Source of the DNA: Thermococcus chitonophagus
GTDB taxonomy: Archaea > Methanobacteriota_B > Thermococci > Thermococcales > Thermococcaceae
Length of the DNA: 64,000 nt
NCBI RefSeq assembly: GCF_002214605.1
Contig: NZ_CP015193.1
Span: 62,001-126,000, forward strand
Reading direction: 5' to 3'
Shown: piece after piece, positions 1 to 64,000 of the stretch
Position numbering within the stretch: the stretch's first letter is position 1
Layout: the number at the start of each line of letters is the position of its first letter
Position numbers and translations under genes: made by a program
The notes under the pieces: model-generated
The model's input: the letters and a program-made list of their open reading frames with translations, nothing else
Told to the model about the DNA's origin: nothing
Databases searched by the model: none

Positions 1-345
1 CTTAAGGGCCCCCTGGACGGTCCTTTCGTCCTGATATGGATGGATGAAGCTGACCTTCGGATGATTCGCTAATTCTTCATTTATCTTTGGATTGTACTTC
101 ATGGTACACGAACCCAAGGGATAGATGCCAGAGTCAACACCGTAATTCATCTCGCTCAACCTTGTATAGTGCTTAACTACCTCAGGCTCGCTAACCTCGG
201 GTAGGTTTAGAGGGCTCTTCCTCTTGAGTTTCTCGGGAATTTCAACCTCAACGTCTTCAATTGGCTTTGGCAGAGTGTAGCCAACTCTCCCAGGATGAGA
301 TAGCTCAAAGATGAGGGGCTCATCCCACTTTGCTTGGCGGAACAT
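1..345 (-). CDS. gcvPB: Glycine dehydrogenase (decarboxylating) subunit 2, N-terminal part, cut by window edge
   Basis: Only the first 115 codons are inside the window. The reading is [20 protein letters not shown] and continues through [15 protein letters not shown], the hallmark N-terminal region of the PLP-binding beta-type subunit of the two-subunit P-protein of the glycine cleavage system. It would decarboxylate glycine together with the GcvPA product and pass the aminomethyl group to the H-protein lipoyl arm. The ATG (345-343) follows directly on the TGA of gcvPA (348-346) with no gap, so the two are translationally coupled. The PLP lysine lies in the missing part. Confidence 0.93.
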
Positions 346-1692
346 TCAAACCACCTCCCTGAGAGCCTCGATTAGAGCATCTACCCATTCCTTCCTCGTC
401 GTTTCAGTGGCCGCGAAGAGAGCTGCTTCCCCAAGCTCCGGGAAGTGAGGCTTTACGTAGTAGCCTCCGTGGATGTTCTTGCTTAATAAGTGCTCGTGGA
501 TCTCTTTGTAGGGCTTCTCGAAGCGAACCAGAACATCCTTGAAGTTCACACCGTCGAAGGGCAACTCAGCGACTTCCTTAAGCCTCTTCTTCAAGTAGGT
601 AGTGTTCTTCAGTATAACCTCGCCGAGCTCCCTAATCCCTCTCGGCCCAAGAGTGGCTATGTGGATTGCAGCTGCAACGGCAACCAATGCTTCATTGGAG
701 CAGATGTTCGACGTAGCTTTAGCCCTCCTTATGTGCTGTTCTCTCGTTTGTAATGTCATGACAAATGCCCTCTTTCCTTCGGCATCTTTGGTCATTCCTA
801 TCAGCCTGCCGGGCATCTGCCTAATTAACTTAGGATCATTCCTAACTGCAAATATTCCCGCCCTGGGTCCGCCAAAGTTCATTGGATTTCCAAAGTAAGA
901 GGCTTCACCAACAACAATATCTGCCCCAAGCTCTCCAGGGGCCTCGACTATTCCGAGTAGGGTTGGATCAACACCAACTACAAAGTAAGCCCCTGCATCG
1001 TGAGCTATCTCACCAACGGCTTGTATCTCCTCCTCGAGGAGGCCAAAGAAGTTCGGCATCTCAATGTAAACACCTGCAGCATCCTTAACTTTCTCCTTTA
1101 AGTCCTCCAAGTCGATCTGTCCCCTCTCATTCCAATTAACTGTCACAATTTCAACCCCTGGGCCCTTACCGTATGTTTTTAGGACTTGCATCCTCTCCGG
1201 GTGGGTGTGCTTTGGGACAACGAACTTCTTCCTCTTGCCCCTATGGAGCCTCACCGTCATTAAGGCGGCTTCAGCCATTGCACTTCCCCAATCGTACATC
1301 GAGGCATTAACTACTGGAAGCCCTACGAGCTCGGCTATTAAGCTTTGATACTCAAACAGGGCCTGAAGCATTCCTTGGCTTATCTCCGCCTGATAGGGTG
1401 TATAAGATGTTAGGAACTCGCTTCTCTCAATTAGGTATTTCACATGAGCCGGAATGTAGTGGAAGTAAGTTCCTGCCCCCAAGAAGGAGGGCATCTCCAG
1501 GACGGTTTTATTCCTCTCCAGGATTTCGTTCATCTCTAAGAATACTTCGTATTCACTCTTGCCCTCTGGGAGGTTCAACTCTTTTATGAAGCCCTTAGGG
1601 ACGTCTGCAAAAAGTTCTTCTATGGATGAAAAGCCAATTTCCTTGAGCATCTCCTCTTTATGGGCAGAATTGGGGATATAGTGCTTTGCCAT
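346..1692 (-). CDS. gcvPA: Glycine dehydrogenase (decarboxylating) subunit 1
   Basis: 448 aa, the usual length of the alpha-type subunit of archaeal/Gram-positive glycine decarboxylase. Family features include [19 protein letters not shown] near residues 65-85, [23 protein letters not shown] near 90-115, and [10 protein letters not shown] near 270. It partners with the GcvPB product encoded immediately downstream in the same direction. The start is ATG at 1692 with a GAGGGGAT-like SD about 5 nt upstream. No T-protein or H-protein gene is visible, so the rest of the glycine cleavage system must lie elsewhere. Confidence 0.95.
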
Positions 1693-1748
1693 TGTAATCC
1701 CCTCAAAGAATTTAACGTCTATGAAATATATACCTTTCTCAAAATTCC

Positions 1749-2423
1749 TTAGCGGAGGTTCAACTCTTTTTCCAGCCTTTCAACGACATCAAGCAAACTC
1801 CAAAGATCCCTAATTACATGAAGGTGAGGAATTAATGCCAAAATGTCATTACTCACGAACTTTGCGGTATATGGAAAGTACATCCAAACGTACTCAGTTT
1901 TCTCATCTCCTCTTCCTATGAAGCGCCAAGGCTTATCATCAACCCATACAAATAATTCATCGCCATATTTTTCCCTGACCATTAAGAAAGCTTCACACAA
2001 ACTGTACTTATGGCCGAAAATTATAACATCGTCAAAGAGATCGTAGAGACCGCTCTGCTTGAGCCTGTACTCCTTAATCCCAGGGATGAAGTCCTCAGCT
2101 GAGAAAGAGATAACTATATGCCCTCTCTCTTTTAACTCCTGAAGGACTTCCCTAGCCCCGTCTAAAGGCTTTGTAAGCTTCGCCCTCTCCTCAAACCACG
2201 CCCTAGCAAACTTCCCCTTGAAGATATTCGGAGCTTTAATCCTTCGAGCACTCTTTCCGAATTTGGGTCGTTCAAATTGTTCCTCTATTTTTGTGAGTAT
2301 CTTGGCCAATTGTCTTTTACCTGGGAGCCAAGGATAAGTTCTCTTTAACGCTCTATAGAATGCCTCCTCAATGCAGGAGTAGCTGTCAACTAGTGTCCCG
2401 TCGAAGTCAAAGGCTATTATCAT
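1749..2423 (-). CDS. HAD-superfamily hydrolase (putative phosphatase)
   Basis: 224 aa. It begins [14 protein letters not shown], the HAD motif I with the nucleophilic aspartate and general acid aspartate (D6, D8). A motif II-like stretch [10 protein letters not shown] is near residue 107, and a motif IV-like acidic pair VWVDDKPW is near residue 165. A cap made of basic helices (residues 25-90) sits between motifs I and II. Substrate cannot be told from sequence. The gene lies alone between gcvPA and tRNA-Arg. Confidence 0.75.
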
Positions 2424-2452
2424 TGGACTTCCCCTCTAGTACATACTAGGAA

Positions 2453-2530
2453 TGGCGGGCCGGGCGGGATTTGAACCCGCGACCTTCGGCTCCGAAGGCC
2501 GACGCCCTCTCCAGGCTAGGCCACCGGCCC
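2453..2530 (-). tRNA. tRNA-Arg (anticodon TCG), CCA encoded
   Basis: The minus strand folds into a full cloverleaf: acceptor GGGCCGG/CCGGCCC, D stem GCCT/GGGC, anticodon stem TCGGC/GCCGA with loop CTTCGGA (anticodon TCG, reading CGA), variable loop AGGTC, T stem GCGGG/CCCGC with loop TTCAAAT, discriminator G. The 3' CCA is genomically encoded (2455-2453). A TATA-like TTTTTAAA lies upstream on the minus strand. There is no intron. Confidence 0.95.
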
Positions 2531-2536
2531 CCGGAA

Positions 2537-2548
2537 GGCTTTAAAAAT
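2537..2548. promoter_or_regulatory. Shared TATA region between tRNA-Arg (-) and dcd (+)
   Basis: GCTTTAAAAATG between the two divergent genes reads as a TATA box on both strands: TTTAAAAA about 30-38 bp before the dcd ATG at 2578, and CATTTTTAAAG about 10-18 bp upstream of the tRNA 5' end. The whole gap is only 47 bp, so one short A/T tract may position TBP for either direction. The role is inferred from position and composition. Confidence 0.5.
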
Positions 2549-2577
2549 GCTCGGGTAATAAAGCTTGCGGTGATAAA

Positions 2578-3051
2578 ATGCTACTCCCAGACTGGAAGAT
2601 AAGGAAAGAAATACTCATTGAGCCTTTCTCAGAAGAATCTCTTCAACCAGCTGGCTATGATCTCAGGGTAGGTAGAGAAGCCTATGTCAAGGGGAAGATC
2701 ATTAACGTGGAGGAAGAGGGGAAGGTGGTAATTCCTCCAAAGGAATACGCCTTAATCCTTACTCTAGAGAGGATTAAACTTCCAGACGATATAATGGGAG
2801 ACATGAAGATCAGGAGTAGCCTCGCTAGAGAGGGAGTTCTCGGCTCGTTTGCTTGGGTTGATCCTGGATGGGACGGCAACTTAACCCTAATGCTATACAA
2901 CACCTCAAATGAGCCAGTAGAGCTCAAGTACGGAGAAAGGTTCGTGCAGATAGCGTTCATTAGGCTAGAAGGGCCAGCTAAGAATCCATACAGGGGCAAC
3001 TACCAGGGAAGCAGAAGAATCATGCTCTCAAAGAGAAGATCTGCCAAGTAG
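2578..3051 (+). CDS. dcd: dCTP deaminase
   Basis: 157 aa of the trimeric dCTP deaminase/dUTPase family. Family blocks: PAGYDLRVGREAYV (residues 23-36), KIRSSLAREGVLGSFAWVDPGWDG (about 77-100) and LKYGERFVQIAFIRLE (about 116-131). It converts dCTP to dUTP for dTMP synthesis; some archaeal members also have dUTPase activity, which cannot be decided here. The start ATG 2578 follows a GCGGTGATAAA SD. Its last 24 bp overlap the end of the convergent gene at 3028. Confidence 0.92.
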   Translation: MLLPDWKIRKEILIEPFSEESLQPAGYDLRVGREAYVKGKIINVEEEGKVVIPPKEYALILTLERIKLPDDIMGDMKIRSSLAREGVLGSFAWVDPGWDGNLTLMLYNTSNEPVELKYGERFVQIAFIRLEGPAKNPYRGNYQGSRRIMLSKRRSAK

Positions 3052-3576
3052 CTCTAACACTTTCTGTATCGCATCTTCTATATCTCGGGTAAAGTAGTCA
3101 ACGTAAACGGAGGATGGGTGTTTCTTTATTTCTTCAAATTCATAGCTCGGACCCACGTAGCAGTAGACTATCTTCACGTCTTCACCAGTGAGCTTCCTAT
3201 GAGTGAAGAACCCTACATCAACTGATGTTCCAAAGGAGATAGTGTGAGTTATGACCAAAAGAATCCTAGACTTATTTTCAATTTCGAAATCAAAAACACC
3301 CTTCTCCTTTGGATCGAGTATAACCATTGCTGGATGATAAACCTTAACTCCAAGATCTTCCAATCTTTTGGTTATCTCATAGAACATTCCAACTGTTTCA
3401 AAATCTATGTGACCAGTAAGATAGACATCAAACTTGTCTGCTGACTTTAATTCCTCAATTATGAGGTTATTCTTCTTTCTCGCATTTTCAAGTATATCTC
3501 GCTCTTCCTGGGAGAGATACATACCCAAATTTTCCTTTAATAGAGCGAGGAACTCCTCAATTCTAAGACTCGTCAA
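3028..3576 (-). CDS. Nucleoside 2-deoxyribosyltransferase-like protein
   Basis: 182 aa with TTG start (3576-3574) behind GGGGGATAAAA. The stretch YLTGHIDFETVGMFYEITKR, then GVKVYHPAMVIL and a late ISFGTSVDVGFF resemble the layout of nucleoside deoxyribosyltransferase-fold proteins (N-terminal strand-loop, then an S-x-G-T-x(3)-G segment lining the active site). The family assignment is tentative and made by eye. Its neighbour on the opposite strand is dCTP deaminase, and the two 3' ends overlap by 24 bp, which fits a nucleotide-metabolism role but does not prove it. Confidence 0.45.
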   Translation of the reverse strand: MTSLRIEEFLALLKENLGMYLSQEERDILENARKKNNLIIEELKSADKFDVYLTGHIDFETVGMFYEITKRLEDLGVKVYHPAMVILDPKEKGVFDFEIENKSRILLVITHTISFGTSVDVGFFTHRKLTGEDVKIVYCYVGPSYEFEEIKKHPSSVYVDYFTRDIEDAIQKVLELLGRSSL

Positions 3577-3660
3577 TTTTATCCCCCAAATATATTAGGA
3601 TGACCCCCCTATACTTAAGAATTGCGGAATTGGAATAGAAAAATTTGGAAAGAAGAGAAT

Positions 3661-3984
3661 TCATCCGAAGAGAGCGCTGAGGCCGGCAAGGGCCTCTTCT
3701 TCTGAAACCTCTTCCTCTTTCTCCTCTTCTTCCTTCTTCTCCTCTTCCTTCTTCTCTTCGCCAGCCTCTGCTGGAGCCGCTACTGGGGCAGCTGCAACTG
3801 CAACGGGCATTGCGGCCTTCTCAATGACCTCATCGATGTTAACTCCCTCGAGAGCAGCGACGAGAGCCTTTATCCTAGCCTCATCTGGGGTAACTCCAGC
3901 AGCCTGAAGGACAGCCTTAAGGTTCTCCTCATTTATCTCTTTTCCAACGCTGTGGAGGAGCAGAGCAGCATACACGTACTCCAT
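3661..3984 (-). CDS. rpl12: Ribosomal protein P1/L12 (50S stalk)
   Basis: 107 aa archaeal/eukaryotic-type stalk protein: helical dimerisation domain ([22 protein letters not shown] onward), Ala-rich hinge ([10 protein letters not shown]), Glu/Lys charged stretch, and the conserved C-terminal tip [13 protein letters not shown] that contacts GTPase factors. It binds the C-terminal helices of L10, encoded just upstream. It is the last gene of the ftsZ/secE/nusG/L11/L1/L10/L12 run; the gap from the L10 stop is 46 bp. Confidence 0.97.
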
Positions 3985-4030
3985 CTCTTCACACCTCCCG
4001 ATCAGCTTTATTCATTAAATACGCGTGAAA

Positions 4031-5056
4031 TCATCCAAACAGAGCACCCAATCCAGCGAGGGCCTCCTCCTCGGAGGACTCCTCTTCCTCTTCTTCCTTC
4101 TCTTCAACTTTTTCTTCTTCCTTCTTTTCCTCTACCTGTTGTGCAACGGCAACTTGAGCCTGGGCACTTAAAAGTTCTTTGGTCTTCTCATCTAGTAGAT
4201 CCTCAGGCAACTGCTGGGCAAGCAACAGCATAGCCCTGAAAGCTCTGCCAAGTATATCATCGATTGTCTCCTTCGTAATGTAACCGGCCTCAACGGCAAC
4301 GGCCTTGGCGTTAAGGAATGCCTTCTGAATGATTGCTTCAATTGTCTCAGGTGTTGGATATGCAACGTTAACTGCTAGGTTGAATGCGTGCATATAAGCC
4401 TGCTGTATCATGTTGATGTATTCTTGCTCGTCAATAGCCAGAACTTCTGGTGTATAAACTATTCCATCCTCGTACGCAACTAGAAGGTCGAGACCTACCT
4501 CAAGGGGCTGGATTCCAAGGGCGTTGAGTATAGTAGCAAGTTCGGGGGTTATAACTTCTCCAGCCTTTAGGACTGTAGTATCCTTCTGGATAGTCACCTT
4601 ACCCCTCTCAATCCTCGCCGGAATTCCCATAGCCTGCATCTGACCCACGAGGGGACCAGGGGTTAATGAAGTTGGACCTGCTGGAATAACTACGTCCTTA
4701 GGAACCTTGGCCCCTGGTTTTGCCGGAGCAGGCTGCCTGTTCTGCTGGAGGAACTTGTAGAGCTTGAATGGGTTCATCTTTGTAACTAGAATTCCAGCCC
4801 CACCCTGAATGTAGTCAATTAGCTTTTCAAGCTCTGGCTTTCCAAGCTCCTGGGCGGCCTTCTTTATAGCCAATTCAATGAGCGTATTCCTCGAAACCCT
4901 GAGCAAACCCTCGTTCTCTCTGATAAGCCTTCTCATCTGTGAGAGGGGATAAGCTGGCATTGAGGAAACGTCAACTAGGGCAACTACTGGATAGCTCTTG
5001 ATTAGGTTAGCGAGCTCCTCTACTTCCTTCTTCTTCCACTCAGCGACGTGGGCCAT
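4031..5056 (-). CDS. rpl10: Ribosomal protein P0/L10
   Basis: 341 aa archaeal P0-type L10: RNA-binding N-terminal domain ([20 protein letters not shown]..., [13 protein letters not shown]), the inserted domain typical of Archaea/Eukarya (about 110-180, with [17 protein letters not shown]), helical spine that carries L12 dimers, and an acidic tail ending [13 protein letters not shown]. That tail is nearly identical to the tip of L12. Five bases separate its ATG from the L1 stop. Confidence 0.97.
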
Positions 5057-5061
5057 TTACC

Positions 5062-5712
5062 TCACCCCTCAATCCTCACAGCTGGGCCCATCGTTGTCTT
5101 AACGTACACTGACTTTATCTGGTTCTCTCCCCTCTCAAGCTTTCCAATTATGGCGTTGAGCACTGCCTCAATGTTCTCTGCCAATTCTTCATCGCTCATC
5201 TTTTCAGTTCCCACTGGAGCGTGAACTACAGGATTGTTCTTGAGCTGGATTCTAACTGTCTTCTTTAGCTTGTTCACTATCGGTTCTAAGTTAGTCATTG
5301 TTGGTGGGACAACTACAGGCATCTTGTTCCTGGGACCGAGGTATCTACCGAGGTACCTACCGATCTTGGGCATTAACGGTGCTTCAGCAATGAAAAAGTC
5401 GTACTTCTTAGCTAACTTTCTCGCCTGCCTCGGGCTTTGGGCTATCTCCTCTAACTCGGCACTACTAATAACATCAAGCCCGAGCCTCCTCGCCGCCTCA
5501 GCAACTGCACCGTCAGCGATGACCGCGATCTTCACATCCTTCCCTCTCCCGTGGGGAAGGACTACCTCAAGCTTAAACCTATTCTCAGGACGTTTAAGGT
5601 CTATATCCTTGAGGTTCACTGCCACCTCGACACTCTGTGTGAAGTTACGCGGCTTGGCCCGGGCTTTAGCCTCCTTCACCGCTTCCACGATTTTCTGCCT
5701 GTCAAAGGGCAT
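5062..5712 (-). CDS. rpl1: Ribosomal protein L1
   Basis: 216 aa. L1 signature regions: [23 protein letters not shown] near residue 25, and [20 protein letters not shown] near residue 115. It forms the 23S rRNA L1 stalk; in other archaea it also represses its own operon by binding mRNA. The ATG 5712 is preceded by a strong AAGGAGG SD. The 77-bp gap to L11 contains A/T tracts that could act as a secondary promoter or terminator. Confidence 0.97.
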
Positions 5713-5789
5713 TAGAGCCCTCCCTCCTTTAGGTTTTTAATTAAAAATCAAGTGGGGGTAAAAAGAGATATTTTTAAATTTTTTTATCC

Positions 5790-6284
5790 TCACTCTTTTT
5801 CGGCCTTCTCAAAAAGCTCGTCGTAAACACCCTCATCAATCTCCTTCTGAACTACCCTGGGATCTTTACCCTCAACTGTAACTCCCATGCTTAATGCCGT
5901 TCCAATTACTTCCTTAGCTGCTGCCTTTAAAGTTAGGGCCAGCATTTGATCCCTCTTCATCTTTGCGATCTTGATTACCTGCTCCATGGTTAGGTTACCA
6001 ACGATGTTGTGCTTGGGTTCACCGCTCCCCTTCTCGAGGCCAAGCTCCTTCTTTATGAGCTGGCTCGTTGGCGGAACACCAACCTCAATCTCGAACTGCT
6101 TGGTTACTGGGTCAACTATGATCTTCACTGGAACCTGCATCCCCGCGAAGTCCTTGGTTGCCTCGTTGATCTTGTCAACTACTTGCTTAACGTTTAAGCC
6201 AAGAGGACCTATGGCAGGACCAAGTGGAGGACCGGGAGTTGCCTTACCTCCCTCGACGAGGACTTCAACAACCTGCTTTGGCAT
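5790..6284 (-). CDS. rpl11: Ribosomal protein L11
   Basis: 164 aa. The N-terminal domain has the invariant [25 protein letters not shown] block (residues 12-36), and the C-terminal rRNA-binding domain has [22 protein letters not shown] (about 85-106) and LSMGVTVEG near 137. It is part of the GTPase-associated centre next to L10/L12. The ATG follows AGGTGAGAAGAG. It is 11 bp downstream of the nusG stop and is probably cotranscribed with it. Confidence 0.97.
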
Positions 6285-6295
6285 CTCTTCTCACC

Positions 6296-6754
6296 TCACT
6301 CCTCCTTCTGACGCTTGCTTATAAGCCTAACGTATTCTCCCCTAACGGTAACGGGAATGGGAACTATTGCTCCTATAAGCTCAACGACAATTTCATCTTT
6401 TGCCTCATCGACCCTGACGACCTTAGCCTTTTCACCCTTGAATGGGCCTGATATTAGCTCAACGATGTCCCCTGGCTCAAGACCACTAACGGCAGGCTTC
6501 TCCTCGAGGAAGTGCTCAATCTCACTAAAGGGAATCTCCCCAGGGAGAACACCTCTAGCGTGCCTTATCCCTCTAATAGCCTCATCAACAGCGCTTTTAT
6601 TGGGAGCTTCAACAAATATATAACCTTTAACCTTAGACGGAGAGAGAATAGCATAGATTGGAAGGTTATATGTCCTAACCTTACTATAGATTAGCCTCGC
6701 AGTATTTTCTTCCTGTCCCTGGGTAACTCTAACCGCGAATATCTTCCCACCCAT
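6296..6754 (-). CDS. spt5: Transcription elongation factor Spt5 (NusG)
   Basis: 152 aa with an NGN domain ([20 protein letters not shown]..., [10 protein letters not shown]) followed by one KOW domain ([22 protein letters not shown], residues about 94-116). Spt5 pairs with Spt4 and clamps RNA polymerase. The frame extends to a TTG at 6769, but an SD GGAGGT lies 7 nt before the ATG at 6754, so the shorter start is chosen. Only 4 bp separate it from the secE stop. Confidence 0.95.
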
Positions 6755-6758
6755 TCCC

Positions 6759-6944
6759 TCAACCTCCAAGGGCGAGGATTCCCATGATTCTTATGAGCAT
6801 GCCAATTAGCCCTATTATGATAATTCCAAGGCCAGTTATCTTTGCGGCCTTTTTGTATTCGTCCCACCTTGGCTTTTTGGTCACGAGGAAGACCCTCTTT
6901 GACTCCTTCCAGAACTCTCTGATCTTCTCTTGAAACGTTGCCAT
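6759..6944 (-). CDS. secE: Protein translocase SecE / Sec61-gamma subunit
   Basis: 61 aa: an amphipathic cytosolic helix ([30 protein letters not shown]) followed by one transmembrane helix (about residues 36-57, [20 protein letters not shown]). This is the usual size of archaeal SecE, which clamps SecY. The secE-nusG pairing is conserved across Archaea and Bacteria and supports the call. Confidence 0.96.
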
Positions 6945-6998
6945 CCTCTAACCCCCACCACTTGATAGGTGAATAATTTAAAAATTTTAAGAAAAGGC

Positions 6999-8120
6999 TT
7001 AAAGTTCAGGGATGCTAATTGTAACCTTCCTAGTTTCCTCCTCCTCTGAAGTTACCGGGGTTTCCTCTTGCATTGTTACGTACCTAGAGGTAACGCCAGT
7101 AACTATTATCATGACCCTAATCGTCTTCTCAAGCTCTGGCTCAAGCTGAATTCCCCAGATAACTTGCGCCTTTGGATCGACATTCCTAGTAACATACTCG
7201 ATTATCTGCTGAGCCTCTTCGAGCTTGACATCAGCACCGCTTATGCTGATCAATGCTCCCTTAGCACCGCTTATATCAACATCAAGGAGTGGGCTGTTAA
7301 GTGCTTGTTCAGCGGCCTCTAACGCTCTCTTCTCGCTGTCGCTCTCACCAATGCCAATCATTGCAACTCCTCCGTCCTTCATTACTGCCCTTACATCGTT
7401 GAAGTCAAGGTTCACAAGACCGGGCTTAGTTATCAGCTCGGTGATTCCCTTAACGGCCTGCACGAGGATTTCATCAGCAACTTTGAACGCCATTTGAATC
7501 GGTAGCTTAGGGGCTACTTCAAGTAGCTTGTCGTTTGGAATTACAATGACCGTATCTGAGTTCTTTGCTAGCCTTTTGAGACCATACTCAGCGTTCTTTG
7601 CCCTTCTAATTCCCTCCATTGTGAAGGGCAGTGTAACGACTGAAACCGTCAGAGCACCCATCTTCTTCGCTATCTCAGCTATCACTGGAGCAGCACCAGT
7701 TCCAGTTCCTCCACCAAGACCACAGGTAATGAATACCATGTCCGCCCCTTCTAAGGCCTCCCGGATCTCCCTCTCGCTCTCTTTAGCTGCCTCCTCACCA
7801 ACCTTTGGATCATTACCTGCTCCTAATCCCCTAGTAAGCTCTTTACCAATGAGTATCTTTTGATGAGCCTTAATCTTAAGGAGATCTTGGGCATCGGTGT
7901 TTACGGCTATTATTTTTGCTCCGGTAACGCCAACCTCCATCATTCTGTTAACGGTATTGCCTCCAGCCCCACCAACACCCACAACATAAATTCTAGCCTT
8001 AATCTGCTCCACTATCTTTTTAAGCTCCTCATCAATACTTGACTGAGGAACTTGAACTTCCTGGACCTTATTCTCCTCATTAGCGACCCTTTCAACAACG
8101 TTCTCTACAAGCTTCAGCAT
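6999..8120 (-). CDS. ftsZ: Cell division GTPase FtsZ
   Basis: 373 aa. The GTP-binding face is intact: [16 protein letters not shown] (about 44-59), the tubulin signature [12 protein letters not shown] (about 133-144) and [11 protein letters not shown]. The T7 loop [11 protein letters not shown] supplies the hydrolysis aspartate. The N-terminal extension (about 40 residues) and the short acidic tail are typical of archaeal FtsZ1. It is upstream of secE (54-bp gap with an A/T-rich tract) and heads the leftward translation/secretion block. Confidence 0.97.
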
Positions 8121-8186
8121 GTCTCAACCCTCCCTGGCGGTGGCTAAAGTCTAAGAGAGGATTTGAAGGAAAGAAATATATAAACT

Positions 8187-8603
8187 TCACTCCTGCTTAA
8201 CGACAACTCTCGGAATTGGAATAGGATAGGGTATCCTCATTTCCTTTGAGAGCATCATCATCAGTGGCATTAACTCAGATGTCGTAAAGTTCACTACCTC
8301 AGCAACCAGCTCCCCAGGCAACTGTTTCTTGTCCTCCCACTCATCGAGAATTTTATCTATCTCTTCCTTCGCCCTTGGCACATAGAAGAGAATTAGCCTT
8401 ACCACAGATTTTGCGACCTCTGGAGTATAATTTACCATGTAGCTTACTTCAACCTCTATCCCCTTGACCCTACCCGTAGGAAGCTGAAGCTCACCAAGCC
8501 TAAGGTTTTCTATCTTTGGATTAATTGAGACTTCAACTTTCCCTCCAGTAGCTGAAAATTTCTCAACCTCTATCTTGACGATATTGTGCCCTAGTATCGG
8601 CAC
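8187..8603 (-). CDS. Conserved hypothetical protein, 138 aa
   Basis: I do not recognise the family. The start is GTG 8603 with GGTGAC 5-6 nt upstream. The product is soluble: a beta-rich first half (HNIVKIEVEKFSATGGKVEVSINPKIENLRL) and a helical second half with a methionine cluster ELMPLMMMLSKEMRIPYPIPIPR. The strand-rich-then-helix layout is loosely reminiscent of SecB-like folds, but that is only an impression. It lies between ftsZ and an equally unknown 90-aa gene 30 bp upstream, so the two may be one unit. Confidence 0.6.
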   Translation of the reverse strand: MPILGHNIVKIEVEKFSATGGKVEVSINPKIENLRLGELQLPTGRVKGIEVEVSYMVNYTPEVAKSVVRLILFYVPRAKEEIDKILDEWEDKKQLPGELVAEVVNFTTSELMPLMMMLSKEMRIPYPIPIPRVVVKQE

Positions 8604-8632
8604 TTTCTGTCACCGAACTTAGGAAACTGCAA

Positions 8633-8905
8633 TCACTTATTAACCTTTGCATTTATCCTGAGTTTGACATCCCTAACAACTTCCTCCTTTGGAAGATCAG
8701 GATCTTTAGAGTAAATATAGAGGATATCCTCAAGGATATAGAGTAACTTTTCTAGGATGTCCTTCCCATGATTCCAAGGAGTAGCATACCTATACTGAAG
8801 CAACTCCGCAAGCTCATCAACTTCAAATTCCGCCAAGACATCAGACAGTTCGCTCTTCGCAACCATGACTTTTCTATCATTTATCATCAACATTATGTCC
8901 GTCAT
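8633..8905 (-). CDS. Hypothetical protein, 90 aa
   Basis: An acidic, Leu-rich helical protein (KSELSDVLAEFEVDELAELLQYRYA, then DILEKLLYILEDILYIYSKD). No SD precedes the ATG at 8905; an internal ATG at 8893 is possible. It is 30 bp upstream of the 138-aa gene in the same direction and 44 bp downstream of the dtdA stop. No function can be assigned. A short paired-helix protein of this kind could be a small regulator or chaperone, but nothing shows this. Confidence 0.55.
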   Translation of the reverse strand: MTDIMLMINDRKVMVAKSELSDVLAEFEVDELAELLQYRYATPWNHGKDILEKLLYILEDILYIYSKDPDLPKEEVVRDVKLRINAKVNK

Positions 8906-8949
8906 GATGCATCATGATAAGTTGGAATTCAAAGTAAATTAACTTTGCG

Positions 8950-9774
8950 TTAATCTTTAATGAACTCCAAGCCAAGTTCTTGGGCAAGAGTCTTCGCCAG
9001 CTGTCTAGTTTCTCCTCTACTCCCCTTCCAATCAACGTATATTGCATCAACATTCTCAGCAAATCTATTAAGGGCCTTCAAAATGATATCCTTTGAGACA
9101 GGTTGAGCGTACTTTGGGAGGATGTGGCCAAATGCGATATCCCCCTCAAGCGCTCTCTTGGTTTGCTTGGGAGCGTAATGCCCTCCGCCAATCCCAAGAG
9201 CAACTTTAAACTTTCCAAGGTGTCTTTCATACTCATTCAAAACGTACATTATAGTTTCTGCTATTATCTCGCCAGCCCTATCATTTACCCACTCTTCCTC
9301 ACTAGACCCTATCTCGATGAAAAAGCTCGGGACTTCTAGCTCGCTCGGCCCATGATGGGTTGCCTCATAGCAAACCGTCCAACCCAGACCGTTAAGCTCG
9401 TTCATCTTAAGTAAAGCGAGCTTCATTGCCGTAGGCAAGGCCACTGCAAAGCTCTCATCCTTTCCTCCGTACATTGCCTTACCCCAGTTGCCCGTGACGT
9501 GAGTAGTTAGGGCCGGAAGCTTCTGCTTGCTTGAATGCCTCGAGGCAAAGGCTATGACCTCAGGCTTAAAGTCAAGTTGCCTCTCAATTTCCCTATCGAG
9601 GTTGTCATAGTATATCATCTCATCATTCGTTGTTAGTATAATCATATCACCTCTCTTGTACAGGGGATTGCCATCAAAAGAGCCTTCACTCTCCTTAAAT
9701 CCAAAATTCTCAATTAGTTTTTCCTTTATGTTCATTGAAGCCTTGTCTATCTTTGTAGTCATTATGACCTTCAT
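8950..9774 (-). CDS. dtdA: D-aminoacyl-tRNA deacylase (archaeal/plant type)
   Basis: 274 aa of the DTD2/GEK1 family, which removes D-amino acids mischarged on tRNA. Recognisable blocks: [16 protein letters not shown] at the start, [40 protein letters not shown], and [14 protein letters not shown]. The longest frame begins at 9822, but ATG 9774 has a GGTGGTT SD 5 nt upstream and matches the family's usual N-terminus, so it is preferred. Confidence 0.92.
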
Positions 9775-9835
9775 CAGAACCACCGGTCTTTCCCATCGTT
9801 TAACCTTTAAATACGCTTCCATTGAAGTTCGAAAT

Positions 9836-9847
9836 CTTTTTATAAAT
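9836..9847 (+). promoter_or_regulatory. TATA box for the membrane-anchored gene at 9867
   Basis: CTTTTTATAAATT sits about 20-30 bp before the ATG at 9867, placing transcription start at or a few bases from the start codon; no SD is seen, so a leaderless mRNA is likely. The 92-bp gap also serves the divergent dtdA. Confidence 0.55.
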
Positions 9848-9866
9848 TACTTTAAATTGTATTAGA

Positions 9867-10448
9867 ATGAATGCAAAAGCTAAAAGTATAGTCTTCCTAA
9901 TGATAATAGGTGGACTTGGAGGGATAGTTGTTCTCTTTAATGCCCTCGGGACAACAACCGAATACTTCTTCCAAGATATGGACACCAGAATGTTTAACGA
10001 GACACCTCCGAACAGCATTTACATAATGGTTGTAGCTGAGGAGCCAATTAAAGGAGAACTAGAAAAGTTGCTCAAAGAGAAATTCCCCAATGCAGTGCTT
10101 CTCGAGAACAAAGTAGAGAAGGTAAACGGATCCCTCATAGTCGCATACTTTCCAGTGCTCAAGTTCAACTCGACGATGCTGAAAAACATTGCCGAAGTGG
10201 AGGGAGTCATATACTACTCCGCCTATGGAAACGCAAAGCCAATGCTCCAGTTTATTGAGAGACACAAGGAGAATCTCTGCGAAAACACCCAGGAAATTAA
10301 GGAGCTGTACCTGCAAACGTTTTCAGACTCGGGAAGCCTGCATATAGTATGCTGGAAACTTAAAGTTAAGGTTGGCAAACTGAAGAGGGAAAGTCCAATT
10401 GACGTAATAATAGAGAATATCCACAATGACCTGCAGAATTTCCCTTAG
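9867..10448 (+). CDS. Hypothetical membrane-anchored protein, 193 aa
   Basis: There is one N-terminal hydrophobic helix (about residues 8-27, VFLMIIGGLGGIVVLFNALG) followed by a soluble domain probably outside the cell. Two cysteines (LCENTQ, HIVCWK) could pair. The soluble part shows alternating strands and helices (SIYIMVVAEEPIKGELEKLLKEKF; GSLIVAYFPVLKF). I do not recognise the family. It appears leaderless. The next gene in the same direction starts about 30 bp later. Confidence 0.6.
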   Translation: MNAKAKSIVFLMIIGGLGGIVVLFNALGTTTEYFFQDMDTRMFNETPPNSIYIMVVAEEPIKGELEKLLKEKFPNAVLLENKVEKVNGSLIVAYFPVLKFNSTMLKNIAEVEGVIYYSAYGNAKPMLQFIERHKENLCENTQEIKELYLQTFSDSGSLHIVCWKLKVKVGKLKRESPIDVIIENIHNDLQNFP

Positions 10449-10480
10449 CTTTTTAATTGTCTCACCAATATACCCTCTCG

Positions 10481-11179
10481 ATGCCCAGGGAGAAAGTAGT
10501 TAGGGTCTGGGACGAAAGAGAGATAATTTATTCTCCAAAGAGGTGGAGGATTCTTTGGGAGAAGAGGGAAAAAGCCCTCAAGATAATGGAGCTCTTGAAA
10601 GACTTCGACCCTCACGTCTACGGTAGCGTTGCGAGGGGAGACGTGAGGAAGGATAGTGACATAGACATAGTAATCCCCTACAGGGTGCCAAGCTACATGA
10701 TAGAGCTGGCCTTGGGGGATTTGATCCAAAGAAGAAGAATAGTGATGGCAACTCCGTGGCATCTAATAAAGGGCCACATAGAAATAGATGAAGAGACAAC
10801 GGTCACGTTCTTCCTAGTTGATCCAACCGATAGGGAACTTGAATTTTATAAATGGGGAGGAATGCTAGATCTATGGGGAGTGAAAACCAAGCAGAGAGTT
10901 CCTGGGGTGAACAAAAAGCTTATCCTAATAATTCCTACTGAAAAGGGTCACATAGAGAGGGAAGTCGTTGGAAGAGAGCCAGAGGTCGCTAAAATCCTGG
11001 GGGTTAGCATAGATATTGTAGAGGAGAGGGTTAAGGTTCTCACGAGGAGGGATAGAATTGGAAGGACTGGAATTTACCTCGATGAAGAAGTACCGGACTG
11101 GAAGAGCTTTGAGGAGTTCTTGAAGGAGCTTGCGGACAGGGATCCCAACATAAGGAGGAGGGTTAGGGAGAGCTTATGA
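10481..11179 (+). CDS. Nucleotidyltransferase-domain protein
   Basis: 232 aa. The pol-beta superfamily motif GSVARGDVRKDSDIDIVIPY (about residues 48-67) gives hG[GS]-x(9-13)-D-h-D with both metal-binding aspartates. The C-terminal half has a helix-turn-helix-like segment (VAKILGVSIDIVEERVKVLTRRDRIGRTGIYL). The domain order suggests a DNA- or RNA-linked nucleotidyltransferase; the substrate is unknown. The frame extends 8 codons upstream to a TTG with no SD; ATG 10481 is preferred. Confidence 0.72.
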   Translation: MPREKVVRVWDEREIIYSPKRWRILWEKREKALKIMELLKDFDPHVYGSVARGDVRKDSDIDIVIPYRVPSYMIELALGDLIQRRRIVMATPWHLIKGHIEIDEETTVTFFLVDPTDRELEFYKWGGMLDLWGVKTKQRVPGVNKKLILIIPTEKGHIEREVVGREPEVAKILGVSIDIVEERVKVLTRRDRIGRTGIYLDEEVPDWKSFEEFLKELADRDPNIRRRVRESL

Positions 11180-11183
11180 GAAA

Positions 11184-11194
11184 AGTTTATAATC
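11184..11194 (+). promoter_or_regulatory. TATA box of tRNA-Pro
   Basis: AGTTTATAATC lies about 26-36 bp upstream of the tRNA 5' end at 11220, the expected archaeal spacing. It starts just after the stop of the nucleotidyltransferase gene. Confidence 0.6.
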
Positions 11195-11219
11195 CTCACG
11201 AAAAATGTTCCTCCCGAGC

Positions 11220-11297
11220 GGGGCCGTAGGGTAGCTTGGCCTATCCTGCGGGCTTCGGGAGCCCGTGACCCGGGTTCAAATCCCGGCGGCCCCACCA
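11220..11297 (+). tRNA. tRNA-Pro (anticodon CGG), CCA encoded
   Basis: Cloverleaf: acceptor GGGGCCG/CGGCCCC, D stem GGGT/ATCC, anticodon stem CGGGC/GCCCG with loop TTCGGGA (anticodon CGG, reading CCG), short variable loop, T stem CCGGG/CCCGG with loop TTCAAAT, discriminator A and encoded CCA at 11295-11297. No intron. Confidence 0.95.
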
Positions 11298-11420
11298 GAA
11301 TAGCTCTTCTGGAGCCACATCATTGCACCCTGGCTCACCCTACTTCTTCGGACTCTCTGCAATCTGGGAGGCACACACTAGAAATAATGATATATTATGA
11401 ATACCACCCAAAAGACTCCG

Positions 11421-12188
11421 ATGAGAGGAAGAATTAAAGTAAGAAACAGAAAAGAAGCCCTTTTATTAAAGGAGAAGATACTCAACAGAATCGAAGCCAA
11501 ATATAGAACGTCATGGCAGAAATTCTACTATTATGCCGAGATAAGCGGAATGAACAAACTTCTAAAGATGGGCTACGATCCTGGGGAAATTCTGGAAGAC
11601 CTTGCGGACATCCACATGGTCGAAGTTATTTTTAAGGAAAGTTGCCGGAGAAAGTATACTCGAAGAAATTAAAGGAAGAACAATGAGACTAATGTATGAG
11701 GAATCCTACCAAAACTTCTACTATGGAATTCCAAGTACTTCAACATACTACATAACTACATGCTCAGCCAGTGCAACAAAGCTAAGGAAGGAGGATGCAG
11801 AAAGCTATATGAGCTCGCCAAAAACTTGCCCAGATTAATTCTAGTGGACTTTGACATAGCGATAAACCTTGGAGACCCAGAGGTCATACTCGAGGCTATA
11901 GATGCTTGGGAAGAACATGAAAAGGAGCTCAGGAAGCTATACGAGTACATAAAGAACGTCAAGGGGGAGGAACTTCCTATAATTCCAGTCTTTCCATCCC
12001 CTACCCTAGATTCACTCCCCCAGGGTGAGGGTATCTTGGCGATAGACATAACAAACATCTTCCTGTACACCTTCAAATCAGAGGATCTTGGCACGAATAA
12101 GGACGAAATCAAGAAAATCCTGGGCAAGGAAGTTAATAAAGTGGAGGAAGTAATAGAACTAATGAGGTGTTGCGATGTACAGGATTAA
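11421..12188 (+). pseudogene. Hypothetical gene broken by two compensating frameshifts
   Basis: Three overlapping frames join into one protein of about 255 aa. Frame A (from ATG 11421, MRGRIKVRNRKEALLLKEK) runs through ILEDLADIHMVEVIFK to about 11640. A +1 shift then continues as KVAGESILEEIKGRTMRLMYEESYQNFYYGIPS to about 11735. A return shift to frame A gives KYFNILHNYMLSQCNKAKEGG and on to ELMRCCDVQD at 12188. The family is unknown; the product is soluble, mostly helical and rich in Lys/Glu. A TATA-like ATGATATATTA at 11386-11396 suits a leaderless start at 11421 rather than the earlier ATG at 11397. The lesions could be real decay, sequencing error or recoding. The 3' end overlaps the AMMECR1 gene by 14 bp. 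Confidence 0.6.
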
Positions 12189-12792
12189 AGATGAGTGGGG
12201 TGAATTCCTCGTCAAGCTCGCCCGAAGAGCAATAGAGGAGTACCTCAGAACCGGAAGGGAAATAAAGCCACCAGAAGATACGCCACCTGAGCTATGGGAG
12301 AAGATGGGGGTCTTCGTTACCCTGAACAGGCACGGAGTTCCGCCCCAAGCGGCCCTGAGAGGATGCATAGGCTTTCCCCTACCAATATATCCTTTGGTTA
12401 AGGCAACGATAAAAGCCGCAATATATGCAGCAGTGGATGACCCCAGGTTCCCTCCAGTAAAGCTGGAGGAGATGGACAACTTAACCGTGGAGGTCAGCGT
12501 TCTAACACCCCCAGAGCTTATAGAAGGCCCACCTCAGGAAAGGCCAAAGAAGATCAAGGTTGGAAGGGACGGACTAATAGTGGAGAAGGGCATATACTCC
12601 GGCTTACTATTACCCCAGGTTCCAGTAGAGTGGGGCTGGGATGAGGAGGAGTTTCTCGCGGAGACTTGTTGGAAGGCAGGACTACCTCCAGACTGCTGGC
12701 TCGATCCAGATACGAAGGTGTACAAGTTCACCGCAGAGATATTTGAGGAGGAATATCCAAGAGGGCCCGTGAGGAGGAAGCCTCTTGTTTAG
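12175..12792 (+). CDS. AMMECR1 family protein
   Basis: 205 aa. The family hallmark LRGCIGF is at about residues 60-66, and FTAEIFEEEYPRGPV closes the protein. This is the single-domain archaeal form of the human AMMECR1 family; its reaction is not established. It is often found near MEMO and radical-SAM genes in other genomes, but not here. The start overlaps the broken upstream gene by 14 bp, and the stop overlaps the convergent ABC gene by 4 bp. Confidence 0.9.
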   Translation: MYRIKDEWGEFLVKLARRAIEEYLRTGREIKPPEDTPPELWEKMGVFVTLNRHGVPPQAALRGCIGFPLPIYPLVKATIKAAIYAAVDDPRFPPVKLEEMDNLTVEVSVLTPPELIEGPPQERPKKIKVGRDGLIVEKGIYSGLLLPQVPVEWGWDEEEFLAETCWKAGLPPDCWLDPDTKVYKFTAEIFEEEYPRGPVRRKPLV

Positions 12793-13424
12793 ATAACGCC
12801 CATGCTATTTACAACATATTTTGGAGAGAACATTTTCAGGTCTATATTATAATCACAGAAATTCAAGGGCTCCCTAGAAGACATGAGCACAACTCCTTTT
12901 TCCTTTAGTATTTCCAAAATCTCGCCCATTAACTCATACTTGGATTCACTATCAATGGCAACCGCTGGATCATCAAGGATAAACAATTCCGCATCAACAA
13001 GGAGCGCCGCCGAGAGCTGGATTCTTCTCTTCATGCCTTGAGACATCCTTCCAAGCCTAAGTGTAGGATCAGGAACATTCACAATTTTAAGAGCCTCCAA
13101 AACTTCTTCTTTTCTAGCTATCCTACCATAAAGTGATGTTACAGCCCTTACATAATCCATCCCCGTGACTAGAGACGGAACGTTCACAGTTTCTGGAAGA
13201 AAGAATATCCTATCCCTGATTTTTTGAATTGGATTGCCATTATATGTTATACTTCCTTTTAGGGGCTTCAGAAATGTTGCCACCGTCTTTAAAAGGGTAG
13301 TTTTTCCTATCCCGTTTACACCATAAAAGTTGGCTACCTCTCCATTCTCAACTTCCAAATTGATGTTCCTCAGTACGGGAAGATCGCTAGAGTACCCAAC
13401 CCACAGGTCAATAAGCCTTAACAT
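12789..13424 (-). CDS. ABC transporter ATP-binding protein of the Cys-rich peptide operon
   Basis: 211 aa with Walker A GVNGIGKTTLL (about residues 38-48), signature RMSQGMKRRIQLS (motif MSQGM in place of LSGGQ), and Walker B ELFILDDPAVAID. It is small and single-domain like ABC-2-type exporters (CcmA/BcrA class), with loop segment FFLPETVNVPSLVTGMDYV. ATG 13424 has GGAGGTG six bases upstream and is preferred over a TTG at 13439. The start lies within the last 17 bp of the 157-aa membrane gene. It is the final gene of the leftward operon 15577-12789 and presumably energises the 390-aa and 83-aa membrane proteins. Confidence 0.88.
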   Translation of the reverse strand: MLRLIDLWVGYSSDLPVLRNINLEVENGEVANFYGVNGIGKTTLLKTVATFLKPLKGSITYNGNPIQKIRDRIFFLPETVNVPSLVTGMDYVRAVTSLYGRIARKEEVLEALKIVNVPDPTLRLGRMSQGMKRRIQLSAALLVDAELFILDDPAVAIDSESKYELMGEILEILKEKGVVLMSSREPLNFCDYNIDLKMFSPKYVVNSMGVI

Positions 13425-13881
13425 CTCTAGCACCTCCAATCACTGGGGATAGGGATATTACAAGGAAGGGGAGCGCTTCTAAGCCCATGCCAATCATTAT
13501 CAAGTACACTCCAATAAAAAGCGGAACTAATGATCCTGAAACTACTGCGACTACAGCCTTCCTTTTTGAAACATCCCCAATGGGAGTCCACATAAAAGCT
13601 GGTTCCCATAATCTAAGTTCTACCAGAACAGGTTTTCTAATAATCATGTATTGAAAGACTTCATGAAGAAGTACAGAAAGCTCAATTGGGACCAACAACT
13701 TTTCACATAGAAACCCGAGGAGACATTTAATGTCCATTTCCCATGTTACTCCACTCAATTTTCCTAGTCCAAGAAAGAGAGACAAAAATAGTAGAGCTAT
13801 AATGACAACCAAATAACCGAGATAGAGAGCCAGCACTCCAAAGAAGCCCAGTACCGAGTTCACTCTCACACTTATTACCAT
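13408..13881 (-). CDS. Membrane protein with degenerate M50-like (site-2 protease-like) motif
   Basis: 157 aa with about four hydrophobic segments (residues 11-38, 62-72, 107-131, 131-147). SVLLHEVFQY at residues 69-78 has the spacing of an HExxH zinc motif but with Gln in place of the second His (H73, E74, Q77). A late SLSPVIGGARD (143-152) sits where M50 proteases have N-x-x-P-x-x-x-L-D-G. It may be a catalytically altered protease, a maturation factor or simply a permease subunit. The start overlaps the upstream gene by 7 bp, and the stop overlaps the ATPase start by 17 bp. The M50 relation is my inference. Confidence 0.55.
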   Translation of the reverse strand: MVISVRVNSVLGFFGVLALYLGYLVVIIALLFLSLFLGLGKLSGVTWEMDIKCLLGFLCEKLLVPIELSVLLHEVFQYMIIRKPVLVELRLWEPAFMWTPIGDVSKRKAVVAVVSGSLVPLFIGVYLIMIGMGLEALPFLVISLSPVIGGARDVKAY

Positions 13882-15047
13882 CGGCTACACCTCCTAAAAA
13901 CCATTATATGGAGTCTATAAGCAAATGGAGAAGCTATTAAAAGAACAAAGGCCATTCTAGTATTCCTAAAGGCATTTAGATCTAAAGGAATCATCTGCAG
14001 AAGATAAAGGGAACCAAAGTACCACAAAAACTCCAAATTTCCCTCGATACTGGGCAGAAGCAGAGATAGCAATACCTTAAAAAACGCCAAGCTGACCACC
14101 AGATATGCGAAATTCCAAAGATCCAAGGTGCCGCTTATTACATAAAAGCCAACTACTGTGATAAGTGCCAGCAAATATTGAATCAAATCTTTGAACAACC
14201 TTTTTACGAGTCTCTCTGGATTAAGTGAGTGCAAGACTCTTAAATGAGAGTCGAGGTATGTATCGGGAACCATGAAAAGCATCCAGACTAGTGAAGCAAA
14301 AATCCTACCAACAGTACCTGCCCACCCAATCAGCTGGGAATATCTCAAGTACATTCCACTCTCGTAGAACCTCGGAGAGCACTGAACAACAAAACTTGTT
14401 GGAGAATGTTCAACCAGACAGCCAACAGAATTCAGGTACCTTACAATAAGGAAAAGGGTTATTGCAAAAAGGATTATAATTCCGCGATGGACTATGCCGA
14501 GGGTTGTTATGTATGTTCTCGCAATAAAGTACACATCAACGAGCTTCTCATAGAAGAACTTCCCAGCAAATACGATAAGTAGAACCGTCAAATATGAAAT
14601 GAGAAATCCAAAAGAGTTTTCGGTCACCACAACTGCCAAACCTACCAAGACCAGGAATATTTTTGCTATCGAACTGATTTCAATAACGAGCAGTGATATT
14701 ATACAAATTAAAGCAACAACGGGGATTTTTATAAGCAGGAGGAGAGAGACTAAAAAGGGCATCTGGCTAATTATCGTCGCCACAATTTTCAGTATATCAG
14801 TACTGAACGTCATGGGATGAACCATGAAGATGGCCCCAGATTTAATCACGTTCACGGTTATCGTCACCATAATGAGAATAAGGGAAAGCAGAAACAGCAA
14901 AAGAGGGGAAGGCTCCAAAGCGATCCTATACTCTTTTTTTGAATAGAGCGCCACTATCAGAAACCCAACAGCTGATATAAGGTACTTTGGATTAAATATG
15001 AGGACTTTCCCATGGTACTTTAAGATTTCAGCAAGTGCCTTAAGCAT
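13875..15047 (-). CDS. Polytopic membrane protein, probable permease of the Cys-rich peptide operon
   Basis: 390 aa with about ten transmembrane helices and short loops (for example VGFLIVALYSKKEY, LSLILIMVTITVNVI, VVALICIISLLVIEI, IIILFAITLFLIVRYLN). One larger outside loop holds two cysteines (SVGCLVEHSPTSFVVQCSPRFYESG, about residues 210-235). There is no sequence match I can name; the size and neighbourhood suggest an exporter permease. The ATG (15047-15045) shares one base with the TAA of the 83-aa gene (TAATG junction), indicating tight translational coupling. Confidence 0.6.
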   Translation of the reverse strand: MLKALAEILKYHGKVLIFNPKYLISAVGFLIVALYSKKEYRIALEPSPLLLFLLSLILIMVTITVNVIKSGAIFMVHPMTFSTDILKIVATIISQMPFLVSLLLLIKIPVVALICIISLLVIEISSIAKIFLVLVGLAVVVTENSFGFLISYLTVLLIVFAGKFFYEKLVDVYFIARTYITTLGIVHRGIIILFAITLFLIVRYLNSVGCLVEHSPTSFVVQCSPRFYESGMYLRYSQLIGWAGTVGRIFASLVWMLFMVPDTYLDSHLRVLHSLNPERLVKRLFKDLIQYLLALITVVGFYVISGTLDLWNFAYLVVSLAFFKVLLSLLLPSIEGNLEFLWYFGSLYLLQMIPLDLNAFRNTRMAFVLLIASPFAYRLHIMVFRRCSRW

Positions 15048-15298
15048 TATTCAGCCCTCCAAAGTGCCTTATGCGTAAAAACTAAGGCCAATCCTACTGC
15101 AATAAGCCATGAAATAGGAGTACCAGAAATTCTCAAGCTAAAATATCCTTCATACACTCGAAATATAGGCTCTAAGTTAATTCCCCACTCAACGTGTAAG
15201 AAGAAGGCCAGATGAAGCAATAATATATGGAACACAGGTGTCAAAATTGCAACTGTGAAGAAAAATATGGGGAGAAAGAGTCTCTCAAATTTATTCAT
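15047..15298 (-). CDS. Small two-helix membrane protein
   Basis: 83 aa: helix 1 about residues 8-34 (LPIFFFTVAILTPVFHILLLHLAFFLH), helix 2 about 60-76 (ISWLIAVGLALVFTH). The ATG is preceded by a strong GGGGGGTGAT SD. It lies 15 bp after the stop of the Cys-rich gene and is fused by a TAATG junction to the 390-aa gene. It has the look of an immunity-like or accessory membrane subunit, but no function can be shown. Confidence 0.6.
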   Translation of the reverse strand: MNKFERLFLPIFFFTVAILTPVFHILLLHLAFFLHVEWGINLEPIFRVYEGYFSLRISGTPISWLIAVGLALVFTHKALWRAE

Positions 15299-15313
15299 TT
15301 AATCACCCCCCAA

Positions 15314-15577
15314 TTATGAAGGGACTGGAGGGCCATGACGATTAGTAGCACATTTGCAGTAGCAGGATACTTCGAGGGTTGCCCACGAAACGTAAGTGTA
15401 AGGACCACAGGAGTACATATAGCCGCCACGATGTCCGCACTCTGAAGGACAGCGAGGACAATGGCGTTCTATACAATCCTTTTCTGCTAATCTTGCATGG
15501 ATATGGCCTGCCACCACAGCAACAAAAAGGACTAGTATCAATAGAGCCCCAGGGGCTATCCCATAAAACTTTTTCAT
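15314..15577 (-). CDS. Secreted or anchored cysteine-rich small protein (8 Cys)
   Basis: 87 aa from ATG 15577 (MKKFYGIAPGALLILVLFVAVVAG, a signal peptide or anchor), after GGGGGATGA. A TTG at 15592 is the alternative start. The mature region of about 60 residues has eight cysteines: C-x4-C-x2-C-x3-C, then C after GGYMYS, then a single C, CYC and KC close to the end (KDCIERHCPRCPSECG ... SCGPYTY ... VSCYCKCATNR). There is no CGP-CTERM or other sorting tail. Eight Cys in about 45 residues suggests a disulfide- or metal-stabilised peptide outside the cell. As first gene of a five-gene operon with an ABC ATPase and three membrane proteins, it may be the exported cargo. Confidence 0.6.
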   Translation of the reverse strand: MKKFYGIAPGALLILVLFVAVVAGHIHARLAEKDCIERHCPRCPSECGHRGGYMYSCGPYTYVSWATLEVSCYCKCATNRHGPPVPS

Positions 15578-15731
15578 TGTTTCATCCCCCAATATTAAGA
15601 CAATATTAATGATATAGCGTTGGCAGATAAATTTTTTGATGAAAGTGTTGTCAATTGTTTAATTAGGTTACATAATATAACGCCTTAAAGTGTTGATAAT
15701 TTGATCATCCAACTAAGTTAAAATTAAAGGC

Positions 15732-16565
15732 TCACAAGACTCCAAGAATCTCCAAACTAACATCAAAGTTCTTGACAGAGTGAGTTAGGTACCCCAAGCT
15801 TATCACGTCAATATCGAGCTTAGCATACTCCTCTATATTTTCGGGAGTAATGCCACCGGAAACCTCTATCCTCACTTTATCTCTCAGCCCCCTCCTCTTC
15901 AGCTCTTCTACTACCTTCTCTATTTCCTGGGGCTTCATGTTGTCGAGCATCACAACATCTGCCCCCAGCTCTGCCGCTCTAATAGCATCCCCCAGGTTCT
16001 CAACCTCTACCTCCACTATTTTGTAAACGCTGAACGCCTTGGCCCGCTTTATTGCTTCTTCCAGCGGGACTAAGGCCAAGTGGTTATCCTTTATTAGTAT
16101 TGCATCGCTGAGGGAAAACCTATGAGGCTCTCCCCCACCGATCATTATGGCCTTCTTATCCAAGAGCCTTAGGAGGCTTTTCCTCGTTCCGGCAACCTTC
16201 ACATTGGGATTCACTTTTCTAACTTTCTCAACTAACTTCCTGGTCTCTGTAGCTATGCCACTCATCCTGCCCATTATGTTTAGGGCCGTCCTCTCAACCA
16301 AAAGTATGGCCCTAGCATTGCCCTCAAGCTCTAGAATGACGTCACCCTTCCTTACTTCCTCACCATCCTTCTTTTTAACTGAAACCCTAACGCCAAAGTG
16401 CTCGAACAGGGCTTTAGCCTCCTCAACTCCAGCAATAATCCCGTCCTGCTTTGCGATAATTACCGCCTTAGCGTTTACATTCTCCGGAATTACCGCTTCA
16501 CTTGTAACGTCCCCATAGGGGGTGTCCTCTTCAAGGAACCTTAGGAGGTACTGAAGGGGAATCAT
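15732..16565 (-). CDS. nadC: Nicotinate-nucleotide pyrophosphorylase (quinolinate phosphoribosyltransferase)
   Basis: 277 aa, full length. Family blocks: LEEDTPYGDVTSEAV (residues 11-25), RTALNIMGRMSGIAT (about 91-105), VAGTRKSLLRLLDKKAIMIGGGEPHRFSLSDAILIKDNHL (about 128-170), EVEVENLGDA, VMLDNM and EVSGGITPENI. It converts quinolinate plus PRPP to nicotinate mononucleotide. The ATG follows GGGTGGTGCG. nadA and nadB are within 6 kb on the same strand but not in one operon. The promoter side carries two long palindromes (16632-16697). Confidence 0.96.
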   Translation of the reverse strand: MIPLQYLLRFLEEDTPYGDVTSEAVIPENVNAKAVIIAKQDGIIAGVEEAKALFEHFGVRVSVKKKDGEEVRKGDVILELEGNARAILLVERTALNIMGRMSGIATETRKLVEKVRKVNPNVKVAGTRKSLLRLLDKKAIMIGGGEPHRFSLSDAILIKDNHLALVPLEEAIKRAKAFSVYKIVEVEVENLGDAIRAAELGADVVMLDNMKPQEIEKVVEELKRRGLRDKVRIEVSGGITPENIEEYAKLDIDVISLGYLTHSVKNFDVSLEILGVL

Positions 16566-16631
16566 CGCACCACCCGAACCATTTACAAGCTGGGAGCTTT
16601 ATCATGCTTTCCAAATATTTTTGCATCGTGA

Positions 16632-16697
16632 CTGCAAATGTATTTATAAATACCTTTGCAGTAGTACTGCACAATTTTTATAAATATATTTTCAGTA
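16632..16697. promoter_or_regulatory. Two adjacent 30-33 bp palindromes, each centred on a TATA box
   Basis: Site 1 (16632-16661) has arms CTGCAAA/TTTGCAG plus an inner GTATTTATAAATAC and is nearly perfect. Site 2 (16665-16697) has arms TACTG/CAGTA around TTTTTATAAATATA. ACTGCA-type half-sites recur at 16631, 16666 and 16700. Both TATA cores lie inside the dyads, so a bound repressor would block TBP. The sites lie between nadC (-) and the ATPase gene (+, ATG 16707) and could control either or both. Confidence 0.6.
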
Positions 16698-16706
16698 TAA
16701 CTGCAC

Positions 16707-17864
16707 ATGCTCGAGTTGCAAAACCCATGGTGGTTTAACGAACCGGACAGGGACTGGGAGTTCTTTGAGAATCTTACATATAGAATTAAACCGAAATGGC
16801 TTAATGAAATATCTCTGAAACCCTTTTCCCTAAATTTCGTCATCGGCCCAAGGAGAGTTGGAAAAACACTTGGGGTAAAGCTCCTAATTAAGGAACTAGT
16901 GAAAAGGGTTGAAAATCGCTATGCAATCTTTTACTTTAGTTGCGATGTTCTGGAGGACTACAAAGACCTCCTTGATATCCTAACATCCTATTTAAAGCTG
17001 AAGAAAAAGAAAAGAGTAAAGACCGCTTTCATTTTCCTTGACGAGGTGACTCTCGTCGAAGACTGGTGGAGAGCGATAAAGTTCCTCATAGATAGGGGGG
17101 AAGTTGCTACTGATGTCATCACGGTAACGGGCTCAGTGGGGATAACTCTCGGACGACACTTTGAGACGTTTGGAGGGAGAAGAGGTCATGGAAAGACTAT
17201 TGAAGTCATGCCTCTAAGCTTCCATGACTACTATCGGATATTCTACGAGGAGTTCTTTCCCTCAAAAGGAGAAGACATATTTCACCAGTACCTTGAAACT
17301 GGAGGTTATCTAGCGTACCTTAACGGGACACTAAAACTCGAGGATCTCATAGGCTTTTTAAAAGCTGATTTGAAAACCCTCAACCGCTCTACAGAGCTAG
17401 CCAGGGATATAATAGGGGAGATAATAGAAAGAGCACCCTCTCCAATTTCTTTCAACACGATAGCAAAAGCCGTGGGCATTTCTCCTCACACCGTAAGGGA
17501 CTACATCGAGATACTTGAAGCCTTCCGCTTAATACTTCAAGTACAGTACCTGGGCCTTGATGGAAAGATATACCCGCGAAAGGAGAGAAAGATAGTGATA
17601 AGGGACCCGCTAATAGCAAAGGCGTTAGAAATGTGGTCCAGACGAGAGGTTGAGAGGGCCACACTCTATGAATGGTTAGTTCAGGAGCATCTCTACAGAA
17701 AATTCGGGGAAATTTTCTACTATAGGAACTCATATGAGATAGATGCAATAGCCAGGAATTTGAAAGTAGAAGTTAAGTCTGGAGAAAAAAGAGGGCGTTA
17801 TCCAAAGGATGTTAAGGTTCTAAAAGGATCGGAAATTCCAGAGTTTTTATACTGGCTTGACTAG
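16707..17864 (+). CDS. AAA-type ATPase with DUF4143-like C-terminal domain
   Basis: 385 aa. Walker A GPRRVGKT (about residues 47-54), Walker B FIFLDEV (about 109-115), sensor TGSVG (about 146). A winged-helix-like middle ([27 protein letters not shown]) precedes a C-terminal PD-(D/E)xK-like end ([21 protein letters not shown]). This is the common archaeal AAA_14/DUF4143 architecture of unknown role, often linked to mobile or stress functions. The promoter is inside palindromes at 16632-16697. The stop overlaps nadA by 4 bp convergently. Confidence 0.8.
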
Positions 17865-18769
17865 CTCATTTCAAGCATTCTCTCTATGGCCCTTCTCGCC
17901 TTCTCAGCTATGTCCTCTGGAACTATGACTTCAAACTTCATATCCCTCAATGATTCATAGACGTGCCTTAGGGTTATAGCCTTCATTCCAATGCAGACCG
18001 CATCTGCTCTCGCGGGATAGAACTTCTTCTCTGGATAAAGCTTCTTCAGCCTGTAGACCATCTCCCTCTCGGTGAAGACAACCCACTCGTCGTGCTCGCA
18101 GGCCCTCTTTATCATTCCACCAGTTGAGACTATTATGTCAGCCCTCTCCTGAACATCAGGAATGCACTCGGGATGAACCATCAGCTTAGCATTTGGGTGA
18201 AGTTTCTTGGCCCTCTCAACGTCTTCAACGGTAAACTTCTGGTGAACGTAGCAGTGACCGTTCGGAGGGACAGGTATAACCTTCTTCCCCGTGACTTTTG
18301 CAACGTAATGAGCCAAGTTTTTATCGGGTCCAAATATAACAACGTCTGAATCGAGCTTTCTCACGATCTCCACAGCGTTTGCTGATGTAACCGTGACGTC
18401 GGCATAAGCTTTGGTCTCGGCGGTGCTATTAACGTACAAAACTACTGGGGCATTGGGATACTTCTTTTTGGCCTCAAGTATGTGCCTAACCTTGAGCATG
18501 TTTGCCATGGCACATGTCGCCTTTCTAGTTGGAATTAGAACTGTCTTGTCCGGATTCAGTATCTTCGCAGTTTCCGCCATGAAGTCCACTCCAGCGAACA
18601 CTATTACATCAGCATCAACCTTTGTTGCCTTCCTTGCCAGCTCCAAGCTGTCCCCAACGAAATCCGCAACATCCTGAACTTCTGGCAGTTGATAGTTGTG
18701 AGCAAGAATTACGGCGTTTCTCTCTTTTTTTAACTTCTCAACTTCTTCCATTAGCTCCTTCAAATCCAT
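17861..18769 (-). CDS. nadA: Quinolinate synthase
   Basis: 302 aa. The three [4Fe-4S] cysteines are in ATCAMAN, HPECIPD and AVCIGMKA. Other family motifs are [36 protein letters not shown] and HCYVHQKF. It condenses iminoaspartate (from NadB) with dihydroxyacetone phosphate. The frame extends to a TTG at 18793, but the ATG at 18769 has AGGTGAGCTC just upstream and gives the length I recall for the P. horikoshii enzyme. Confidence 0.96.
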
Positions 18770-18989
18770 GAGCTCACCTGAAGACATTATCAATGTTCCA
18801 AATTAAAACCTTGCTGGACATTAATGAATAGTAACCCTCAGGGATATTTAGAGGTCTTGAAATTTTGAACTTCGAACTGTATGGATAATATTTAACTGAA
18901 AAAAGAATTATAGGACTATCACCTACATAGAGGGCTACACAAAGCGATTATATGTCCTAGCTTCGATAATTAAGAAATGGGGAAAGGCT

Positions 18990-20705
18990 ATGAACGTTGA
19001 GAAGGCCGTAAAGATTGGAATAGTCATAATGTTACTTTTAAACATCGCCTCTGTATCTGGCGTTTTCATGTATATTGAGAAATCAAAATCAGATGGAATA
19101 GTTATAGATGTCGCAGGAAGACAAAGGATGTTAACTCAGAAGATGAGTAAAGAAGCGTTGATAGTAGCCCTCGGCCGAGACGAGTATCGAAAAACCCTAG
19201 GAGAGACAGCGAAATTGTTTGACGAGTCACTAAATGCATTGTTAAATGGAGGAAAGGTCTATATCCATGATAGATATTATGTTATTCCCCCGGCTCCTCC
19301 TAATGTAAAGACACAACTTGAGAAAGTTAAAAACCTATGGGATCCTTTCTACAAGAACATCCAAATAATAATCACTTCTCCCAGAGATTCAAAAGAGTTC
19401 AAAGAGGCCCTTGATTATATTATAGAACATAATCTCGAACTTTTAACAGAGATGAATACTGCAGTCGGACTGTACAGTAGCACATACAATAAGAAAGTGA
19501 AGATACTCGAAATGTTCCTGATTATAATATCAATAGCTAGTGTTGGAATTGCATTTGCCTTATTCAGATATACTTCAGGGATAACTAGGAAATTCGTAGC
19601 CACGTATGAAGAGAATATTAAGAGAAAGAAGAGTTTGGAAAGTGAACTGAGACTGTTAGTCGAGTATATTACAAAGCTAAGCCAGGGTGATTTAACAGCT
19701 TCACTTTCTAGTAGGGAAGGCGAATTCTCGAAAGTGCATGAAGCCCTTGAAAAGCTGAAGTCTAACTTAGTAGATATGATCAAGACCGTGAAAGGCCTTA
19801 TAGATGTTCTAAATGAAAGTTCCAAGAAGCTTCTAGATATTTCAGAGCAGGGAGTCAGTTCAATGGCCCAAATAAATGACGCTATAAATCAAATAGCAAT
19901 TGAAGCCCAGAGACAACAAGAAAGCATCAACGAAGTCGTTGAGGGAATGAGAATCGTCGAAGAGCTGAGTAACACAAGTGTTCAATCTGTTGAGGAGTTT
20001 GAAGCATCTATGAGAGAGATAGTCGAAATAGCAGGGGAGGGAAAAGAAAAGAGCGAAGTATCGGCAAAGCAGATTAAGAGTATCCAGGAAACTATCGAGT
20101 TAGTAAAAGAGGCCGTAGATGGGATAAGGGAAATGAGCAGGAACATAGCAAGCATAACAGACGTTATAACCAACATAGCAGAACAGACAAACCTCCTGGC
20201 TTTAAATGCCGCCATAGAGGCTGCGAGAGCAGGAGAAGCTGGGAAAGGTTTTGCTGTAGTAGCTCAGGAGATTAGAGGTCTTGCAGAGGAAAGCAAGGGT
20301 GCTGCAGAAAATATAAGGGTGATTATTAATAAAATTGCTAAGAAAATTGAAGATGCTGTAGAACTAACGGAAAGAAGTGTTGAAACCGTTACACAAAGTT
20401 CTGAAAGTCTAAGGGACACTATAGAATATCTCAGTAATATATCAATGCTCATCAACGAGATCGCGCCAAAGTTAAATGATGTAAAGGAGAGTATAATTAA
20501 GACCAGAGAAGAAGCTGAAAAAGCCTTAAAAGCTATGGAGAATCTAGCAGCGAGTGCTGAAGAAACCACTGCATCAACAGAAGAAGTAACCTCAACAATA
20601 CAGGAGCAAGAAAGGATAATGGAAGAAATAAAGGAGCTGGCCCAAGAGATAAAAGGTACAGTGCTTAGTCTAATTCCGATAATTAAAAGGTTTAAAGTAA
20701 GTTAA
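18990..20705 (+). CDS. Methyl-accepting chemotaxis protein with PilJ-type sensor domain
   Basis: 571 aa. TM1 (about residues 10-28), an extracellular helical sensor with the PilJ-like [14 protein letters not shown] (about 43-56), TM2 (about 174-193), a HAMP-like linker, then a long coiled coil with the highly conserved hairpin tip [19 protein letters not shown] (about 395-413) that binds CheA/CheW. No che or flagellin/archaellin gene is in the window, so the partners lie elsewhere or are absent. SD GGGGAAAGG precedes the ATG. Confidence 0.93.
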
Positions 20706-22093
20706 GGGAAGCACTTACCGAGAAAAAAGCTTGATCTCCTGAACTCTTCCCTCATCATTGGATAATCCTTCCTGTAGTGAGCTCCCCTGCTTTCCTCCCT
20801 TTTTAATGCACATTTTAGAACTGCTTCAGCAAGTAACTTTAGTCTTGGATCAACCTCAATATTATCAAGCTTCTTGATGCCTTCTTTTAAGCTATCGGAA
20901 TCCCTAACTATCCCAGCATGATCCCACATCAAGGCTCTCAAAGAATCAACGTCTCCAAGTTCATAACCTCTATAGGGAGCATCACTAACCTCCCTTGCAG
21001 GCTTCTCCCTCAATATGGTTCTAGAAACTTCCAGTCCAGAAACTACGCACTCGAGGAGTGAGTTACTGGCTAACCTATTGGCCCCATGGAACCCATTGCA
21101 TGCAGCTTCCCCTATCGCGTATAGTCCCTTTATCCTCGTTCTGTAAAATAGGTCAACACTTATTCCACCCATAGTATAATGGGCGACAGGTGTTATTGGT
21201 ATCGGATCTTTCCTGGGGTCTATCCCTTCCTTCCTCAAAAATGAGTAGATGTATGGAAACCTCTCCCTAAAGTCTTCTATTCCCCTCGCATCCAAGAAAA
21301 CACCCTTCCCCTCCAACATTTTTAGATAGATCGCCCTCGCAACTATGTCCCTAGTTTCAAGCTCATTAACGAACCTCTCACCGTCTCCAGTAACAAGCTT
21401 GGCCCCAGCTCCCCTCACTGCCTCGCTTATCAGGTAAGTCCTCCTGCCAACGAAGCCCGTAGGATGGAACTGTATAAACTCAATATCCCTCAAAGGAACG
21501 CCTTTCATTGCAACGTCCCCTATCAGAAGGCCTAAATTAGATTGAACCCCAGCGGTGAATCTATAGAGGCCCGAAAATCCTCCAGTTGCTATAACAACTG
21601 CATCAAACTTCAGTAACTCTCCCCCCACAAATACCCCTGCCAGCTTCTTTCCCTTAATTCCAACTTCCTCGGCGAACTTCCTCATGAAATTCACTCCAAG
21701 CTCCTTAGCGTGCTTTTCGAGAACCGGAATCATATGCTTTCCAGTCTCACTTTTTATCGTAAACACCCTCGGATAAGAATGTCCTCCCTCAAGTTCATTC
21801 CCTGTAAATGTAACTCCCAAGGAAATCAAGAAGTCGTAAGCCTCTGGAGCCTTAGAGATAATACTCCAGACTGCAGCTTCATCGTTTAGGTACTTGCCCG
21901 CTCTTATAGTATCGATAAAGTGAGAATATGGAGAATCACCATCGAGTATTGGAAAGGCTATACCAGCCTGAGCTAAATAGGAATTTGAATCCTTTGATTT
22001 TGGACCTATAATTGTTACATCAACGCCTCTCCTCGCCAAGGATATTGAAGCAGTCAATCCAGCTAAACCCCCGCCGATTACAGCGACTCTCAT
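20702..22093 (-). CDS. nadB: L-aspartate oxidase
   Basis: 463 aa flavoprotein. The N-terminal Rossmann motif [20 protein letters not shown] binds FAD; then [20 protein letters not shown] (substrate loop), [20 protein letters not shown] and [21 protein letters not shown]. It oxidises aspartate to iminoaspartate for NadA. The longest frame starts at a TTG (22132) inside a TATA-like GTATAAATT; ATG 22093, about 30 bp downstream, is the better start. It ends 4 bp before the chemoreceptor stop, convergently. Confidence 0.95.
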
Positions 22094-22138
22094 TCCCCGT
22101 CCCAAATAAAAGTTTGAAAGGAATTTATACAACTTTCG

Positions 22139-23548
22139 TCATCCCAGGAAGCCCCTCATTTGAGCTAACTTCATGACATCACCTTCACCCTTGAACACTG
22201 ACTCAGCTTCCCTCACGTACTCCTCATGGATATCAGGTTTGAACTCCCTAATTCTATCAGCCAACTTCTTCAACCCGACTTCCTCAGCCACTTTGTAGGA
22301 GAAGAACTGCATTGCAAACTCGAGATCCTCGTAAACATTGAGATAGTATTCTGAGATCTTTTCAAGCTGCTTATCACTAATAGCGTTCAATGCTAGAAGC
22401 TCGGGTGGAAGACCTATTGAATATAGGGAAGCCGTAAACTTAATGGCCCTGGGTAGGGCTTGTCCGTTGACCTTCCTAGCATATCCAAAGAGGCCAATAT
22501 GAAGCTTCCTCCTCCTTCTGTCTGGTATCTTTGATGCCATTCTTCTTATGTGAGGAGCTAGAATTTTTATCTGACTTTGATATTCAACTTCATACTCCAT
22601 AAGGAAGTCTGGTATCTCTACTGGAATTGGTTTTCCCCTTTTAGTGGCTTTTATCTTATCAACGGCCTTAACTACCTCTCTAGCGGGATTATCAAATTTG
22701 AATGAGCTCTGAATCGTGTAAGTTTGAACGCTTGGATATTCTCTAAGCACGGCATCAACGTTGTCAGGCCTCATTCCTCCCCTGAAGGGTGGCCCTCCAA
22801 CACCAACTATCGGATAAAGGGGAATTGAAAGTTCCTCTTCTAACTTCGAGAGCTCATATAATGCTTTCTTCACGTATGTTACAGCCGTTATGAGACCATA
22901 GTTCATTGCAGGATCGCTCCTTGCAAAGAACACCCTCTGATACTCGAAGTCCTTTCCATCCAAATACTCCTTTACGATCCTTGAAGACTTTAGAAGGGCA
23001 GATTTGGTTTCAAAGAGCGGAATGACTCTAATTTCTTTGGGATAAAATTCCCCTATCCATTCCCTAACAGTCACATCATGTATTAACTCATCGCTTATAC
23101 TCACTATCCTCTTGTACAGGGAATAAACCCTCTCAAGTTCAGCTGAACTCGTTGTCATTGGTAGGATTACTTCAAATATTGGGGCTATAGAATCATTATA
23201 GAATAGCCTAGCATAGTCGGCAGCCCTTGTGATGCCCTGTAAGGTTTCAAGGAGAAGCTTTGCCTCAGCCTTTTCAACGGTTGGGTTAGGAACCCTAGGA
23301 GTTAGCCTCAAGTCCTTTCCCAGGATGTTCTTTCTGAAGAACATTGGGTACCTCTCGAGCAACTTCTTAACCACGAACTCATCAACTTCCTTTCCCTCAA
23401 AGTCCCACATCTGCTCATCGGCGCCGAGAACACTATAAGCGTAGAATGCCTCCGTTATTTCATCCTCTCCCCCTAAAACTGGTGAGTGCGAAAAGAAGGG
23501 TATTGAATAGTTGTCTGGGTGTTGAGTACTCATAATCCTCGGTATCAC
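22139..23548 (-). CDS. ppcA: Phosphoenolpyruvate carboxylase, archaeal type
   Basis: 469 aa, much shorter than bacterial PEPC and typical of the archaeal PpcA family. Motifs include RIMSTQHPDNYSIPFF at the start, EITEAFYAYSVLGADEQMWDFEGKEVD, FARSDPAMNYG, GVGGPPFRGGMRPDN and the C-terminal AQMRGFLG. It makes oxaloacetate from PEP and bicarbonate, which feeds aspartate, the substrate of the adjacent nadB. GTG 23548 with GGTGGG about 5 nt upstream is preferred; GTG 23557 is also possible. Confidence 0.94.
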   Translation of the reverse strand: MIPRIMSTQHPDNYSIPFFSHSPVLGGEDEITEAFYAYSVLGADEQMWDFEGKEVDEFVVKKLLERYPMFFRKNILGKDLRLTPRVPNPTVEKAEAKLLLETLQGITRAADYARLFYNDSIAPIFEVILPMTTSSAELERVYSLYKRIVSISDELIHDVTVREWIGEFYPKEIRVIPLFETKSALLKSSRIVKEYLDGKDFEYQRVFFARSDPAMNYGLITAVTYVKKALYELSKLEEELSIPLYPIVGVGGPPFRGGMRPDNVDAVLREYPSVQTYTIQSSFKFDNPAREVVKAVDKIKATKRGKPIPVEIPDFLMEYEVEYQSQIKILAPHIRRMASKIPDRRRRKLHIGLFGYARKVNGQALPRAIKFTASLYSIGLPPELLALNAISDKQLEKISEYYLNVYEDLEFAMQFFSYKVAEEVGLKKLADRIREFKPDIHEEYVREAESVFKGEGDVMKLAQMRGFLG

Positions 23549-23680
23549 TACGCCCACCCAACACCCAAAGAATACGTCACTCTAAAAATTATCGGAGAAT
23601 TTTATGAACATATGACGAAAATCTTCGGGAGAATTTGCAAATGTAAAGCTAGAAAAGTTTGAAAGAATTAGGAAGAGGCT

Positions 23681-25324
23681 TCAGAATTCACTGTCCATGT
23701 CACTTCCTGAGCTTCCGCCCTTCTCTCCTTCCTTCTCCTTCTCGAGCTTCTGGGCCGCAATGACGTCGTCGATCCTGAGGATCATTATTGCTGCCTCACT
23801 GGCGCTCTTAATTGCCTGCTTCTTGACCCTCACTGGCTCGATGACACCCCTCTCCATCATGTCAGCTGGCTCGCCCTCGTAGACGTCAATTCCGATGGTT
23901 GGTCCCTTCTCCTTGTGGGCAGCTATGACCTTCACGAGGGTCTCAATTGGGTCAAGACCGGCGTTCTCTGCAAGGGTCCTCGGTATAACCTTGAGGGCCT
24001 CGGCGAAGGCCTCGATGGCGAGCTGCTCCTTGCCACCGACTTCCTTGGCGTACTCATCGAGCTTGATGCTGAGCTCGATCTCGGCTGCACCTCCACCGGC
24101 GATGATCTTACCGTCCTCGAGGATGTCCTTGACGACCTTGACGGCATCCTCAAGGGCCCTCTCGACCTCGTCAACGACGTGCTCGGTTCCACCCCTGATA
24201 AGTATTGTTACAGCCTTGGGGTTCTTGCAACCCTCGACGAAGATCATGTTCTCTCCGGCAACCTTCCTCTCCTCGACGAGCTCAGCCTCACCGAGGTCCT
24301 CTGGCGTGAGGTCTCTTATGTTGGTGACGATCTTAGCTCCGGTAGCCTTGGCGAGCTTCTCCATGTCGCTCTTCTTGACTCTCCTGACCGCAAGGATTCC
24401 GTACTTGGCTAGGTAGTGCTGTGCGAGGTCGTCAATACCCTTCTGGACGAAGACTACGTTAGCTCCGACTTCCTTGATCTTGTCGACCATCTCCTTGAGC
24501 ATCCTCTCCTCCTGCTCGAGGAAGGCCTGGAGCTGCTCTGGGCTGGTGATCCTTATCTCTGCATCGGTCTCAGTCTCCTTGACCTCGAGGGCGTCGTTTA
24601 TGAGTGCGATCTTGGCCTTCTCAACCCTCTTGGGCATTCCTGGGTGGACAACCTCCTTGTCAATGACGACACCTCTGATGAGCTTGGTGTCACTTACTGA
24701 GCCACCCTCCTTCTTCTCGAACTTAATGTTGTCAATGTCTACCTTGTACTTGCCGTCCTTCTCCTCGGCAACGAGCTTGACAGCCTCAACGGCGAGCTTG
24801 GCGAGGTACTCCCTCTCCTCCTCGGCAGCCTTACCGGTTATTGATGTCATTGCAGCCTTAAGGAGTATCTCCTCGTCGTCAGGCTTGACATCCTTAGCTA
24901 TGCTGTCGAGGATCTCCTGAGCCTTCTGGGCTGCGAGGGTGTAACCCTTGATGATTATACTTGGGTGTATGTTCTGGTCGAGTAACTCCTCGGCCTTCTT
25001 CAGGAGCTCACCGGCAATAACTACTGCCGTAGTTGTTCCATCACCGGCCTCCTTGTCCTGGGTCTTTGCAACCTCAACCATCATCTTTGCAGCTGGGTGC
25101 TGGATGTCCATCTCGTCGAGTATGGTGGCACCGTCGTTGGTGATGACGATGTCACCGAGGCTGTCAACGAGCATCTTGTCCATACCCTTTGGACCAAGGG
25201 TCGTCCTTATTGTCTCGGCAACAATTCTAGCGGCAAGGATGTTCATTCTCTGAGCATCCCTACCAACATACCTCTGGGTTCCTTCAGGTAGAATTAGAAT
25301 CGGTTGACCTGCTAACTGGGCCAT
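23681..25324 (-). CDS. thsB: Thermosome (group II chaperonin) subunit
   Basis: 547 aa CCT/thermosome subunit. ATPase signature blocks: [38 protein letters not shown] (with the catalytic GDGTT) and [10 protein letters not shown]. The apical domain spans about residues 200-380. The C-terminus is charged ([17 protein letters not shown]) without the GGM repeats of other thermosomes. It forms the hexadecameric folding chamber and is heat-induced in relatives. The 5' region has a TATA at 25413-25422 and a small CCCCTTAGGGG dyad in the leader. SD GGGAGGTGG precedes the ATG. The symbol is approximate. Confidence 0.96.
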
Positions 25325-25356
25325 TTCCGCCCACCTCCCTTATTTTTTATTTTGGC

Positions 25357-25422
25357 CCCCTTAGGGGTTTTAGTTACTAGTTGTATCTTCCACCCATAGG
25401 TTCCTTAGTGTTGCTTATAAAC
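25357..25422 (-). promoter_or_regulatory. Thermosome promoter and leader dyad
   Basis: The minus strand reads GTTTATAAGC at 25422-25413, giving transcription start near 25390 and a leader of about 65 nt. Inside it, CCCCTAAGGGG (25367-25357) is a dyad that could form a four-pair GC hairpin about 30 nt before the start codon. The position of the start site is inferred from the usual TATA spacing. Confidence 0.45.
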
Positions 25423-25491
25423 TTTTCGATGCTGGCAACATCAATGCAAATTGTTATATATTAATAAGAAGTCGTGAGATGGGGAACAAAG

Positions 25492-26253
25492 GTGAAAGTT
25501 AAGTGGCTGTTGATTTTTGTACTTGCTTCGATAGTTGTGTTAAGTGGGTGCATAGAAGAAAAAAGTTCAACGACAGCAACTAAATCAGAAAACCCCAAGA
25601 ACATAAGAGCGGAGCTCCTGTCAGTTCTTGATAATGAAACCAACTTTGGAGCAACATGGGAGATAAAGCTGTTTAACAAAACCTCATATCTCGCACTCTC
25701 TACTGGAAAAGCAGTCGTAACTCCCAAGAGGGTACTGACTTATAGGGAGTCCAAGAGTATGGGAGATACCAACTGGTCCTCAAAGTCAATAATCATATGG
25801 GAAAACGGTACTGGAACTCTCTTCGTTGAAATGAGGATTGGAAACACAACACAGCCCTATAAGAGCACTAAAGAGTTTAACTTTACAGTGGCAAAGAGGA
25901 TAGCCTACCCCTATGGGGAGATAATGTTCGCCCTCTCTGACAAGCTGAAGTTCAACGAAACCAAACAGGAAGTCAAGTGCAACGGAGAGTGCATACTGCA
26001 TGTACTCAGAAAGTTTGGATATGATGAGATGGGAGACATAACTACGGGACCATGGACGATAAAGTATATTGAGGCCAACATAACGTACGACCCCAACACG
26101 AAGAAAATCAAAGAAGCAAGCATTTACCTTGAAACTAGTAGAGGGGATAGGGAGATACTCAAGTGTTCCTTCATAAGGGAAAATCTAGCGGAGTTAGAAA
26201 AAGAGTTAGAAGAGAAATACTTAGAGTTCGGAAGCAGAAAGTTCTCCGGATAA
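25492..26253 (+). CDS. Exported lipoprotein, hypothetical
   Basis: 253 aa. Signal sequence VKWLLIFVLASIVVLSGC has a lipobox-like LSGC, so the mature protein would be lipid-anchored at Cys. The mature part has many N-x-S/T sequons (NKTS, NWSS, NGTG, NTTQ, NFTV, NETK, NITY), fitting a glycosylated cell-surface protein, plus one CNGEC pair. The family is unknown. The frame extends to a GTG at 25474, but the TATA at 25452-25460 predicts a start site near 25480, so GTG 25492 is preferred. Its last 33 bp overlap nrdG convergently. Confidence 0.65.
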   Translation: MKVKWLLIFVLASIVVLSGCIEEKSSTTATKSENPKNIRAELLSVLDNETNFGATWEIKLFNKTSYLALSTGKAVVTPKRVLTYRESKSMGDTNWSSKSIIIWENGTGTLFVEMRIGNTTQPYKSTKEFNFTVAKRIAYPYGEIMFALSDKLKFNETKQEVKCNGECILHVLRKFGYDEMGDITTGPWTIKYIEANITYDPNTKKIKEASIYLETSRGDREILKCSFIRENLAELEKELEEKYLEFGSRKFSG

Positions 26254-26988
26254 CCGACTTCTCTCTTCACTATTTTTTAGGAGATATTCAGATACGTACA
26301 CCCTCACTCCGGAATTTTCAAGGAATTCTTTTAGCTTGAGCACCTCCTCCACCGGCCAGCAATGCCGAGAGCACCATTCCTCATCCCTGGGGTTTGTTAG
26401 AGGTCTGCCAACTAGGGGATTCAGGACAACGTAGAAGTCCGTGTTCACGTGTTTAAGGGCCTCTTCAACCCACGAAATAACGTTAAATCCTTTAGGGACT
26501 GGAATTCTGAGCTCTATCGGGATGCTGTATTCAGAAACCACTCTAAGACCTCTGAGGAATAGCTCCCAAAGCTTCCTACTAGCATTTTTTGGGAGGCCAT
26601 AAAGCTCATGGGGAGGGGCCTTTATGTCTGTGGCTATATGATCCACAAGCCCAGACTTTAGTAGCTCGTCCAAAGGCCCTACTATCGTCAGGTTAGTGTT
26701 CAAACTGACATCCGCTAAAGGTTTCACGTCTTCTAAAAGACCCTTCAGTTCCCTCCACTGCATTAAGGGCTCCCCGCCCGTAATGTGAAAGTAATCAATT
26801 AGGAAAGAGTGGGAGGAGAGCTCCTCGAGCATTGCATCCCTGGGCAGTTCAAAGCACTCCTCCCTCTCGGCTATCCTCCAGTTGTGACAGAATGGGCACT
26901 TGAGGTTACACCCGCAGAGCCACAGGGTGAAAGTCACCTTTCCGTGAACGTCGACCATGCTTACCGCTTTCCATCCGCTGGTAAGCAT
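26221..26988 (-). CDS. nrdG: Anaerobic ribonucleoside-triphosphate reductase activating protein
   Basis: 255 aa radical SAM protein. The cluster motif is C-x3-C-x2-C in LCGCNLKCPFCHNW (about residues 28-41), followed by the SAM-binding HITGGEPLMQW. It generates the glycyl radical on NrdD, encoded directly upstream with no gap (NrdD stop 26989, NrdG ATG 26988). It is longer than bacterial NrdG (about 155 aa), as in other archaea. Its 3' end overlaps the lipoprotein gene. Confidence 0.93.
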   Translation of the reverse strand: MLTSGWKAVSMVDVHGKVTFTLWLCGCNLKCPFCHNWRIAEREECFELPRDAMLEELSSHSFLIDYFHITGGEPLMQWRELKGLLEDVKPLADVSLNTNLTIVGPLDELLKSGLVDHIATDIKAPPHELYGLPKNASRKLWELFLRGLRVVSEYSIPIELRIPVPKGFNVISWVEEALKHVNTDFYVVLNPLVGRPLTNPRDEEWCSRHCWPVEEVLKLKEFLENSGVRVYVSEYLLKNSEERSRLSGELSASEL

Positions 26989-28830
26989 TCAACCACCCCT
27001 GTAGTGCCTCCTCGTCCAGAACTCCTTCTTTCTGAAGGGATTCCAGTTCTTCAAGGGCCTGTAGTAGCCGATGATCCTGCTCCAAATCTCAACGTCCTCG
27101 CTTCCACACCTGGGGCAGTGCGTGTGCAGGCCTGTGGTTGAATAGCCGCACTTGTTGCAGACGGTTATCGCTGGAGTGTAGCTCCAGTAAACGAGCTCAG
27201 TCCTCATGAGCCTCTTGGTCAGCTTCGCTAGAGCCTCGGGATCAGGCTCCTCCCCCAGGAATATGTGCATCATTACTCCCCCGGTGAAGCTCTTCTGAAC
27301 CTTCTCCTCTATCCTTATCCTGTCGCCAAGCTCAAGGGAGCCGTAGTATGGAGCGATGCTCGTTGAATAAATTGGATTCTCCGGGTCGCTGAGGTACTCC
27401 TTAAGCTCTGGAAACTCCCTTAAGTCCTTTATAGCAAGTTTAGCGGCAGCGCTTTCCCCAGGAACCTCCTCAACGTTCCAAGGAGTCCCAGTTTTTCTCA
27501 TCCATTCCCTAGCCTTTGAAGTTGCAAACTCAACCATTTCCTTCATGAGTTCAGCCGCCTTGAGCCAGTCCCTTCTCGAACCTTCTGTCCAGAGCTTTGG
27601 ATCGTTAAGGTAGATTGCTGCAGCCTCAGGAAGTCCAAGGATCCCAATCGTGTTGAAGTGGCTTGAGGGGAACTCCTCGAGGTAGTTGATTATCATGCTG
27701 TACATGTGGGGGTAGTTCCTTATAAGGGCCAGATACCTCTCCCTGAACCAGTCCGTGGTTATCCTAACCACTTCAAGAACCCTCTCGTACTCCTCCCAGA
27801 ACTTATCGTCGTCCTTAGCCTTAAGGGCTATCCTTGGAAGGTTAATGGTGGTGACGTTTACTGAGCCAGTGACGTCTGGCATGGCCCATAATCCGCCAAA
27901 ACGCTGTCTCTCAAGTTTTTCAAGGGCCTCCTCCTCAGCACTCTTCCCACTTAGGCTAAAAGCGTATAAGAGTTCGTTTTTGTTGATATTCAACCTGCAG
28001 CACATCGAGTAGCTCGCATCAGGATCTACAACGTTCGTATTCAGCCAATAGAAGCTTCCCCTTTTCGCTGCGGTTGTAAAGACAGCCTCAAACACCTCTG
28101 GGTCATTCCATATCATATCCGCGGTAACCATGAGCGTTGGGATAGGAAACGTAAAGGGCTGACCTATAGCGTCTCCCTCCCTAAGAACTTCCGTCAATGC
28201 TATGAAGAATTCCTTAGCTTCCTTCTCGTACTCTCCCAAGGGTTCAATTTCCTTCCCGTCGTAAACCGCATGATCACCATCAAGCATCTTCTTTGGGGCA
28301 TCGAGCGTTACCGTGAAGTTCGTGAAAGGTGTTTGGAGTCCTATTCTCGTGGGATAGTTTAGGTTGTAGACTAACCTTTGAATGTTCTGCCTTATCTTCC
28401 TCCTATCGAGGTTCTCCTTCCTTATGAATGGTCCGGCATACCACTCAACGCTACTGAAGGCCTGGGCCCCGGAGAAGTAGTGCTGAAGGGTTATCAGGTA
28501 ATTCGCTACGTGATCAACGAAGGTGTCGAAGTGTCTTGCGGGCCTTGAGATTATAGTTGGCGTCTTCAGGCCCTTCTTAAGCAACCGAGATATGCTGTGC
28601 CCCGTACAGTACGGGATGTAGAGACTGTATGGGAGCTTGTGAATGTATATATCTCCATTAAAGTGAGCCTTTCTCCCAACCTCGGGAATCAGATTTATGC
28701 TGTCCTTCAGTGATTCCTCCATTACATAGGCAAAGAAACCGCTCGGCCCAGGGTATCTATTTGCGTTCTCCAAGACGTCTAAGCTCCCCCACCTTGCGTA
28801 TTCGTGAATCATGTCTGAAACTTTTTCCAT
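26989..28830 (-). CDS. nrdD: Anaerobic (class III) ribonucleoside-triphosphate reductase
   Basis: 613 aa. The C-terminus has a four-Cys zinc site (CNKCGYSTTGLHTHCPRCGSED) followed by the glycyl-radical region RIIGYYRPLKNW. The core contains YIPYCTGHSISRLL and FGGLWAMPDVTGSVNVTTINL. It reduces NTPs to dNTPs under anaerobic conditions. No intein interrupts it. ATG 28830 has GGAGGGT 7 nt upstream. The upstream region holds inverted repeats (28842-28860, 28970-28982, 29032-29044). Confidence 0.95.
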   Translation of the reverse strand: MEKVSDMIHEYARWGSLDVLENANRYPGPSGFFAYVMEESLKDSINLIPEVGRKAHFNGDIYIHKLPYSLYIPYCTGHSISRLLKKGLKTPTIISRPARHFDTFVDHVANYLITLQHYFSGAQAFSSVEWYAGPFIRKENLDRRKIRQNIQRLVYNLNYPTRIGLQTPFTNFTVTLDAPKKMLDGDHAVYDGKEIEPLGEYEKEAKEFFIALTEVLREGDAIGQPFTFPIPTLMVTADMIWNDPEVFEAVFTTAAKRGSFYWLNTNVVDPDASYSMCCRLNINKNELLYAFSLSGKSAEEEALEKLERQRFGGLWAMPDVTGSVNVTTINLPRIALKAKDDDKFWEEYERVLEVVRITTDWFRERYLALIRNYPHMYSMIINYLEEFPSSHFNTIGILGLPEAAAIYLNDPKLWTEGSRRDWLKAAELMKEMVEFATSKAREWMRKTGTPWNVEEVPGESAAAKLAIKDLREFPELKEYLSDPENPIYSTSIAPYYGSLELGDRIRIEEKVQKSFTGGVMMHIFLGEEPDPEALAKLTKRLMRTELVYWSYTPAITVCNKCGYSTTGLHTHCPRCGSEDVEIWSRIIGYYRPLKNWNPFRKKEFWTRRHYRGG

Positions 28831-28841
28831 ATTTTACCCTC

Positions 28842-29044
28842 CTTGGATATTTTGTCCAAGTCTGGGTTATTGAGTCTTCAGGTTATAGCTATTGTGGATA
28901 TAATAGCCAGCAAATCACCAAGTATTAGAATAAAAATATATCAGCATGTCCAAGTCCAGAAAATATAACTGTCAACCTGACAACATGAAAGAGATTAAAT
29001 AAAGAAAGCAAAGGTCTAAAGAATTATGTAATGTCATTTTGACA
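28842..29044. promoter_or_regulatory. nrdDG upstream region with three short palindromes
   Basis: CTTGGA-N7-TCCAAG at 28842-28860 lies just upstream of the SD. TGTCA-N3-TGACA occurs twice, at 28970-28982 (spacer ACC) and 29032-29044 (spacer TTT), 62 bp apart. An A/T-rich TAAAAATATA at 28931-28940 is the likely TATA on the minus strand. The paired 13-bp dyads upstream of the TATA look like sites for a dimeric regulator. Confidence 0.45.
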
Positions 29045-29045
29045 A

Positions 29046-30140
29046 TTATACTATAGCTTCCTCTGTAGATTTGTCAAATATATGGATCCTGTCAACATCC
29101 ATGACCACGTTTACTTCCTTTCCGACCTCTAGTGGAATGTGTCCTGGGAGCTTAACCTTGATTAGCTCGTCACCGATAACCACGTGAACTATAGTATCGG
29201 TACCTAAAGCCTCAACGAAATCAACCCTGCCTTTAACCTTGGTTGTTCTCTTCATATGGGCCATCTCACCGATTCCCTCGATTATCATGTGCTCTGGCCT
29301 TATTCCAAAGAGAACATCTTTGCCCATGTAGTCCTTCAGAAGATCCATTATATCCTGGGGCAACTCAATCTTGAACCCTCTCCCCTCCAGGTGGTTCTCC
29401 CTAACGGAGACCTCCAAGATGTTCATCTCAGGAGCACCAATGAACGTCGCCACGAACACCGACTTTGGATTCAGGTAAACCTCAGTTGGTGGGCCAACTT
29501 GGAGCAACTTTCCCTGATTCATTACCGCAATCCTGTCTCCCATAGTCATTGCCTCAACTTGGTCATGGGTCACGTAGATCGTGGTAACCTTGAGCCTCTG
29601 CTGGAGCTTCTTTATCTCGGCCCTCATAGCAACTCTCAGCTTCGCATCCAAGTTGCTCAAGGGCTCATCCATTAGGAGCACGTCAGGCTCAACTACGATT
29701 GCTCTAGCAACTGCAACCCTCTGCCTCTGGCCTCCAGAGAGCTGGGCAGGATATCTATCGAGAAGGTTCTCTATCTGGAGAAGCTCAGCGGCCCATCTAA
29801 CTTTTTTGTCAATCTCCTCCTTAGGAACCTTCTTTATCTTTAATGGGAAGGCTATGTTATCGTAGACTGTCATGTGAGGCCAGACCGCATAGCTCTGGAA
29901 GACCATGCTTATGTTCCTGTCCTTGGGTGGGAGGTAAGTCACATCCCTATCGCCAAAGTAGATCTTCCCCTCAGTTGGCTCCTCTAGACCAGCTATCATC
30001 CTTAATGTTGTAGTCTTCCCACAACCGCTCGGCCCCAGCAAAACCAGGAATTCTCCATCCTTGATCGTTAGGTTGAGCTTATTTACCGCGGTGAAGTCTC
30101 CAAACTTCTTCGTTAGGTTTTCAAGCCTAACCTCAACCAT
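29046..30140 (-). CDS. Sugar ABC transporter ATP-binding protein (MalK/MsmK type)
   Basis: 364 aa. Walker A GPSGCGKTTTLRMIAG, Q-loop VFQSYAVWPHMTV, signature LSGGQRQRVAVARAI, Walker B DVLLMDEPLSNLDAKLR, H-loop VTHDQVEAM, then a C-terminal OB/regulatory domain (FGIRPEHM). It is a close relative of the P. horikoshii sugar-transporter ATPase whose structure is known (PH0022, from memory). The frame opens at 30167, but ATG 30140 has GAGGTGAT 5 nt upstream. It is last in a four-gene operon read leftward from 33150. Confidence 0.93.
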   Translation of the reverse strand: MVEVRLENLTKKFGDFTAVNKLNLTIKDGEFLVLLGPSGCGKTTTLRMIAGLEEPTEGKIYFGDRDVTYLPPKDRNISMVFQSYAVWPHMTVYDNIAFPLKIKKVPKEEIDKKVRWAAELLQIENLLDRYPAQLSGGQRQRVAVARAIVVEPDVLLMDEPLSNLDAKLRVAMRAEIKKLQQRLKVTTIYVTHDQVEAMTMGDRIAVMNQGKLLQVGPPTEVYLNPKSVFVATFIGAPEMNILEVSVRENHLEGRGFKIELPQDIMDLLKDYMGKDVLFGIRPEHMIIEGIGEMAHMKRTTKVKGRVDFVEALGTDTIVHVVIGDELIKVKLPGHIPLEVGKEVNVVMDVDRIHIFDKSTEEAIV

Positions 30141-30145
30141 CTTTA

Positions 30146-30979
30146 TCACCTCAAGGTTATTCCCCACATCGTCACGAGGTACCTCCTCGCGAAGAATATG
30201 AACAGCATCGCTGGTAGTATCATTATGAATGCAGCAGCGAATTTGTAGTAAGCTGGAGCAGCACCTCCCGCTGCCCCAGCAACTATGGAGAGTATTTGAG
30301 CGGGTAACGTTCTGTTCTTCAGGGTTAAGATTGATGCTACAAACACTTCGTTCCAGCTCATAACGAAAGTGAACATTGCGGCAGCCGCCAAACCTGGGAG
30401 CGCCAATGGCAGGGTAATGCTCTTGAAGGCACCAAACCTCGTCAGGCCGAAAACCATTGCCGCCTCCTCTAGCTCCTTATCAACCCCAGCAAAGATGCTT
30501 GAGGTTATCAGGACTACAAAGGGGAGGGCCATTGCCGTGTGAGCCAAAGCAACTCCCAACAGCGTGTCAATCAGGTTGAGCTTTATGTACAGCACAACCA
30601 ACGGAATTGCCATGACGGGAATGGGGAACATCCTCAGGGCTATTATCGAGAGCTTTATAGTGTCTTTACCCTTAAATGCGTACCTTGCAATTGCGTATCC
30701 CGCCGGAATACCAAGAGCAAAGCTTATTATGATCGTAAGTACCGCAACGATAACGCTGTTCTTTATTCCGTCCCAAGCCCCCAGGGTGAAGAGTATAGTC
30801 TTGACCCATTCTGTCGTGAAGTGCGTTGGGATCACCTTATGGGGGTCATAGTAGTCCTGCTTAGTCGAGAAAGCATAAAGAGCTGAAACTATTATCGGTA
30901 CAAGTATCCACGCAACGACAGTAAAAATGAACGCGTAAAATGCTATTTTCTTTAGCATGAACTTAGTTTTGTCGTTCAT
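30146..30979 (-). CDS. Sugar ABC transporter permease (MalG type)
   Basis: 277 aa with six predicted transmembrane helices. The EAA loop that docks the ATPase is LEEAAMVFGLTRFGAFKSITLPLALPGL (about residues 171-198). The start overlaps the upstream permease stop by 4 bp (ATGA), and the stop lies 5 bp before the ATPase start codon. Confidence 0.92.
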   Translation of the reverse strand: MNDKTKFMLKKIAFYAFIFTVVAWILVPIIVSALYAFSTKQDYYDPHKVIPTHFTTEWVKTILFTLGAWDGIKNSVIVAVLTIIISFALGIPAGYAIARYAFKGKDTIKLSIIALRMFPIPVMAIPLVVLYIKLNLIDTLLGVALAHTAMALPFVVLITSSIFAGVDKELEEAAMVFGLTRFGAFKSITLPLALPGLAAAAMFTFVMSWNEVFVASILTLKNRTLPAQILSIVAGAAGGAAPAYYKFAAAFIMILPAMLFIFFARRYLVTMWGITLR

Positions 30980-31824
30980 GTCCTCACCTCCAAGTACTCA
31001 GCTTTCAGGAACTTAACGTACAGGGCCCCCAGGATTATCGAGAGCAATGCGATGGTTAATGCATAGATTGACGCAACCCCGTAGTCTTTAATCTCCGTCA
31101 GCTGATAGAATCCCTCTCCAGCCAGAACGGGAATGTCTCTTCCAGCCAATATCCAGACGACACCAAAGACCTGCATTGCGAACAGCGTTCTAATGATCAG
31201 GGCGCTCTGGATGCTCGGCTTTAGCATTGGAATCACGATCTTCCTGAGCCTCGTCCAGTAACCGGCACCGAACACTTCGGCTGCCTCAAGGTACTCCTTG
31301 CTGATCATCTGCAAACCAGCAAGGATTATAACGAAGACTATCGCCGTGGCCCTCCAGACTTCAGCTATAACTATAGCCAGGAACTCCATCATCCTGTATT
31401 CATATCCAAAGAAGTGGATCGGCTGAGAGATAAGGCCTAAGTTCAGAAGTAGCTTGTTCATAAAACCATAATCAGAGAGCATCGTATACCAGATTAAGCC
31501 CGCGGCAACATCGCTGATCGTGAGTGGGATTATTAAAGCGTATATCGTGAGATCCTTACCTTTAAATGCTCTATTAACCGCTAATGCCAATATTAACGCA
31601 AGAATTAGCTGAACCGGCACGATAGCTATCGCGAGCAGTATAGTGTACTTGAGAGCTTGCCAGAAAGTAGGATCTGATGTCGCTCTTCTGACCGTATCAA
31701 GAGAGAAAGCTCCATTTTTCGTGAAGGCCAAGTATAGAGCCTGAACTAAGGGATAACCAATGAAGAACAAGAGATATGCTATCGCTGGCAAGAGAAGCAA
31801 GTAGGGTATGTACTTTGTCTTCAT
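30976..31824 (-). CDS. Sugar ABC transporter permease (MalF type)
   Basis: 282 aa with six predicted transmembrane helices. The EAA loop is LEAAEVFGAGYWTRLRKIVIPMLKP (about residues 177-201). It lacks the large periplasmic P2 loop of enterobacterial MalF, as usual for the archaeal and Gram-positive family. It lies 39 bp downstream of the binding-protein gene and overlaps the next permease by 4 bp. Confidence 0.92.
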   Translation of the reverse strand: MKTKYIPYLLLLPAIAYLLFFIGYPLVQALYLAFTKNGAFSLDTVRRATSDPTFWQALKYTILLAIAIVPVQLILALILALAVNRAFKGKDLTIYALIIPLTISDVAAGLIWYTMLSDYGFMNKLLLNLGLISQPIHFFGYEYRMMEFLAIVIAEVWRATAIVFVIILAGLQMISKEYLEAAEVFGAGYWTRLRKIVIPMLKPSIQSALIIRTLFAMQVFGVVWILAGRDIPVLAGEGFYQLTEIKDYGVASIYALTIALLSIILGALYVKFLKAEYLEVRT

Positions 31825-31863
31825 GTTAATCCCTCCAAATTAAAAAGAAGAAAAAGAAGAAAA

Positions 31864-33150
31864 TCACGGCTCAGGAATGCCTTTCTCCTTGAAGAGGCTG
31901 TGAAGCTTCGGACCTAGTTCGCTGAGAACCTTTTGTGGATCCTCACCCTGGAGAACAATCCTCTTGAAAGCCTCCCTGTATATTCCACTGAACTCACCAC
32001 CCTTCTCACCAAGGTTGGGAATCATAACAACTAGGGCATCCTTCGTTGATGACTGTGCAGTGACGCCCTTAACGAGGATCTTAAGCGGTCCCTCTGGAAC
32101 GGCATCGGCAGCCTCCTTTACTGTTGGGAAGAATCCTACCTTCTCTAGAACCTTAACTTGGGTCTCTGGCTGAGTTAGATAATCAATGAGCTTCCAAGCC
32201 TCATCTGGATGTGGAGCGTTCTTTGGAATCGCAAGCCCAGCAAGCACTACAATGAACCCCCTGCCCTTTGGTCCCCTTGGGACTGGGACTACAACGAACT
32301 TGTCAGGCTTAGTAACGATAGCATTCTTTATTCTGGCTGTGTGATCCCAAGCTATCCATACCTCGCCCTGTAGAAGTGGATCAGACATTGCATCCCACGT
32401 CGTTGATGCTGGGTTAGTGTACTTCCAAAGCTCCTTAAAGTAATTCCACATCTCTATGGCCTCAGGGCTATCGAACTTCTTAGCCTCATATCCTGTAAAG
32501 CTTGGGTAGAGATAACCGTGTATGAACCTGTGTAATAATCCCTTTGGCCCAGCTGGAAGTCCAAAGGCTTTCTTTCCAGTCTTCTCATAGATGTTCTTAA
32601 GCCATGCAAGGAGGGCATCGTAAGTCCACTTGTCAGTACCCTGGATAACATCCTGTTCGGTGAGTCCAGATGGGAGGTACTTGAATGCCTCCTTATTGAC
32701 TACCATAACGTAGGTAGCACTCATCCATGGAACGTAAAACACCTTGCCATTCTTGTCAGTGGCATACTTCATATAGCTCTCTATAAACGTCCTTCCCTGC
32801 AGGGTCTTTATCTTACTGCTTAAGTCAGTGAGCCATCCCTTAGCGTTGAAGTAGTCAAGGCCACCGTGAAGGTCTGCAACGACATCAATAGTGACTTTTC
32901 CAGACTGCTCCTCACCTTCAAGTCTCGTTGCTAGGTCAGAATAGCTTATCGGTACGAACTCAACATCGATGCCAGTCTTATCCTTGAAGGGTGGAATAAG
33001 CTCATTCAGAACAAAGGCCCTTTCTTCTGGCGGATTCAACTGGGTAGAAGCCCACACAATCTTCGTTGGTCCTCCTCCGCTAATGCATCCACTGGCAAAT
33101 ACGGCCGCAACTAAAAGAAGAGCTCCTAAAATCCCCACGGCCTTCTTCAT
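31864..33150 (-). CDS. Sugar ABC transporter substrate-binding lipoprotein (family 1)
   Basis: 428 aa. Signal peptide and lipobox VFASGCISGG place the lipid-anchored Cys near residue 21. The mature protein is a typical MalE-like two-lobed binder (TGIDVEFVPISYSDLATRLEGEEQSGKVTIDVVADLHGG; YVPWMSATYVMVVNKEAF; GEVWIAWDHTARI). Unlike some Pyrococcus sugar binders, it lacks a Thr/Pro-rich linker after the Cys. The ligand is not predictable; no glycosidase gene is next to the operon. ATG has GGTGAG 7 nt upstream. Confidence 0.92.
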   Translation of the reverse strand: MKKAVGILGALLLVAAVFASGCISGGGPTKIVWASTQLNPPEERAFVLNELIPPFKDKTGIDVEFVPISYSDLATRLEGEEQSGKVTIDVVADLHGGLDYFNAKGWLTDLSSKIKTLQGRTFIESYMKYATDKNGKVFYVPWMSATYVMVVNKEAFKYLPSGLTEQDVIQGTDKWTYDALLAWLKNIYEKTGKKAFGLPAGPKGLLHRFIHGYLYPSFTGYEAKKFDSPEAIEMWNYFKELWKYTNPASTTWDAMSDPLLQGEVWIAWDHTARIKNAIVTKPDKFVVVPVPRGPKGRGFIVVLAGLAIPKNAPHPDEAWKLIDYLTQPETQVKVLEKVGFFPTVKEAADAVPEGPLKILVKGVTAQSSTKDALVVMIPNLGEKGGEFSGIYREAFKRIVLQGEDPQKVLSELGPKLHSLFKEKGIPEP

Positions 33151-33330
33151 GTTTACTCACCAAAGTATATAAAATGTACACACCTTTATTTATTTTTCCC
33201 CTCTGAAACTTCATTTTTGCAAAATAGGCTTTAGACATGTCAATTTCAATCTGAAAAGATTTATCTTAGATTTTTGACATAAATCCTAACATTTTTAATA
33301 TCAGTTAGGCTAGCCTAAGTGGGGATAAAG

Positions 33331-34350
33331 ATGAAAGATATTGCAAAAGAGTGGGAGAATGCGATAGAGGAAAAGAACTGTGAAAAGCTCCTCGAAATCC
33401 TTGACGATTACCTAGACACAATAGAAGATGAAGAACAGCTGAAAAGGGAGTTAGAGAGAGCAGGACAGGTTGCAATAGACTGCGAGGATTTCGACTTAAT
33501 CCACGAAATCGCACACACATATGAGCACTTAGGGGAAATAGAAAAGGGAATAGAGTTATACAAGAGTGTCGTTGAAAAAAGAAAAGACAGAGATAGGGAG
33601 GAATATGCAGAAGCGCTCTATTATCTAGCTGATGCATATGAGCACTTTGGAATGCCCGAGGAAGCTCTCAAAACTTATGAGGAACTCCTCAAAGTAGAGG
33701 AAGAGCTAGGGAATGAGAAGGAGAAGGCACTAACACTCGCAAACATCGCGATTGTTAGGGATGAGCTTGAAGAAACGGAAGAGGCAATAAGGATAATGGA
33801 AAAAGCCAGAGACATATTTGCGAAATTGAACGATGAGAAAAACTACCTTATAAGCCTGATTGACTTAGCTCATTTCCACTATGAGCTGGGAAATTATGAG
33901 AAGGCTATGGAGCTTATACAAGAAGTCCTAAGGAACCCCATAGATGAGGAGATAGAGGTTCACTCAAGGCTCGTCGAGAGCGAGATATACGCGGGAAGAG
34001 GAGAGAATAAAAAGGCAGCACTAAGCTTAAGAAAGGCCCTCCAGAGGGCGGAGAGTGATGAGGATCTCTATGGAGTTGCATTCGAGTCAGTCCTCGAATT
34101 CATTGAGGGGCTCTTCAACGAATCAAACTATCAGGCCCTAAAGGAAGTAGCCCCACTATTCGCCGAGCTCTTTGAGGACGATACGAGACACTTCTTCCAT
34201 GCGATAGAGAAGCTTGCAGAGTGGAGGCTTGGAAATGAAGAGGCAAGAGAAGAGTTCGAGGAGCTTTATGGAAAAATAGAGAACGAGGATCTAAAGGCGA
34301 TGCTCGACGAGTGGAAGAGGCCCAAGCTGAGTTTAGGCCTGAGCCTTTAA
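33331..34350 (+). CDS. TPR-repeat protein
   Basis: 339 aa made of about seven tetratricopeptide-like helical pairs (for example ALYYLADAYEHFGMPEEALKTYEELLKVEEELG; ISLIDLAHFHYELGNYEKAMELIQEVLRNP), with no signal sequence, so a cytosolic protein-protein interaction scaffold. A GTG at 33319 is possible, but ATG 33331 sits behind GGGGATAAAG and closer to the TATA-derived start site (TTTTTAATAT at 33294-33303). The stop overlaps the convergent aEF-1 beta gene by 4 bp. Confidence 0.8.
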   Translation: MKDIAKEWENAIEEKNCEKLLEILDDYLDTIEDEEQLKRELERAGQVAIDCEDFDLIHEIAHTYEHLGEIEKGIELYKSVVEKRKDRDREEYAEALYYLADAYEHFGMPEEALKTYEELLKVEEELGNEKEKALTLANIAIVRDELEETEEAIRIMEKARDIFAKLNDEKNYLISLIDLAHFHYELGNYEKAMELIQEVLRNPIDEEIEVHSRLVESEIYAGRGENKKAALSLRKALQRAESDEDLYGVAFESVLEFIEGLFNESNYQALKEVAPLFAELFEDDTRHFFHAIEKLAEWRLGNEEAREEFEELYGKIENEDLKAMLDEWKRPKLSLGLSL

Positions 34351-34622
34351 ATCCTCGATACCGTCTCAACCTCAGCGCTCTCTACGTTCTCCACTTCTTT
34401 GAACTTCTCCGCAACTTCATCAAATGAGTAGCCCTCTTCATCCTTTCCAAGAACGTAGAACTTTAGAGCCACTAAACCGAATGCTATTGGCTCCCTTTCG
34501 ACCTTTGCAAGGCCGTACTTCTCTGGGATCACTGCCTTAAGCTTCTCCTCAAGCTCATCAAGGTTTACCTCGGGGTCGCTTGGCATTACCCTAATAACCC
34601 CAACAAGGTTGAAATCGCTCAT
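34347..34622 (-). CDS. ef1b: Translation elongation factor aEF-1 beta
   Basis: 91 aa, the usual size of the archaeal nucleotide-exchange factor for aEF-1A. Family blocks: VIRVMPSDPEVNLDELEEKLKAVIP at residues 9-33 and EPIAFGLVALKFYVLGKDEEGY in the middle. It lies directly downstream (no gap) of a zinc-ribbon gene in the same direction, an arrangement common in Thermococcales. Confidence 0.95.
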   Translation of the reverse strand: MSDFNLVGVIRVMPSDPEVNLDELEEKLKAVIPEKYGLAKVEREPIAFGLVALKFYVLGKDEEGYSFDEVAEKFKEVENVESAEVETVSRI

Positions 34623-34796
34623 TCAGGGTCCCTCCCATCCGCACTTCGGGCACTTGTAAGGCTTCGCTAGAAGCCTGCAGGTTTCACATCTCCAGATTAT
34701 CACTTCACCGCAGTTGGGGCAGACGAAGTGAGTGGCATGCTCCCTAGGCGTGATCTCCCTTCCGCATGAAGTACATACGGGTATCTCGAACTTCAT
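34623..34796 (-). CDS. Zinc-ribbon RNA-binding protein (translation-associated)
   Basis: 57 aa from ATG 34796. It has four CxxC knuckles (CTSCG, CPNCG, CETC, CPKCG), able to bind two zinc ions, and ends [12 protein letters not shown]. It matches the archaeal zinc-ribbon family proposed to act in translation. A longer GTG start at 34823 is possible, but family members begin with [15 protein letters not shown]. The stop abuts aEF-1 beta. Confidence 0.85.
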
Positions 34797-34875
34797 ATCA
34801 ACCGCCTGTGCCAACTCCCACACCTCCAGAAGGGAAGGTTTTTCTTTTTAACTGTCATCGGGTTAAAGAGGCCAC

Positions 34876-35832
34876 TTATAAATCTTTCCCTAGCAACTCC
34901 CGAACGGTTCTCCTCACGGCTTCGTAGCTGTTCAGCCTCGGCCTCCAGCCAGTCCTCTTAGCCTTGCTTATATCGAGGAGCATCAGCTTAACGTCGCCCT
35001 TCCAGCCCCTTCCTCCATCAATACCGCCCGTGAATTTGAACTCAGGACTAAGGCCCATCTCTTCACTGACTATCTGGGCTATCTCCCTAACGGTTATCCA
35101 GTCCTCGTTACCCAAGTTGTAAAAGTCGACCCTCTTGCCCTCTCTCTTGAAGTGCTCAAATATCGTGAGCATCCCCTCAATCGTGTCGCTCACATGGAGG
35201 TAGCTCTTCCTCTGCGTTCCGTCCCCTAAAATCTCAAGCTCCTTCGGATTCCTCTTCAGCTTGTTTATGAAGTCATATATAACCCCATGGTTGGATCTCT
35301 TCCCTATTATGTTTGCGAGCCTAATTATCAGAGCGTTGAAGTCAAAGGTGTGAGCGTAGCCACTTATCAAGGCCTCAGCTGCCAGCTTAGCTCCCCCATA
35401 AACGCTTATTGGTTCGAGAGGAGCATAGTCTTCTGGAGTTGGAAGCTTCTCCGCATCACCGTAAACCGTCGAGGAAGAGGTAAAGATCAGGTACTTAACA
35501 TTGGAATTCCTCATGGCTTGAAGGAGGTTATAAGTTATCAGCACGTTCGTTTCATAAAGGAGCTCGGGACTTTGGGAGCCTATCCTAACCTCTGGATTCG
35601 CAGCAAGGTGGAATACAATATCGACGTCCTCAACGGCTTTTTTCACAACCCCAGGATCCCTCATATCCCCCTTTATGAACTCAAACCTCTCGTGATCGAG
35701 CCATCTCTTTACGTTCTCGAGGGTTCCAGCGCTCAAGTCATCGAGAGCCCTTACCTCATATCCCTTCTCCATCAGTGCATCCACTAGGTGAGAGCCTATG
35801 AACCCCGCACCTCCTGTTACTAGAACCTTCAT
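34876..35832 (-). CDS. NAD-dependent nucleotide-sugar epimerase (UDP-glucose 4-epimerase-like)
   Basis: 318 aa extended short-chain dehydrogenase. GGAGFIGSHLVDAL binds NAD, HLAANPEVR follows, the catalytic S/T-Y-x3-K set is in FTSSSTVYGDAEK and SVYGGAKLAAE, and GDGTQRKSYLHVSD closes the substrate domain. It belongs to the GalE-like group; exact sugar specificity is unclear. The neighbouring genes are on the other strand. Confidence 0.88.
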   Translation of the reverse strand: MKVLVTGGAGFIGSHLVDALMEKGYEVRALDDLSAGTLENVKRWLDHERFEFIKGDMRDPGVVKKAVEDVDIVFHLAANPEVRIGSQSPELLYETNVLITYNLLQAMRNSNVKYLIFTSSSTVYGDAEKLPTPEDYAPLEPISVYGGAKLAAEALISGYAHTFDFNALIIRLANIIGKRSNHGVIYDFINKLKRNPKELEILGDGTQRKSYLHVSDTIEGMLTIFEHFKREGKRVDFYNLGNEDWITVREIAQIVSEEMGLSPEFKFTGGIDGGRGWKGDVKLMLLDISKAKRTGWRPRLNSYEAVRRTVRELLGKDL

Positions 35833-35899
35833 TTTACCACCGGAAAAGGTTTCCCATTAACCTTATTTACACTTTTCCAATGTTAAGATGGGAGGAAAA

Positions 35900-36733
35900 G
35901 TGGAGAGCAAAGCTTTCATCGAGATCATGAGACCCCACAACTGCATCCTAGCTGGAATAGTTGGCATTTTGGGTGCCTTAGTTGCCTACGAAGGAATCCC
36001 TGGGATTAACCAGCTGGCCTTGATATTTTTGGTTGTGTACTTCGGCTGTTCTGCAGGGAACACAATTAATGACTACTTTGACTACGAGATAGACAGGATA
36101 AACAGGCCGGAGAGGCCGATACCCAGGGGAGCAATTCCCAGAAAGATAGCATTGTATTATGCGTTACTCCAGTACCTAATTGGGCTAATCTTGGCGTACT
36201 TTCTAGGGATTAGAGCGTTCCTCTTCGCGTTAGGGGCTTACGCTCTAACGTTCCTGTACGCGTGGAAGCTCAAGCCCCTTCCTTTCGTGGGGAATTTAGC
36301 CGTGGCTACGCTAACTGGAGTTACTCCAATTTATGGAGCTGTTGGAGTAGGAAGGATAGGGCTTGCCGGATATCTTGCTGTATGCGCGTTCCTCGTTAAC
36401 GTTGCGAGGGAGATCATGAAGGACATTGAGGACGTTGAAGGGGACAGGGAGATGGGGGCAAAAACCCTGCCAATAATCCTAGGAGAAAAGAAGGCCGGAA
36501 TAATAGCCTCAGTCTTTGGCTTCGCCACAGTCATAACTTCATTCCTTCCGATTAAGGTCGGGATAGGGCTGGGATACGCTCCAATGGTTATAGTTGATGC
36601 AATGATACTTAAAGCAAGCATTGATGTCCTAAAGGATCCCAGGAAGGCCAGCAAAGCACAGAAGAGTTTGAAGATGGCTACATTCATAGCAGTTATAAGT
36701 TTCTTGCTTGGAGCATTAACCAAGGGGGTATGA
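35900..36733 (+). CDS. Digeranylgeranylglyceryl phosphate synthase
   Basis: 277 aa UbiA-family prenyltransferase with about nine transmembrane helices. Two Asp-rich motifs are present: NDYFDYEIDRINRPERPIPRG and the later KDIEDVEGDREMGAKTLP. It attaches the second geranylgeranyl chain in archaeal ether-lipid synthesis. GTG 35900 has GGGAGG four bases upstream and gives the N-terminus I recall for P. furiosus (M-x-x-KAFIEI); ATG 35888 is the longer alternative. Confidence 0.93.
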   Translation: MESKAFIEIMRPHNCILAGIVGILGALVAYEGIPGINQLALIFLVVYFGCSAGNTINDYFDYEIDRINRPERPIPRGAIPRKIALYYALLQYLIGLILAYFLGIRAFLFALGAYALTFLYAWKLKPLPFVGNLAVATLTGVTPIYGAVGVGRIGLAGYLAVCAFLVNVAREIMKDIEDVEGDREMGAKTLPIILGEKKAGIIASVFGFATVITSFLPIKVGIGLGYAPMVIVDAMILKASIDVLKDPRKASKAQKSLKMATFIAVISFLLGALTKGV

Positions 36734-36736
36734 AAA

Positions 36737-37114
36737 ATGTTAGAGAATGTAGTTAGGGAGAACATAGATAAGGAAGGGCTGTGGCTTGTTATTACTTTTA
36801 AAACCCCATACGGCCCTCTAGACACCATGGAAAAGTTGGAAGAAGCCGTGAAAAAAGCCGGATGGGAGGTAACTTTCAAGGCGAACTGGTGGACGGCGGA
36901 CATTCCCTATGGTTTAGTTAGGATAGATGCCAGGAAAGAGGGGAGGGAAAAGATAATCCTAGGGAAGTGGATCCTGGGTAGAGAACTAAAGATAATGAAA
37001 GCTCAAAATCTAGGCTTGGAGGAGGGGAAAGAGGAGTTCTTCAGGATGGTTGACAGTATAACCTCAACCCTAATTCATGACCCCGTAATAAGAACGATGA
37101 GGGAGCAGTACTGA
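36737..37114 (+). CDS. Conserved hypothetical protein, 125 aa
   Basis: A soluble alpha/beta protein (LWLVITFKTPYGPLDTMEKLEEAVKKAGWEVTFKANWWTADIPYGLVRIDARKEG), probably ferredoxin-like by its strand-helix-strand order; I do not recognise the family. It starts 3 bp after the prenyltransferase stop, and its TGA shares one base with the ATG of the TauE/SafE gene (TGATG), so all three are likely one operon. Confidence 0.65.
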   Translation: MLENVVRENIDKEGLWLVITFKTPYGPLDTMEKLEEAVKKAGWEVTFKANWWTADIPYGLVRIDARKEGREKIILGKWILGRELKIMKAQNLGLEEGKEEFFRMVDSITSTLIHDPVIRTMREQY

Positions 37115-37833
37115 TGCTCGAGTTTGTAATCCTTGGGTTAGGGATAGGTTTCCTTGCTGGGCTCCTCGGGATAGGAGGAGGTTTCCTGATAGTTCCGGCC
37201 CTAGTTATCCTGGGGAAGCCCATTCACCTCGCAATAGGGACGAGCTTGGCATGCATAACGGTAAGCTCTTTCTCCTCGGCCGTAACTCATCTAAGAAGGG
37301 ACTCTGTGTTGCCCAAGGTTGTTTTGTTAAAGGAGGTATTTTCCGTTCCTTCAGCCATTATAGGCTCTTACGCCTCGTCCCTGTTGCCTGAGAAAGTCCT
37401 CAGGATAGCGTTTGGGATTCTACTCTTGTACCTCTCCTACACCCTCCTGAAGAAGAGCGAAAATAGCGAGGAGAATAGAAGTGTGAACTATAGGGCAATC
37501 CCAATAATAGGTATTGTGTCCGGAACTATGAGCGGTCTCCTGGGGATAAGTGGTGGAGTTCTAAACGTTCCGCTGTTCCACTCTCTGGCGGGAATACCAA
37601 TGAGGTACGCCATAGGAACTTCAAGCCTCGCCCTTTTCTTTACGGCGCTCGCCGGGAGCATAGAGCACTACAGGTTGGGCCATGTTGACCCCAGGATGAT
37701 CTTAACCTTAGCCCCAGGACTGATAGTGGGAGGTTACCTTGGGGCCACTACTGCCCACAGAGCGCACCCAGAGACCCTCAAAAAGGTTTTCGCTGGGTTT
37801 TTGGTAGTTGTGGCCCTGAGGATGATACTTTAA
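37114..37833 (+). CDS. TauE/SafE family sulfite/organosulfonate exporter
   Basis: 239 aa with about seven or eight transmembrane helices. The internal duplication is visible: GLGIGFLAGLLGIGGGFLIVPALVIL near the start repeats as GIVSGTMSGLLGISGGVLNVPLFH in the middle. The substrate in archaea is unknown (sulfite, sulfonates or related anions). It is translationally coupled to the 125-aa gene. It ends 8 bp before the convergent tungsten-enzyme gene. Confidence 0.85.
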   Translation: MLEFVILGLGIGFLAGLLGIGGGFLIVPALVILGKPIHLAIGTSLACITVSSFSSAVTHLRRDSVLPKVVLLKEVFSVPSAIIGSYASSLLPEKVLRIAFGILLLYLSYTLLKKSENSEENRSVNYRAIPIIGIVSGTMSGLLGISGGVLNVPLFHSLAGIPMRYAIGTSSLALFFTALAGSIEHYRLGHVDPRMILTLAPGLIVGGYLGATTAHRAHPETLKKVFAGFLVVVALRMIL

Positions 37834-37841
37834 AAAATTGA

Positions 37842-39692
37842 TTAAAGCCTCCCCCTCACGACCTCCAAAGCCCTCTCAGCATCTTCCCTGAATTCTGAAT
37901 AGCCAAGCTTCTTCATTGTTTCAGGCAGTGGAACGCCGAGCTCCTCATGCCATCCCCTGAGCCTGTAGAACTCCCTCCTCGCCTCAAGGAAGTCATTGTA
38001 GTCTATGAATGCTTTATTACCCTTGGCGGGTCCATCGGGCTCTGGCTCCCACCACCTTGGTGGTATGACGTCATCTAAAGGCGGAGTTACCCAGTCCAAA
38101 GCATTATGAATCCTCGCTATGCTCTCTACTGCCCAAGCGACTCTCCTTAGCTTTTCAATGCTCCACTCCCTTCCCGTGACTATGGAGTAGAACTTAGCGA
38201 GATCATCAAGCTTGTAGGGAACGAACTTACAAACACCAAGCATGTCGAAGATGTAGCTCTCGTCCCTGGCCTCTATTAACGAGGGAACCAGCTCTTTGGC
38301 GGGCCCTTGGTTTGGCAGCTGATGGGGCCTCGGCCAGCCCCTCATGTGGGAGGCCCCAACGTCGGCCGTTGCATAGCTTAAGGCGTAAGTCCTCCTGCCC
38401 CTTGGATCCCACGCTGGAGCTTCTAGGCCCTTAACGTGAACCGCAAACTCGCAACCCCTCCCGAGGATCTCGCAGGCCCCCTTAACTCCCTCCGCCAAGA
38501 CCGCTCCAATACCCTTCCTCTCGGCTATTAGCATGAGCAGTTTTTCCTCGGCCTCCTCATCCCCAAATCCCCTGACCTTAAATCCTATCTCTTCCTCCGT
38601 TATTAATCCCCTCTCAACAAGCTCAAAGAACCAGCCTATGACGTTTCCAGCGGCTATGCTGTCGAGACCTAGGTCATTGGCAAGGCGGTTGAAGTACGCC
38701 ACCGCCGGAAAGTTGAATACACCCGTTGCGGCACCAAGCATGGCTATGCTCTCGTACTCCGGCTTCACCCTTATCCTCCTGCCCTTATACTCAACCTCTA
38801 CATAACGGGCGCACTTAATCGGACAGCTCTTTCCGTGGATGAACCATTCCGGCTCTATCTCATACTTCTTAACCTCATCCCCAGCCAATTTGCTCGCCAG
38901 TTCGTCGGGAATGTAGGGCCTCGAGAAGTTGTAAGCAGGGCTCATTCCCAAGGAAGCAGAGCTCCTAAGGCCATCCGTGGTTCCGTAATTGCGAGTGTGC
39001 TCGTACTTGGGATCGGTGGCATAGGAATCGTAGTACTCCTTCCAGAGCTTCTCGTACTCCTCTTTATTAGCTACCTCAGGCTTCTCGCCGGGCTCAACCA
39101 CCACGGCTTTAAGATTCTTGCTACCCATCACTGCCCCAAGGCCTCCCCTTCCACTGGCCCTCTCTGAGTCGTAAACTATGTTCGCTATCCTCACCCTGTT
39201 TTCTCCGGCCCTCCCTATCATCGCTATGCTGGCCTTTGGATACTTCCTCCAGAGCTCGTTAGTTGCCTCGTAAACTCCCTTCCCCCACAGCTCCCCACCA
39301 TCTCTGATCTCGGCCTGGCCCTCGTAGATGTGGATGTAAACTGGCTCTTCAGCACTTCCCTCTATTATCACGGCATCAAAGTGGCCCTTGAGCTTTGGCC
39401 CGAAGGCATCTCCACCGCTCGAATCACTTATCAGCCTAGTCTCGGGACTTTTGCTCACGGCTATGACCTTACTGGATCCTGGGATTAGACCGGTTAGGGC
39501 CCCGGGGACAAAGAGCAACTTATTTCCCGGACTGAAAGGGTCTGTTCCTGGGGGAACCTCCTTGTACATGAGATAATAGCCGAGCCCCTTCCCGCCGACG
39601 AACTTCTCTATAACATTATCCTTAAGGGGCTCTATTGAAATCTCACCGCTTGTCAGATCGACCCTGAGAATTTTCCCCTTGTAACCTTTCAT
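37842..39692 (-). CDS. wor4: Tungsten-containing aldehyde:ferredoxin oxidoreductase family enzyme (WOR4-like)
   Basis: 616 aa. N-terminal AOR block KGYKGKILRVDLTSGEI, FVGGKGLGYYLMY, tungstopterin segments GRGGLGAVMGSKNLKAVVV and DPRGRRTYALSYATADVGASHMRG. The FeS region reads HGKSCPIKCARY: two of the three clustered Cys of AOR are present and the first position is Gly; the distant fourth Cys is in DMLGVCKF. This matches the P. furiosus WOR4 type, reported (from memory) to have a 3Fe cluster. ATG 39692 behind AAGGTGG is preferred to GTG 39701. A perfect 16-bp palindrome lies just upstream. Confidence 0.9.
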   Translation of the reverse strand: MKGYKGKILRVDLTSGEISIEPLKDNVIEKFVGGKGLGYYLMYKEVPPGTDPFSPGNKLLFVPGALTGLIPGSSKVIAVSKSPETRLISDSSGGDAFGPKLKGHFDAVIIEGSAEEPVYIHIYEGQAEIRDGGELWGKGVYEATNELWRKYPKASIAMIGRAGENRVRIANIVYDSERASGRGGLGAVMGSKNLKAVVVEPGEKPEVANKEEYEKLWKEYYDSYATDPKYEHTRNYGTTDGLRSSASLGMSPAYNFSRPYIPDELASKLAGDEVKKYEIEPEWFIHGKSCPIKCARYVEVEYKGRRIRVKPEYESIAMLGAATGVFNFPAVAYFNRLANDLGLDSIAAGNVIGWFFELVERGLITEEEIGFKVRGFGDEEAEEKLLMLIAERKGIGAVLAEGVKGACEILGRGCEFAVHVKGLEAPAWDPRGRRTYALSYATADVGASHMRGWPRPHQLPNQGPAKELVPSLIEARDESYIFDMLGVCKFVPYKLDDLAKFYSIVTGREWSIEKLRRVAWAVESIARIHNALDWVTPPLDDVIPPRWWEPEPDGPAKGNKAFIDYNDFLEARREFYRLRGWHEELGVPLPETMKKLGYSEFREDAERALEVVRGRL

Positions 39693-39701
39693 TAGTCCCA
39701 C

Positions 39702-39717
39702 CTTAACCTAGGTTAAG
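39702..39717. promoter_or_regulatory. Perfect 16-bp palindrome upstream of wor4
   Basis: CTTAACCTAGGTTAAG is a perfect dyad lying 10 bp before the wor4 ATG and overlapping the AAGGTGG SD. It may be an operator for a dimeric repressor or an RNA hairpin that masks the SD. The gap to the divergent ATPase gene is about 100 bp. Confidence 0.5.
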
Positions 39718-39763
39718 TTAGGACGTTTAAGAAAATTGTTCGACAGATGTGTTTATCGGAAGA

Positions 39764-39795
39764 GTTTTAAATATATAACCTTGATTATATAATCA
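39764..39795 (+). promoter_or_regulatory. TATA and palindrome at the start of the ATPase gene
   Basis: AGTTTTAAATATATAACC (39762-39779) gives a TATA box, and TGATTATATAATCA (39782-39795) is a perfect 14-bp dyad ending on the first base of the ATG. A leaderless transcript would start next to the dyad, so a protein bound there would block initiation. Confidence 0.45.
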
Positions 39796-41150
39796 TGATT
39801 ACACAAAAGTTCGTCGACAGGGAGGAAGAGCTAAGGATACTTAGGAAAGCATTCAGGAGAGGATCCCTCGTTATAGTATACGGAAGGAGGAGAGTCGGAA
39901 AGACAAGGCTCCTAATCGAGGTATCAAAGGACTTTAGGACTCTTTATCACCTCTGCAAGGAGGAAGAAATCCACGAAACTTTAGAGACACTCAACGCGAA
40001 GCTCTTCTCACTTACAAACGACATTTCCCTGCTGAAGCATCCAATTAAGTCATTTGATGAGTTCTTTGAGCGACTTCCTGAAGATGTAGTTATAATATTT
40101 GATGAATTCCAGATTTTGGCCAAGAACTATCCTCGCATCCTTGGTATAATACAGGAACATCTAGACTTCAGAGGAAAAGGAAGCATAGTCCTCTGTGGTT
40201 CCAGCATCTCAATGATGGAGGATTTGATATCATACGGCAGTCCACTCTACGGAAGGAGAACTCTCTCCCTGAAGGTAGAACCGCTTAAGTTCCACAACAT
40301 CTACGAGTTCTTCCCAGGCTACAGCCTTGAAGATCTTGTGAAAGTTTACGGAATGGTCGATGGAATTCCAGAGTACCTACTTCGCTTAGATCCTTCATTA
40401 TCGCCAGAGGAGAATGCAAAAGAGGAGTTCTTCAATAGGGGATTTCTCTACGAGGAAGCCGAGTATCTGCTCCGCTATGAGCTTCGCGACCTTAGCACTT
40501 ACAATACAATACTCGAGGCGATAAGCTACGGCTATCGCTCGTTCAACGAGCTGAAGAACGCAACAGGACTCGAAAGCTCAAAACTAACCCGATACCTTAG
40601 CATACTCCTAAACCTCGGAATAGTTGGTAGGGAAGCACCAGTAACGGAAAAGCCAAAGAGAAAATTTAGGAACTCCCGCTACTATATCAGCGACAACTAT
40701 TTCGCCTTTTACTACACCTTTGTACATCCCTTTAAGGAAGAGATAGAGATTGGACTTCCTGATGAAGCCATTGGAAACTTTGAAAGAAATTTCAACAGAT
40801 ATCTTGGATGGATCTTCGAAAAGATTGCGAGACAACTATTGATCGAGCTGAATGAGGCCGGAGAGTTGCCCTTTAGATTCACCAAAATCGGAAGATGGTG
40901 GCACAAAAACGAGGAAATTGACATTGTTGCCCTGAATGAGAGGGAGAAGAAAGCTCTCTTCGTTGAAGTGAAGTGGAGAGAGCTAAGTGAGAGGGATGCA
41001 AAAAGGATACTGGAAAAACTGGAAAGGAAAGCCGAACTTGTTGAGTTGAAGGAGTGGGACAAACTCTACGGCTTAGTTGCTAAAAAGATCGAGAAAAAGG
41101 AAACGTTAAGGGAAAGAGGTTATCTAGCTTTGGAATTGGATGATTTCTAG
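39795..41150 (+). CDS. Archaeal ATPase (Arch_ATPase/DUF234 type)
   Basis: 451 aa. It starts MITQKFVDREEELRILRKAFR, typical of the family; Walker A YGRRRVGKTRLL (about residues 34-45), Walker B VVIIFDEFQ (about 97-105), sensor LCGSSISMM. A winged-helix (FNELKNATGLESSKLTRYLSILLNLGIV) leads into the C-terminal DUF234 nuclease-like domain (HKNEEIDIVALNEREKKALFVEVKWRE, a PD-(D/E)xK-like pattern). The role of the family is unknown; members are numerous and variable in Thermococcales. It is followed by the VapBC locus 50 bp later. Confidence 0.85.
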   Translation: MITQKFVDREEELRILRKAFRRGSLVIVYGRRRVGKTRLLIEVSKDFRTLYHLCKEEEIHETLETLNAKLFSLTNDISLLKHPIKSFDEFFERLPEDVVIIFDEFQILAKNYPRILGIIQEHLDFRGKGSIVLCGSSISMMEDLISYGSPLYGRRTLSLKVEPLKFHNIYEFFPGYSLEDLVKVYGMVDGIPEYLLRLDPSLSPEENAKEEFFNRGFLYEEAEYLLRYELRDLSTYNTILEAISYGYRSFNELKNATGLESSKLTRYLSILLNLGIVGREAPVTEKPKRKFRNSRYYISDNYFAFYYTFVHPFKEEIEIGLPDEAIGNFERNFNRYLGWIFEKIARQLLIELNEAGELPFRFTKIGRWWHKNEEIDIVALNEREKKALFVEVKWRELSERDAKRILEKLERKAELVELKEWDKLYGLVAKKIEKKETLRERGYLALELDDF

Positions 41151-41200
41151 GAAGAAAGGTATTCGAATAAGGATGCACACTTCTTATTGGGGGTAACGGC

Positions 41201-41437
41201 ATGGGAGAGGTTGAGGTTGTGATTAAGGTGAAAGTTCCAGAAGGTCTCGGAAAAGATTTCGAGGAAATTGTCAGGCGCATGATAGCTGTAGAAGTTGCCA
41301 AGAAAATAGAGGAGAGGATAAGGGAAGCTGAGAAGCTCATGGAGATTTTTCAGAAGTCTCAGCTGTCTGAGGAAGATGGGAGAAAACTAGCAGAGGAGCT
41401 AGCAGAGGCCGTTGCGAGGAGGCATGGAGTGTTGTGA
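41201..41437 (+). CDS. vapB: VapB-like antitoxin
   Basis: 78 aa: a short N-terminal strand (EVEVVIKVKVPEGL) followed by long charged helices (FEEIVRRMIAVEVAKKIEERIREAEKLMEIFQKSQ), the layout of an archaeal VapB family that wraps its PIN partner. GGGGGTAACGGC lies before the ATG. The stop overlaps the start of the PIN gene by 4 bp (ATGA), typical of toxin-antitoxin pairs. Confidence 0.75.
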   Translation: MGEVEVVIKVKVPEGLGKDFEEIVRRMIAVEVAKKIEERIREAEKLMEIFQKSQLSEEDGRKLAEELAEAVARRHGVL

Positions 41438-41855
41438 TGAAGGTAGTTCTTGACTATAACGTCGTTTTCTCGGCCCTCTACAACAGAGGAGCCGCTCAAG
41501 AACTTTTTGTGAAAAATCACATATTAAGGACTTTCGAATTCCTTGTACCAGATTACTTTTGGGAAGAATTGAAGAGGCTCCATACTAAATTAGTCAAGAT
41601 CACTCGTCTCAGTCACGAAGAAGTTGAATTCCTCTTAGAGAAAATCGGAGAACAGATAATTACAATTGATAGAGATGTTTACGAGGAATTTTTAGAGGAA
41701 GCAAAAAGGATATGTCCGATCCCAAGGACGTTCCTTATGTTGCCCTAGCCATGGCCACAGCAACGCCGATTCTGACGGGTGATAAAAAGTTAATTAGGAA
41801 AATTGAGGATAGGGTAAAGATACTCCCTCTGAACGAAGCTGTTAGAATGGTTTAA
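41434..41855 (+). pseudogene. vapC: PIN-domain toxin VapC split by a -1 frameshift
   Basis: The first frame gives MMKVVLDYNVVFSALYNRG (first catalytic Asp) to FLEEAKRICPIPRTF and stops at 41748. The missing C-terminal half is in the -1 frame: KKDMSDPKDVPYVALAMA, PILTGDKKLIRKIED and PLNEAVRMV, ending TAA at 41855. Slipping back one base at the AAAAA run (41703-41707) yields EEAKKDMSDPKDVPYVALAMA, the normal PIN core with the other catalytic acids. Either one A has been lost (dead toxin, or assembly error) or the run causes slippage. The antitoxin gene is intact. Confidence 0.75.
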
Positions 41856-42070
41856 TCCCGTAATTCTCCCTTCATCCTCAAGTACTCTTCCTTGCTCAGC
41901 GGAAAGTTTTTGGCCGATACTAAAAAGGAATTTACCAGCTTTACCTGTTGCTTAAAAACCTCGTCAGGATTTTCCTTCAGCTTTTTAACGTAAAGCTTTA
42001 TGAAGGCCAGTCTTTCCTCCATATCCCGCTTAGAATTTGATTTTAACTCCGAGCCTTCTTGCATATTCAT
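41852..42070 (-). CDS. Small partner of nucleotidyltransferase, 72 aa
   Basis: 72 aa from ATG 42070 (SD GGAGG 7 nt upstream; longer frame to 42124 rejected). The product is helical and charged (EERLAFIKLYVKKLKENPDEVFKQQVKLVNSFLVSAKNFPLSKEEYLRMKG). The 5' end overlaps the upstream nucleotidyltransferase gene by 41 bp, so they are coupled. Size, helix content and pairing resemble an antitoxin or accessory subunit; the family is not recognised. Confidence 0.6.
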   Translation of the reverse strand: MNMQEGSELKSNSKRDMEERLAFIKLYVKKLKENPDEVFKQQVKLVNSFLVSAKNFPLSKEEYLRMKGELRD

Positions 42071-42611
42071 CGAGGGCCCTCCTGTTAATTTTCTCTTTGA
42101 AAAGCTCATATAAGAAAAAAGCATCCTCCAAATCTTTGTCCGTGCCCAAGTAAAGCTTGTAGGCTATTTGAAGCTCTATCGGGGATATGTAGATTGCCCT
42201 GCCATTGAGCTCAGCTAGAAGCCTATTCTCAAGGGCCTCCCTATGGAACTCATCCTTAGGAAACTTTATCTCTGCATTTGGTATTATTTCTCCTTTTCTG
42301 GCCAATCTTATTCCCAATTTTTCCCTAAGCATTTCATAAAGCCCGTCACAGTCCTCAGGGTTCAGAAATTCAAAGCCATGTCTTTCTGCCTCCCCACACA
42401 TTTTAAGGAATTTCTCTCTCGGTAGTTCTTCAATTATGAAGTCAACGTCCTCGGTACCTCGGGAACGACCAAGCAATATCATGACGTATCCACTAACTAT
42501 AACGTATCGAGCATACCTTCCCACCAAATTCACCACGTCAAGCACGAACTTATCAAGTTCGCTGAGTTCACGTCTAATTACTATTTTATTGTTCTGGACT
42601 TCAATACCCAT
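42030..42611 (-). CDS. Nucleotidyltransferase-fold protein (toxin-antitoxin or Abi-like)
   Basis: 193 aa. VIVSGYVMILLGRSRGTEDVDFIIEELP (about residues 37-64) is a nucleotidyltransferase-superfamily motif with the D-x-D pair and the preceding R-x-T-x-D. The C-terminus has helical segments (IELQIAYKLYLGTDKDLEDAFFLYELF) typical of AbiEii/DUF-type nucleotidyltransferases. ATG 42611 follows GAGGGTTT. With the overlapping small gene downstream it makes a likely two-gene module next to a damaged VapBC. The target is unknown. Confidence 0.65.
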   Translation of the reverse strand: MGIEVQNNKIVIRRELSELDKFVLDVVNLVGRYARYVIVSGYVMILLGRSRGTEDVDFIIEELPREKFLKMCGEAERHGFEFLNPEDCDGLYEMLREKLGIRLARKGEIIPNAEIKFPKDEFHREALENRLLAELNGRAIYISPIELQIAYKLYLGTDKDLEDAFFLYELFKEKINRRALDEYARRLGVKIKF

Positions 42612-42658
42612 AAACCCTCACATTAAAACCTCCGCAAATGATTTATTTAAACACTTTC

Positions 42659-43041
42659 TCAATCTTGAGAATCAAGAATCTCTTTGAACTCCTCAAGGCT
42701 TATCCACTCAACTTTCAACTCAGCACCATAGTGCGGGCACTTAAAAAGTCCCTCGTCCGGAAGGGCATTCCAGGGAATGAAGTTGAGGCACTTGGAACAA
42801 TAAGGCCCAAAATCTCCATGTTCGTACTCAACGTCAATATCGCACTCGAAGGTTTCTATCTCCCCCGTTTAGGATTTATGTCCTTAATCCCCACGGCCAC
42901 GACTTTGAACTTCCCTCCACAGTGAGGGCATTTAAAGACTTCAACCTCACATTTTTCGCTTTCCAAGAACTATAGTGGATCTTCCTCTACTGCTTTACCG
43001 CAGTGGGGACAGATGTAGCTGAATTCAACCAAATAAGCCAC
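42659..43041 (-). pseudogene. Decayed double zinc-ribbon protein gene
   Basis: From GTG 43041 (SD GGTGGTGAT) the minus strand reads MAYLVEFSYICPHCGKAVEED, then an in-frame TAG at 42972-42970, then FLESEKCEVEVFKCPHCGGK and VAVGIKDINPK. A one-base loss in the GGGGG run near 42866 then shifts the frame to GEIETFECDIDVEYEHGDFG, YCSKCLNFIPWNALPDEG, FKCPHYGAELKVEW and ILDSQD, stop at 42661-42659. The final knuckle has CPHY instead of CPHC. A nonsense mutation, a frameshift and a lost ligand together make a clear pseudogene. Confidence 0.75.
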
Positions 43042-43059
43042 GAAATCACCACCCACTTC

Positions 43060-43878
43060 TTAAACGCACATCCTAGCCTTCTTCCTGTCCTCTTTACTCA
43101 ATCTCCAGCCCATCGCACCAAAGTTTTCCCCTATGTGCTCCTTCTTCAGGGCCTTTGGAATGGCGACAACGTTCTCCTCCCATATCAAATAGTTCAGAGC
43201 AACCTGGGCTGCGGTCTTGTTGTACTTCTTCCCTATCTCCGCTAGGCACTTATTTCTCGCCAAAATACCCTTCTCGAGAGGGGTATAGGCCATAAGCGTT
43301 ATCTTTTCCCTCTTCATGTAATCAAGCAGGCCAGTTTCCTCGGCGGTCCTGTCCATAAGCGAGTACTTCACTTGGTTCACGACTATCTCGTACTTCCTCA
43401 TAGCTTCCTGGGAGCGCTTAAGGAGTTCCAAGTCGAAGTTGCTTACCCCAATGTACCTTATGAGTCCCTCATCCACGAGATCCTCCAGCGCGTGAAGGGT
43501 TTCCTCTATTTTCCTGAAATCGCTAACAGGCCAGTGAAGTAGATAGAGATCTATGTAAGTCCCGAGCCTCTTTGCGCTTGCCCTTGCAGCTTTTTTAGCC
43601 GATTCATAGCCGAAGTGAGTAGGCCATACCTTGCTAACTATGAAAAGCTCGTCCCTGTCGTAGGGCTTTATGGCCTCTCCAACCAACTCCTCGCTGTGGC
43701 CGGCCCCATAAAACTCTGCCGTGTCGATAAGGTTAATGCCCAGCTCTATCCCAAATCTCAATGCTTCAACTGCCTCCTTGTCACGAGAATAGTCCGGGAT
43801 TTCTTTACCTCCAATTCCCCAGGTTCCCATTCCTATCGCGGTAACCTTGTCGTTACCTATGACCTTGAGATCCTTCAT
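43060..43878 (-). CDS. Aldo/keto reductase (AdhD-like)
   Basis: 272 aa TIM-barrel AKR. The catalytic tetrad is visible: Asp and Tyr in NLIDTAEFYGAGH, Lys in FIVSKVWPTHFGY, His in LYLLHWPVSDF; the cofactor end has NYLIWEENVVAIPKALKKEHIGEN. It is very similar to P. furiosus AdhD (from memory), an NAD(P)H-dependent reductase of broad specificity. The frame extends to 43920, but ATG 43878 with GGTGGTTT upstream is preferred. Confidence 0.92.
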   Translation of the reverse strand: MKDLKVIGNDKVTAIGMGTWGIGGKEIPDYSRDKEAVEALRFGIELGINLIDTAEFYGAGHSEELVGEAIKPYDRDELFIVSKVWPTHFGYESAKKAARASAKRLGTYIDLYLLHWPVSDFRKIEETLHALEDLVDEGLIRYIGVSNFDLELLKRSQEAMRKYEIVVNQVKYSLMDRTAEETGLLDYMKREKITLMAYTPLEKGILARNKCLAEIGKKYNKTAAQVALNYLIWEENVVAIPKALKKEHIGENFGAMGWRLSKEDRKKARMCV

Positions 43879-43951
43879 GGAAACCACCCACTGATTACTC
43901 TCCCAGGGTGCAAATAACAATATTTATGAATAATTCCTCATATATAAGCCC

Positions 43952-45553
43952 ATGTTGCGCCTGAGGGTGGTGATCCTGATAGTAATGATGGCCATCGCCA
44001 CGCTCCCTGCGCAGGCATTACTACCAGAAGTTGAAGTGAATGTGAACCCAAACCTAGAGCTTTTCGCAGTCCTCTACATTCTGGCCTTTAACGGCAGTGA
44101 TCCTTTCATTTATGCTCCCCAGGAATACATTCAGGATGTTCTGACGTACTTCGCTCCCTATAAAGACCATGAAGCCGTTGAATTCATTCGCAGAGTCGCC
44201 GATAAATCGTTACCAGCTAACGTTCGAGAGTATTTAATAATGAAGTTCAGCGACAGGCTTGTCTTCCTTAATTATCTCCCGAATGAGACGGAGCTAGGAG
44301 AGCTTGAGAAGCTCGCGGACTTCGCAAGAAAGAGCAACTTCATGGCGTTCTACAACGCCCACAAGAATGAATACGTGAAGATGAGCTCTAAACTGGAGCG
44401 GATTCTGGAGTGTGCATCAAACGAATACGAGAAGCTGTTCGGGCGTACATACAGCTTCAGGGCAGAGGTTTCGTATTCTCTCAAGATACATCCCCACAGG
44501 CTCATTCGCAATCAGACCATATACTACATCGGGGAGGCATACTACCACAGCAACTTCTCCTTCTATGAGAGAGCCTTGGCAATGACACACCTCTTTGCAT
44601 GGCCATTCGTTGAAGATTTAGTCAATAAAAACCATGAAAACTTTGAGAACCTGAGTTACTATCTAGGCGCCGTTAGAAATAAGCTCCCCCTTCCCTCATA
44701 CACGGCCTCTTCATACTTCAAACAGGTGTTCGCCGAAGCCGTTTCCGAGCACGTTGCCCTAAAGTGTGGCATACCTGATGACTACATAGAAATGAGGAGG
44801 CTATCCTTCTCATACATGATGTTCCCGCTGGAAAACATATTCGAGGGGATTCAGGAGCTTGGAAATGGAACGCTTTACCTGCATATTCAAAAGATAACGG
44901 AAGACATGAAAAGATGGGCAACTCCGAAAAACATTAGCAGGCTCTATGAACGATCCGTTCCAGTGGTTGGATTCCATTTTGTATCCAGATCCCTGTATAC
45001 GGGAACTATAATAATTGTCTACGGAACCCAGAACCCTGACAAAAGCGGTACTGAAGCCGATAAGGAGACTGCCTATGCTGTGAAGAGGCGCTTTGAAAGG
45101 GAATTAAAGATGATGTACGGATACTCACCCAGGATTGAGGTTAAGGCCGACAAAGATCTTACCGAGGATGACCTCAAGCAGAACCTAATCCTGATAGGCG
45201 GGCCGGTTGCAAACAAAATTACGGCCCAGCTAAATGATAACCTACCGATAAAATTCACGTTCAATGGTTCGTGGACAATCGTCAGGAACTCCACAGCCGT
45301 CGGAACTATTAAGTCCTTCCGAATAGCTTCAGGCAACATAACCAAGGTTTATCCAGGTCTTAATGCACTAAAGGATGCATATGGGTTCATGGAGATTTTA
45401 AAGAACCCCTGGAACAGGAACAACTACATTCTCGTAATTGCGGGCGTCGATAGGTACGGAACAAAGAACGTCAGTTACTTCCCATGGAGGCAGAGCTATG
45501 CCATAGAGAGTGATAGCTATATTGAGGTCGGCTTTTATTTTATGGCTGAGTAA
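43952..45553 (+). CDS. Secreted DUF4932 protein with S-layer-like C-terminal part
   Basis: 533 aa. The signal peptide (VVILIVMMAIATLPAQA) is followed by NPNLELFAVLYILAFNGSDPF, the start of the DUF4932 domain (about residues 30-320). A C-terminal part (about 340-533) has NLILIGGPVANKITAQLN and NNYILVIAGVDRYGTKN, resembling modules of archaeal S-layer proteins. Several N-x-S/T sequons suggest glycosylation. The function of DUF4932 is unknown. It is followed 50 bp later by a deleted copy of itself. Confidence 0.75.
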   Translation: MLRLRVVILIVMMAIATLPAQALLPEVEVNVNPNLELFAVLYILAFNGSDPFIYAPQEYIQDVLTYFAPYKDHEAVEFIRRVADKSLPANVREYLIMKFSDRLVFLNYLPNETELGELEKLADFARKSNFMAFYNAHKNEYVKMSSKLERILECASNEYEKLFGRTYSFRAEVSYSLKIHPHRLIRNQTIYYIGEAYYHSNFSFYERALAMTHLFAWPFVEDLVNKNHENFENLSYYLGAVRNKLPLPSYTASSYFKQVFAEAVSEHVALKCGIPDDYIEMRRLSFSYMMFPLENIFEGIQELGNGTLYLHIQKITEDMKRWATPKNISRLYERSVPVVGFHFVSRSLYTGTIIIVYGTQNPDKSGTEADKETAYAVKRRFERELKMMYGYSPRIEVKADKDLTEDDLKQNLILIGGPVANKITAQLNDNLPIKFTFNGSWTIVRNSTAVGTIKSFRIASGNITKVYPGLNALKDAYGFMEILKNPWNRNNYILVIAGVDRYGTKNVSYFPWRQSYAIESDSYIEVGFYFMAE

Positions 45554-45603
45554 GTTCTGCTTTTGTTCCTTAACTCATTAAAGCATGAAGCTATTTTCAT
45601 AAC

Positions 45604-46138
45604 ATGAAGGCCCGCGGGACTATCATTATCATGCTTCTCCTACTACTTCTTATGGCTCAGATACCATGGGCGTGTTCAGCGAGTAATGGCACAGTAGTCG
45701 TTGAGACAAACCCAAACCTCGAGCTCTTTGGGGTTTTGTACATTCTCGCGTTCAACGGAAGCGATCCCTTTATAGTTGCTCCCCCCGAATACGTCAAAGA
45801 TGTTCTAACGTACTTTGGCCCGTACAAAAGTCATGAGGCCGTTAAGTTTGTCCAAACTCTAGTAGATAAATCCCTGCCCCAGTATTAATGCAACAGCATT
45901 CCTAATTAGGCAGGACAACCTAGAGCTCATTTCACCAAACTCACAGGCCCCAAAAGATGTTTATGGCGTTATTGAAACAATAAGAAATCCGTGGGATAGA
46001 GAGAAGTATGTGATGGTGGTTGCAGGACTCGATAGGTACGCCACTAGGAAAATGATAGACTATGTATGGGGAGTGAGCTACCTACTTAAAGGAGAGAACC
46101 ATTCGGAAGTCGGATTTTATACAGATAGTGAAAACTAA
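45604..46138 (+). pseudogene. Internally deleted paralogue of the DUF4932 protein
   Basis: The first 94 codons (signal peptide, then NPNLELFGVLYILAFNGSDPF and YVKDVLTYFGPYKSHEAVKF) copy the start of the 533-aa protein and stop at 45888. Immediately after, in another frame, comes the equivalent of its C-terminal 80 residues: PKDVYGVIETIRNPWDREKY, VMVVAGLDRYATRKM, VGFYTD, ending TAA 46138. About 350 codons in the middle are missing, so this is a deleted tandem duplicate. Its end overlaps the convergent gene by 4 bp. Confidence 0.8.
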
Positions 46139-46671
46139 CGCACAAGACCCGCTATCCTGTTGGCGAGCTCAAGATCCCAGGGTGTATTAACGTTCAAAGC
46201 GAGTAGCGGATTATGTAGGATGAAGAATTCTTCACCCTCAACTCCCACCGCGTTCACACCAACTATAGCGTATCCCCTGTACACGACGGGATTCAGATCC
46301 CTGGGGACTAAACTCAAGGGCAAAACACCAGTTAAGCTTATCCTTCCATTAAACTCCTTCTTAATTTCATAAACGTCTGAGGCCTTAATAAAAGGCAAAT
46401 CAGAGGAAACGCTTATGAAAGGACCAAGCTCCCTCAACAGGTAATTAATATCTTCAACGTACCCGGCCCCAGGAGTTTCAATGAACTCAATCCTTTCCTT
46501 TATGCACAGCTCCCTAGTTTTAGGGGTATGCCTAGAAACGGCCACAATGCTCTCATCAACTTTGCTAACCTCTTCGTAAACCCTCAGCACCATCGGCACC
46601 CTACCGACTTTCAGAACGGGCTTTTCCTTCCCCATTCTGCTTGACCTTCCGCCCGCCATTACTACTATCAT
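46135..46671 (-). CDS. NTP transferase, CobY-like (adenosylcobinamide-phosphate guanylyltransferase) or MobA-like
   Basis: 178 aa. The nucleotidyltransferase signature IVVMAGGRSSRMGKEKPVLKV (residues 2-22) binds GTP; FISVSSDLPFI supplies the metal-binding Asp; LNVNTPWDLELA closes the protein as in CobY. CobY transfers GMP in cobamide salvage; MobA/IspD-like roles cannot be excluded. ATG 46671 lies about 20 bp after a TATA (AGTTTATAAAGC). The frame opens at 46710 across that TATA, so the shorter start is chosen. Confidence 0.7.
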   Translation of the reverse strand: MIVVMAGGRSSRMGKEKPVLKVGRVPMVLRVYEEVSKVDESIVAVSRHTPKTRELCIKERIEFIETPGAGYVEDINYLLRELGPFISVSSDLPFIKASDVYEIKKEFNGRISLTGVLPLSLVPRDLNPVVYRGYAIVGVNAVGVEGEEFFILHNPLLALNVNTPWDLELANRIAGLVR

Positions 46672-46690
46672 CACCCAACCTAAGACCGAA

Positions 46691-46737
46691 AGCTTTATAA
46701 ACTTCAGCATGCATATGTAACATGAAGCTTACATATG
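46691..46737. promoter_or_regulatory. Bidirectional TATA and 26-bp inverted repeat before the DUF2202 gene
   Basis: GCTTTATAAAC (46692-46702) reads as a TATA on both strands. The dyad CATATGTAA-N8-TTACATATG at 46712-46737 has perfect 9-bp arms. It sits where transcription of the DUF2202 gene should start (about 25 bp after the TATA), as expected for a repressor site. Confidence 0.55.
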
Positions 46738-46753
46738 AAGGAGGTCGATGAAC

Positions 46754-47467
46754 ATGAGGAAGAAGTTGGTGGGTATTGGGGTGCTCCTGCTGGCACTCCT
46801 TGGGTTTATAGTTGGTAGCGTAGCAGCGTACAGGGGAGAGCCTGGGCCCTACCCAGGAGCCCCTCAGCTGAACCTCGCCTACACCGGCGAGCTGAGCGAA
46901 GAAGAAAAGGAAGCCCTGCTTTACATGATTGAAGAGGAGAAGCTCGCGAGGGACGTCTACTTAACATTGTACGAGGAGTACAACCTCACGATATTTGAGA
47001 TGATAGCTCAGAGTGAGCAGAGGCACATGGATGCCGTACTAATGCTGATAGAGAAGTACAACCTAACCGCACCCTCAACGCTGGATGAAGTCGGTGTATT
47101 TGAGAACCAAGAGCTCCAAGAACTCTACAACAAGCTCACAAGCATGGCAACAAACGAAGTTGAAGCACTAGAGGTTGGAGCGTTAATAGAGGAGACGGAC
47201 ATTAAGGATTTGGAGGAGTGGCTCACCAAGGTCGACAACCAAGATATAATTCAGGTGTTCGAGAACCTCATGAGGGGCAGCGAGAACCACCTGAGAGCCT
47301 TCGTCAGGAACCTCGAGATTAGAGGAGTGAGCTATGAGCCCCAAGTACTAAATGAAGACCAGGTAAATGAGATCCTTTCAAGTGAAGGACATGGGCACGG
47401 CCATGGGAAGATGTTCGGAATGAAGAGAGGGAGAGGGCCCGGAATGGGTAGGAGCCCCTTCCACTGA
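46754..47467 (+). CDS. Exported ferritin-like DUF2202 protein
   Basis: 237 aa. A signal peptide (LVGIGVLLLALLGFIVGSVAA) precedes a helical DUF2202 domain with metal-ligand-type helices: EALLYMIEEEKLARDVYLTLYEEY (E, E near 45-60) and IAQSEQRHMDAVLMLIEKY (E-x-x-H). It ends with a His/Gly/Met-rich tail GHGHGHGKMFGMKRGRG that could bind metal. The ferritin-like relation is known for the family; activity is unknown. ATG 46754 is 8 nt after GGAGGT; ATG 46748 is too close to it. Confidence 0.82.
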   Translation: MRKKLVGIGVLLLALLGFIVGSVAAYRGEPGPYPGAPQLNLAYTGELSEEEKEALLYMIEEEKLARDVYLTLYEEYNLTIFEMIAQSEQRHMDAVLMLIEKYNLTAPSTLDEVGVFENQELQELYNKLTSMATNEVEALEVGALIEETDIKDLEEWLTKVDNQDIIQVFENLMRGSENHLRAFVRNLEIRGVSYEPQVLNEDQVNEILSSEGHGHGHGKMFGMKRGRGPGMGRSPFH

Positions 47468-47490
47468 TTATATTTTTGAGGTGAGGTATT

Positions 47491-48096
47491 ATGAAAGCTT
47501 CTGCATTAATTAGAGGTATAATCGATCTTTTGCTCACCATAACGTTCATCATAATTGCAATCTCTGGAATAGCCCTTCATTTAGCCCCAAGCGGTAGAAT
47601 TGCAGAATCCATAGGCTGGACTTTCCTAGGATTAAATAAGGACTCATGGGAAACCATACATACCTACCTTGGATTCGTGATGATAGGTTTAGTAGCCCTT
47701 CACCTGCTCATAGGATTCAACAGCATGATAACGATGCTCAGGATGGGCCTGAAAAAGTCAAAGATAAGGGGAATAGCTGGGATATTCCTATCCCTGATTG
47801 TGCTGTCCGCTGGATACATAGCCTTTGCCAACTATACAGCTGAAGAAAGCGAAGATACCTCAGAGTCATACGAGGAAGAAAGCCCGATAACGGGCCAAAT
47901 GCTGAAGTACTATACCGTTCAAGAGCTCGCCGACTACTTCAACGTTTCAGTTGACGCATTAATAGAAAAGCTAAGGGAAAAGGGCATTGAGTGCACACCA
48001 GAAACTAAGCTTGCAGAGATAGAGTACGAATATGGACTCGACAGGGAAGAGCTGAAGGCAATGCTTGAAGAGATTATCAATGAACTTCGTGGATAA
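47491..48096 (+). CDS. DUF4405-type membrane protein with cytoplasmic or external tail
   Basis: 201 aa with three transmembrane helices (about residues 8-30, 54-78, 92-113). Histidines in IALHLAP, ETIHTYLGF and ALHLLIGF lie in the membrane part, as in b-type-cytochrome-like DUF4405 proteins, so haem binding is possible. The soluble C-terminus carries a helix-turn-helix-like segment (TVQELADYFNVSVDALIEKLREKGIECTPETKLAEI). It is 23 bp downstream of the DUF2202 gene, SD GAGGTGAGG, and probably cotranscribed with it. Confidence 0.72.
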   Translation: MKASALIRGIIDLLLTITFIIIAISGIALHLAPSGRIAESIGWTFLGLNKDSWETIHTYLGFVMIGLVALHLLIGFNSMITMLRMGLKKSKIRGIAGIFLSLIVLSAGYIAFANYTAEESEDTSESYEEESPITGQMLKYYTVQELADYFNVSVDALIEKLREKGIECTPETKLAEIEYEYGLDREELKAMLEEIINELRG

Positions 48097-48155
48097 ACCT
48101 TTTCTTCTTTTCCTAAAAAATAATAAGGAGGGCAGTATAGTGGGGAATGATAACC

Positions 48156-48446
48156 ATGGTAAAAGCGGAGGAGCTAGTGACGATCGCGGATGCACTGGCA
48201 AACCCCGTCAGACTTAAAATTCTCAAGCTTCTCTGCGAGAAGGAGTGGTACGTTTATGAGCTAGCCAAGGTTCTCGGCATTTCTAGGCAACTCCTGTACC
48301 TCCACTTAAGGAAGCTTGAAAAAGCGGGATTAGTGGAGAGCGAGCTTAGGTTGGAAGAGGGAGATCCCAGAGCGAAGAAGTATTATAGGGCAAAGAAGTT
48401 TAGGATAGTTATAGATAATGAAACGATAAAAGGATTGGAGGTGTGA
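48156..48446 (+). CDS. ArsR-family winged-helix regulator
   Basis: 96 aa: EELVTIADALANPVRLKILKLLCEKEWYVYELAKVLGISRQLLYLHLRKLEKAGLVESEL is a standard ArsR-type wHTH, followed by RAKKYYRAKKFRIVID as the wing/dimer segment. There are no Cys metal sites. It is third in the DUF2202-DUF4405 cluster and could control it. ATG 48156 is preferred to 48147, where GGGGA is too close. The gap before it is about 60 bp. Confidence 0.85.
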   Translation: MVKAEELVTIADALANPVRLKILKLLCEKEWYVYELAKVLGISRQLLYLHLRKLEKAGLVESELRLEEGDPRAKKYYRAKKFRIVIDNETIKGLEV

Positions 48447-48448
48447 AC

Positions 48449-48649
48449 ATGCCTTGGGGAGGTTCAACTCCAAGTGGTTGGATTTCTGTAGCTATCGAGT
48501 TGATAATTCTCGTCATCTTGATATTCGCAGTTTATCAAGCTAATAAAACGTTAAACGAGCTTAAGCTTGAACTTAATAACCTCAAGAAAATGCTTGAAGA
48601 CGTAAAGAAGGATACAGAGGAAACCAGAAAGAAGCTTGAGGAAGTCTAA
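48449..48649 (+). CDS. Small membrane protein with coiled-coil tail
   Basis: 66 aa: one transmembrane helix (about residues 10-27, WISVAIELIILVILIFAVYQ) and a long charged coiled coil (LNELKLELNNLKKMLEDVKKDTEETRKKLEEV). ATG 48449 follows GGAGGTG by 5 nt, within the end of the regulator gene (stop 48446). It may tether or sense for the upstream regulator, but the role is unknown. Confidence 0.65.
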   Translation: MPWGGSTPSGWISVAIELIILVILIFAVYQANKTLNELKLELNNLKKMLEDVKKDTEETRKKLEEV

Positions 48650-48659
48650 ATTCCCAATG

Positions 48660-48718
48660 ATTACAGTAAAAACTGTAATAAAAATTACAGATCTATTTGC
48701 TACAGGTTGAACTGTAAT
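48660..48718. repeat. Array of YTACAG-N6-CTGTAA inverted repeats
   Basis: ATTACAGTAAAAACTGTAAT (48660-48679) is a perfect 20-bp dyad. CTACAG-GTTGAA-CTGTAA (48700-48717) is a second dyad with the same 6-bp spacer. A TTACAG half-site lies between them (48685-48690). The full sites start 39 bp apart. They lie between convergent genes, so they do not serve an obvious promoter; ATG 48721 opens only a 24-codon frame. Confidence 0.6.
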
Positions 48719-48826
48719 TGATGCTCTTTCATCCAAACACCTACAATTGGCGAGGAATTGAACGCGGAATATCCTTTTTCCCAGGGCTAGAGTAAGTGGA
48801 GGTGAATATAAGAAGAAGCAAAAAGG

Positions 48827-50059
48827 TCAAGCCCCAAACTTCTCACTCCTGTTCATGAGATCCATCATTATGGGCACTATGTCGTGACCCCTTATCCTTC
48901 CAAGCCCTCCACGCATTGCCTCCCTTTCACCAAAGCTCTCCGTGTAGTCTGGCCTAACTCCTCCTCCCGCAATCAGGAGGGGCACCGGATCACCGCTGTG
49001 ATTCTTAACCTCACATGGCGTTGAGTGGTCTCCAGTTATTGCTATAACGACCTCATCAAAGTTAACGTGGTCAACTATGTAACCTATCATCCTATCGGCC
49101 TTCTCTATCATCTCAGCCTTAAGCTTTGGATTGTTGTCGTGACCAGCTGCATCAGTAGGCTTGAAGTGGACGAACACGAAGTCATAGTCCTTCAACAGCT
49201 CTACAGCTTTCTTGGCCTTCGCCATCTCATTGGTGTTATACTCTCCTGTTGCACCCTCAGGAGTGTACACATCGAAGCCTATGGCCCTTGCAACTCCCTT
49301 CACTAACGCTACTGCAACAACTGCCCCAGCCTTAACCTTCCACTGCTCCGTGAACTTCATAGGAATATCGGGATAAGTTCCAGCTCCCCTAATCAGGAGG
49401 TAGTTTGCGACTGGCTTCCCTTCCTTCCTTCTCTTCTCGTTTATCGGGTGCTTCTCCAAGACCTCGTGAGCCTTCTTTACGAACTCCTCAAGGATTTCGG
49501 CAACCTTCCTGCTCTCCTCGTCTTCCCAGTCAAACTTGTGAGGAGGCTTTCCTTCAACGTGGGGATCGTTCTCTCCAACCTTGTAGCCCTTGGCCATTCC
49601 CTTTAAGACGAGGACGGCCCTGTGGCCTGTTGCACCCTTGAATATGAAGTCAACACCTATATCGACCTGCTCCTGAATAGCCTTGGCGAGCTCATGGGCC
49701 TCCTCAGTGCTAATCCTGCCTGCCCTCCTGTCAACTATTATGCCGTTCTCCATGGTCGCGAAGTTTACTCTGAAAGCGAGATCGTCTTCATCCAAGTCGA
49801 GGCCAACACCCAATGCCTCAAAGAAGCCCCTTCCCCTATACGTCTTGTAGGGATCGTAGCCGAAGATGCTCAAGTGGGCGGTATCACTTCCAGCCGGCTG
49901 GCCGGGCTTTATTGGATCCTGCTGGCCGAGAATTCCGATTTTAGCAAGTTTATCCATGTTTGGGGTGTTGGCGTATTCAAGGGGCGTTTTGCCGTTGAAT
50001 TCCTTTATGGGCCTGTCCCCAAGGCCGTCTATAATTATAAGAATTCCCTTCCTCTGCAC
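48827..50059 (-). CDS. apgM: 2,3-bisphosphoglycerate-independent phosphoglycerate mutase, archaeal type
   Basis: 410 aa alkaline-phosphatase-superfamily mutase. Motifs: GILIIIDGLGDRPI (metal Asp), DPIKPGQPAGSDTAHLSIFGYDPY with the phospho-accepting Ser in SDTAH, HFKPTDAAGHD, and ITGDHSTPCEVKNHSGDPVPLLIAGGG. It interconverts 3- and 2-phosphoglycerate. The frame opens at ATG 50086, but GTG 50059 has GGTGAT 5 nt upstream and gives the family's normal N-terminus. Confidence 0.95.
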   Translation of the reverse strand: MQRKGILIIIDGLGDRPIKEFNGKTPLEYANTPNMDKLAKIGILGQQDPIKPGQPAGSDTAHLSIFGYDPYKTYRGRGFFEALGVGLDLDEDDLAFRVNFATMENGIIVDRRAGRISTEEAHELAKAIQEQVDIGVDFIFKGATGHRAVLVLKGMAKGYKVGENDPHVEGKPPHKFDWEDEESRKVAEILEEFVKKAHEVLEKHPINEKRRKEGKPVANYLLIRGAGTYPDIPMKFTEQWKVKAGAVVAVALVKGVARAIGFDVYTPEGATGEYNTNEMAKAKKAVELLKDYDFVFVHFKPTDAAGHDNNPKLKAEMIEKADRMIGYIVDHVNFDEVVIAITGDHSTPCEVKNHSGDPVPLLIAGGGVRPDYTESFGEREAMRGGLGRIRGHDIVPIMMDLMNRSEKFGA

Positions 50060-50125
50060 GTTTATCACCAAGGGTGGATGTAGCATCTAGCTTATTAACC
50101 CTTCGAAGTCCAGAACTATAATTAT

Positions 50126-50148
50126 GATTATAATAACCGCGATTATAA
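50126..50148. promoter_or_regulatory. Direct repeat GATTATAA x2 in the apgM upstream region
   Basis: GATTATAA occurs at 50126-50133 and 50141-50148, 15 bp apart, in an A/T-rich tract about 70-90 bp upstream of apgM. One copy may be a TATA box (minus TTATAATC). The remaining 50150-50305 holds only the short frame at 50228. Confidence 0.3.
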
Positions 50149-50227
50149 AATTTGTGAACGAAAGAGGATTTTAAACTAGCCTTTGACCTAAGCGATATAG
50201 AAGAGCTGATGCGTGGGGGAAGAGAAA

Positions 50228-50311
50228 GTGTTTAACCGCAACTTCCCGCTGATTTTGACCTTAATATTCCTTTCAACGTTCGTAGTGGCAAACTCCTGCT
50301 ATAGATTATAA
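50228..50311 (+). CDS. Possible 27-aa hydrophobic micropeptide
   Basis: GTG 50228 after GGGGGAAGAGAAA opens [27 protein letters not shown], ending TAA at 50309-50311. It looks like an isolated signal peptide with one Cys and may be the remnant of a lost exported protein or a small membrane peptide. It overlaps the end of the methyltransferase gene convergently. Support is weak (SD and hydrophobicity only). Confidence 0.25.
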   Translation: MFNRNFPLILTLIFLSTFVVANSCYRL

Positions 50312-51205
50312 GCTGAATTCCCGAAGAATGAATTCAGCTATAGCCTTCGCAAGGGGAGGAGGGACGGCCTCACCGATGCTGTCGAACTGAACCTTTCTCC
50401 CTCCCAGGAAAACGAAGTCATCGGAAAAGCCCATCAGCCTCGCCTGCTCCCTAACAGTTAACGGCCTGTCCTCGAAGGGATGAATGAACCTGCTGTTTCC
50501 CCTAACGGTTGGAGCGGGCTTGTAGGGATGGAGCCTCACCCAGTTCTGGAACCTTCCAAACCTCTGTGCAGCCTGGCCCCATCTCAGGTAGGGTATCTTC
50601 CTTCCAACCTTTCCCGGAGGGCTCCAGAGCTCGTTGTTTGGAGCATTTATGGGAACGTCCTTGAGAACGTCCCAAACTTTCCTAGGGCCCTTAACCTTCC
50701 TGGGCTTGAGCTCTATGTTTGATATAAATACTCTCCTCCTGATCTGGGGAACACCATAGTCTAAAGCATTTAGTACATTGAAGTAAACATCGTACCCAGC
50801 TTTCTCAAACTCCTTCCTTAAGTACTTCTCGACTTCCATAATCTGAGGAACGTTCTCCATGACGAAGACCTTAGGCTTTAGAACTTTAACGAACCTTATG
50901 AACTCCAAAACTAGCCTTCCAATGGGATCCCTGTACAACCTGTCCCCGGGCTCTTCCATTCTCCTCTGACTTATAGCAGTAAAGGGCTCGCATGGAGGCC
51001 CTCCAATTACAACGTCTACCTCCCCAAACTCCCTGGGATCTACCAGCTTTATATCCTGGGCTACAACTTTGACCCCAGGGAAGTTATAGGAGTAGGTCTT
51101 GGCCTTGGGCTTGAAGTTCTCTACCGCACCAACGATCTCGAACCCAGAAAGTTTAAAGCCGAGAGAAAAGCCCCCAGCTCCAGCAAATAAATCCAAAACT
51201 CTCAT
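50306..51205 (-). CDS. DNA (cytosine-5) methyltransferase, orphan
   Basis: 299 aa. Motif [15 protein letters not shown], motif [13 protein letters not shown] with the catalytic Cys (Glu-Pro replaces the usual Gln-Gly), motif [11 protein letters not shown], motif [12 protein letters not shown], motif [16 protein letters not shown]. The target-recognition region (about 170-240) is short. No restriction endonuclease is adjacent. Its ATG overlaps the rpoL stop (ATGA), making it the last gene of the helicase-csl4-DUF2067-rpoL operon. The longer TTG start at 51226 is rejected. Confidence 0.88.
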
Positions 51206-51489
51206 TTCTTTATCGCCTTTTCCCAAGCATCAAGGACTTCCTTGGCCCTCTCGAATATCTTCTTCGCCGCCTCCTCTAGGGCCTGCTCGGGGGTAACTTT
51301 CCCGTCAGTAACTACCCTGAATCTAGGCTTCCTCGCCATTGTTACTGGGTGCTCTATCGTGTAAGCCGTGAACTTGACGTGAGGATTCTCTCTGAGAGTC
51401 TCCACCAGCAAGTTGGCGAACGTGTGATCTTCACCTTCCAAGTAAAATTCAAGCAGGTTCTCCTCCTTCTTTATGACCTCTATCTTCAT
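51202..51489 (-). CDS. rpoL: DNA-directed RNA polymerase subunit L
   Basis: 95 aa, Rpb11-like: [48 protein letters not shown] is the conserved alpha-like dimerisation motif that pairs with RpoD. ATG 51489 follows GGTGAGG; the frame extends 5 codons further. The 5' end overlaps the DUF2067 gene by 41 bp. Confidence 0.95.
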
Positions 51490-52108
51490 CATCCTCACCC
51501 TCAAGATACCTTAAGAGTTCCTCTAAGGCCTGCTCCTTGTTCTTTATTAGTTCGTATTTAAACTTATCCTCCTTGTACTCGGCCAACCTCAAATCGACGA
51601 GAAGGTCAAGGAGCTCTTCGGGGTCGATGTCGTAAACCACTGAGACCGGAGCAACTACCTCCCTGATCTGTCTCGTGGTCTGTAGGGCTATCTGGTTTAC
51701 GACCTCGTTGAGCTTCTTCACGAGCTCGACGATCTCCCTCCAAGGCATTGAAGTCTTTATGTACTCATCCTTTACTTCGACCCTCTCTCCCATCAGCTCT
51801 AAAGCCCTTATCAGAATAGGAAGGGAAACGTTGGCACTAGCTTCCCTGAATATGTCATCCGGAGAGTACGTGAAGAGCCCCTGTCTGTCAGGATGGAGTC
51901 TCCCCCTAACCCTCTTGTGGGCCTCCCTAATGGCCCTTAGGGCCTCCCTTATCTCATCCTTGGTTCCCTGAACGTTAACCTTAAGGGAGTTTAGCTTGCC
52001 GTGGATGTAGACGAATGCAGAGAGATTTAATCTTTGAACCTCCTTCATGAACTCCTCTTTCTCGACGTCATCCCTCACGTGGATGACTATGACCTTCTTG
52101 GCCCTCAT
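51449..52108 (-). CDS. DUF2067 family protein (archaeal, exosome/rpoL operon)
   Basis: 219 aa. It starts [48 protein letters not shown], a ferredoxin-like possible RNA-binding fold, then a helical region and a very acidic tail ([16 protein letters not shown]). The family is archaeal and habitually between csl4 and rpoL; its activity is unknown. The ATG overlaps the csl4 stop by 4 bp. Confidence 0.8.
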
Positions 52109-52701
52109 AGTTTCACCTTCCTGTAGAGTGTGGAAAGTTTTCTCGTCTCAACGTTCCCGCACTTCGGGCAGACGAGCTGGTTGCCCTTTCTAACTAGGGG
52201 AGTCCTGCACTTGGAGCAGAGAGCGTAGACAACCCCAAGGTCAGGATCCTTTGTCGTCAGCTGGATCGGGCTTTTCTCATCTGTTATAACTCTCGCCCTT
52301 ACTATGTCTCCTATCTTAAACTCGTTTTTCAAATCCTCAACGAAGCCGTCCTTGACCTGAGAGATATGTATTCCGGCGAGCTTTGATGTGGCTATCTCTC
52401 TGTTGTCCCTGCCTTCAATCTTTATCATCCTCAGGAGAACGGCCTGCTGCTTAACATCTATAACCCTAGCGTACACTATGTCCCCCACTTTCGGGATTGG
52501 TGGTGTGGAGGATGCAGGCTTGAGGCTTATCTCTATCTTGTCCTTGTCTATCTTCACCCAGCCAGCCCTTGCCGAATAGAGGTTGCCATCCTCGACTATG
52601 ACCCCATCCCCAGGAAGGTACTCCTCTATCACACCGAGGTAGTCCCCAGGAAGAACGAAATCCCCTTCCTTCACTGTCCTCCTCTTTTGCTCCTCATCCA
52701 A
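52105..52701 (-). CDS. csl4: Exosome RNA-binding subunit Csl4
   Basis: 198 aa: N-terminal domain (EGDFVLPGDYLGVIEEYLPGDGVI), central S1 domain (VGDIVYARVIDVKQQAVLLRMIKIEG ... AGIHISQVKDGFVEDLKNEFKIGDIVRARVI), C-terminal zinc ribbon (CSKCRTPL ... CPKCGN). Csl4 caps the archaeal exosome and recruits DnaG. The start lies within the last 31 bp of the helicase gene. Confidence 0.95.
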   Translation of the reverse strand: MDEEQKRRTVKEGDFVLPGDYLGVIEEYLPGDGVIVEDGNLYSARAGWVKIDKDKIEISLKPASSTPPIPKVGDIVYARVIDVKQQAVLLRMIKIEGRDNREIATSKLAGIHISQVKDGFVEDLKNEFKIGDIVRARVITDEKSPIQLTTKDPDLGVVYALCSKCRTPLVRKGNQLVCPKCGNVETRKLSTLYRKVKL

Positions 52702-55235
52702 CTTCCTCTCCCTCCCACCATTTTATCTCTACCACTAACTTTAAACCTTCTTCCCTCCTCAATCTCCCTCCTAATCACCGAAGCCTCATTGAAGGCATCT
52801 CTCGCATTGAAAACTCTCGCAATTCTTTCGATTGCTTCGAGTTTTCTTATTATCCCATCCAGCCACGTAAAGACATCCCCTGGGTAGACTATCAGACCGT
52901 AGATCTTCCTGAAGTACTCCGATATCTTTGAGGGCTCCCTGCCCTCAACCCTCAGATCCACGATCTTCCTAGCTATCCTCTCCATCGCGAATTCAGTGCA
53001 GTCCTGCTCTGGACAGTTGAAGAAGTCCTGATAAATCAAGAACAGCCTATCCGCCGCATTAGGACTTATCTCGGGAATTATCTTGTCGAGCTCCTCAAGG
53101 ACGGCTGCAAATGAGCTGGAGAATAGGTTGGAGCTTATCCTGCCCCTCACCGCAGACTCTATCTCCCTCTGAAGAAAGCCGGGAAGGTAGACGTTCTCGA
53201 AAGGGAATAGCTTTATCGCGATGCCTAAAGGATCAATCTTTCTAAGGTTCTCCCTTATGAACTCCGCCTCACTTGGGAGGAGGAAGCTCATGCTTACGGC
53301 CCTTCCGTAGGGCGTAACCTCAACCCTCGAACCCCTAACCCGAACCATCTCCTTCTCCTCGAGCCTCTTAAGCACTTCAGAAGCGCTTTCGCTGGCCCCC
53401 AACATTAGTGAGTGAACTTCCTCTATGACCTTAAGGTTGTTGAAAACACAGGCGTGGGCCAGAACGTTATCTTCCTCAAGCTCCTCTCCCCACTCAACAA
53501 ATACAGGCTCTATAGGAGAGGTGAGCAACTTTAATGCTACTTCATCTTCAGTACCTTCCATCTGAGCCGAATACTTTCTCCCGGGCTCTACTATTAAGTA
53601 AACTTTGCCCTTCTCATGGTACATAGGTCTTCCCGCTCGCCCAAGCATCTGGTGGAACTCCCTGACGGTAAGCCACTTGTTACCCATCGCGAGGCTTTCA
53701 AATATCACTTGACTCGCGGGAAAGTCAACCCCGGCCCCCAAGGCCGCGGTTGTAACGACAACATCTATCATCTGGGCCTGAAACTCCATCTCCGTTATCT
53801 TCCTCTGCTTGTAGGGCAACCCTGAGTGGTAGGGCTTAGCTTTTAATCCCTTGCCGGTTAGGAAAGAGGCCAGTTCATGACACCTCTTCCGTGAGAACGT
53901 GAAAACTATCGTCTGCCCTTTAAAGCCCTTCTCGCTCTTCCTCATCGCTTCAGCCTTGCACAGCTTTGCTATATACCTCCACTTCTCGCTCTCGTTCCTA
54001 GCTATTATTATGTGCCTCTCCAGATCGACGGGCCTCTCATCGTAAAGAACCAGCTTCATCCCCAGGGACTCTGCAAGCTCCTCGGGGTTTCCTATTGTAG
54101 CGGACAGCCCTATGAACTGGGCCTTTGGATAGAGCCTCCTGAGCCTCGCAATTAGACCATCCAAACGAGGCCCCCTCTCCTCGTCATCTATCATGTGAAT
54201 CTCGTCTATAACAACGGTTCCAACGTTGCCTATCCTCTTTCCAGCCCTCAGGAGGTAGTCAATTCCCTCGTAGGTTCCCACTATTATATCCGCCTCAATC
54301 CCAGTATCAACAACCACAGGTTCCTCCTTTGTCTTTATCCTGCTCATTCCAACCCTTATCGCCACCCTAAGGCCAAGCTTGGAATACCTCCTCTTGAAGT
54401 CCTCGTACTTCTGGTTGGCCAGAGCAACTAAGGGAACCAAGAACAGCATCTTCTTGCCTTCAAGGGCCTTGGGAACTCCGGCCAGCTCACCTATGAGCGT
54501 TTTGCCGCTTGCCGTGGCTGAAACAACAAGGAGGTTTTCTCCCTCAAGGAGGCCCTTCTTTACCGCAAGAACTTGAACGGGCAGGAGTTCCCTTATGCCC
54601 TCAAGCTTTAGAACGTCCTTTAACTTCTCAGGAACGTTCAAGTCATCAATGCTCATCCTTTCAACTTTAATGTGCTTGGCCTTAAGCTCGTCCCACTTGG
54701 TAACCTCTGGATGCTTTGTCGGGTCAAATCTTGGATCGAAGGCGTAAAGTACTTTATCCAGATCCCTGAACTTCTCAAGAAGCTTTTTGGCCTGCTCAAA
54801 CATCCCTATTGAGTTGAATCTCATTCTGAGTTCCGCCTTAAGCTCCTCCTCGGCGCAACGCTCGCAGATGTACTCATCCCTGTACTTTATCCTGTTGCCC
54901 TCTGTGAGGACTGTTATCTCCCCTCTTATTAAGCACAGCCTGCATAAACTTGCCTTCTCAACGTTCTTGTTCATGAGCTTCCTTTTGAAGTATTCTTCCC
55001 ATTCCTGGGCATCCGCCAGGATTATCCTGGAACTCCTCAGCATCTTCTCAATCTCTTTAGGATTCCTGTACTGACTGCCCTCGAGGACCTTGAATAGCCT
55101 GTTGTCTCGCATTATTAGCCTTAAAACACGATCAGCCTTAACGTTCCTTATTTGAGATATCTTTTCCGGGGGATTTTCAATGACAAAAGCCTCAAGCTCA
55201 CCCTTTTTCCTCCCCTTCCTTATTACGAACAGCAT
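52671..55235 (-). CDS. Ski2/Hel308-like DExH helicase with N-terminal zinc domain
   Basis: 854 aa. An N-terminal region has two Cys pairs (ASLCRLCLIRG ... YICERCAEEE, about 115-160). The helicase core has motif I SATASGKT, motif II DEIH (VVIDEIHMID), motif III LSATIG, motif V TTAALGAGVDFP and motif VI QMLGRAGRP. The C-terminal domain is helical with a CPEQDC segment. It is read directly into csl4, so a role as an RNA helicase working with the exosome (Ski2-like) is likely, though a DNA repair role like Hel308 is possible. Confidence 0.85.
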   Translation of the reverse strand: MLFVIRKGRKKGELEAFVIENPPEKISQIRNVKADRVLRLIMRDNRLFKVLEGSQYRNPKEIEKMLRSSRIILADAQEWEEYFKRKLMNKNVEKASLCRLCLIRGEITVLTEGNRIKYRDEYICERCAEEELKAELRMRFNSIGMFEQAKKLLEKFRDLDKVLYAFDPRFDPTKHPEVTKWDELKAKHIKVERMSIDDLNVPEKLKDVLKLEGIRELLPVQVLAVKKGLLEGENLLVVSATASGKTLIGELAGVPKALEGKKMLFLVPLVALANQKYEDFKRRYSKLGLRVAIRVGMSRIKTKEEPVVVDTGIEADIIVGTYEGIDYLLRAGKRIGNVGTVVIDEIHMIDDEERGPRLDGLIARLRRLYPKAQFIGLSATIGNPEELAESLGMKLVLYDERPVDLERHIIIARNESEKWRYIAKLCKAEAMRKSEKGFKGQTIVFTFSRKRCHELASFLTGKGLKAKPYHSGLPYKQRKITEMEFQAQMIDVVVTTAALGAGVDFPASQVIFESLAMGNKWLTVREFHQMLGRAGRPMYHEKGKVYLIVEPGRKYSAQMEGTEDEVALKLLTSPIEPVFVEWGEELEEDNVLAHACVFNNLKVIEEVHSLMLGASESASEVLKRLEEKEMVRVRGSRVEVTPYGRAVSMSFLLPSEAEFIRENLRKIDPLGIAIKLFPFENVYLPGFLQREIESAVRGRISSNLFSSSFAAVLEELDKIIPEISPNAADRLFLIYQDFFNCPEQDCTEFAMERIARKIVDLRVEGREPSKISEYFRKIYGLIVYPGDVFTWLDGIIRKLEAIERIARVFNARDAFNEASVIRREIEEGRRFKVSGRDKMVGGRGSWMRSKRGGQ

Positions 55236-55243
55236 CTCACCAC

Positions 55244-55711
55244 CTACTTTAAGATGACCCCACTCTCTTTAAAGTTCTCCAAGACTATTGAAACCCTCGT
55301 CCTTCTAGCGAGGTTTTTGAGGTAAGTTCTCCTTATGTCGCGTATAAAGCCATTCAAAGCTTCAACGTCCCTAAATGTGCCCCTAATTACAAGTTGAAAC
55401 TCCCCAGTTTTTTTGTAGACATCAACTATGTTCCTCATCTTTAAAATTGGTCTTAGGAGGGATTCAAGTTCATGGGAATCTGGCTCTATAAGCTCAATTT
55501 CAATTACAGCAGTTATGAACTCGCCAAAGAAAGAAGGATCAATTATTGCGGAATATCCTTTTATTACACCAAGCTTCTCAAGCTTTTCAATCCTATTCTT
55601 TATGGCAGAGGGAGTTAGGCCAACTTTCTTTCCTAACTCGGTGAGGGTAGCCCTACCATTTTTTCTGAGCTCTCTCGCTATTATCTCGTCTATTTCATCT
55701 ACACCAGGCAT
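55244..55711 (-). CDS. Lrp/AsnC family transcription regulator
   Basis: 155 aa. The N-terminal HTH IDEIIARELRKNGRATLTELGKKVGLTPSAIKNRIEKLEKLGVIKGYSAIID is the Lrp signature, followed by a RAM/effector domain (FITAVIEIELIEPDSHELESLL; IVDVYKKTGEFQLVIRGTFRDVEALNGFI). Pyrococcus has many such paralogues; the target is not predictable. It ends 8 bp upstream of the helicase gene start. Confidence 0.92.
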   Translation of the reverse strand: MPGVDEIDEIIARELRKNGRATLTELGKKVGLTPSAIKNRIEKLEKLGVIKGYSAIIDPSFFGEFITAVIEIELIEPDSHELESLLRPILKMRNIVDVYKKTGEFQLVIRGTFRDVEALNGFIRDIRRTYLKNLARRTRVSIVLENFKESGVILK

Positions 55712-55749
55712 AGCTAAAACCCACTAAATTGGGCTTTAAAAAAGTTATC

Positions 55750-56079
55750 TCACTCCATAAATTCCCTCTCAAGTTCCTCTATTTTCTGTATTATACTTGA
55801 CTTGATCCTCTGAAGTATTTCACCGGGTGGCACGGGAGTGTATATGTAGCCTAACCAGCCTCTCTGAATTAGCTCCCTTTTCAGGAGACCCTTTCTGTAC
55901 AGATTCAGAACGTGCTCCCTAACGCTCCTCTCACTAATGCCTAGCTCCTTCTGGATTTCCCTTATTCTCATTCCTTTCCTCTTCTCAACAAGAAGCTTAT
56001 ATATCCTAATCTCATTCCTTTTCAGACCTATAATCCTCAGCAGGGACTCTAACTTTTCTATTGCATCCCTCGAATCCAT
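55750..56079 (-). CDS. Winged-helix regulator (TrmB/MarR-like), 109 aa
   Basis: LGLKRNEIRIYKLL-type start (RIIGLKRNEIRIYKLLVEKRKGMRIREIQKELGISERSVREHVLNLYRKGLLKRE) is a TrmB-like wHTH; a short C-terminal helix (ILQRIKSSIIQKIEELEREFME) probably dimerises. ATG 56079 has AGGTGAG 8 nt upstream; the longer TTG start at 56103 is rejected. Confidence 0.82.
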   Translation of the reverse strand: MDSRDAIEKLESLLRIIGLKRNEIRIYKLLVEKRKGMRIREIQKELGISERSVREHVLNLYRKGLLKRELIQRGWLGYIYTPVPPGEILQRIKSSIIQKIEELEREFME

Positions 56080-56146
56080 TAGTTTCTCACCTACGAAATC
56101 CAACTTACATACACAGATACGTGTAAAGAATTAATAAAGGTTAAGG

Positions 56147-56512
56147 TCACTCAGCCCACTCATCCTCTGGGATAGCCTCCTTCTTAGCAGGAATTAGGCA
56201 GACAAACTCAAAAGTCTCAGAATCCTCATTCTTGTAGCCGTGAGGCTCGTTTGGAGGGATGTAGATGTAGCTTCCGGGAACGACCTTAAACCAATTCTTT
56301 CCATCCTTGGTTAAGTAGCCTTCGCCCTTCACGACGAAGATCTCGTGCTCCCAATCGTGCTGGTGAACAGGTATTTCACTTCCTTTCTTCATAACGAAGT
56401 ACCTCATGGCAAAGTTCTTTGCCCCAACTTTAGGGCTTATAAGCCACCTTATCGTCACTCCTTCAAATCCCGTATCTTTTTCAGGAGTGTCCTTAACATG
56501 TCCAATGTACAT
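56147..56512 (-). CDS. Cupin-domain protein
   Basis: 121 aa small cupin. Motif 1 VHQHDWEHEIFVVKGEG (H, H, E and H positions for metal) and motif 2 PPNEPHGYKNED. A single conserved barrel; the substrate is unknown. ATG 56512 follows GGTGATAGAGGT; a longer frame to 56689 runs through the promoter of the divergent peptidase gene and is rejected. The shared gap (56513-56608) has CATTTAAATAC as a TATA element. Confidence 0.85.
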   Translation of the reverse strand: MYIGHVKDTPEKDTGFEGVTIRWLISPKVGAKNFAMRYFVMKKGSEIPVHQHDWEHEIFVVKGEGYLTKDGKNWFKVVPGSYIYIPPNEPHGYKNEDSETFEFVCLIPAKKEAIPEDEWAE

Positions 56513-56608
56513 ACCTCTATCACCAGTGCATGCTTTCGGATGAATGTATTTAAATGCTTCGCAATTCTTTTCTATTATTTTGATAATAGTCTTAACATGG
56601 TGATGTAC

Positions 56609-58276
56609 ATGGAAAAATACATTGGGGACTTCAATGTGGAAAACGTGTTTAGGGATGTAGTCAACATAGCTAGATACCACAGAATACAAGGATCAAAGGG
56701 TATAGTGGACGCAGCTGAGTATGTTCTCAAGAGACTTGAGGAAGAGGGAGTCGAGGCGGAAATGCTAAAGGATGAGTACGATGGTGTAAGAGAGCACTTA
56801 ACTTTGCCCTCGCCGATAGCATGGGATGTCATCTATGGGGAGCTTAAACTTAAGGACAAGACACTAACAACTAAAGATTCTCCACTGCTTGTGATGGCCC
56901 ACTCCCCATCGGGGGAAGTGAAGGGCGAGGTTATCCCGATCCTGAGGGAGGAGGACTGGGAGAAGGCCGAGGGGAAGATAGTTCTCGTCGGCGAGAAGTG
57001 GAGGGATGCCTACGAGGAGGCCAATAAAGTCGGGGCAAAAGCTTTCATAGCCTACAGGAAGAGAACGGGAAGTGCATTTCCCTATATTGGTCTCTTCTTA
57101 ACAAAGAAGGATCTTGAATGGGCCAAAATTCCCGCGGTTGCTGTTCCAGAAACGATCGCCAACGATTTGATAGAGAAAGCAAAGAAGGGAGGAGTAGAAG
57201 TAGAGATAAGGGTTGAAACCGAAATAAAGAACAGGGAAACACTACCAATAGTGTACGCTAAAGTCGGAGAGCCACCCTACCTAGTTTTCTCAGCCCACAT
57301 ATGCCATCCAAAGCCGGGAGCAAACGACAACGCGAGCGGAAGCGCGATGCTTATAGAGCTCGCAAGGATTCTGAACAAGGTGAAAAGTAGAGTTGGCTTT
57401 GCGTTCGTGTGGATCCCGGAGTACCACGGGACTCAGGCATTCATTCCCAAGGTTAAGGTGGAGGATTTCTACGCCAACATAAACCTAGATATGGTTGGCG
57501 GGAGCGAAGACAGAGCGAAGTCAACGATAATGCTTGTAAGATCACCACTCTCGAGATTTTCACTAGTCCCAGGAATCCTTGAGCTCTATCTTGATAAGTA
57601 CAACTCTGGAGGAAAGAGCTTCTCAGGATCAACTCTACCTAAGATGAAGCTAAAGGCCTATCCATACGAAATGGGAAGTGATCATGATATATTCAACTTC
57701 TTTGGCATTCCTGGGACGATGCCAATAACATGGCCCGACAGCTACTACCACACCTCAGCTGACACACCAGAAAAGCTGAGCTTGGAGAGCCTGTCAATAA
57801 TCGGAAGGGCAGTTCTATCTACCGCGGTGTTCATAGCTACTGCCGAAAAATCCAAATTAGAGAGGGTCGCAAGGGGCTACGCCATGAAGTACCTCGGAGA
57901 GCTCAGCATGCAGAGGAAAGTTGAGATTGCAGAATCGCTCGTTATGGATGGGCTCGCAAGGGATTCCGAATTCCTTGGGCTTAGCATGGGTAATAAAATA
58001 GAGGAAGAGGGATGGCTCGAGTGGAAGGAGAAGGGAATAATAAGCAACAAGAGGCTCATAAACATGAACGAGGATCTAGGAAGGAAGTTCAAGGAGATCA
58101 TGGAAGAAGAGAGAATGTTAGTTGTCCACACGTACGAGTTCCTTATGCTGAGCGAAAAGCTCAGCGAGGAAAAAGTTTGGAAAGCTTTAAAGGATGAGTA
58201 CGGAGAGGTAAAGGAGGAGAAAATCAGAAAAGCTGTTGAAATACTCAAGGAATTCAAGATTGTTAGCCCCAAGTGA
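56609..58276 (+). CDS. M28-family zinc aminopeptidase with DUF4910-like architecture
   Basis: 555 aa, no signal peptide, so cytosolic. A PA-like insert (EGKIVLVGEKWRDAYEEANKVGAKAFIAYRKR) is followed by the M28 metal ligands: SAHICHPKPGANDNASG (His and bridging Asp), PEYHGTQAF (Glu), NLDMVGG (Asp), YYHTSADTPEKLS (His). The C-terminal 150 residues are helical with a possible wHTH. ATG 56609 sits 4-5 nt after GGTGATG; the much longer frame is read through the divergent promoter. The last 14 bp overlap the next gene convergently. Confidence 0.85.
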   Translation: MEKYIGDFNVENVFRDVVNIARYHRIQGSKGIVDAAEYVLKRLEEEGVEAEMLKDEYDGVREHLTLPSPIAWDVIYGELKLKDKTLTTKDSPLLVMAHSPSGEVKGEVIPILREEDWEKAEGKIVLVGEKWRDAYEEANKVGAKAFIAYRKRTGSAFPYIGLFLTKKDLEWAKIPAVAVPETIANDLIEKAKKGGVEVEIRVETEIKNRETLPIVYAKVGEPPYLVFSAHICHPKPGANDNASGSAMLIELARILNKVKSRVGFAFVWIPEYHGTQAFIPKVKVEDFYANINLDMVGGSEDRAKSTIMLVRSPLSRFSLVPGILELYLDKYNSGGKSFSGSTLPKMKLKAYPYEMGSDHDIFNFFGIPGTMPITWPDSYYHTSADTPEKLSLESLSIIGRAVLSTAVFIATAEKSKLERVARGYAMKYLGELSMQRKVEIAESLVMDGLARDSEFLGLSMGNKIEEEGWLEWKEKGIISNKRLINMNEDLGRKFKEIMEEERMLVVHTYEFLMLSEKLSEEKVWKALKDEYGEVKEEKIRKAVEILKEFKIVSPK

Positions 58277-59321
58277 CGTGCCTGTTTACTATGTACCTCA
58301 CTATGAAGGAGAATCCTATCCCTATTAGATTAGCGAGGAGGTAATGGAGACCTAGGAACACCAGAATCCAGTAGATTATGAACTGAACTATAGCTCCGGT
58401 AAGCGCTGCCATGTGGAACTTTAAAAGCCTTTCCCACAGCTTTTTTCCTTTTCTTACATCTTTGAACGTCCAGAGATCGTTCCATATGAAGTTGTTTATA
58501 ATAGAAAGCTCGGTCGAAGGAATAACTGCGATCTCCTTACTAATGCCAAGGTGAACGAAGAGCCATAGAAAGAATTCGTTAACGAGGATCCCCGAGAGTC
58601 CAACGACGGAGAACTTGACGAGCCTGTCGATTTCACCCTCCCATTTCATTAGCCGGTAAACGTGCCTCAGATAATTGATCATCGTTTTGCCTCTAAGCTT
58701 GCTCTTCCCCGCCAGCCTAGTTCCAAAGGCAAAGGGAACCTCTACAACTCTTGAGTATTTTCCCTTGATCAGGATCTCCATGAGTATCTTAAAACCTACG
58801 GGGTTTAGCTCCACCCCCTCTACAACTTTCCGTTTGAGAGCGAAGAAACCACTAACGGGATCTTTTATATTCCTTATCTTCGGAAGGCCAACTCTGCCAA
58901 TCATTATCGCGCTCTTAGAGATCATCTTACGATAGAAAGGCCAGTTCTCAACTCTCCCTCCTTTAACGTACCTGCTTGCTATGGCTATGTCAGCCCCCTC
59001 TTCTATTCTCTTCAAGAGCTCGGGAATAACCTCTGGAGGGTGCTGAAGGTCAGCGTCCATAACAACGAATACGTCCCCACTAGCATTTTCGAATCCCCTT
59101 ATCACTGCAGAAGAGAGGCCTCTCTCATTTAATCTCCTAATGACTTTTACAGGGTATTTAGAAGAAAGTTCCTGGGCCTTTTCCCATGTTCTATCTGGGG
59201 AGTCATCATCAACTATTATTATCTCGTAATCATAACCTTCGAGGGCGTTATCGATCCTAGAAAACAGCTCCTCAAGGTTTTCCCTCTCATTATATGTAGG
59301 CACTATTATTGATACCTTCAT
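58263..59321 (-). CDS. Dolichol-phosphate mannose synthase (GT2 fused to GtrA-like membrane domain)
   Basis: 352 aa. The GT2 domain has VSIIVPTYNERENL, IIIVDDDSPD, VMDADLQHPPEVI (DxD-type metal site) and DPVSGFFAL. Four C-terminal transmembrane helices (about residues 230-350) form a GtrA-like unit (FSVVGLSGILVNEFFLWLFV ... RYIVNRHVTWG). The layout and sequence match the structurally known P. furiosus DPMS (from memory). It supplies dolichol-phosphate-mannose for protein glycosylation. Confidence 0.94.
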   Translation of the reverse strand: MKVSIIVPTYNERENLEELFSRIDNALEGYDYEIIIVDDDSPDRTWEKAQELSSKYPVKVIRRLNERGLSSAVIRGFENASGDVFVVMDADLQHPPEVIPELLKRIEEGADIAIASRYVKGGRVENWPFYRKMISKSAIMIGRVGLPKIRNIKDPVSGFFALKRKVVEGVELNPVGFKILMEILIKGKYSRVVEVPFAFGTRLAGKSKLRGKTMINYLRHVYRLMKWEGEIDRLVKFSVVGLSGILVNEFFLWLFVHLGISKEIAVIPSTELSIINNFIWNDLWTFKDVRKGKKLWERLLKFHMAALTGAIVQFIIYWILVFLGLHYLLANLIGIGFSFIVRYIVNRHVTWG

Positions 59322-59410
59322 TATTAGAGCCCCAAAAGGAATAGAGGGAAGAAAATTTAAGGCTTTCTGAACCCCTAGGAATTTTTCTAAAACTTAAAAA
59401 TTCAAAAAGA

Positions 59411-60094
59411 CTAGGGCTTCCTAACTACGAATAACGCATGATCCTTTTCGTAGGGCTCAAGGTTCAGCCTCTCAATGACTTCAAAGTACTCACCCAATTC
59501 CCTCTCAACTTCCCTGAACACCTGCTCCGGCTCCTTGGTAACGTCTATACTCCTGCTCTTAACAGCTATCATCCCATAGCCACCCCTCTTGAGGTAAGCC
59601 TCGGCGTTGTCTATGAGGATCTTGGCCTGCGTCGGCTGGGCAACGTCTTCAAAGATAACGTCAACCTTCGTAACCAAGGCCCTGTACTCTTCGGGTTTAG
59701 TTGCATCACCTAATATTGGAACTATGTTCCTCCTCTCCTCAACTATGGGAACGAGCTCTCTGAGAACCCTTGGGGAGAACTCAATTCCGTAGATTTTCCC
59801 TTCCCAGCCTATTATATCACTCACGTGAGATGCTGTGGTTCCACTAGCTATTCCAAGGTAAAGCACAGTCTTCCCGGGCTTTATCGGGAAGTTCTTAAGA
59901 CCGTTCATTATCGCAGCACCAAGCTTTGAGCGGTGGGGGTTCCATATCCTGTACTCTTCTCCCTCCCACTTGATGACTCTCTCACCGTAGACCCTCTGTC
60001 CTGGGACCAGATTTTTAGTCGCTATCTTCTCGCTACCATCATCGTCAATGACAATGTAGACTCCAGGGAATTTGTGCTTCTTAACCTCAACCAT
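59411..60094 (-). CDS. flpA: Fibrillarin-like rRNA 2'-O-methyltransferase
   Basis: 227 aa. The SAM-binding [20 protein letters not shown] and downstream [17 protein letters not shown] and [16 protein letters not shown] are classic fibrillarin. It is the catalytic subunit of C/D box sRNPs with Nop5 and L7Ae. A strong AGGAGGTGAT SD within the nop5 tail region precedes its ATG; the two genes are 5 bp apart. Confidence 0.97.
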
Positions 60095-60099
60095 TTAAA

Positions 60100-61311
60100 T
60101 CACCTCCTCCTAGGTTTCTCTTTCTTCTTTTTCTTCTTCTTTTTCTTGTCCTTCCATGGCCTCTTGCCTTTTCTCTCCTCCTTCTTCCTCTTTGGCGGCT
60201 TCGGGTACTTCTCCTTGATCTCCCTTATCCTGGCCTCCAGTTCTTTCTTAAGCTCTTCAGCTATGTACTCACCTGAGAAGTAGTCAACTCTAGCTGCTAT
60301 TGCCAGCTTTCCTGCTAAGGCTCTTGCTATCTTACCCCTCTGCCACCACGGAGAGCGGTTTATCGCCGGGTACTGATAGATGACACCGTGCTTTGGAGGC
60401 TTGGCTCCGGTCCTCAAGTGCCTGAACAGAGCTTTCTCAGCACCCAAGACTTGTATCGTTGAGGATGGCATCATTGCTAACTCTTTCAATCCGCCAGCCA
60501 AGCTTATCAGACGAGCAGCGAGCTTAGCACCAACCAATGCCTTGAGGTTGGGAGCAACGTCATCCATCGCCCTGTCGATGTAGTCCTCAAGCTCCCTCCT
60601 GAGCTTGTAGAGCCTGTCTATCTCCTCGGCAAAGTCCTGAACAACCTTTATGTCGGTCTCATCCATCCAGGCACCCATCGTCTTCTCCTTAGCCTCGAGA
60701 ATCTTCTTTATCTTCTCCTCGCTTAGGCCGAGCTCCCTAAGCTTCTCCTCATCAACGTTGTCCCTGTGGCCTATCGTCTTCACGAAGGCAACATACTGCG
60801 GGTGCCTGGGCAGGATCTCATCTAGCTCAGGGAAGTGGAGCGAGTACCACTCCCTCAAGCGGGAAACGAGGAGGTTTATGACCTTGTCAATATCATCCAA
60901 AGCCTCGATGGCCTGAATGACCATCTTGTCCCTCGCACCGCTCTGCTCCTGAATTCTAAGCCTCGTCAAGTCAACGCCAATCCTGTAGTAGTCCTCGAAC
61001 CAGTTCTCCCCCAGGAACTCCTCAGGGTTGCTCCTAAGCCTCTCACCTGCAAGGTTGGGAAACTCGGTTGTAGCATTGTAGCCGAGCTCCTTTGCCTTCC
61101 TGCTGAGCTCCGGGTGCTCAAAGACGAATTCGCTGTATCCTTTCTCCTTAAGCTCCTTCAAGAGAACCTCAAGATCCTCAACGAACTCTCCCTTAAGGAG
61201 CTTGTCAAGAACTCTCTCGGGCTTATCCGTGTAGTACCTCTTAGCTATGAGCTTGCCGTTTTCATCAAAGGCATAGATGCCTCGAACGTTTTCAGCTATG
61301 AACGCCTTCAT
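60100..61311 (-). CDS. nop5: C/D box sRNP scaffold Nop5 (Nop56/58)
   Basis: 403 aa. N-terminal fibrillarin-binding domain, central coiled coil (ETDIKVVQDFAEEIDRLYKLRRELEDYIDRAM), and the Nop domain GAKLAARLISLAGGLKELAMMPSSTIQVLGAEKALFRHL. The C-terminal tail is Lys/Arg-rich (KKKKKKEKPRRR). ATG 61311 follows GGTGAGG; two further in-frame starts lie just upstream. Confidence 0.96.
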   Translation of the reverse strand: MKAFIAENVRGIYAFDENGKLIAKRYYTDKPERVLDKLLKGEFVEDLEVLLKELKEKGYSEFVFEHPELSRKAKELGYNATTEFPNLAGERLRSNPEEFLGENWFEDYYRIGVDLTRLRIQEQSGARDKMVIQAIEALDDIDKVINLLVSRLREWYSLHFPELDEILPRHPQYVAFVKTIGHRDNVDEEKLRELGLSEEKIKKILEAKEKTMGAWMDETDIKVVQDFAEEIDRLYKLRRELEDYIDRAMDDVAPNLKALVGAKLAARLISLAGGLKELAMMPSSTIQVLGAEKALFRHLRTGAKPPKHGVIYQYPAINRSPWWQRGKIARALAGKLAIAARVDYFSGEYIAEELKKELEARIREIKEKYPKPPKRKKEERKGKRPWKDKKKKKKKKKEKPRRR

Positions 61312-61373
61312 CATCCTCACCAAATGGAGCTTTGGTTTATGGTATAAAAGACTTGAGATTGAAATAGAAAAGC

Positions 61374-61925
61374 TTAGCGGTTGAGAACTGCCCTAACGTA
61401 TCGCGCAAGAATATCGATTTCGTAGTTGACTCTGTCTCCAGGACTCAAAAACTGGAGGTTTGTATTCTTGAGCGTGTGGGGGATTACCTGAACCCAAAAC
61501 CTCGAGCTCTCCACCCTTGCAACGGTAAGTGAAACCCCGTTCAGGGCTATCGACCCCTTCTCGGCAACTCCCCACCTCTCCCTAGGAAGCTCAAAGGCCA
61601 TCCAAACCGTGTTTCCTCTAGTTATGGAGGTTAGGAAGCGGAGCGTCCCATCAACGTGACCAGTTACGAAGTGCCCTCCAACTCTGTCCCCTAACTTTAG
61701 GGCCCTCTCCAAGTTCACGATTCTCGCCTCTCGGAGGTTAGTCCTAGCTAGAGTTTCCTCACCAACATCAAACACTGCCACTCTTCCGTTAAATTCACTC
61801 ACGGTGAGGCACGCTCCATTAACGGCTATGCTTTCACTCGGCTCAACCCTAAAGGGAACTTCAACGTACAGCTTTCCACTGGAGTAGCGGGCCCCAGCAA
61901 AGGCCTCAACGATTCCCGTGAACAT
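61374..61925 (-). CDS. ribE: Riboflavin synthase, alpha-chain (bacterial) type
   Basis: 183 aa with two tandem lumazine-binding repeats: MFTGIVEAFAG ... IAVNGACLTV ... LGDRVGGHFVTGHVDG and then GSIALNGVSLTVARV ... VIPHTLKNTNL. It dismutates 6,7-dimethyl-8-ribityllumazine. This is the bacterial trimeric family, not the unrelated archaeal pentameric synthase. The start lies 20 bp inside the end of ribD. ATG 61925 (SD GGTGCGGGAG) is preferred to GTG 61934. Confidence 0.93.
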   Translation of the reverse strand: MFTGIVEAFAGARYSSGKLYVEVPFRVEPSESIAVNGACLTVSEFNGRVAVFDVGEETLARTNLREARIVNLERALKLGDRVGGHFVTGHVDGTLRFLTSITRGNTVWMAFELPRERWGVAEKGSIALNGVSLTVARVESSRFWVQVIPHTLKNTNLQFLSPGDRVNYEIDILARYVRAVLNR

Positions 61926-62973
61926 CTCCCGCACCCACCACTAGTACGTCTCCTCCAAGGACTTCAACGGACTCAACCCTAACCTTAAACGCCTCCCGTA
62001 AAGATTTGACATTTAAACACTCGAAGGGCTTTATCCCCCTTCCGAGGATCTTTGAACCGTAAAACAAGTATAACCTATCGGCAAAGGGTAGGAATTGACA
62101 GGCTATCTTGCCCCCTTCAATTAGAACGCTGTCAATCCCCATGCTCCCCAGGAACTCGAGAATTGCCTTGGGCTCGGTTATGTTGTAGGCCTCGGCTATT
62201 CCCTCGAACTCCTCAGGCCTCTCGGTAAAGAATATCACCCTGCCATCTTCAAACAGTTTGAACTTCCTTCCCCTCCTGACCTCTCGGGCAATCCTCGCGG
62301 AGCGATCGAGGATAACCTTAATTTTCTCAGGGCATCCTAGGAGCCGGCAGTTAAGGGAGGGATTGTCTTTAAGGACCGTGTTTGCTCCAACCATTATTGC
62401 CATGTGCTTCCTCCTGAGCTCCTGCACTTTCCTTCTTGCCTCTTCACCAGTTATCCACTTTGATTCGAACGTTTCTGTTGCTATGTATCCGTCGAGGGTT
62501 AGGGCGAGCTTTATAGAGACGAAGGGGATTCCCGTAGTTATGTATTTAATGAAGATTTCGTTAAGCTTTCTTGCTTCTTCTTCAAGGATGCCTACTTCAA
62601 CTTCAATTCCAGCTTTTCTCAGCTTTTCAATACCCTTACCTGCCACTAGGGGATTCAGATCTTCCAGCGAAATAACAACCCTCTTTATACCCTCAGCTAT
62701 TATCCTATCAGCGCAGGGTGGCTGCTTCCCCCAGTGAACGCAGGGTTCAAGGGTTACGTACATCGTAGCTCCTCTTACCGAGTGACCTCTCAGCTTTGCA
62801 TTCTCTATCGCATTTACCTCCGCATGCTTACCCCCATAGTACTCGTGCCACCCGACGCCGATTATTCTTCCGTCCTTAACTATAACCGCCCCAACCATGG
62901 GATTTGGGTTTACTTTCCCCTCTCCCTTTCTGGCAAGTTCAAGGGCGAGCCTCATGAAGTGCTCGTCATTCAT
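61906..62973 (-). CDS. ribD: Bifunctional diaminohydroxyphosphoribosylaminopyrimidine deaminase / reductase
   Basis: 355 aa. The N-terminal deaminase domain has zinc ligands HAEVNAI and PCVHWGKQPPCAD (C-x8-C type); the C-terminal reductase domain (from about residue 147, FVSIKLALTLDGYIA ... LIEGGKIACQFLPFADRLYLFY) binds NADPH. It performs steps 2 and 3 of riboflavin synthesis in the bacterial order. The upstream 196 bp hold a TATA-like ATATAATTATA; no FMN riboswitch was recognised. Confidence 0.93.
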   Translation of the reverse strand: MNDEHFMRLALELARKGEGKVNPNPMVGAVIVKDGRIIGVGWHEYYGGKHAEVNAIENAKLRGHSVRGATMYVTLEPCVHWGKQPPCADRIIAEGIKRVVISLEDLNPLVAGKGIEKLRKAGIEVEVGILEEEARKLNEIFIKYITTGIPFVSIKLALTLDGYIATETFESKWITGEEARRKVQELRRKHMAIMVGANTVLKDNPSLNCRLLGCPEKIKVILDRSARIAREVRRGRKFKLFEDGRVIFFTERPEEFEGIAEAYNITEPKAILEFLGSMGIDSVLIEGGKIACQFLPFADRLYLFYGSKILGRGIKPFECLNVKSLREAFKVRVESVEVLGGDVLVVGAGDVHGNR

Positions 62974-63143
62974 GTTGCAGAATTAGAACCAATGCTTATA
63001 ATTATATGTTCCTAATATGAGACAAATGTAACTCTAACACTGAAAGCCTAAACAGGAAGAAAAGTGAAATCCCATAGACCCCCTTAACCGTGGCAGTCTT
63101 TGCTTAATTAGCCGAGTTCAGTACGATTTTACCAAAAGATATT

Positions 63144-63156
63144 TATTTTCCAAAAT
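63144..63156 (+). promoter_or_regulatory. TATA box of the second VapBC operon
   Basis: GATATTTATTTTCC lies 15-30 bp before the ATG at 63170 (no SD), suggesting a nearly leaderless vapB transcript. The rest of the 62974-63169 gap shows no other feature I can support. Confidence 0.4.
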
Positions 63157-63169
63157 TTCAATAACTACC

Positions 63170-63412
63170 ATGAAAGTTGAAATTGTTAAAGTAGACAAAA
63201 ATGGAAGGATCTACCTCCCAGCATCTCTCAGAAAGAAATTTGGAAATGGGCCTTTCTACATTGTGGAGAGAGATAATGAAATAGTCCTAATACCCATTCG
63301 CAAAAAAATCGAGAAGTACTATGGAATATTCAGGGGAAAGAACTTAAGTGCAGAAGAGATGGATAAGATAATTGAAGAAGAAACAGAAAAGCTCCTGAGG
63401 GAGGAACTGTGA
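63170..63412 (+). CDS. vapB: VapB antitoxin (AbrB/SpoVT type)
   Basis: 80 aa. The swapped-hairpin AbrB DNA-binding domain is KVEIVKVDKNGRIYLPASLRKKFGNGPFYIVERDNEIVLIPI (residues 2-43), followed by a toxin-binding helix (SAEEMDKIIEEETEKLLREEL). Its stop overlaps the vapC GTG by 4 bp. It probably autoregulates from the TATA region upstream. Confidence 0.88.
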   Translation: MKVEIVKVDKNGRIYLPASLRKKFGNGPFYIVERDNEIVLIPIRKKIEKYYGIFRGKNLSAEEMDKIIEEETEKLLREEL

Positions 63413-63774
63413 AGGTTTACGTTGACGTGAACGTGATCTACTATTTTCTCACTGCCAACAAGGAGTTTGGAGAACGCGCAAAGAGTCTGATTGAGAAATA
63501 CAGCGGGAAGATGATTACCTCAGCTCTCACAGTATGGCAACTCTACATCCTGTTTAGGAAACAGGGGACAAAATTAAGTCTCGTCAACATTCTTTCTGAG
63601 TTGGGTATTGAAATAGCCCCACTAACCGCAGATATCCTGAGAAACGCCGAAAAATGCAAAAAGCTTGATTTCGATGATGCCATCCACTACGCCACAATGA
63701 AAGCGCAAGGAATAACGACAATCCTATCGAATGATAGAGATTTTGATGAGGTGGATGTGAGGAGGATCTTTTAA
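63409..63774 (+). CDS. vapC: VapC PIN-domain ribonuclease toxin
   Basis: 121 aa PIN domain. Acid 1 in VYVDVNVIYYFL (Asp5), acid 2 in TSALTVWQLYILF region, acids 3 and 4 in LDFDDAIHYATMKAQG and TILSNDRDFDEV. Intact, unlike the PIN gene at 41434. The GTG start overlaps the antitoxin stop (GTGA). Confidence 0.88.
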   Translation: MKVYVDVNVIYYFLTANKEFGERAKSLIEKYSGKMITSALTVWQLYILFRKQGTKLSLVNILSELGIEIAPLTADILRNAEKCKKLDFDDAIHYATMKAQGITTILSNDRDFDEVDVRRIF

Positions 63775-63782
63775 GTCGTATC

Positions 63783-63883
63783 CGTTTCCGCTACCTGTTG
63801 CAGTGCAAGAGGTGCGGTTGGCCTTGTACTCCTATCCACATGCTACCAGCCACCTCAGACGGGAAGTAAGGCCGAACGGAACG
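63783..63883. ncRNA. Possible structured RNA in GC-rich terminal gap
   Basis: This stretch is clearly richer in G+C than its surroundings and has nested complementary segments: CGTTTCCG (63783-63790) with CGGAACG (63877-63883), and GAGGTG (63809-63814) with CACCTC (63851-63856). Short frames read across it on both strands, but none has a start with an SD. The remaining bases to 64000 have a possible TATA (AGGTTTTTATGCC on +, GGCATAAAAACC on -) near 63975. Weak evidence; it may also be the remnant of an element. Confidence 0.3.
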
Positions 63884-64000
63884 ACCACACAAACAACAAA
63901 AGACACCAACCAGAGAACAGCCTTTACGCTTGAATTACCGCCTCCTCTCGTCTTTCTCTGTCGCTTTATCAGAAGGTTTTTATGCCATGTTGGTAAGACT

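Follow-up and report, generated by a model that had tools for sequence, protein, structure and literature searches.

What does the five-gene operon found in a 64,000-nucleotide stretch of the Thermococcus chitonophagus genome (contig NZ_CP015193.1, positions 62,001 to 126,000; referred to as the window) encode, and does its M50-like protein still act as a protease? The initial annotation had described five overlapping leftward genes and likened their layout to that of bacterial peptide systems such as yydFGHIJ of Bacillus. We analyzed the operon and its relatives with regard to gene content, distribution, motif conservation and predicted structure.

Organization of the operon

Five intact minus-strand ORFs were found at 12789-15577, all where they had been annotated (Table 1), and the four junctions, consisting of a 15-bp gap, a TAATG overlap and overlaps of 7 bp and 17 bp, matched as well. 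The ORF listing also holds an alternative start for gene 5, a TTG at 13439, and the ATG of gene 1 is preceded by ggggg. The operon is not a chance arrangement, because homologous operons are present in other genomes and most of the identical residues that the window shares with the related locus L012 are written in different synonymous codons (83 of 128 in the ATPase, 16 of 22 in the peptide core). In a Pfam scan of 15 genes at 8.9-20.7 kb, comprising the operon and ten neighbours, no radical SAM family reached the cut-off, in agreement with the annotated absence of such a gene from the operon. No pair of repeats flanks the operon. A match of nadC to a radical SAM profile was recorded at E 0.05, which is below the cut-off.

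Table 1. Features of the operon (positions within the window)
Feature	Position	Strand	Remarks
Upstream intergenic stretch, presumed promoter	15578..15731	-	AT-rich TATA-like run aaaaaatttatc; sequence only
Gene 1, Cys-rich peptide precursor, 87 aa	15314..15577	-	Leader with KKFYG; single hydrophobic segment (residues 1-32); eight Cys
Cys-rich part, C35 to C76	15350..15475	-	Ends in CxCxC
Gene 2, two-TM protein, 83 aa	15047..15298	-	May correspond to the N-terminal module in fused peptides
Gene 3, polytopic membrane protein, 390 aa, putative ABC permease	13875..15047	-	
Gene 4, M50 (site-2-protease-like) protein, 157 aa, probable pseudoprotease	13408..13881	-	AF2 model; HExxQ
HEVFQY motif	13648..13665	-	Gln at 13651-13653 in place of the second zinc His of the fused form
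Gene 5, ABC ATPase, 211 aa from the ATG used	12789..13424	-	PF00005 8e-23
Walker B 'DD'	12969..12974	-	Asp152 in place of the catalytic Glu
Arg184 (SSRE)	12873..12875	-	In place of the switch His

Distribution and forms of the cassette

Profile searches recovered a family of ten loci, defined by a permease match with E below 1e-20. Within the window's phylum, 7 of the 115 genomes carried nine of these loci, and the tenth (G287) was found among 398 genomes of a second phylum. The system is therefore neither general in Thermococcales nor confined to them. At all ten loci the permease gene was accompanied by genes for an ATPase, an M50-like protein and a Cys-rich peptide, with parts broken in two of the loci, so that the set does appear to be inherited together and no strong permease match was found without a Cys-rich peptide.

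Two forms could be distinguished. The split form comprises the window and three other loci (L012, L013 and L014), in which the peptide and a two-TM protein are encoded by separate genes, while in the six loci of the fused form the peptide and the two-TM part are one protein. The zinc motif of the M50-like protein follows the same division, with HExxQ in all four split loci, the window being without HExxH, vs HExxH in the seven M50 genes of the six fused loci, where a late Asp accompanies it (7/7). One fused locus lies in the window's own genome, alongside the split operon. Broken parts were observed in two of the four split loci (the ATPase in L013, the peptide and the M50-like protein in L014); homologues of gene 1 are present in L012 and L013 and a remnant in L014.

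Split and fused loci formed separate clades in the ATPase tree, which are the same two groups as those set apart by HExxQ and HExxH. The association of gene split and motif loss is a single event on one branch, in which the genes may have been split or joined; this weighs against the explanation favoured below. That the fused form is ancestral because the second-phylum locus is fused was considered and rejected, as a tree with outside ABC ATPases nests G287 within the fused clade. Only the loss of HExxH has a direction, as judged against the M50 superfamily.

Of 94 Thermococcales genomes, 3, 2 and 3 were matched by the single-sequence searches, and the fused form surfaced only after weak profile matches were read by eye. 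Among seven such matches in one search, L115 and L117 proved to be real loci, L114, L118, L119 and L120 were rejected because the membrane protein they encode, about 110 aa long, is unrelated, and L116, which contains stops, was left out of the family count, as were weak matches with internal stops in G101, G066 and G016 (E 0.0006 to 0.023). The weak match L017 (E 0.0085) was dropped after inspection. An additional search over 114 genomes returned seven loci in six genomes, all of them known and with identical coordinates. No relative was detected in 9 further genomes or, with the queries used, in viral contigs, plasmids or phages; PHROGs yielded only matches with E above 0.3 for the cassette and PADLOC only ATPase-type matches.

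Mobility and divergence

The unit is an insertion, since the nadC-AMMECR1 site was found empty in four of nine Pyrococcus genomes. It is also shared nearly whole between two distant genomes (L143 and L144, 2790 bp at 91.6%), with the common stretch stopping about 65 bp before the peptide gene and the upstream flanks beyond it lacking any match; the L143 contig ends downstream of the unit, its last 50 bases also matching L144, so that only the upstream flank is comparable. For TM3 plus the Cys part, pN/pS between these two loci was 1.79, compared with 0.36 for the remaining three genes (Fisher p 0.0008), in an exploratory comparison of a single pair. Based on the empty nadC-AMMECR1 site, the sharing between L143 and L144 and the broken parts in two loci, the operon is best read as an accessory cassette.

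The Cys-rich peptide and the two-TM module

The eight cysteines of the window peptide are located at residues 35-76 after one hydrophobic segment, which upholds the annotated 87-aa protein with a signal sequence and eight Cys insofar as a secretory or membrane leader precedes a conserved Cys core. Neither this peptide nor the fused peptides scanned had a significant match in Pfam or NCBIfam. The fused peptides likewise end in CxC-type motifs. Of the 14 intact peptides, 13 have an even number of Cys (8 in the window, 4 in L012, 6 in each of five fused peptides, and 6, 10, 6, 6, 6 and 6 in those of G287), the odd one being that of L013 with 7. The L012 peptide is shortened and has no segment above the hydrophobicity threshold used. 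Reading 'SIVAC' as a lipobox fits the five Thermococcales fused peptides by eye and does not fit the split or G287 ones.

Six differing fused peptides are encoded at the G287 locus, with mean identities of 42% in the Cys part and 49% in the module; for one pair (g6799 vs g7757) the module was 83% identical and the Cys part 32%. Mean identity among the five fused peptides of Thermococcales was 82% for the Cys part and 58% for the module, a pattern as compatible with a conserved ligand as with a weapon.

Alignment by hhalign placed the two-TM protein over the fused module with P-values of 0.0036 and 0.0097 at hhalign probabilities of only 9% and 4%, with low P-values also arising from 6 columns, while the peptides themselves aligned over only 7 and 6 columns. 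At this depth hhalign is weak, as the split permease profile reached only 10% probability against the related fused-form permease. Kinship of the peptides across the two forms is thus suggested by gene position, leader and Cys pattern, and gene 2 may correspond to the separated module. No immunity gene was found by homology.

The M50-like protein

The protease-like assignment of gene 4 held for the fold and failed for the catalytic motif. The AF2 model (pLDDT 84) had M50 proteases as its three best structural entries, namely 3b4r_B (Z 8.3, rmsd 3.4, 125 aligned), SpoIVFB 8vjl_A (6.6) and 8vjm_A (6.1), followed by the next entry at Z 4.3; Foldseek alone gave 3b4r at E 0.057 and a probability of 0.99. 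The site-2 protease transmembrane fold is accordingly the best match of the modelled protein, although the structure tool cautions that, with helical models, a Z below about 13 may reflect no more than a shared arrangement. At the sequence level, the window protein had no M50 or DUF3267 match (PF02163, PF11667) in Pfam, sub-threshold Pfam matches (M50/DUF3267) were obtained for three of the four fused-form proteins scanned, and the M50 profile matched no solved chain at E 1.

HExxH and the late Asp are common to M50/site-2 proteases, including DUF3267, and to the fused-form relatives; the window protein has HEVFQ instead (13651-13665, residues 73-77). The column of the late Asp holds Gly in the window and Asp in all five Thermococcales fused rows as well as, by eye, in both G287 proteins. 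The aligned Asp is missing in the three readable split loci, the truncated M50 of L014 having been left out of this count. From these motifs, the window protein is probably a pseudoprotease.

The ATPase and the permease

The annotated small ABC ATPase was confirmed by its Pfam match (Table 1), and its Walker A (GVNGIGKTT) and SQG signature region are present. Both hydrolysis residues differ from those of other ABC ATPases: the position of the catalytic Glu holds Asp in all nine intact family ATPases vs Glu in 80/80 controls, and that of the switch His holds Arg or Lys by eye in 9/9, with a His within 4 columns of this position in 65 of the 80 controls. These controls were the best 80 of 522 ABC ATPases from a contig scan with the ATPase profile (33% identity or less); the scan patterns (NF[YH]G..., GKTTLLKT) do not fit fused-form ATPases and therefore could not find them. 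The nearest solved chain was 1sgw_A (E 1.1e-66), from which the L014 ATPase has 3 differences in 205 aligned residues. PDB 1SGW, a 'putative ABC transporter' of Pyrococcus furiosus that was solved alone under this generic name, is thus a member of the cassette's ATPase family.

For the 390-aa protein, no significant match was obtained in Pfam, NCBIfam or PHROGs, so no known family of unrelated role emerged from these databases. Its AF2 model (pLDDT 66) had CcmB as best match (8ce1_B, Z 9.5 over 170 residues, 180-382 only), and Foldseek returned nothing at E 0.001. Two CcmA models ranked second and third for the ATPase in NCBIfam, below their cut-offs. Together these matches give a weak likeness to the CcmABCD heme exporter, in which the permease part comes from a low-confidence model.

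Comparison with known systems

In halocin C8, immunity resides in the N-terminal part of a single precursor whose C-terminal part is the Cys-rich peptide, an arrangement resembling the fused form of the cassette. A literature search returned nothing on the cassette; the 2019 mBio study by Makarova et al., which reportedly covers archaeal antimicrobial peptides and polymorphic toxins and which we consider the likeliest to have listed such genes, was outside that search, so the family is not claimed as undescribed. A passage in PMC10105419 states that the archaeocins described had been limited to sulfolobicins and halocins, to which the title of that paper adds haloarchaeal-type lanthipeptides.

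The part of PMC7026026 that deals with yydFGHIJ describes a small peptide, a membrane protease thought to process it and a two-protein ABC transporter postulated for self-protection. The layout of peptide (the epipeptide YydF in Bacillus subtilis), membrane protease and ABC genes resembles that of the window as regards gene content, and the pairing of ABC ATPase and putative permease is likewise present. In contrast, the window has no radical SAM epimerase among the genes scanned, its peptide is Cys-rich, and the protease motif is lost although kept in the fused relatives; judging by this motif, the window operon offers no support for a working protease of the YydH kind.

Discussion

As the best explanation of the whole, to which we would nevertheless give slightly less than even weight, the cassette would make a secreted Cys-rich peptide serving as an archaeocin-like weapon against related archaea. 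The peptide would probably be disulfide-bonded, which the mostly even Cys counts fit. In the fused form it would be the C-terminal part of a three-TM protein, with the TM1-TM2 module followed by TM3 and an external Cys domain, and its release would come about through cleavage of TM3 by an HExxH-bearing protease of the S2P/M50 type. In the window, the product of the separate peptide gene could enter the secretory route by its own leader with no need for an intramembrane cut, and the M50 protein may have been kept as a pseudoprotease, perhaps an escort or scaffold. The ATPase and the CcmB/ABC-2-like permease would extract the peptide from the membrane or carry it away from there, for export or self-protection, and because both hydrolysis residues are altered, they may work as a switch driven by ATP and not as a fast pump. 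The two-TM module could act as anchor and/or immunity factor. Of all this, the gene content, the two forms, the motif difference, the altered ATPase, the insertion and the sharing as a unit can be read from the sequences, whereas topology, disulfides, cleavage, export, antagonism and the origin of the two-TM gene as the separated module belong to the proposed model.

Peptide signalling would call on the same parts, with the M50 protein or a signal peptidase freeing a pheromone-like peptide that cells of the same species sense, and with export or reimport falling to the ABC unit. M50 proteases such as Eep make pheromones in some bacteria, and the high identity of the Cys domain across genera in the Thermococcales fused peptides points in this direction, but a receptor or regulator gene was not seen in the cassette, and six differing peptides in one genome and the small number of carriers speak against it, so that we consider signalling unlikely. 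Handling of a metal or cofactor, in which a metal or redox partner bound by the CxC/CxxC peptide outside the cell is loaded or cleared by a CcmAB-like ABC unit, is less likely again: the CcmB and CcmA matches and the CxC-rich ends favour it, yet the permease model is of low confidence with an empty Foldseek search, peptide sequence and Cys spacing vary between groups, and the Cys counts suit disulfides.

The remaining alternatives concern the split form and are both improbable. If the window M50 protein were still an active metalloprotease working as that of the fused form does, Gln77 or a late Asp would have to serve as ligand; HExxQY is indeed conserved in all four split loci, and an Asp follows the fused-form Asp by four columns in the window (that of 'SPVIGGARD') and by five in L012, but the L013 tail has no Asp, and the second His and the aligned Asp are absent as described above. 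The view that split operons are decaying, functionless remnants draws on the broken genes of L013 and L014 and the shortened L012 peptide; against it, the five genes of the window form an intact, overlapping set, and shared residues have been held through synonymous change.

A more far-reaching reading is that these are a family of exchangeable archaeal peptide cassettes of two heat-loving phyla, in which one gene split replaced intramembrane proteolytic release while a conserved pseudoprotease was kept, the ATPase, lacking both hydrolysis residues, serves as a switch and one genome carries an array of six peptides whose anchors are related; this we regard as less likely than not. The family would provide archaeocin candidates in hyperthermophiles, with a peptide searchable by mass. 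The presence of split and fused forms in one genome constitutes a natural experiment on S2P-type release of a peptide and on the role of a conserved pseudoprotease, and an ATPase with both hydrolysis residues changed, of which one member has been solved, poses a biochemical question on how the transporter works.

The operon and its relatives

All five leftward, overlapping genes were intact, and an ORF and sequence check bore out the initial annotation in their coordinates and junctions. Kyte-Doolittle profiles gave the 87-aa product a single hydrophobic segment (residues 1-32) followed by eight Cys at residues 35-76, the 83-aa product two predicted TM segments, and polytopic 390-aa and 157-aa products. 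The fifth gene encodes an ABC ATPase (PF00005, 8e-23); genes 1-4 had no significant match in Pfam or NCBIfam.

Single-sequence searches of 94 Thermococcales genomes recovered relatives of the permease in three, the peptide in two and the M50-like protein in three, all within the window's genus. An M50-like profile gave seven weak matches, two of which, at loci L115 and L117, proved to be complete operons of another form. With a six-row permease profile, nine loci were found in 7 of 115 genomes of the window's phylum (E below 1e-90) besides three weak matches with stops, and the window's own genome was found to carry a second locus. A nine-row profile identified one locus (genome G287, E 2e-26) among 398 genomes of a second phylum, taken as Thermoproteota since it is that of G115, labelled a Desulfurococcales archaeon, and a ten-row profile matched G287 alone among 27 genomes of its order. 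Locus L012 (G011) adjoins nadA-nadC as in the window, while L013 (G011) and L014 (G007) adjoin hydrogenase subunit genes (recognised by eye). L013 has a frameshifted ATPase. Only a remnant of the peptide gene, carrying a deletion and changing frame, is left in L014, where the M50-like gene is also without its second half. The junction common to the L014 and L012 peptide genes hints at recurrent deletion in the same place. The 182-aa, 286-aa and 263-aa proteins encoded beside the L012 operon had no Pfam match.

Coordinates of the operon and of features observed in and around related loci
Feature	Location	Description
Five-gene operon	window 12789-15577	leftward
Three 31-nt direct repeats	window 16608-16707	in the interval from nadC to the divergent AAA ATPase gene; spacing 34-35, parts of ACTGCA type; possible operator boxes
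Second locus, window's genome	C1:951619	
Peptide gene, L014	L014:4720-4850	without inner segment; TAATAATGTAT at junction
Peptide gene, L012	L012:4847-5032	without inner segment; TAATAATGTAT at junction
Second gene set (G011)	L012:7722-11098	directly after operon; 182-aa and 286-aa proteins (signal-like starts), 263-aa membrane protein, 138-aa protein, ABC ATPase (by eye)
152-aa hydrophobic ORF, G006	L122:2326-2784	in nadC-AMMECR1 gap
152-aa hydrophobic ORF, G009	L123:4495-4953	in nadC-AMMECR1 gap
152-aa hydrophobic ORF, G010	L124:5554-6012	in nadC-AMMECR1 gap
AMMECR1-like ORF (G028)	L144:2584-3222	1.6 kb from fused cassette
Long ORF near peptide array	L147:988-2523 (+)	HESIH motif of M50/DUF3267 kind (by eye)
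Further G287 genes	L149:1007-4339	about 2.9 kb past array; PqqD-radical SAM-SPASM protein, then ABC ATPase and weakly ABC-2-permease-like protein; may be a separate peptide cluster

Split and fused forms

The Cys-rich peptide of the initial annotation has its own gene in the window, but elsewhere it is a domain of a membrane protein. At five Thermococcales loci (L141-L145) it forms part of a 147-152-aa protein, in which a pair of TM segments and a third TM precede a Cys domain (type CGVVCPRLACHGAMxSC...VCxC). The gene for this fused peptide comes first, followed by those for the permease (~381 aa), the M50 protein and the ATPase. Halocin C8 is likewise made as a fusion of an immunity part and a Cys-rich peptide. 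In a tree of the ATPases that included ten ABC ATPases from outside the family, all ten loci formed one clade (100/99), as did the four split loci (98/96) and the six fused loci (100/99). The window's 83-aa protein may correspond to the N-terminal two-TM module of the fused peptides: hhalign placed it over fused-protein residues 32-78 (P 0.0036 with 5 fused rows, 0.0097 with 11 rows; probabilities just 9% and 4%), P-values that count for little because, although the permease profile gave P 0.57, the peptide profile reached P 0.0012 on 6 columns, and topology and gene content weigh as much in this pairing. The AMMECR1-like ORFs near both the L144 and the window cassettes, the latter adjoining the split operon, may be a coincidence.

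The G287 locus (L147) encodes a permease, an ATPase, two M50 proteins and six fused peptides on both strands. Two of these peptides have 83% of the module in common but 32% of the Cys part, with means over 15 pairs of 49% and 42%, respectively, and three show a CxxxCxC...CxCxxC pattern (by eye). Even Cys counts, which extracellular disulfides would predict, were found in 13 of the 14 intact family peptides (related sequences, not independent).

Protease, ATPase and permease

The model of the window's 157-aa protein (AlphaFold2 pLDDT 84) had 3b4r, an archaeal site-2 protease, as its best match (Z 8.3 over 125 residues), followed by SpoIVFB (Z 6.6 and 6.1), ahead of unrelated entries at 4.3, although by the tool's warning such values for helical models may reflect a mere common helical arrangement; Foldseek alone was marginal against 3b4r (E 0.057, prob 0.99). 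Independent support for the M50 assignment comes from the fused-form sequences, of which 3 of the 4 scanned reach M50 or DUF3267 below the Pfam cut-off. HExxQ was found in 4/4 split loci and HExxH with a late Asp in each of the seven M50 genes that the six fused loci carry; gene split and catalytic-motif loss therefore coincide, but as a single event on one branch. An Asp occurs beyond the late-Asp column in the window (four columns on) and L012 (five), with none in L013. The earlier M50-like reading thus stands as fold kinship to site-2 proteases but not as a working protease in the window, where the protein is probably dead.

Changes of the Walker B Glu and switch His in ABC ATPases slow or stop ATP hydrolysis. 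The nine intact family ATPases have a second Asp instead of Glu after the Walker B Asp, with Arg or Lys at the switch position (by eye), whereas among the best 80 of 522 matches retrieved by Walker A patterns Glu was present in 80/80, and 65/80 had a His no more than four columns from the switch position. PDB 1SGW, a 'putative ABC transporter', is a family member, differing from the L014 ATPase by 3 in 205 residues (E 1.1e-66 to the window ATPase). The 390-aa protein is likely an ABC permease, given that its gene accompanies that of the ATPase; its model was weak (pLDDT 66), with CcmB of CcmABCD as best VIA-align match (Z 9.5, residues 180-382; next 5.8) and nothing in Foldseek at E 0.001.

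Insertion, sharing and substitution patterns

Among nine Pyrococcus genomes, nadC and AMMECR1 converge, with an overlap of 4-23 bp, in G004, G005, G007 and G008, a hydrophobic ORF lies between them in G006, G009 and G010, the operon occupies this gap in the window, and in G011 an operon comes after nadC. L143 and L144 belong to genomes assigned to two different genera; they are 91.6% identical over 2790 bp covering the operon, with the reservation that L143 comes from a fragmented, 75% complete assembly and its contig may therefore be misplaced. Identity ends some 65 bp short of the peptide gene, with no match between the upstream flanks beyond; at the opposite end the L143 contig runs out, its last 50 bases still matching L144. 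For this one pair, in an exploratory split, pN/pS was 1.79 in the third TM plus Cys part (25.5 N, 4.5 S) versus 0.36 for the remaining three genes (Fisher p 0.0008), and 0.46 in the module (p 0.68). All four genes appeared constrained in the comparison of L142 with L145 (dN/dS 0.11-0.18).

Known systems and proposed role

No description of this cassette was found in the literature searched, the most relevant paper lying outside it. The logic of peptide, membrane protease and ABC pair is that of YydFGHIJ, which, according to PMC7026026, comprises a peptide, the putative membrane protease YydH and an ABC pair, YydIJ, postulated for immunity, although the main resistance factor turned out to be LiaIH. 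YydFGHIJ differs in having a radical SAM epimerase; none of the 15 genes scanned in and around the window operon passed the Pfam cut-off for one, in agreement with the initial annotation. The neighbouring AMMECR1 protein, which matches NCBIfam AmmeMemoRadiSam protein A, was rejected as a radical SAM part of the cassette, being no radical SAM protein and present at empty sites too. The hypervariable Thermococcales module of PMC8416519 is different, being built on Ig-domain proteins, and its main text mentions neither ABC nor M50.

We propose that the peptide precursor would lie N-in/C-out in the membrane, with its Cys part folding outside. S2P enzymes cut N-in segments, and the third TM, such a segment, would be the target of the fused form's M50 protease; in the split form the peptide would use its own leader and the protease would be retained without activity. 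The ABC pair could export the peptide or protect the membrane from it, and the two-TM module could be an anchor or confer immunity.

Signalling is a possible role, and the Cys domain's strong conservation among the Thermococcales fused peptides (82% versus 58% for the remainder) points to a conserved target or ligand. Antagonism is favoured because the distribution is patchy, the cassette is shared as a unit, some copies are broken and the array is varied. The broad reading as a secreted-peptide system is plausible and now has a family of loci behind it, with the protease and the form of the peptide as the details changed.

Follow-up and report, generated by a model that had tools for sequence, protein, structure and literature searches.

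A conserved promoter dyad, an ArsR-fold regulator and its coupled membrane partner point to a probable cell-surface ferritin-like/cytochrome-like regulon in Thermococcaceae

A 26-bp dyad marks the promoters of genes for a DUF2202 ferritin-like protein, a DUF4405 membrane protein and a related secreted protein in Thermococcaceae. The dyad tracks an ArsR orthologue, and this ArsR is always coupled to a gene for a TM-coiled-coil peptide. The DUF2202, DUF4405, ArsR and TM-coiled-coil genes form a cluster in our window, by which we mean the whole 64,000-nucleotide stretch of Thermococcus chitonophagus DNA that was analyzed, from a 1.96-Mb Thermococcaceae genome. We lean toward the interpretation that they belong to a dedicated cell-surface regulon, in which ArsR would repress at the dyad, the TM-coiled-coil peptide would relay an envelope signal, and a DUF2202/DUF4405 redox pair would be the output. 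This pair is probably extracytoplasmic and concerned with iron or peroxide. This would join two domains without a known function and an orphan ArsR in a single regulon that can be tested and whose operator is exactly defined. The case for co-regulation is now much stronger than the initial annotation of this DNA could know; the metal or redox function and the electron flow that it proposed are still an inference.

The cluster is a short-gap run of four rightward ORFs, as had been described (Table 1), encoding an exported DUF2202 protein, a DUF4405 membrane protein, an ArsR-fold regulator and the TM-coiled-coil peptide. The first three families are backed by PF09968, PF14358 and HTH_5, and the peptide has no Pfam family above cut-off. 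DUF2202 translation probably starts at the ATG at 46754 rather than at 46748, given the spacing to GGAGGT and the MRKK start in relatives. A GTG at 48443 is an alternative start for the TM-coiled-coil peptide, with which the ArsR stop would be overlapped. The cluster is flanked by a divergent NTP transferase gene and a convergent phosphoglycerate mutase gene, both of which vary among relatives; neither was counted into the module. No Rfam match to an RNA element was found in the cluster.

Table 1. Features of the cluster and its promoter (window coordinates)
Feature	Position	Strand	Evidence
BRE/TATA element CCGAAAG CTTTATAAA of the DUF2202 promoter	46686..46701	+	Sequence; same element in relatives, at equal distance to the dyad
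Predicted operator, perfect dyad CATATGTAA-N8-TTACATATG	46712..46737	+	No second exact match in the window; none expected by chance; position kept across Thermococcaceae
Exported DUF2202 ferritin-like protein with His/Gly/Met tail (predicted)	46754..47467	+	PF09968 E 8e-60; MJ0754 E 2e-54; AlphaFold model; Foldseek 3q4r TMt 0.94
DUF4405 cytochrome-b-like membrane protein	47491..48096	+	PF14358 E 2e-16; His 38/38 in alignment; structure model
ArsR-fold winged-helix regulator, 96 aa	48156..48446	+	HTH_5 E 3e-14; orthologue in 60/94 genomes
TM-coiled-coil partner of ArsR, 66 aa	48449..48649	+	Starts -4 to +3 nt after ArsR in 49/49 Thermococcaceae loci

We surveyed 94 Thermococcaceae genomes for the module. 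DUF2202 is present in 60 and DUF4405 in 70 of them, and 54 of the 60 genomes with DUF2202 have a DUF4405 match no more than ~4 kb from a DUF2202 gene (within 2 kb in 40). Gene-order maps drawn from 60 neighbourhoods gave DUF2202-DUF4405-(DUF2202)-ArsR-TM-coiled-coil as the commonest order. Extended clusters also hold a secreted ~155-aa protein and a second TM-coiled-coil gene adjoining DUF4405; further additions are an exported protein that matches CWB2 marginally and a related protein of ~101 aa. In Archaeoglobus/Archaeoglobales MAGs, the operator and the genes for the secreted protein, DUF4405, DUF2202, ArsR and TM-coiled-coil stand in a single row, with a long DUF2202 in one case (L189) and a truncated one in another (L190); a third row (L192) is without DUF2202. 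DUF4405 and DUF2202 are divergently adjacent in another family (L173). Scattering of the four genes among relatives is thus not what the co-occurrence check found, and the proposal of one, largely extracytoplasmic module gains from this conserved order. Short intergenic gaps are common in Thermococcaceae genomes and could by themselves place four unrelated genes side by side; we give practically no credence to such a chance neighbourhood, which is already refuted by an order and an operator kept across genera and in Archaeoglobus. In two near relatives (L074, L075), the DUF2202 and DUF4405 genes are broken, with ArsR and TM-coiled-coil intact.

We analyzed the upstream dyad, previously noted for its 9-bp arms and its location at the expected start site. 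The TATA box lies at ~46693-46701, the dyad starts ~10 bp downstream, and it spans the expected transcription start at ~46723-46726. An exact match is found here, and none occurred in 100 shuffles even with up to 3 mismatches. With at most one mismatch, the dyad is present in 60/94 genomes at 1-5 sites each; a reversed-pattern control gave 0 in all. The sites are mostly upstream of DUF2202, DUF4405 or the related secreted protein. Other dyad-bearing genes code for further DUF2202 lipoproteins and for a secreted ~150-aa protein adjoining pyruvate kinase, and there was no oxidative-stress enzyme among the operator-bearing genes inspected, which counts against the proposed output. This genome has two sites, one at the cluster and one ahead of its only other DUF2202 gene. 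In that second gene (G000:C1:660459-661174; L003 3427-4175), the lipoprotein signal and the body are in different frames; the operator, with 1 mismatch, still stands upstream. With its conserved position, its recurrence at related promoters and its link to the ArsR orthologue, the dyad acts like the operator it had been taken for.

The contribution of ArsR was assessed by its co-distribution with the dyad. Orthologues were defined by at least 68% identity; paralogues have at most 47%, a clear gap apart from fragments in one genome. An orthologue is found in 60/94 genomes, a paralogue in few. Among 74 good genomes, 53 have both operator and ArsR, 1 has ArsR only, 2 the operator only and 18 neither (Fisher 5e-14, a value that is only indicative, the genomes being related). 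For operator and DUF2202 the corresponding counts in these related genomes are 53/0/2/19. The operator follows ArsR, as two genomes (G014, G093) keep both with DUF2202 missing; in G030, as a point against the model, ArsR and TM-coiled-coil persist and the operator is missing. Independent support for assigning ArsR to the dyad comes from homologues with 37-49% identity (four Bathyarchaeota and two Thermococcus-type loci), where ATGTAA-N8-TTACAT is found upstream in 6/6 cases, with 0-1 mismatch and 33-46 bp before their own start. These are six of only seven such core sites in 57 kb, for which the exact-core expectation is 0.01. A further Thermococcus ArsR paralogue locus (L242) has an exact core. 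Overall, the core is found in the window and more widely in Thermococcaceae, as well as in Archaeoglobus, Bathyarchaeota and the Thermococcus paralogues; it was not found ahead of Actinobacterial ArsR genes. ArsR likely occupies this 26-bp dyad at the start site, which would block transcription. Another regulator might instead bind there, for example one of the ~42% identical Thermococcus ArsR paralogues, whose own genes are preceded by the same core, with the local ArsR controlling something else, and two genomes (G047, G057) indeed have the operator without an ArsR orthologue. Both are draft assemblies, although part of the good set, and the rarity of the paralogue together with the coincidence of operator and orthologue in 53 good genomes makes this very unlikely.

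We compared the ArsR of the cluster to characterized regulators. It scores 52.8 bits against the metalloregulator profile NF033788, just under the cut-off of 55, and 28 bits against the SdpR profile NF033789, for which 100 are required. SurR (15.5 bits, cut-off 250), Phr (42.8 bits, cut-off 320) and CopR were rejected, as neither profile nor motif agrees. By sequence, Phr of Pyrococcus (2p4w, E 4e-11) is the closest solved winged-helix relative, but the ArsR here is half its length and is without the Phr C-terminal part. No canonical metal-site Cys pair is present in ArsR, and EWYVYEL stands where an ELCVC-type site would be. H53 alone is invariant among Cys and His residues, and a single Cys, replaced by V or S in some, is found in 44/48 orthologues. 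Classical ArsR metal sensing was thus rejected, as there is no site for it, and the metal or redox stress proposed in the initial annotation is at most a candidate signal.

The tight coupling of the TM-coiled-coil gene to ArsR extends to the Thermococcus ArsR paralogues and to Archaeoglobus, Bathyarchaeota, Actinobacteria and a Thermoactinomycetaceae MAG. Charges in the peptide suggest that its N-terminus is outside and its coiled coil intracellular. Small ArsR-family repressors can be sequestered by a co-encoded membrane protein, as in the SdpR/SdpI pair of Bacillus subtilis. By this likeness, which is not one of homology, ArsR is probably kept under control by the membrane-bound TM-coiled-coil peptide. 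The two pairs have in common a small ArsR-family repressor and a co-encoded membrane partner; SdpI, however, is a multi-TM protein, whereas our peptide is a coiled coil with one TM segment, and the score of our ArsR is far from the SdpR threshold. We hold with moderate confidence that the peptide may sense or relay an envelope signal, and, to the same degree, that it may then hold ArsR at the membrane and so free the promoter. Sensing of metals or thiols is common among ArsR-fold proteins, and together with the Cys of most orthologues this would agree with an ArsR that senses a thiol or metal in the cytoplasm, the peptide merely anchoring it or having another job. We consider this unlikely, since the Cys is not strictly kept, an ELCVC-type site is missing and the membrane partner is coupled at all ArsR loci inspected, whether close or at middle distance. 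Control from the membrane would provide a candidate route in archaea from an envelope signal to a one-domain repressor; both the repressor-partner pair and the dyad are met again in archaea that are only distantly related. It is possible, and proposed here only tentatively, that an ArsR-fold repressor with no recognizable ligand site and a coiled coil with one or two TM segments, which is translationally coupled to the repressor and controls it from the membrane, represent a widespread and apparently undescribed class of signalling pair, which would drive the extracellular ferritin/cytochrome module in Thermococcales and Archaeoglobus, with scavenged haem in Thermococcales. Seven loci from Actinobacteria and the Thermoactinomycetaceae MAG (L196, L198, L199, L200, L202, L203, L204) show ArsR genes and then the coupled TM-coiled-coil gene. 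In an unclassified archaeon (L191 1760-2754), the pair lies next to two further proteins, one secreted and rich in Met and His, the other membrane-anchored and rich in Cys (CC..CCC.C).

The ferritin-like protein scores 201.7 bits against PF09968 (cut-off 22). Its AlphaFold model is a four-helix bundle, which Foldseek matches to MJ0754 and more weakly to Dps and bacterioferritin. E62, H93, E149 and H181 are invariant (81/81), and E90 is found in 79/81 sequences. Of the residues expected for a di-metal site (two ExxH motifs plus two Glu), E62/E63/E64, E90xxH93 and E149 are conserved, but helix 4 carries SxxH (S178, H181), and the invariant Ser, taking the place of the carboxylate in the classical di-iron ExxH helix 4, counts against such a site. 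MJ0754 (PDB 3q4n/3q4o/3q4q/3q4r) belongs to the same family, has the same fold and was solved with Zn2+. Unlike MJ0754, our protein is predicted to be exported, carries a His/Gly/Met tail and lies within a probably ArsR-controlled module. The literature searched has no mention of DUF2202 or MJ0754, and no MJ0754 function was found there. On derepression, the metal site of the exported four-helix protein may, with moderate confidence, oxidize, bind or detoxify iron, peroxide or oxygen.

DUF4405 scores 60.8 bits against PF14358 (cut-off 26.7), and its H57 and H71 are invariant in 38/38 aligned sequences. Three TM helices and a C-terminal helical domain are predicted, and by the positive-inside rule H57 would be close to the outer side of the membrane and H71 close to the inner side, with the C-terminal domain lying outside. 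A Foldseek search of the model against the PDB returned nothing significant, with cytochrome b6f chains as the best match (E 3.5). A bacterial DUF4405 protein with conserved in-membrane His has been shown to bind haem b, and the DUF4405-related FezC is tied to iron-storage ferrosomes (PMC11334425). The archaeal protein has the Pfam domain and the in-membrane His in common with these cytochromes, but differs in that it adjoins an exported ferritin-like protein, has an extra helical domain predicted outside and occurs in a host without HemB and HemC. No ApbE flavinylation partner was present among the inspected neighbouring genes. HemB and HemC are found in 0/94 Thermococcaceae genomes, while 11/14 control genomes have each. 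These organisms thus appear unable to make the haem that a cytochrome-like DUF4405 should need, and it would have to be scavenged; either this is so, or the His residues bind something else. This raises the sharp question of why a protein with invariant haem-ligand His stands beside an exported ferritin-like protein in such hosts. In a Thermococcaceae genome without HemB/HemC, a DUF4405-like membrane protein carries a fused cytochrome b5-like domain, in which an HPSG motif is found (L121 3372-3995); this fusion fits haem use by scavenging.

Given the haem b binding of a bacterial DUF4405 and the ferrosome link of FezC (PMC11334425), electron flow from DUF4405 across the membrane to the exported ferritin-like protein is plausible, but it is complicated by the missing HemB and HemC. 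Two DUF4405 subunits may form a homodimer whose H57 and H71 lie close to either side of the membrane, and may pass electrons to DUF2202 via scavenged haem, a step in which we have moderate confidence. Within the same regulon, DUF4405 could alternatively be a haem- or metal-binding sensor or scaffold rather than an electron donor, and the exported DUF2202 proteins surface metal sponges. The missing HemB/HemC, the His/Gly/Met-rich tails, the Zn2+ in MJ0754 and the several DUF2202 paralogues per genome, which have no one-to-one DUF4405 partner, are consistent with this. We find it unlikely, as H57 and H71 are invariant, conserved in-membrane His bind haem in bacterial DUF4405 (PMC11334425), and the cytochrome b5-like fusion makes haem use by scavenging plausible.

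We compared the proposed ArsR regulon to the CopR copper regulon of P. furiosus, a Thermococcales metal-response regulon; the copper response includes ferritin (PMC7830388). CopR is an Lrp-type regulator with a motif, TTNNCAWWWTGNNAA, upstream of BRE (PMC7830388), whereas our dyad lies over the start site. We found no paper on the present regulon in the literature searched, and the main texts of the transcriptome studies on iron in T. kodakarensis and on cadmium in T. gammatolerans make no direct statement on the cluster genes.

The initial annotation had also seen operators in TTACAG dyads at the far end of the cluster. They are indeed present, exact at 48661-48678 and with 1 mismatch at 48700-48717 (0.10 expected). 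Their operator role is unsupported, as a search of 8 other genomes from the genus found them in none, and in the two closest relatives the spacer is shorter and lacks them; we rejected them as species-specific, not conserved and outside the system. They lie in ~110 bp of extra DNA (48650-48760) between TM-coiled-coil and phosphoglycerate mutase, which is absent in the closest relatives. Elsewhere, a 105-aa protein with no known family, encoded close to genes for RNA polymerase subunits, has a one-mismatch operator in six genomes (L154, L157, L159, L160, L163, L164). Upstream of the cluster, at 43952-46134 of the window, an S-layer-like exported protein is followed by a truncated near-copy of its own N-terminus, a partial tandem duplication.
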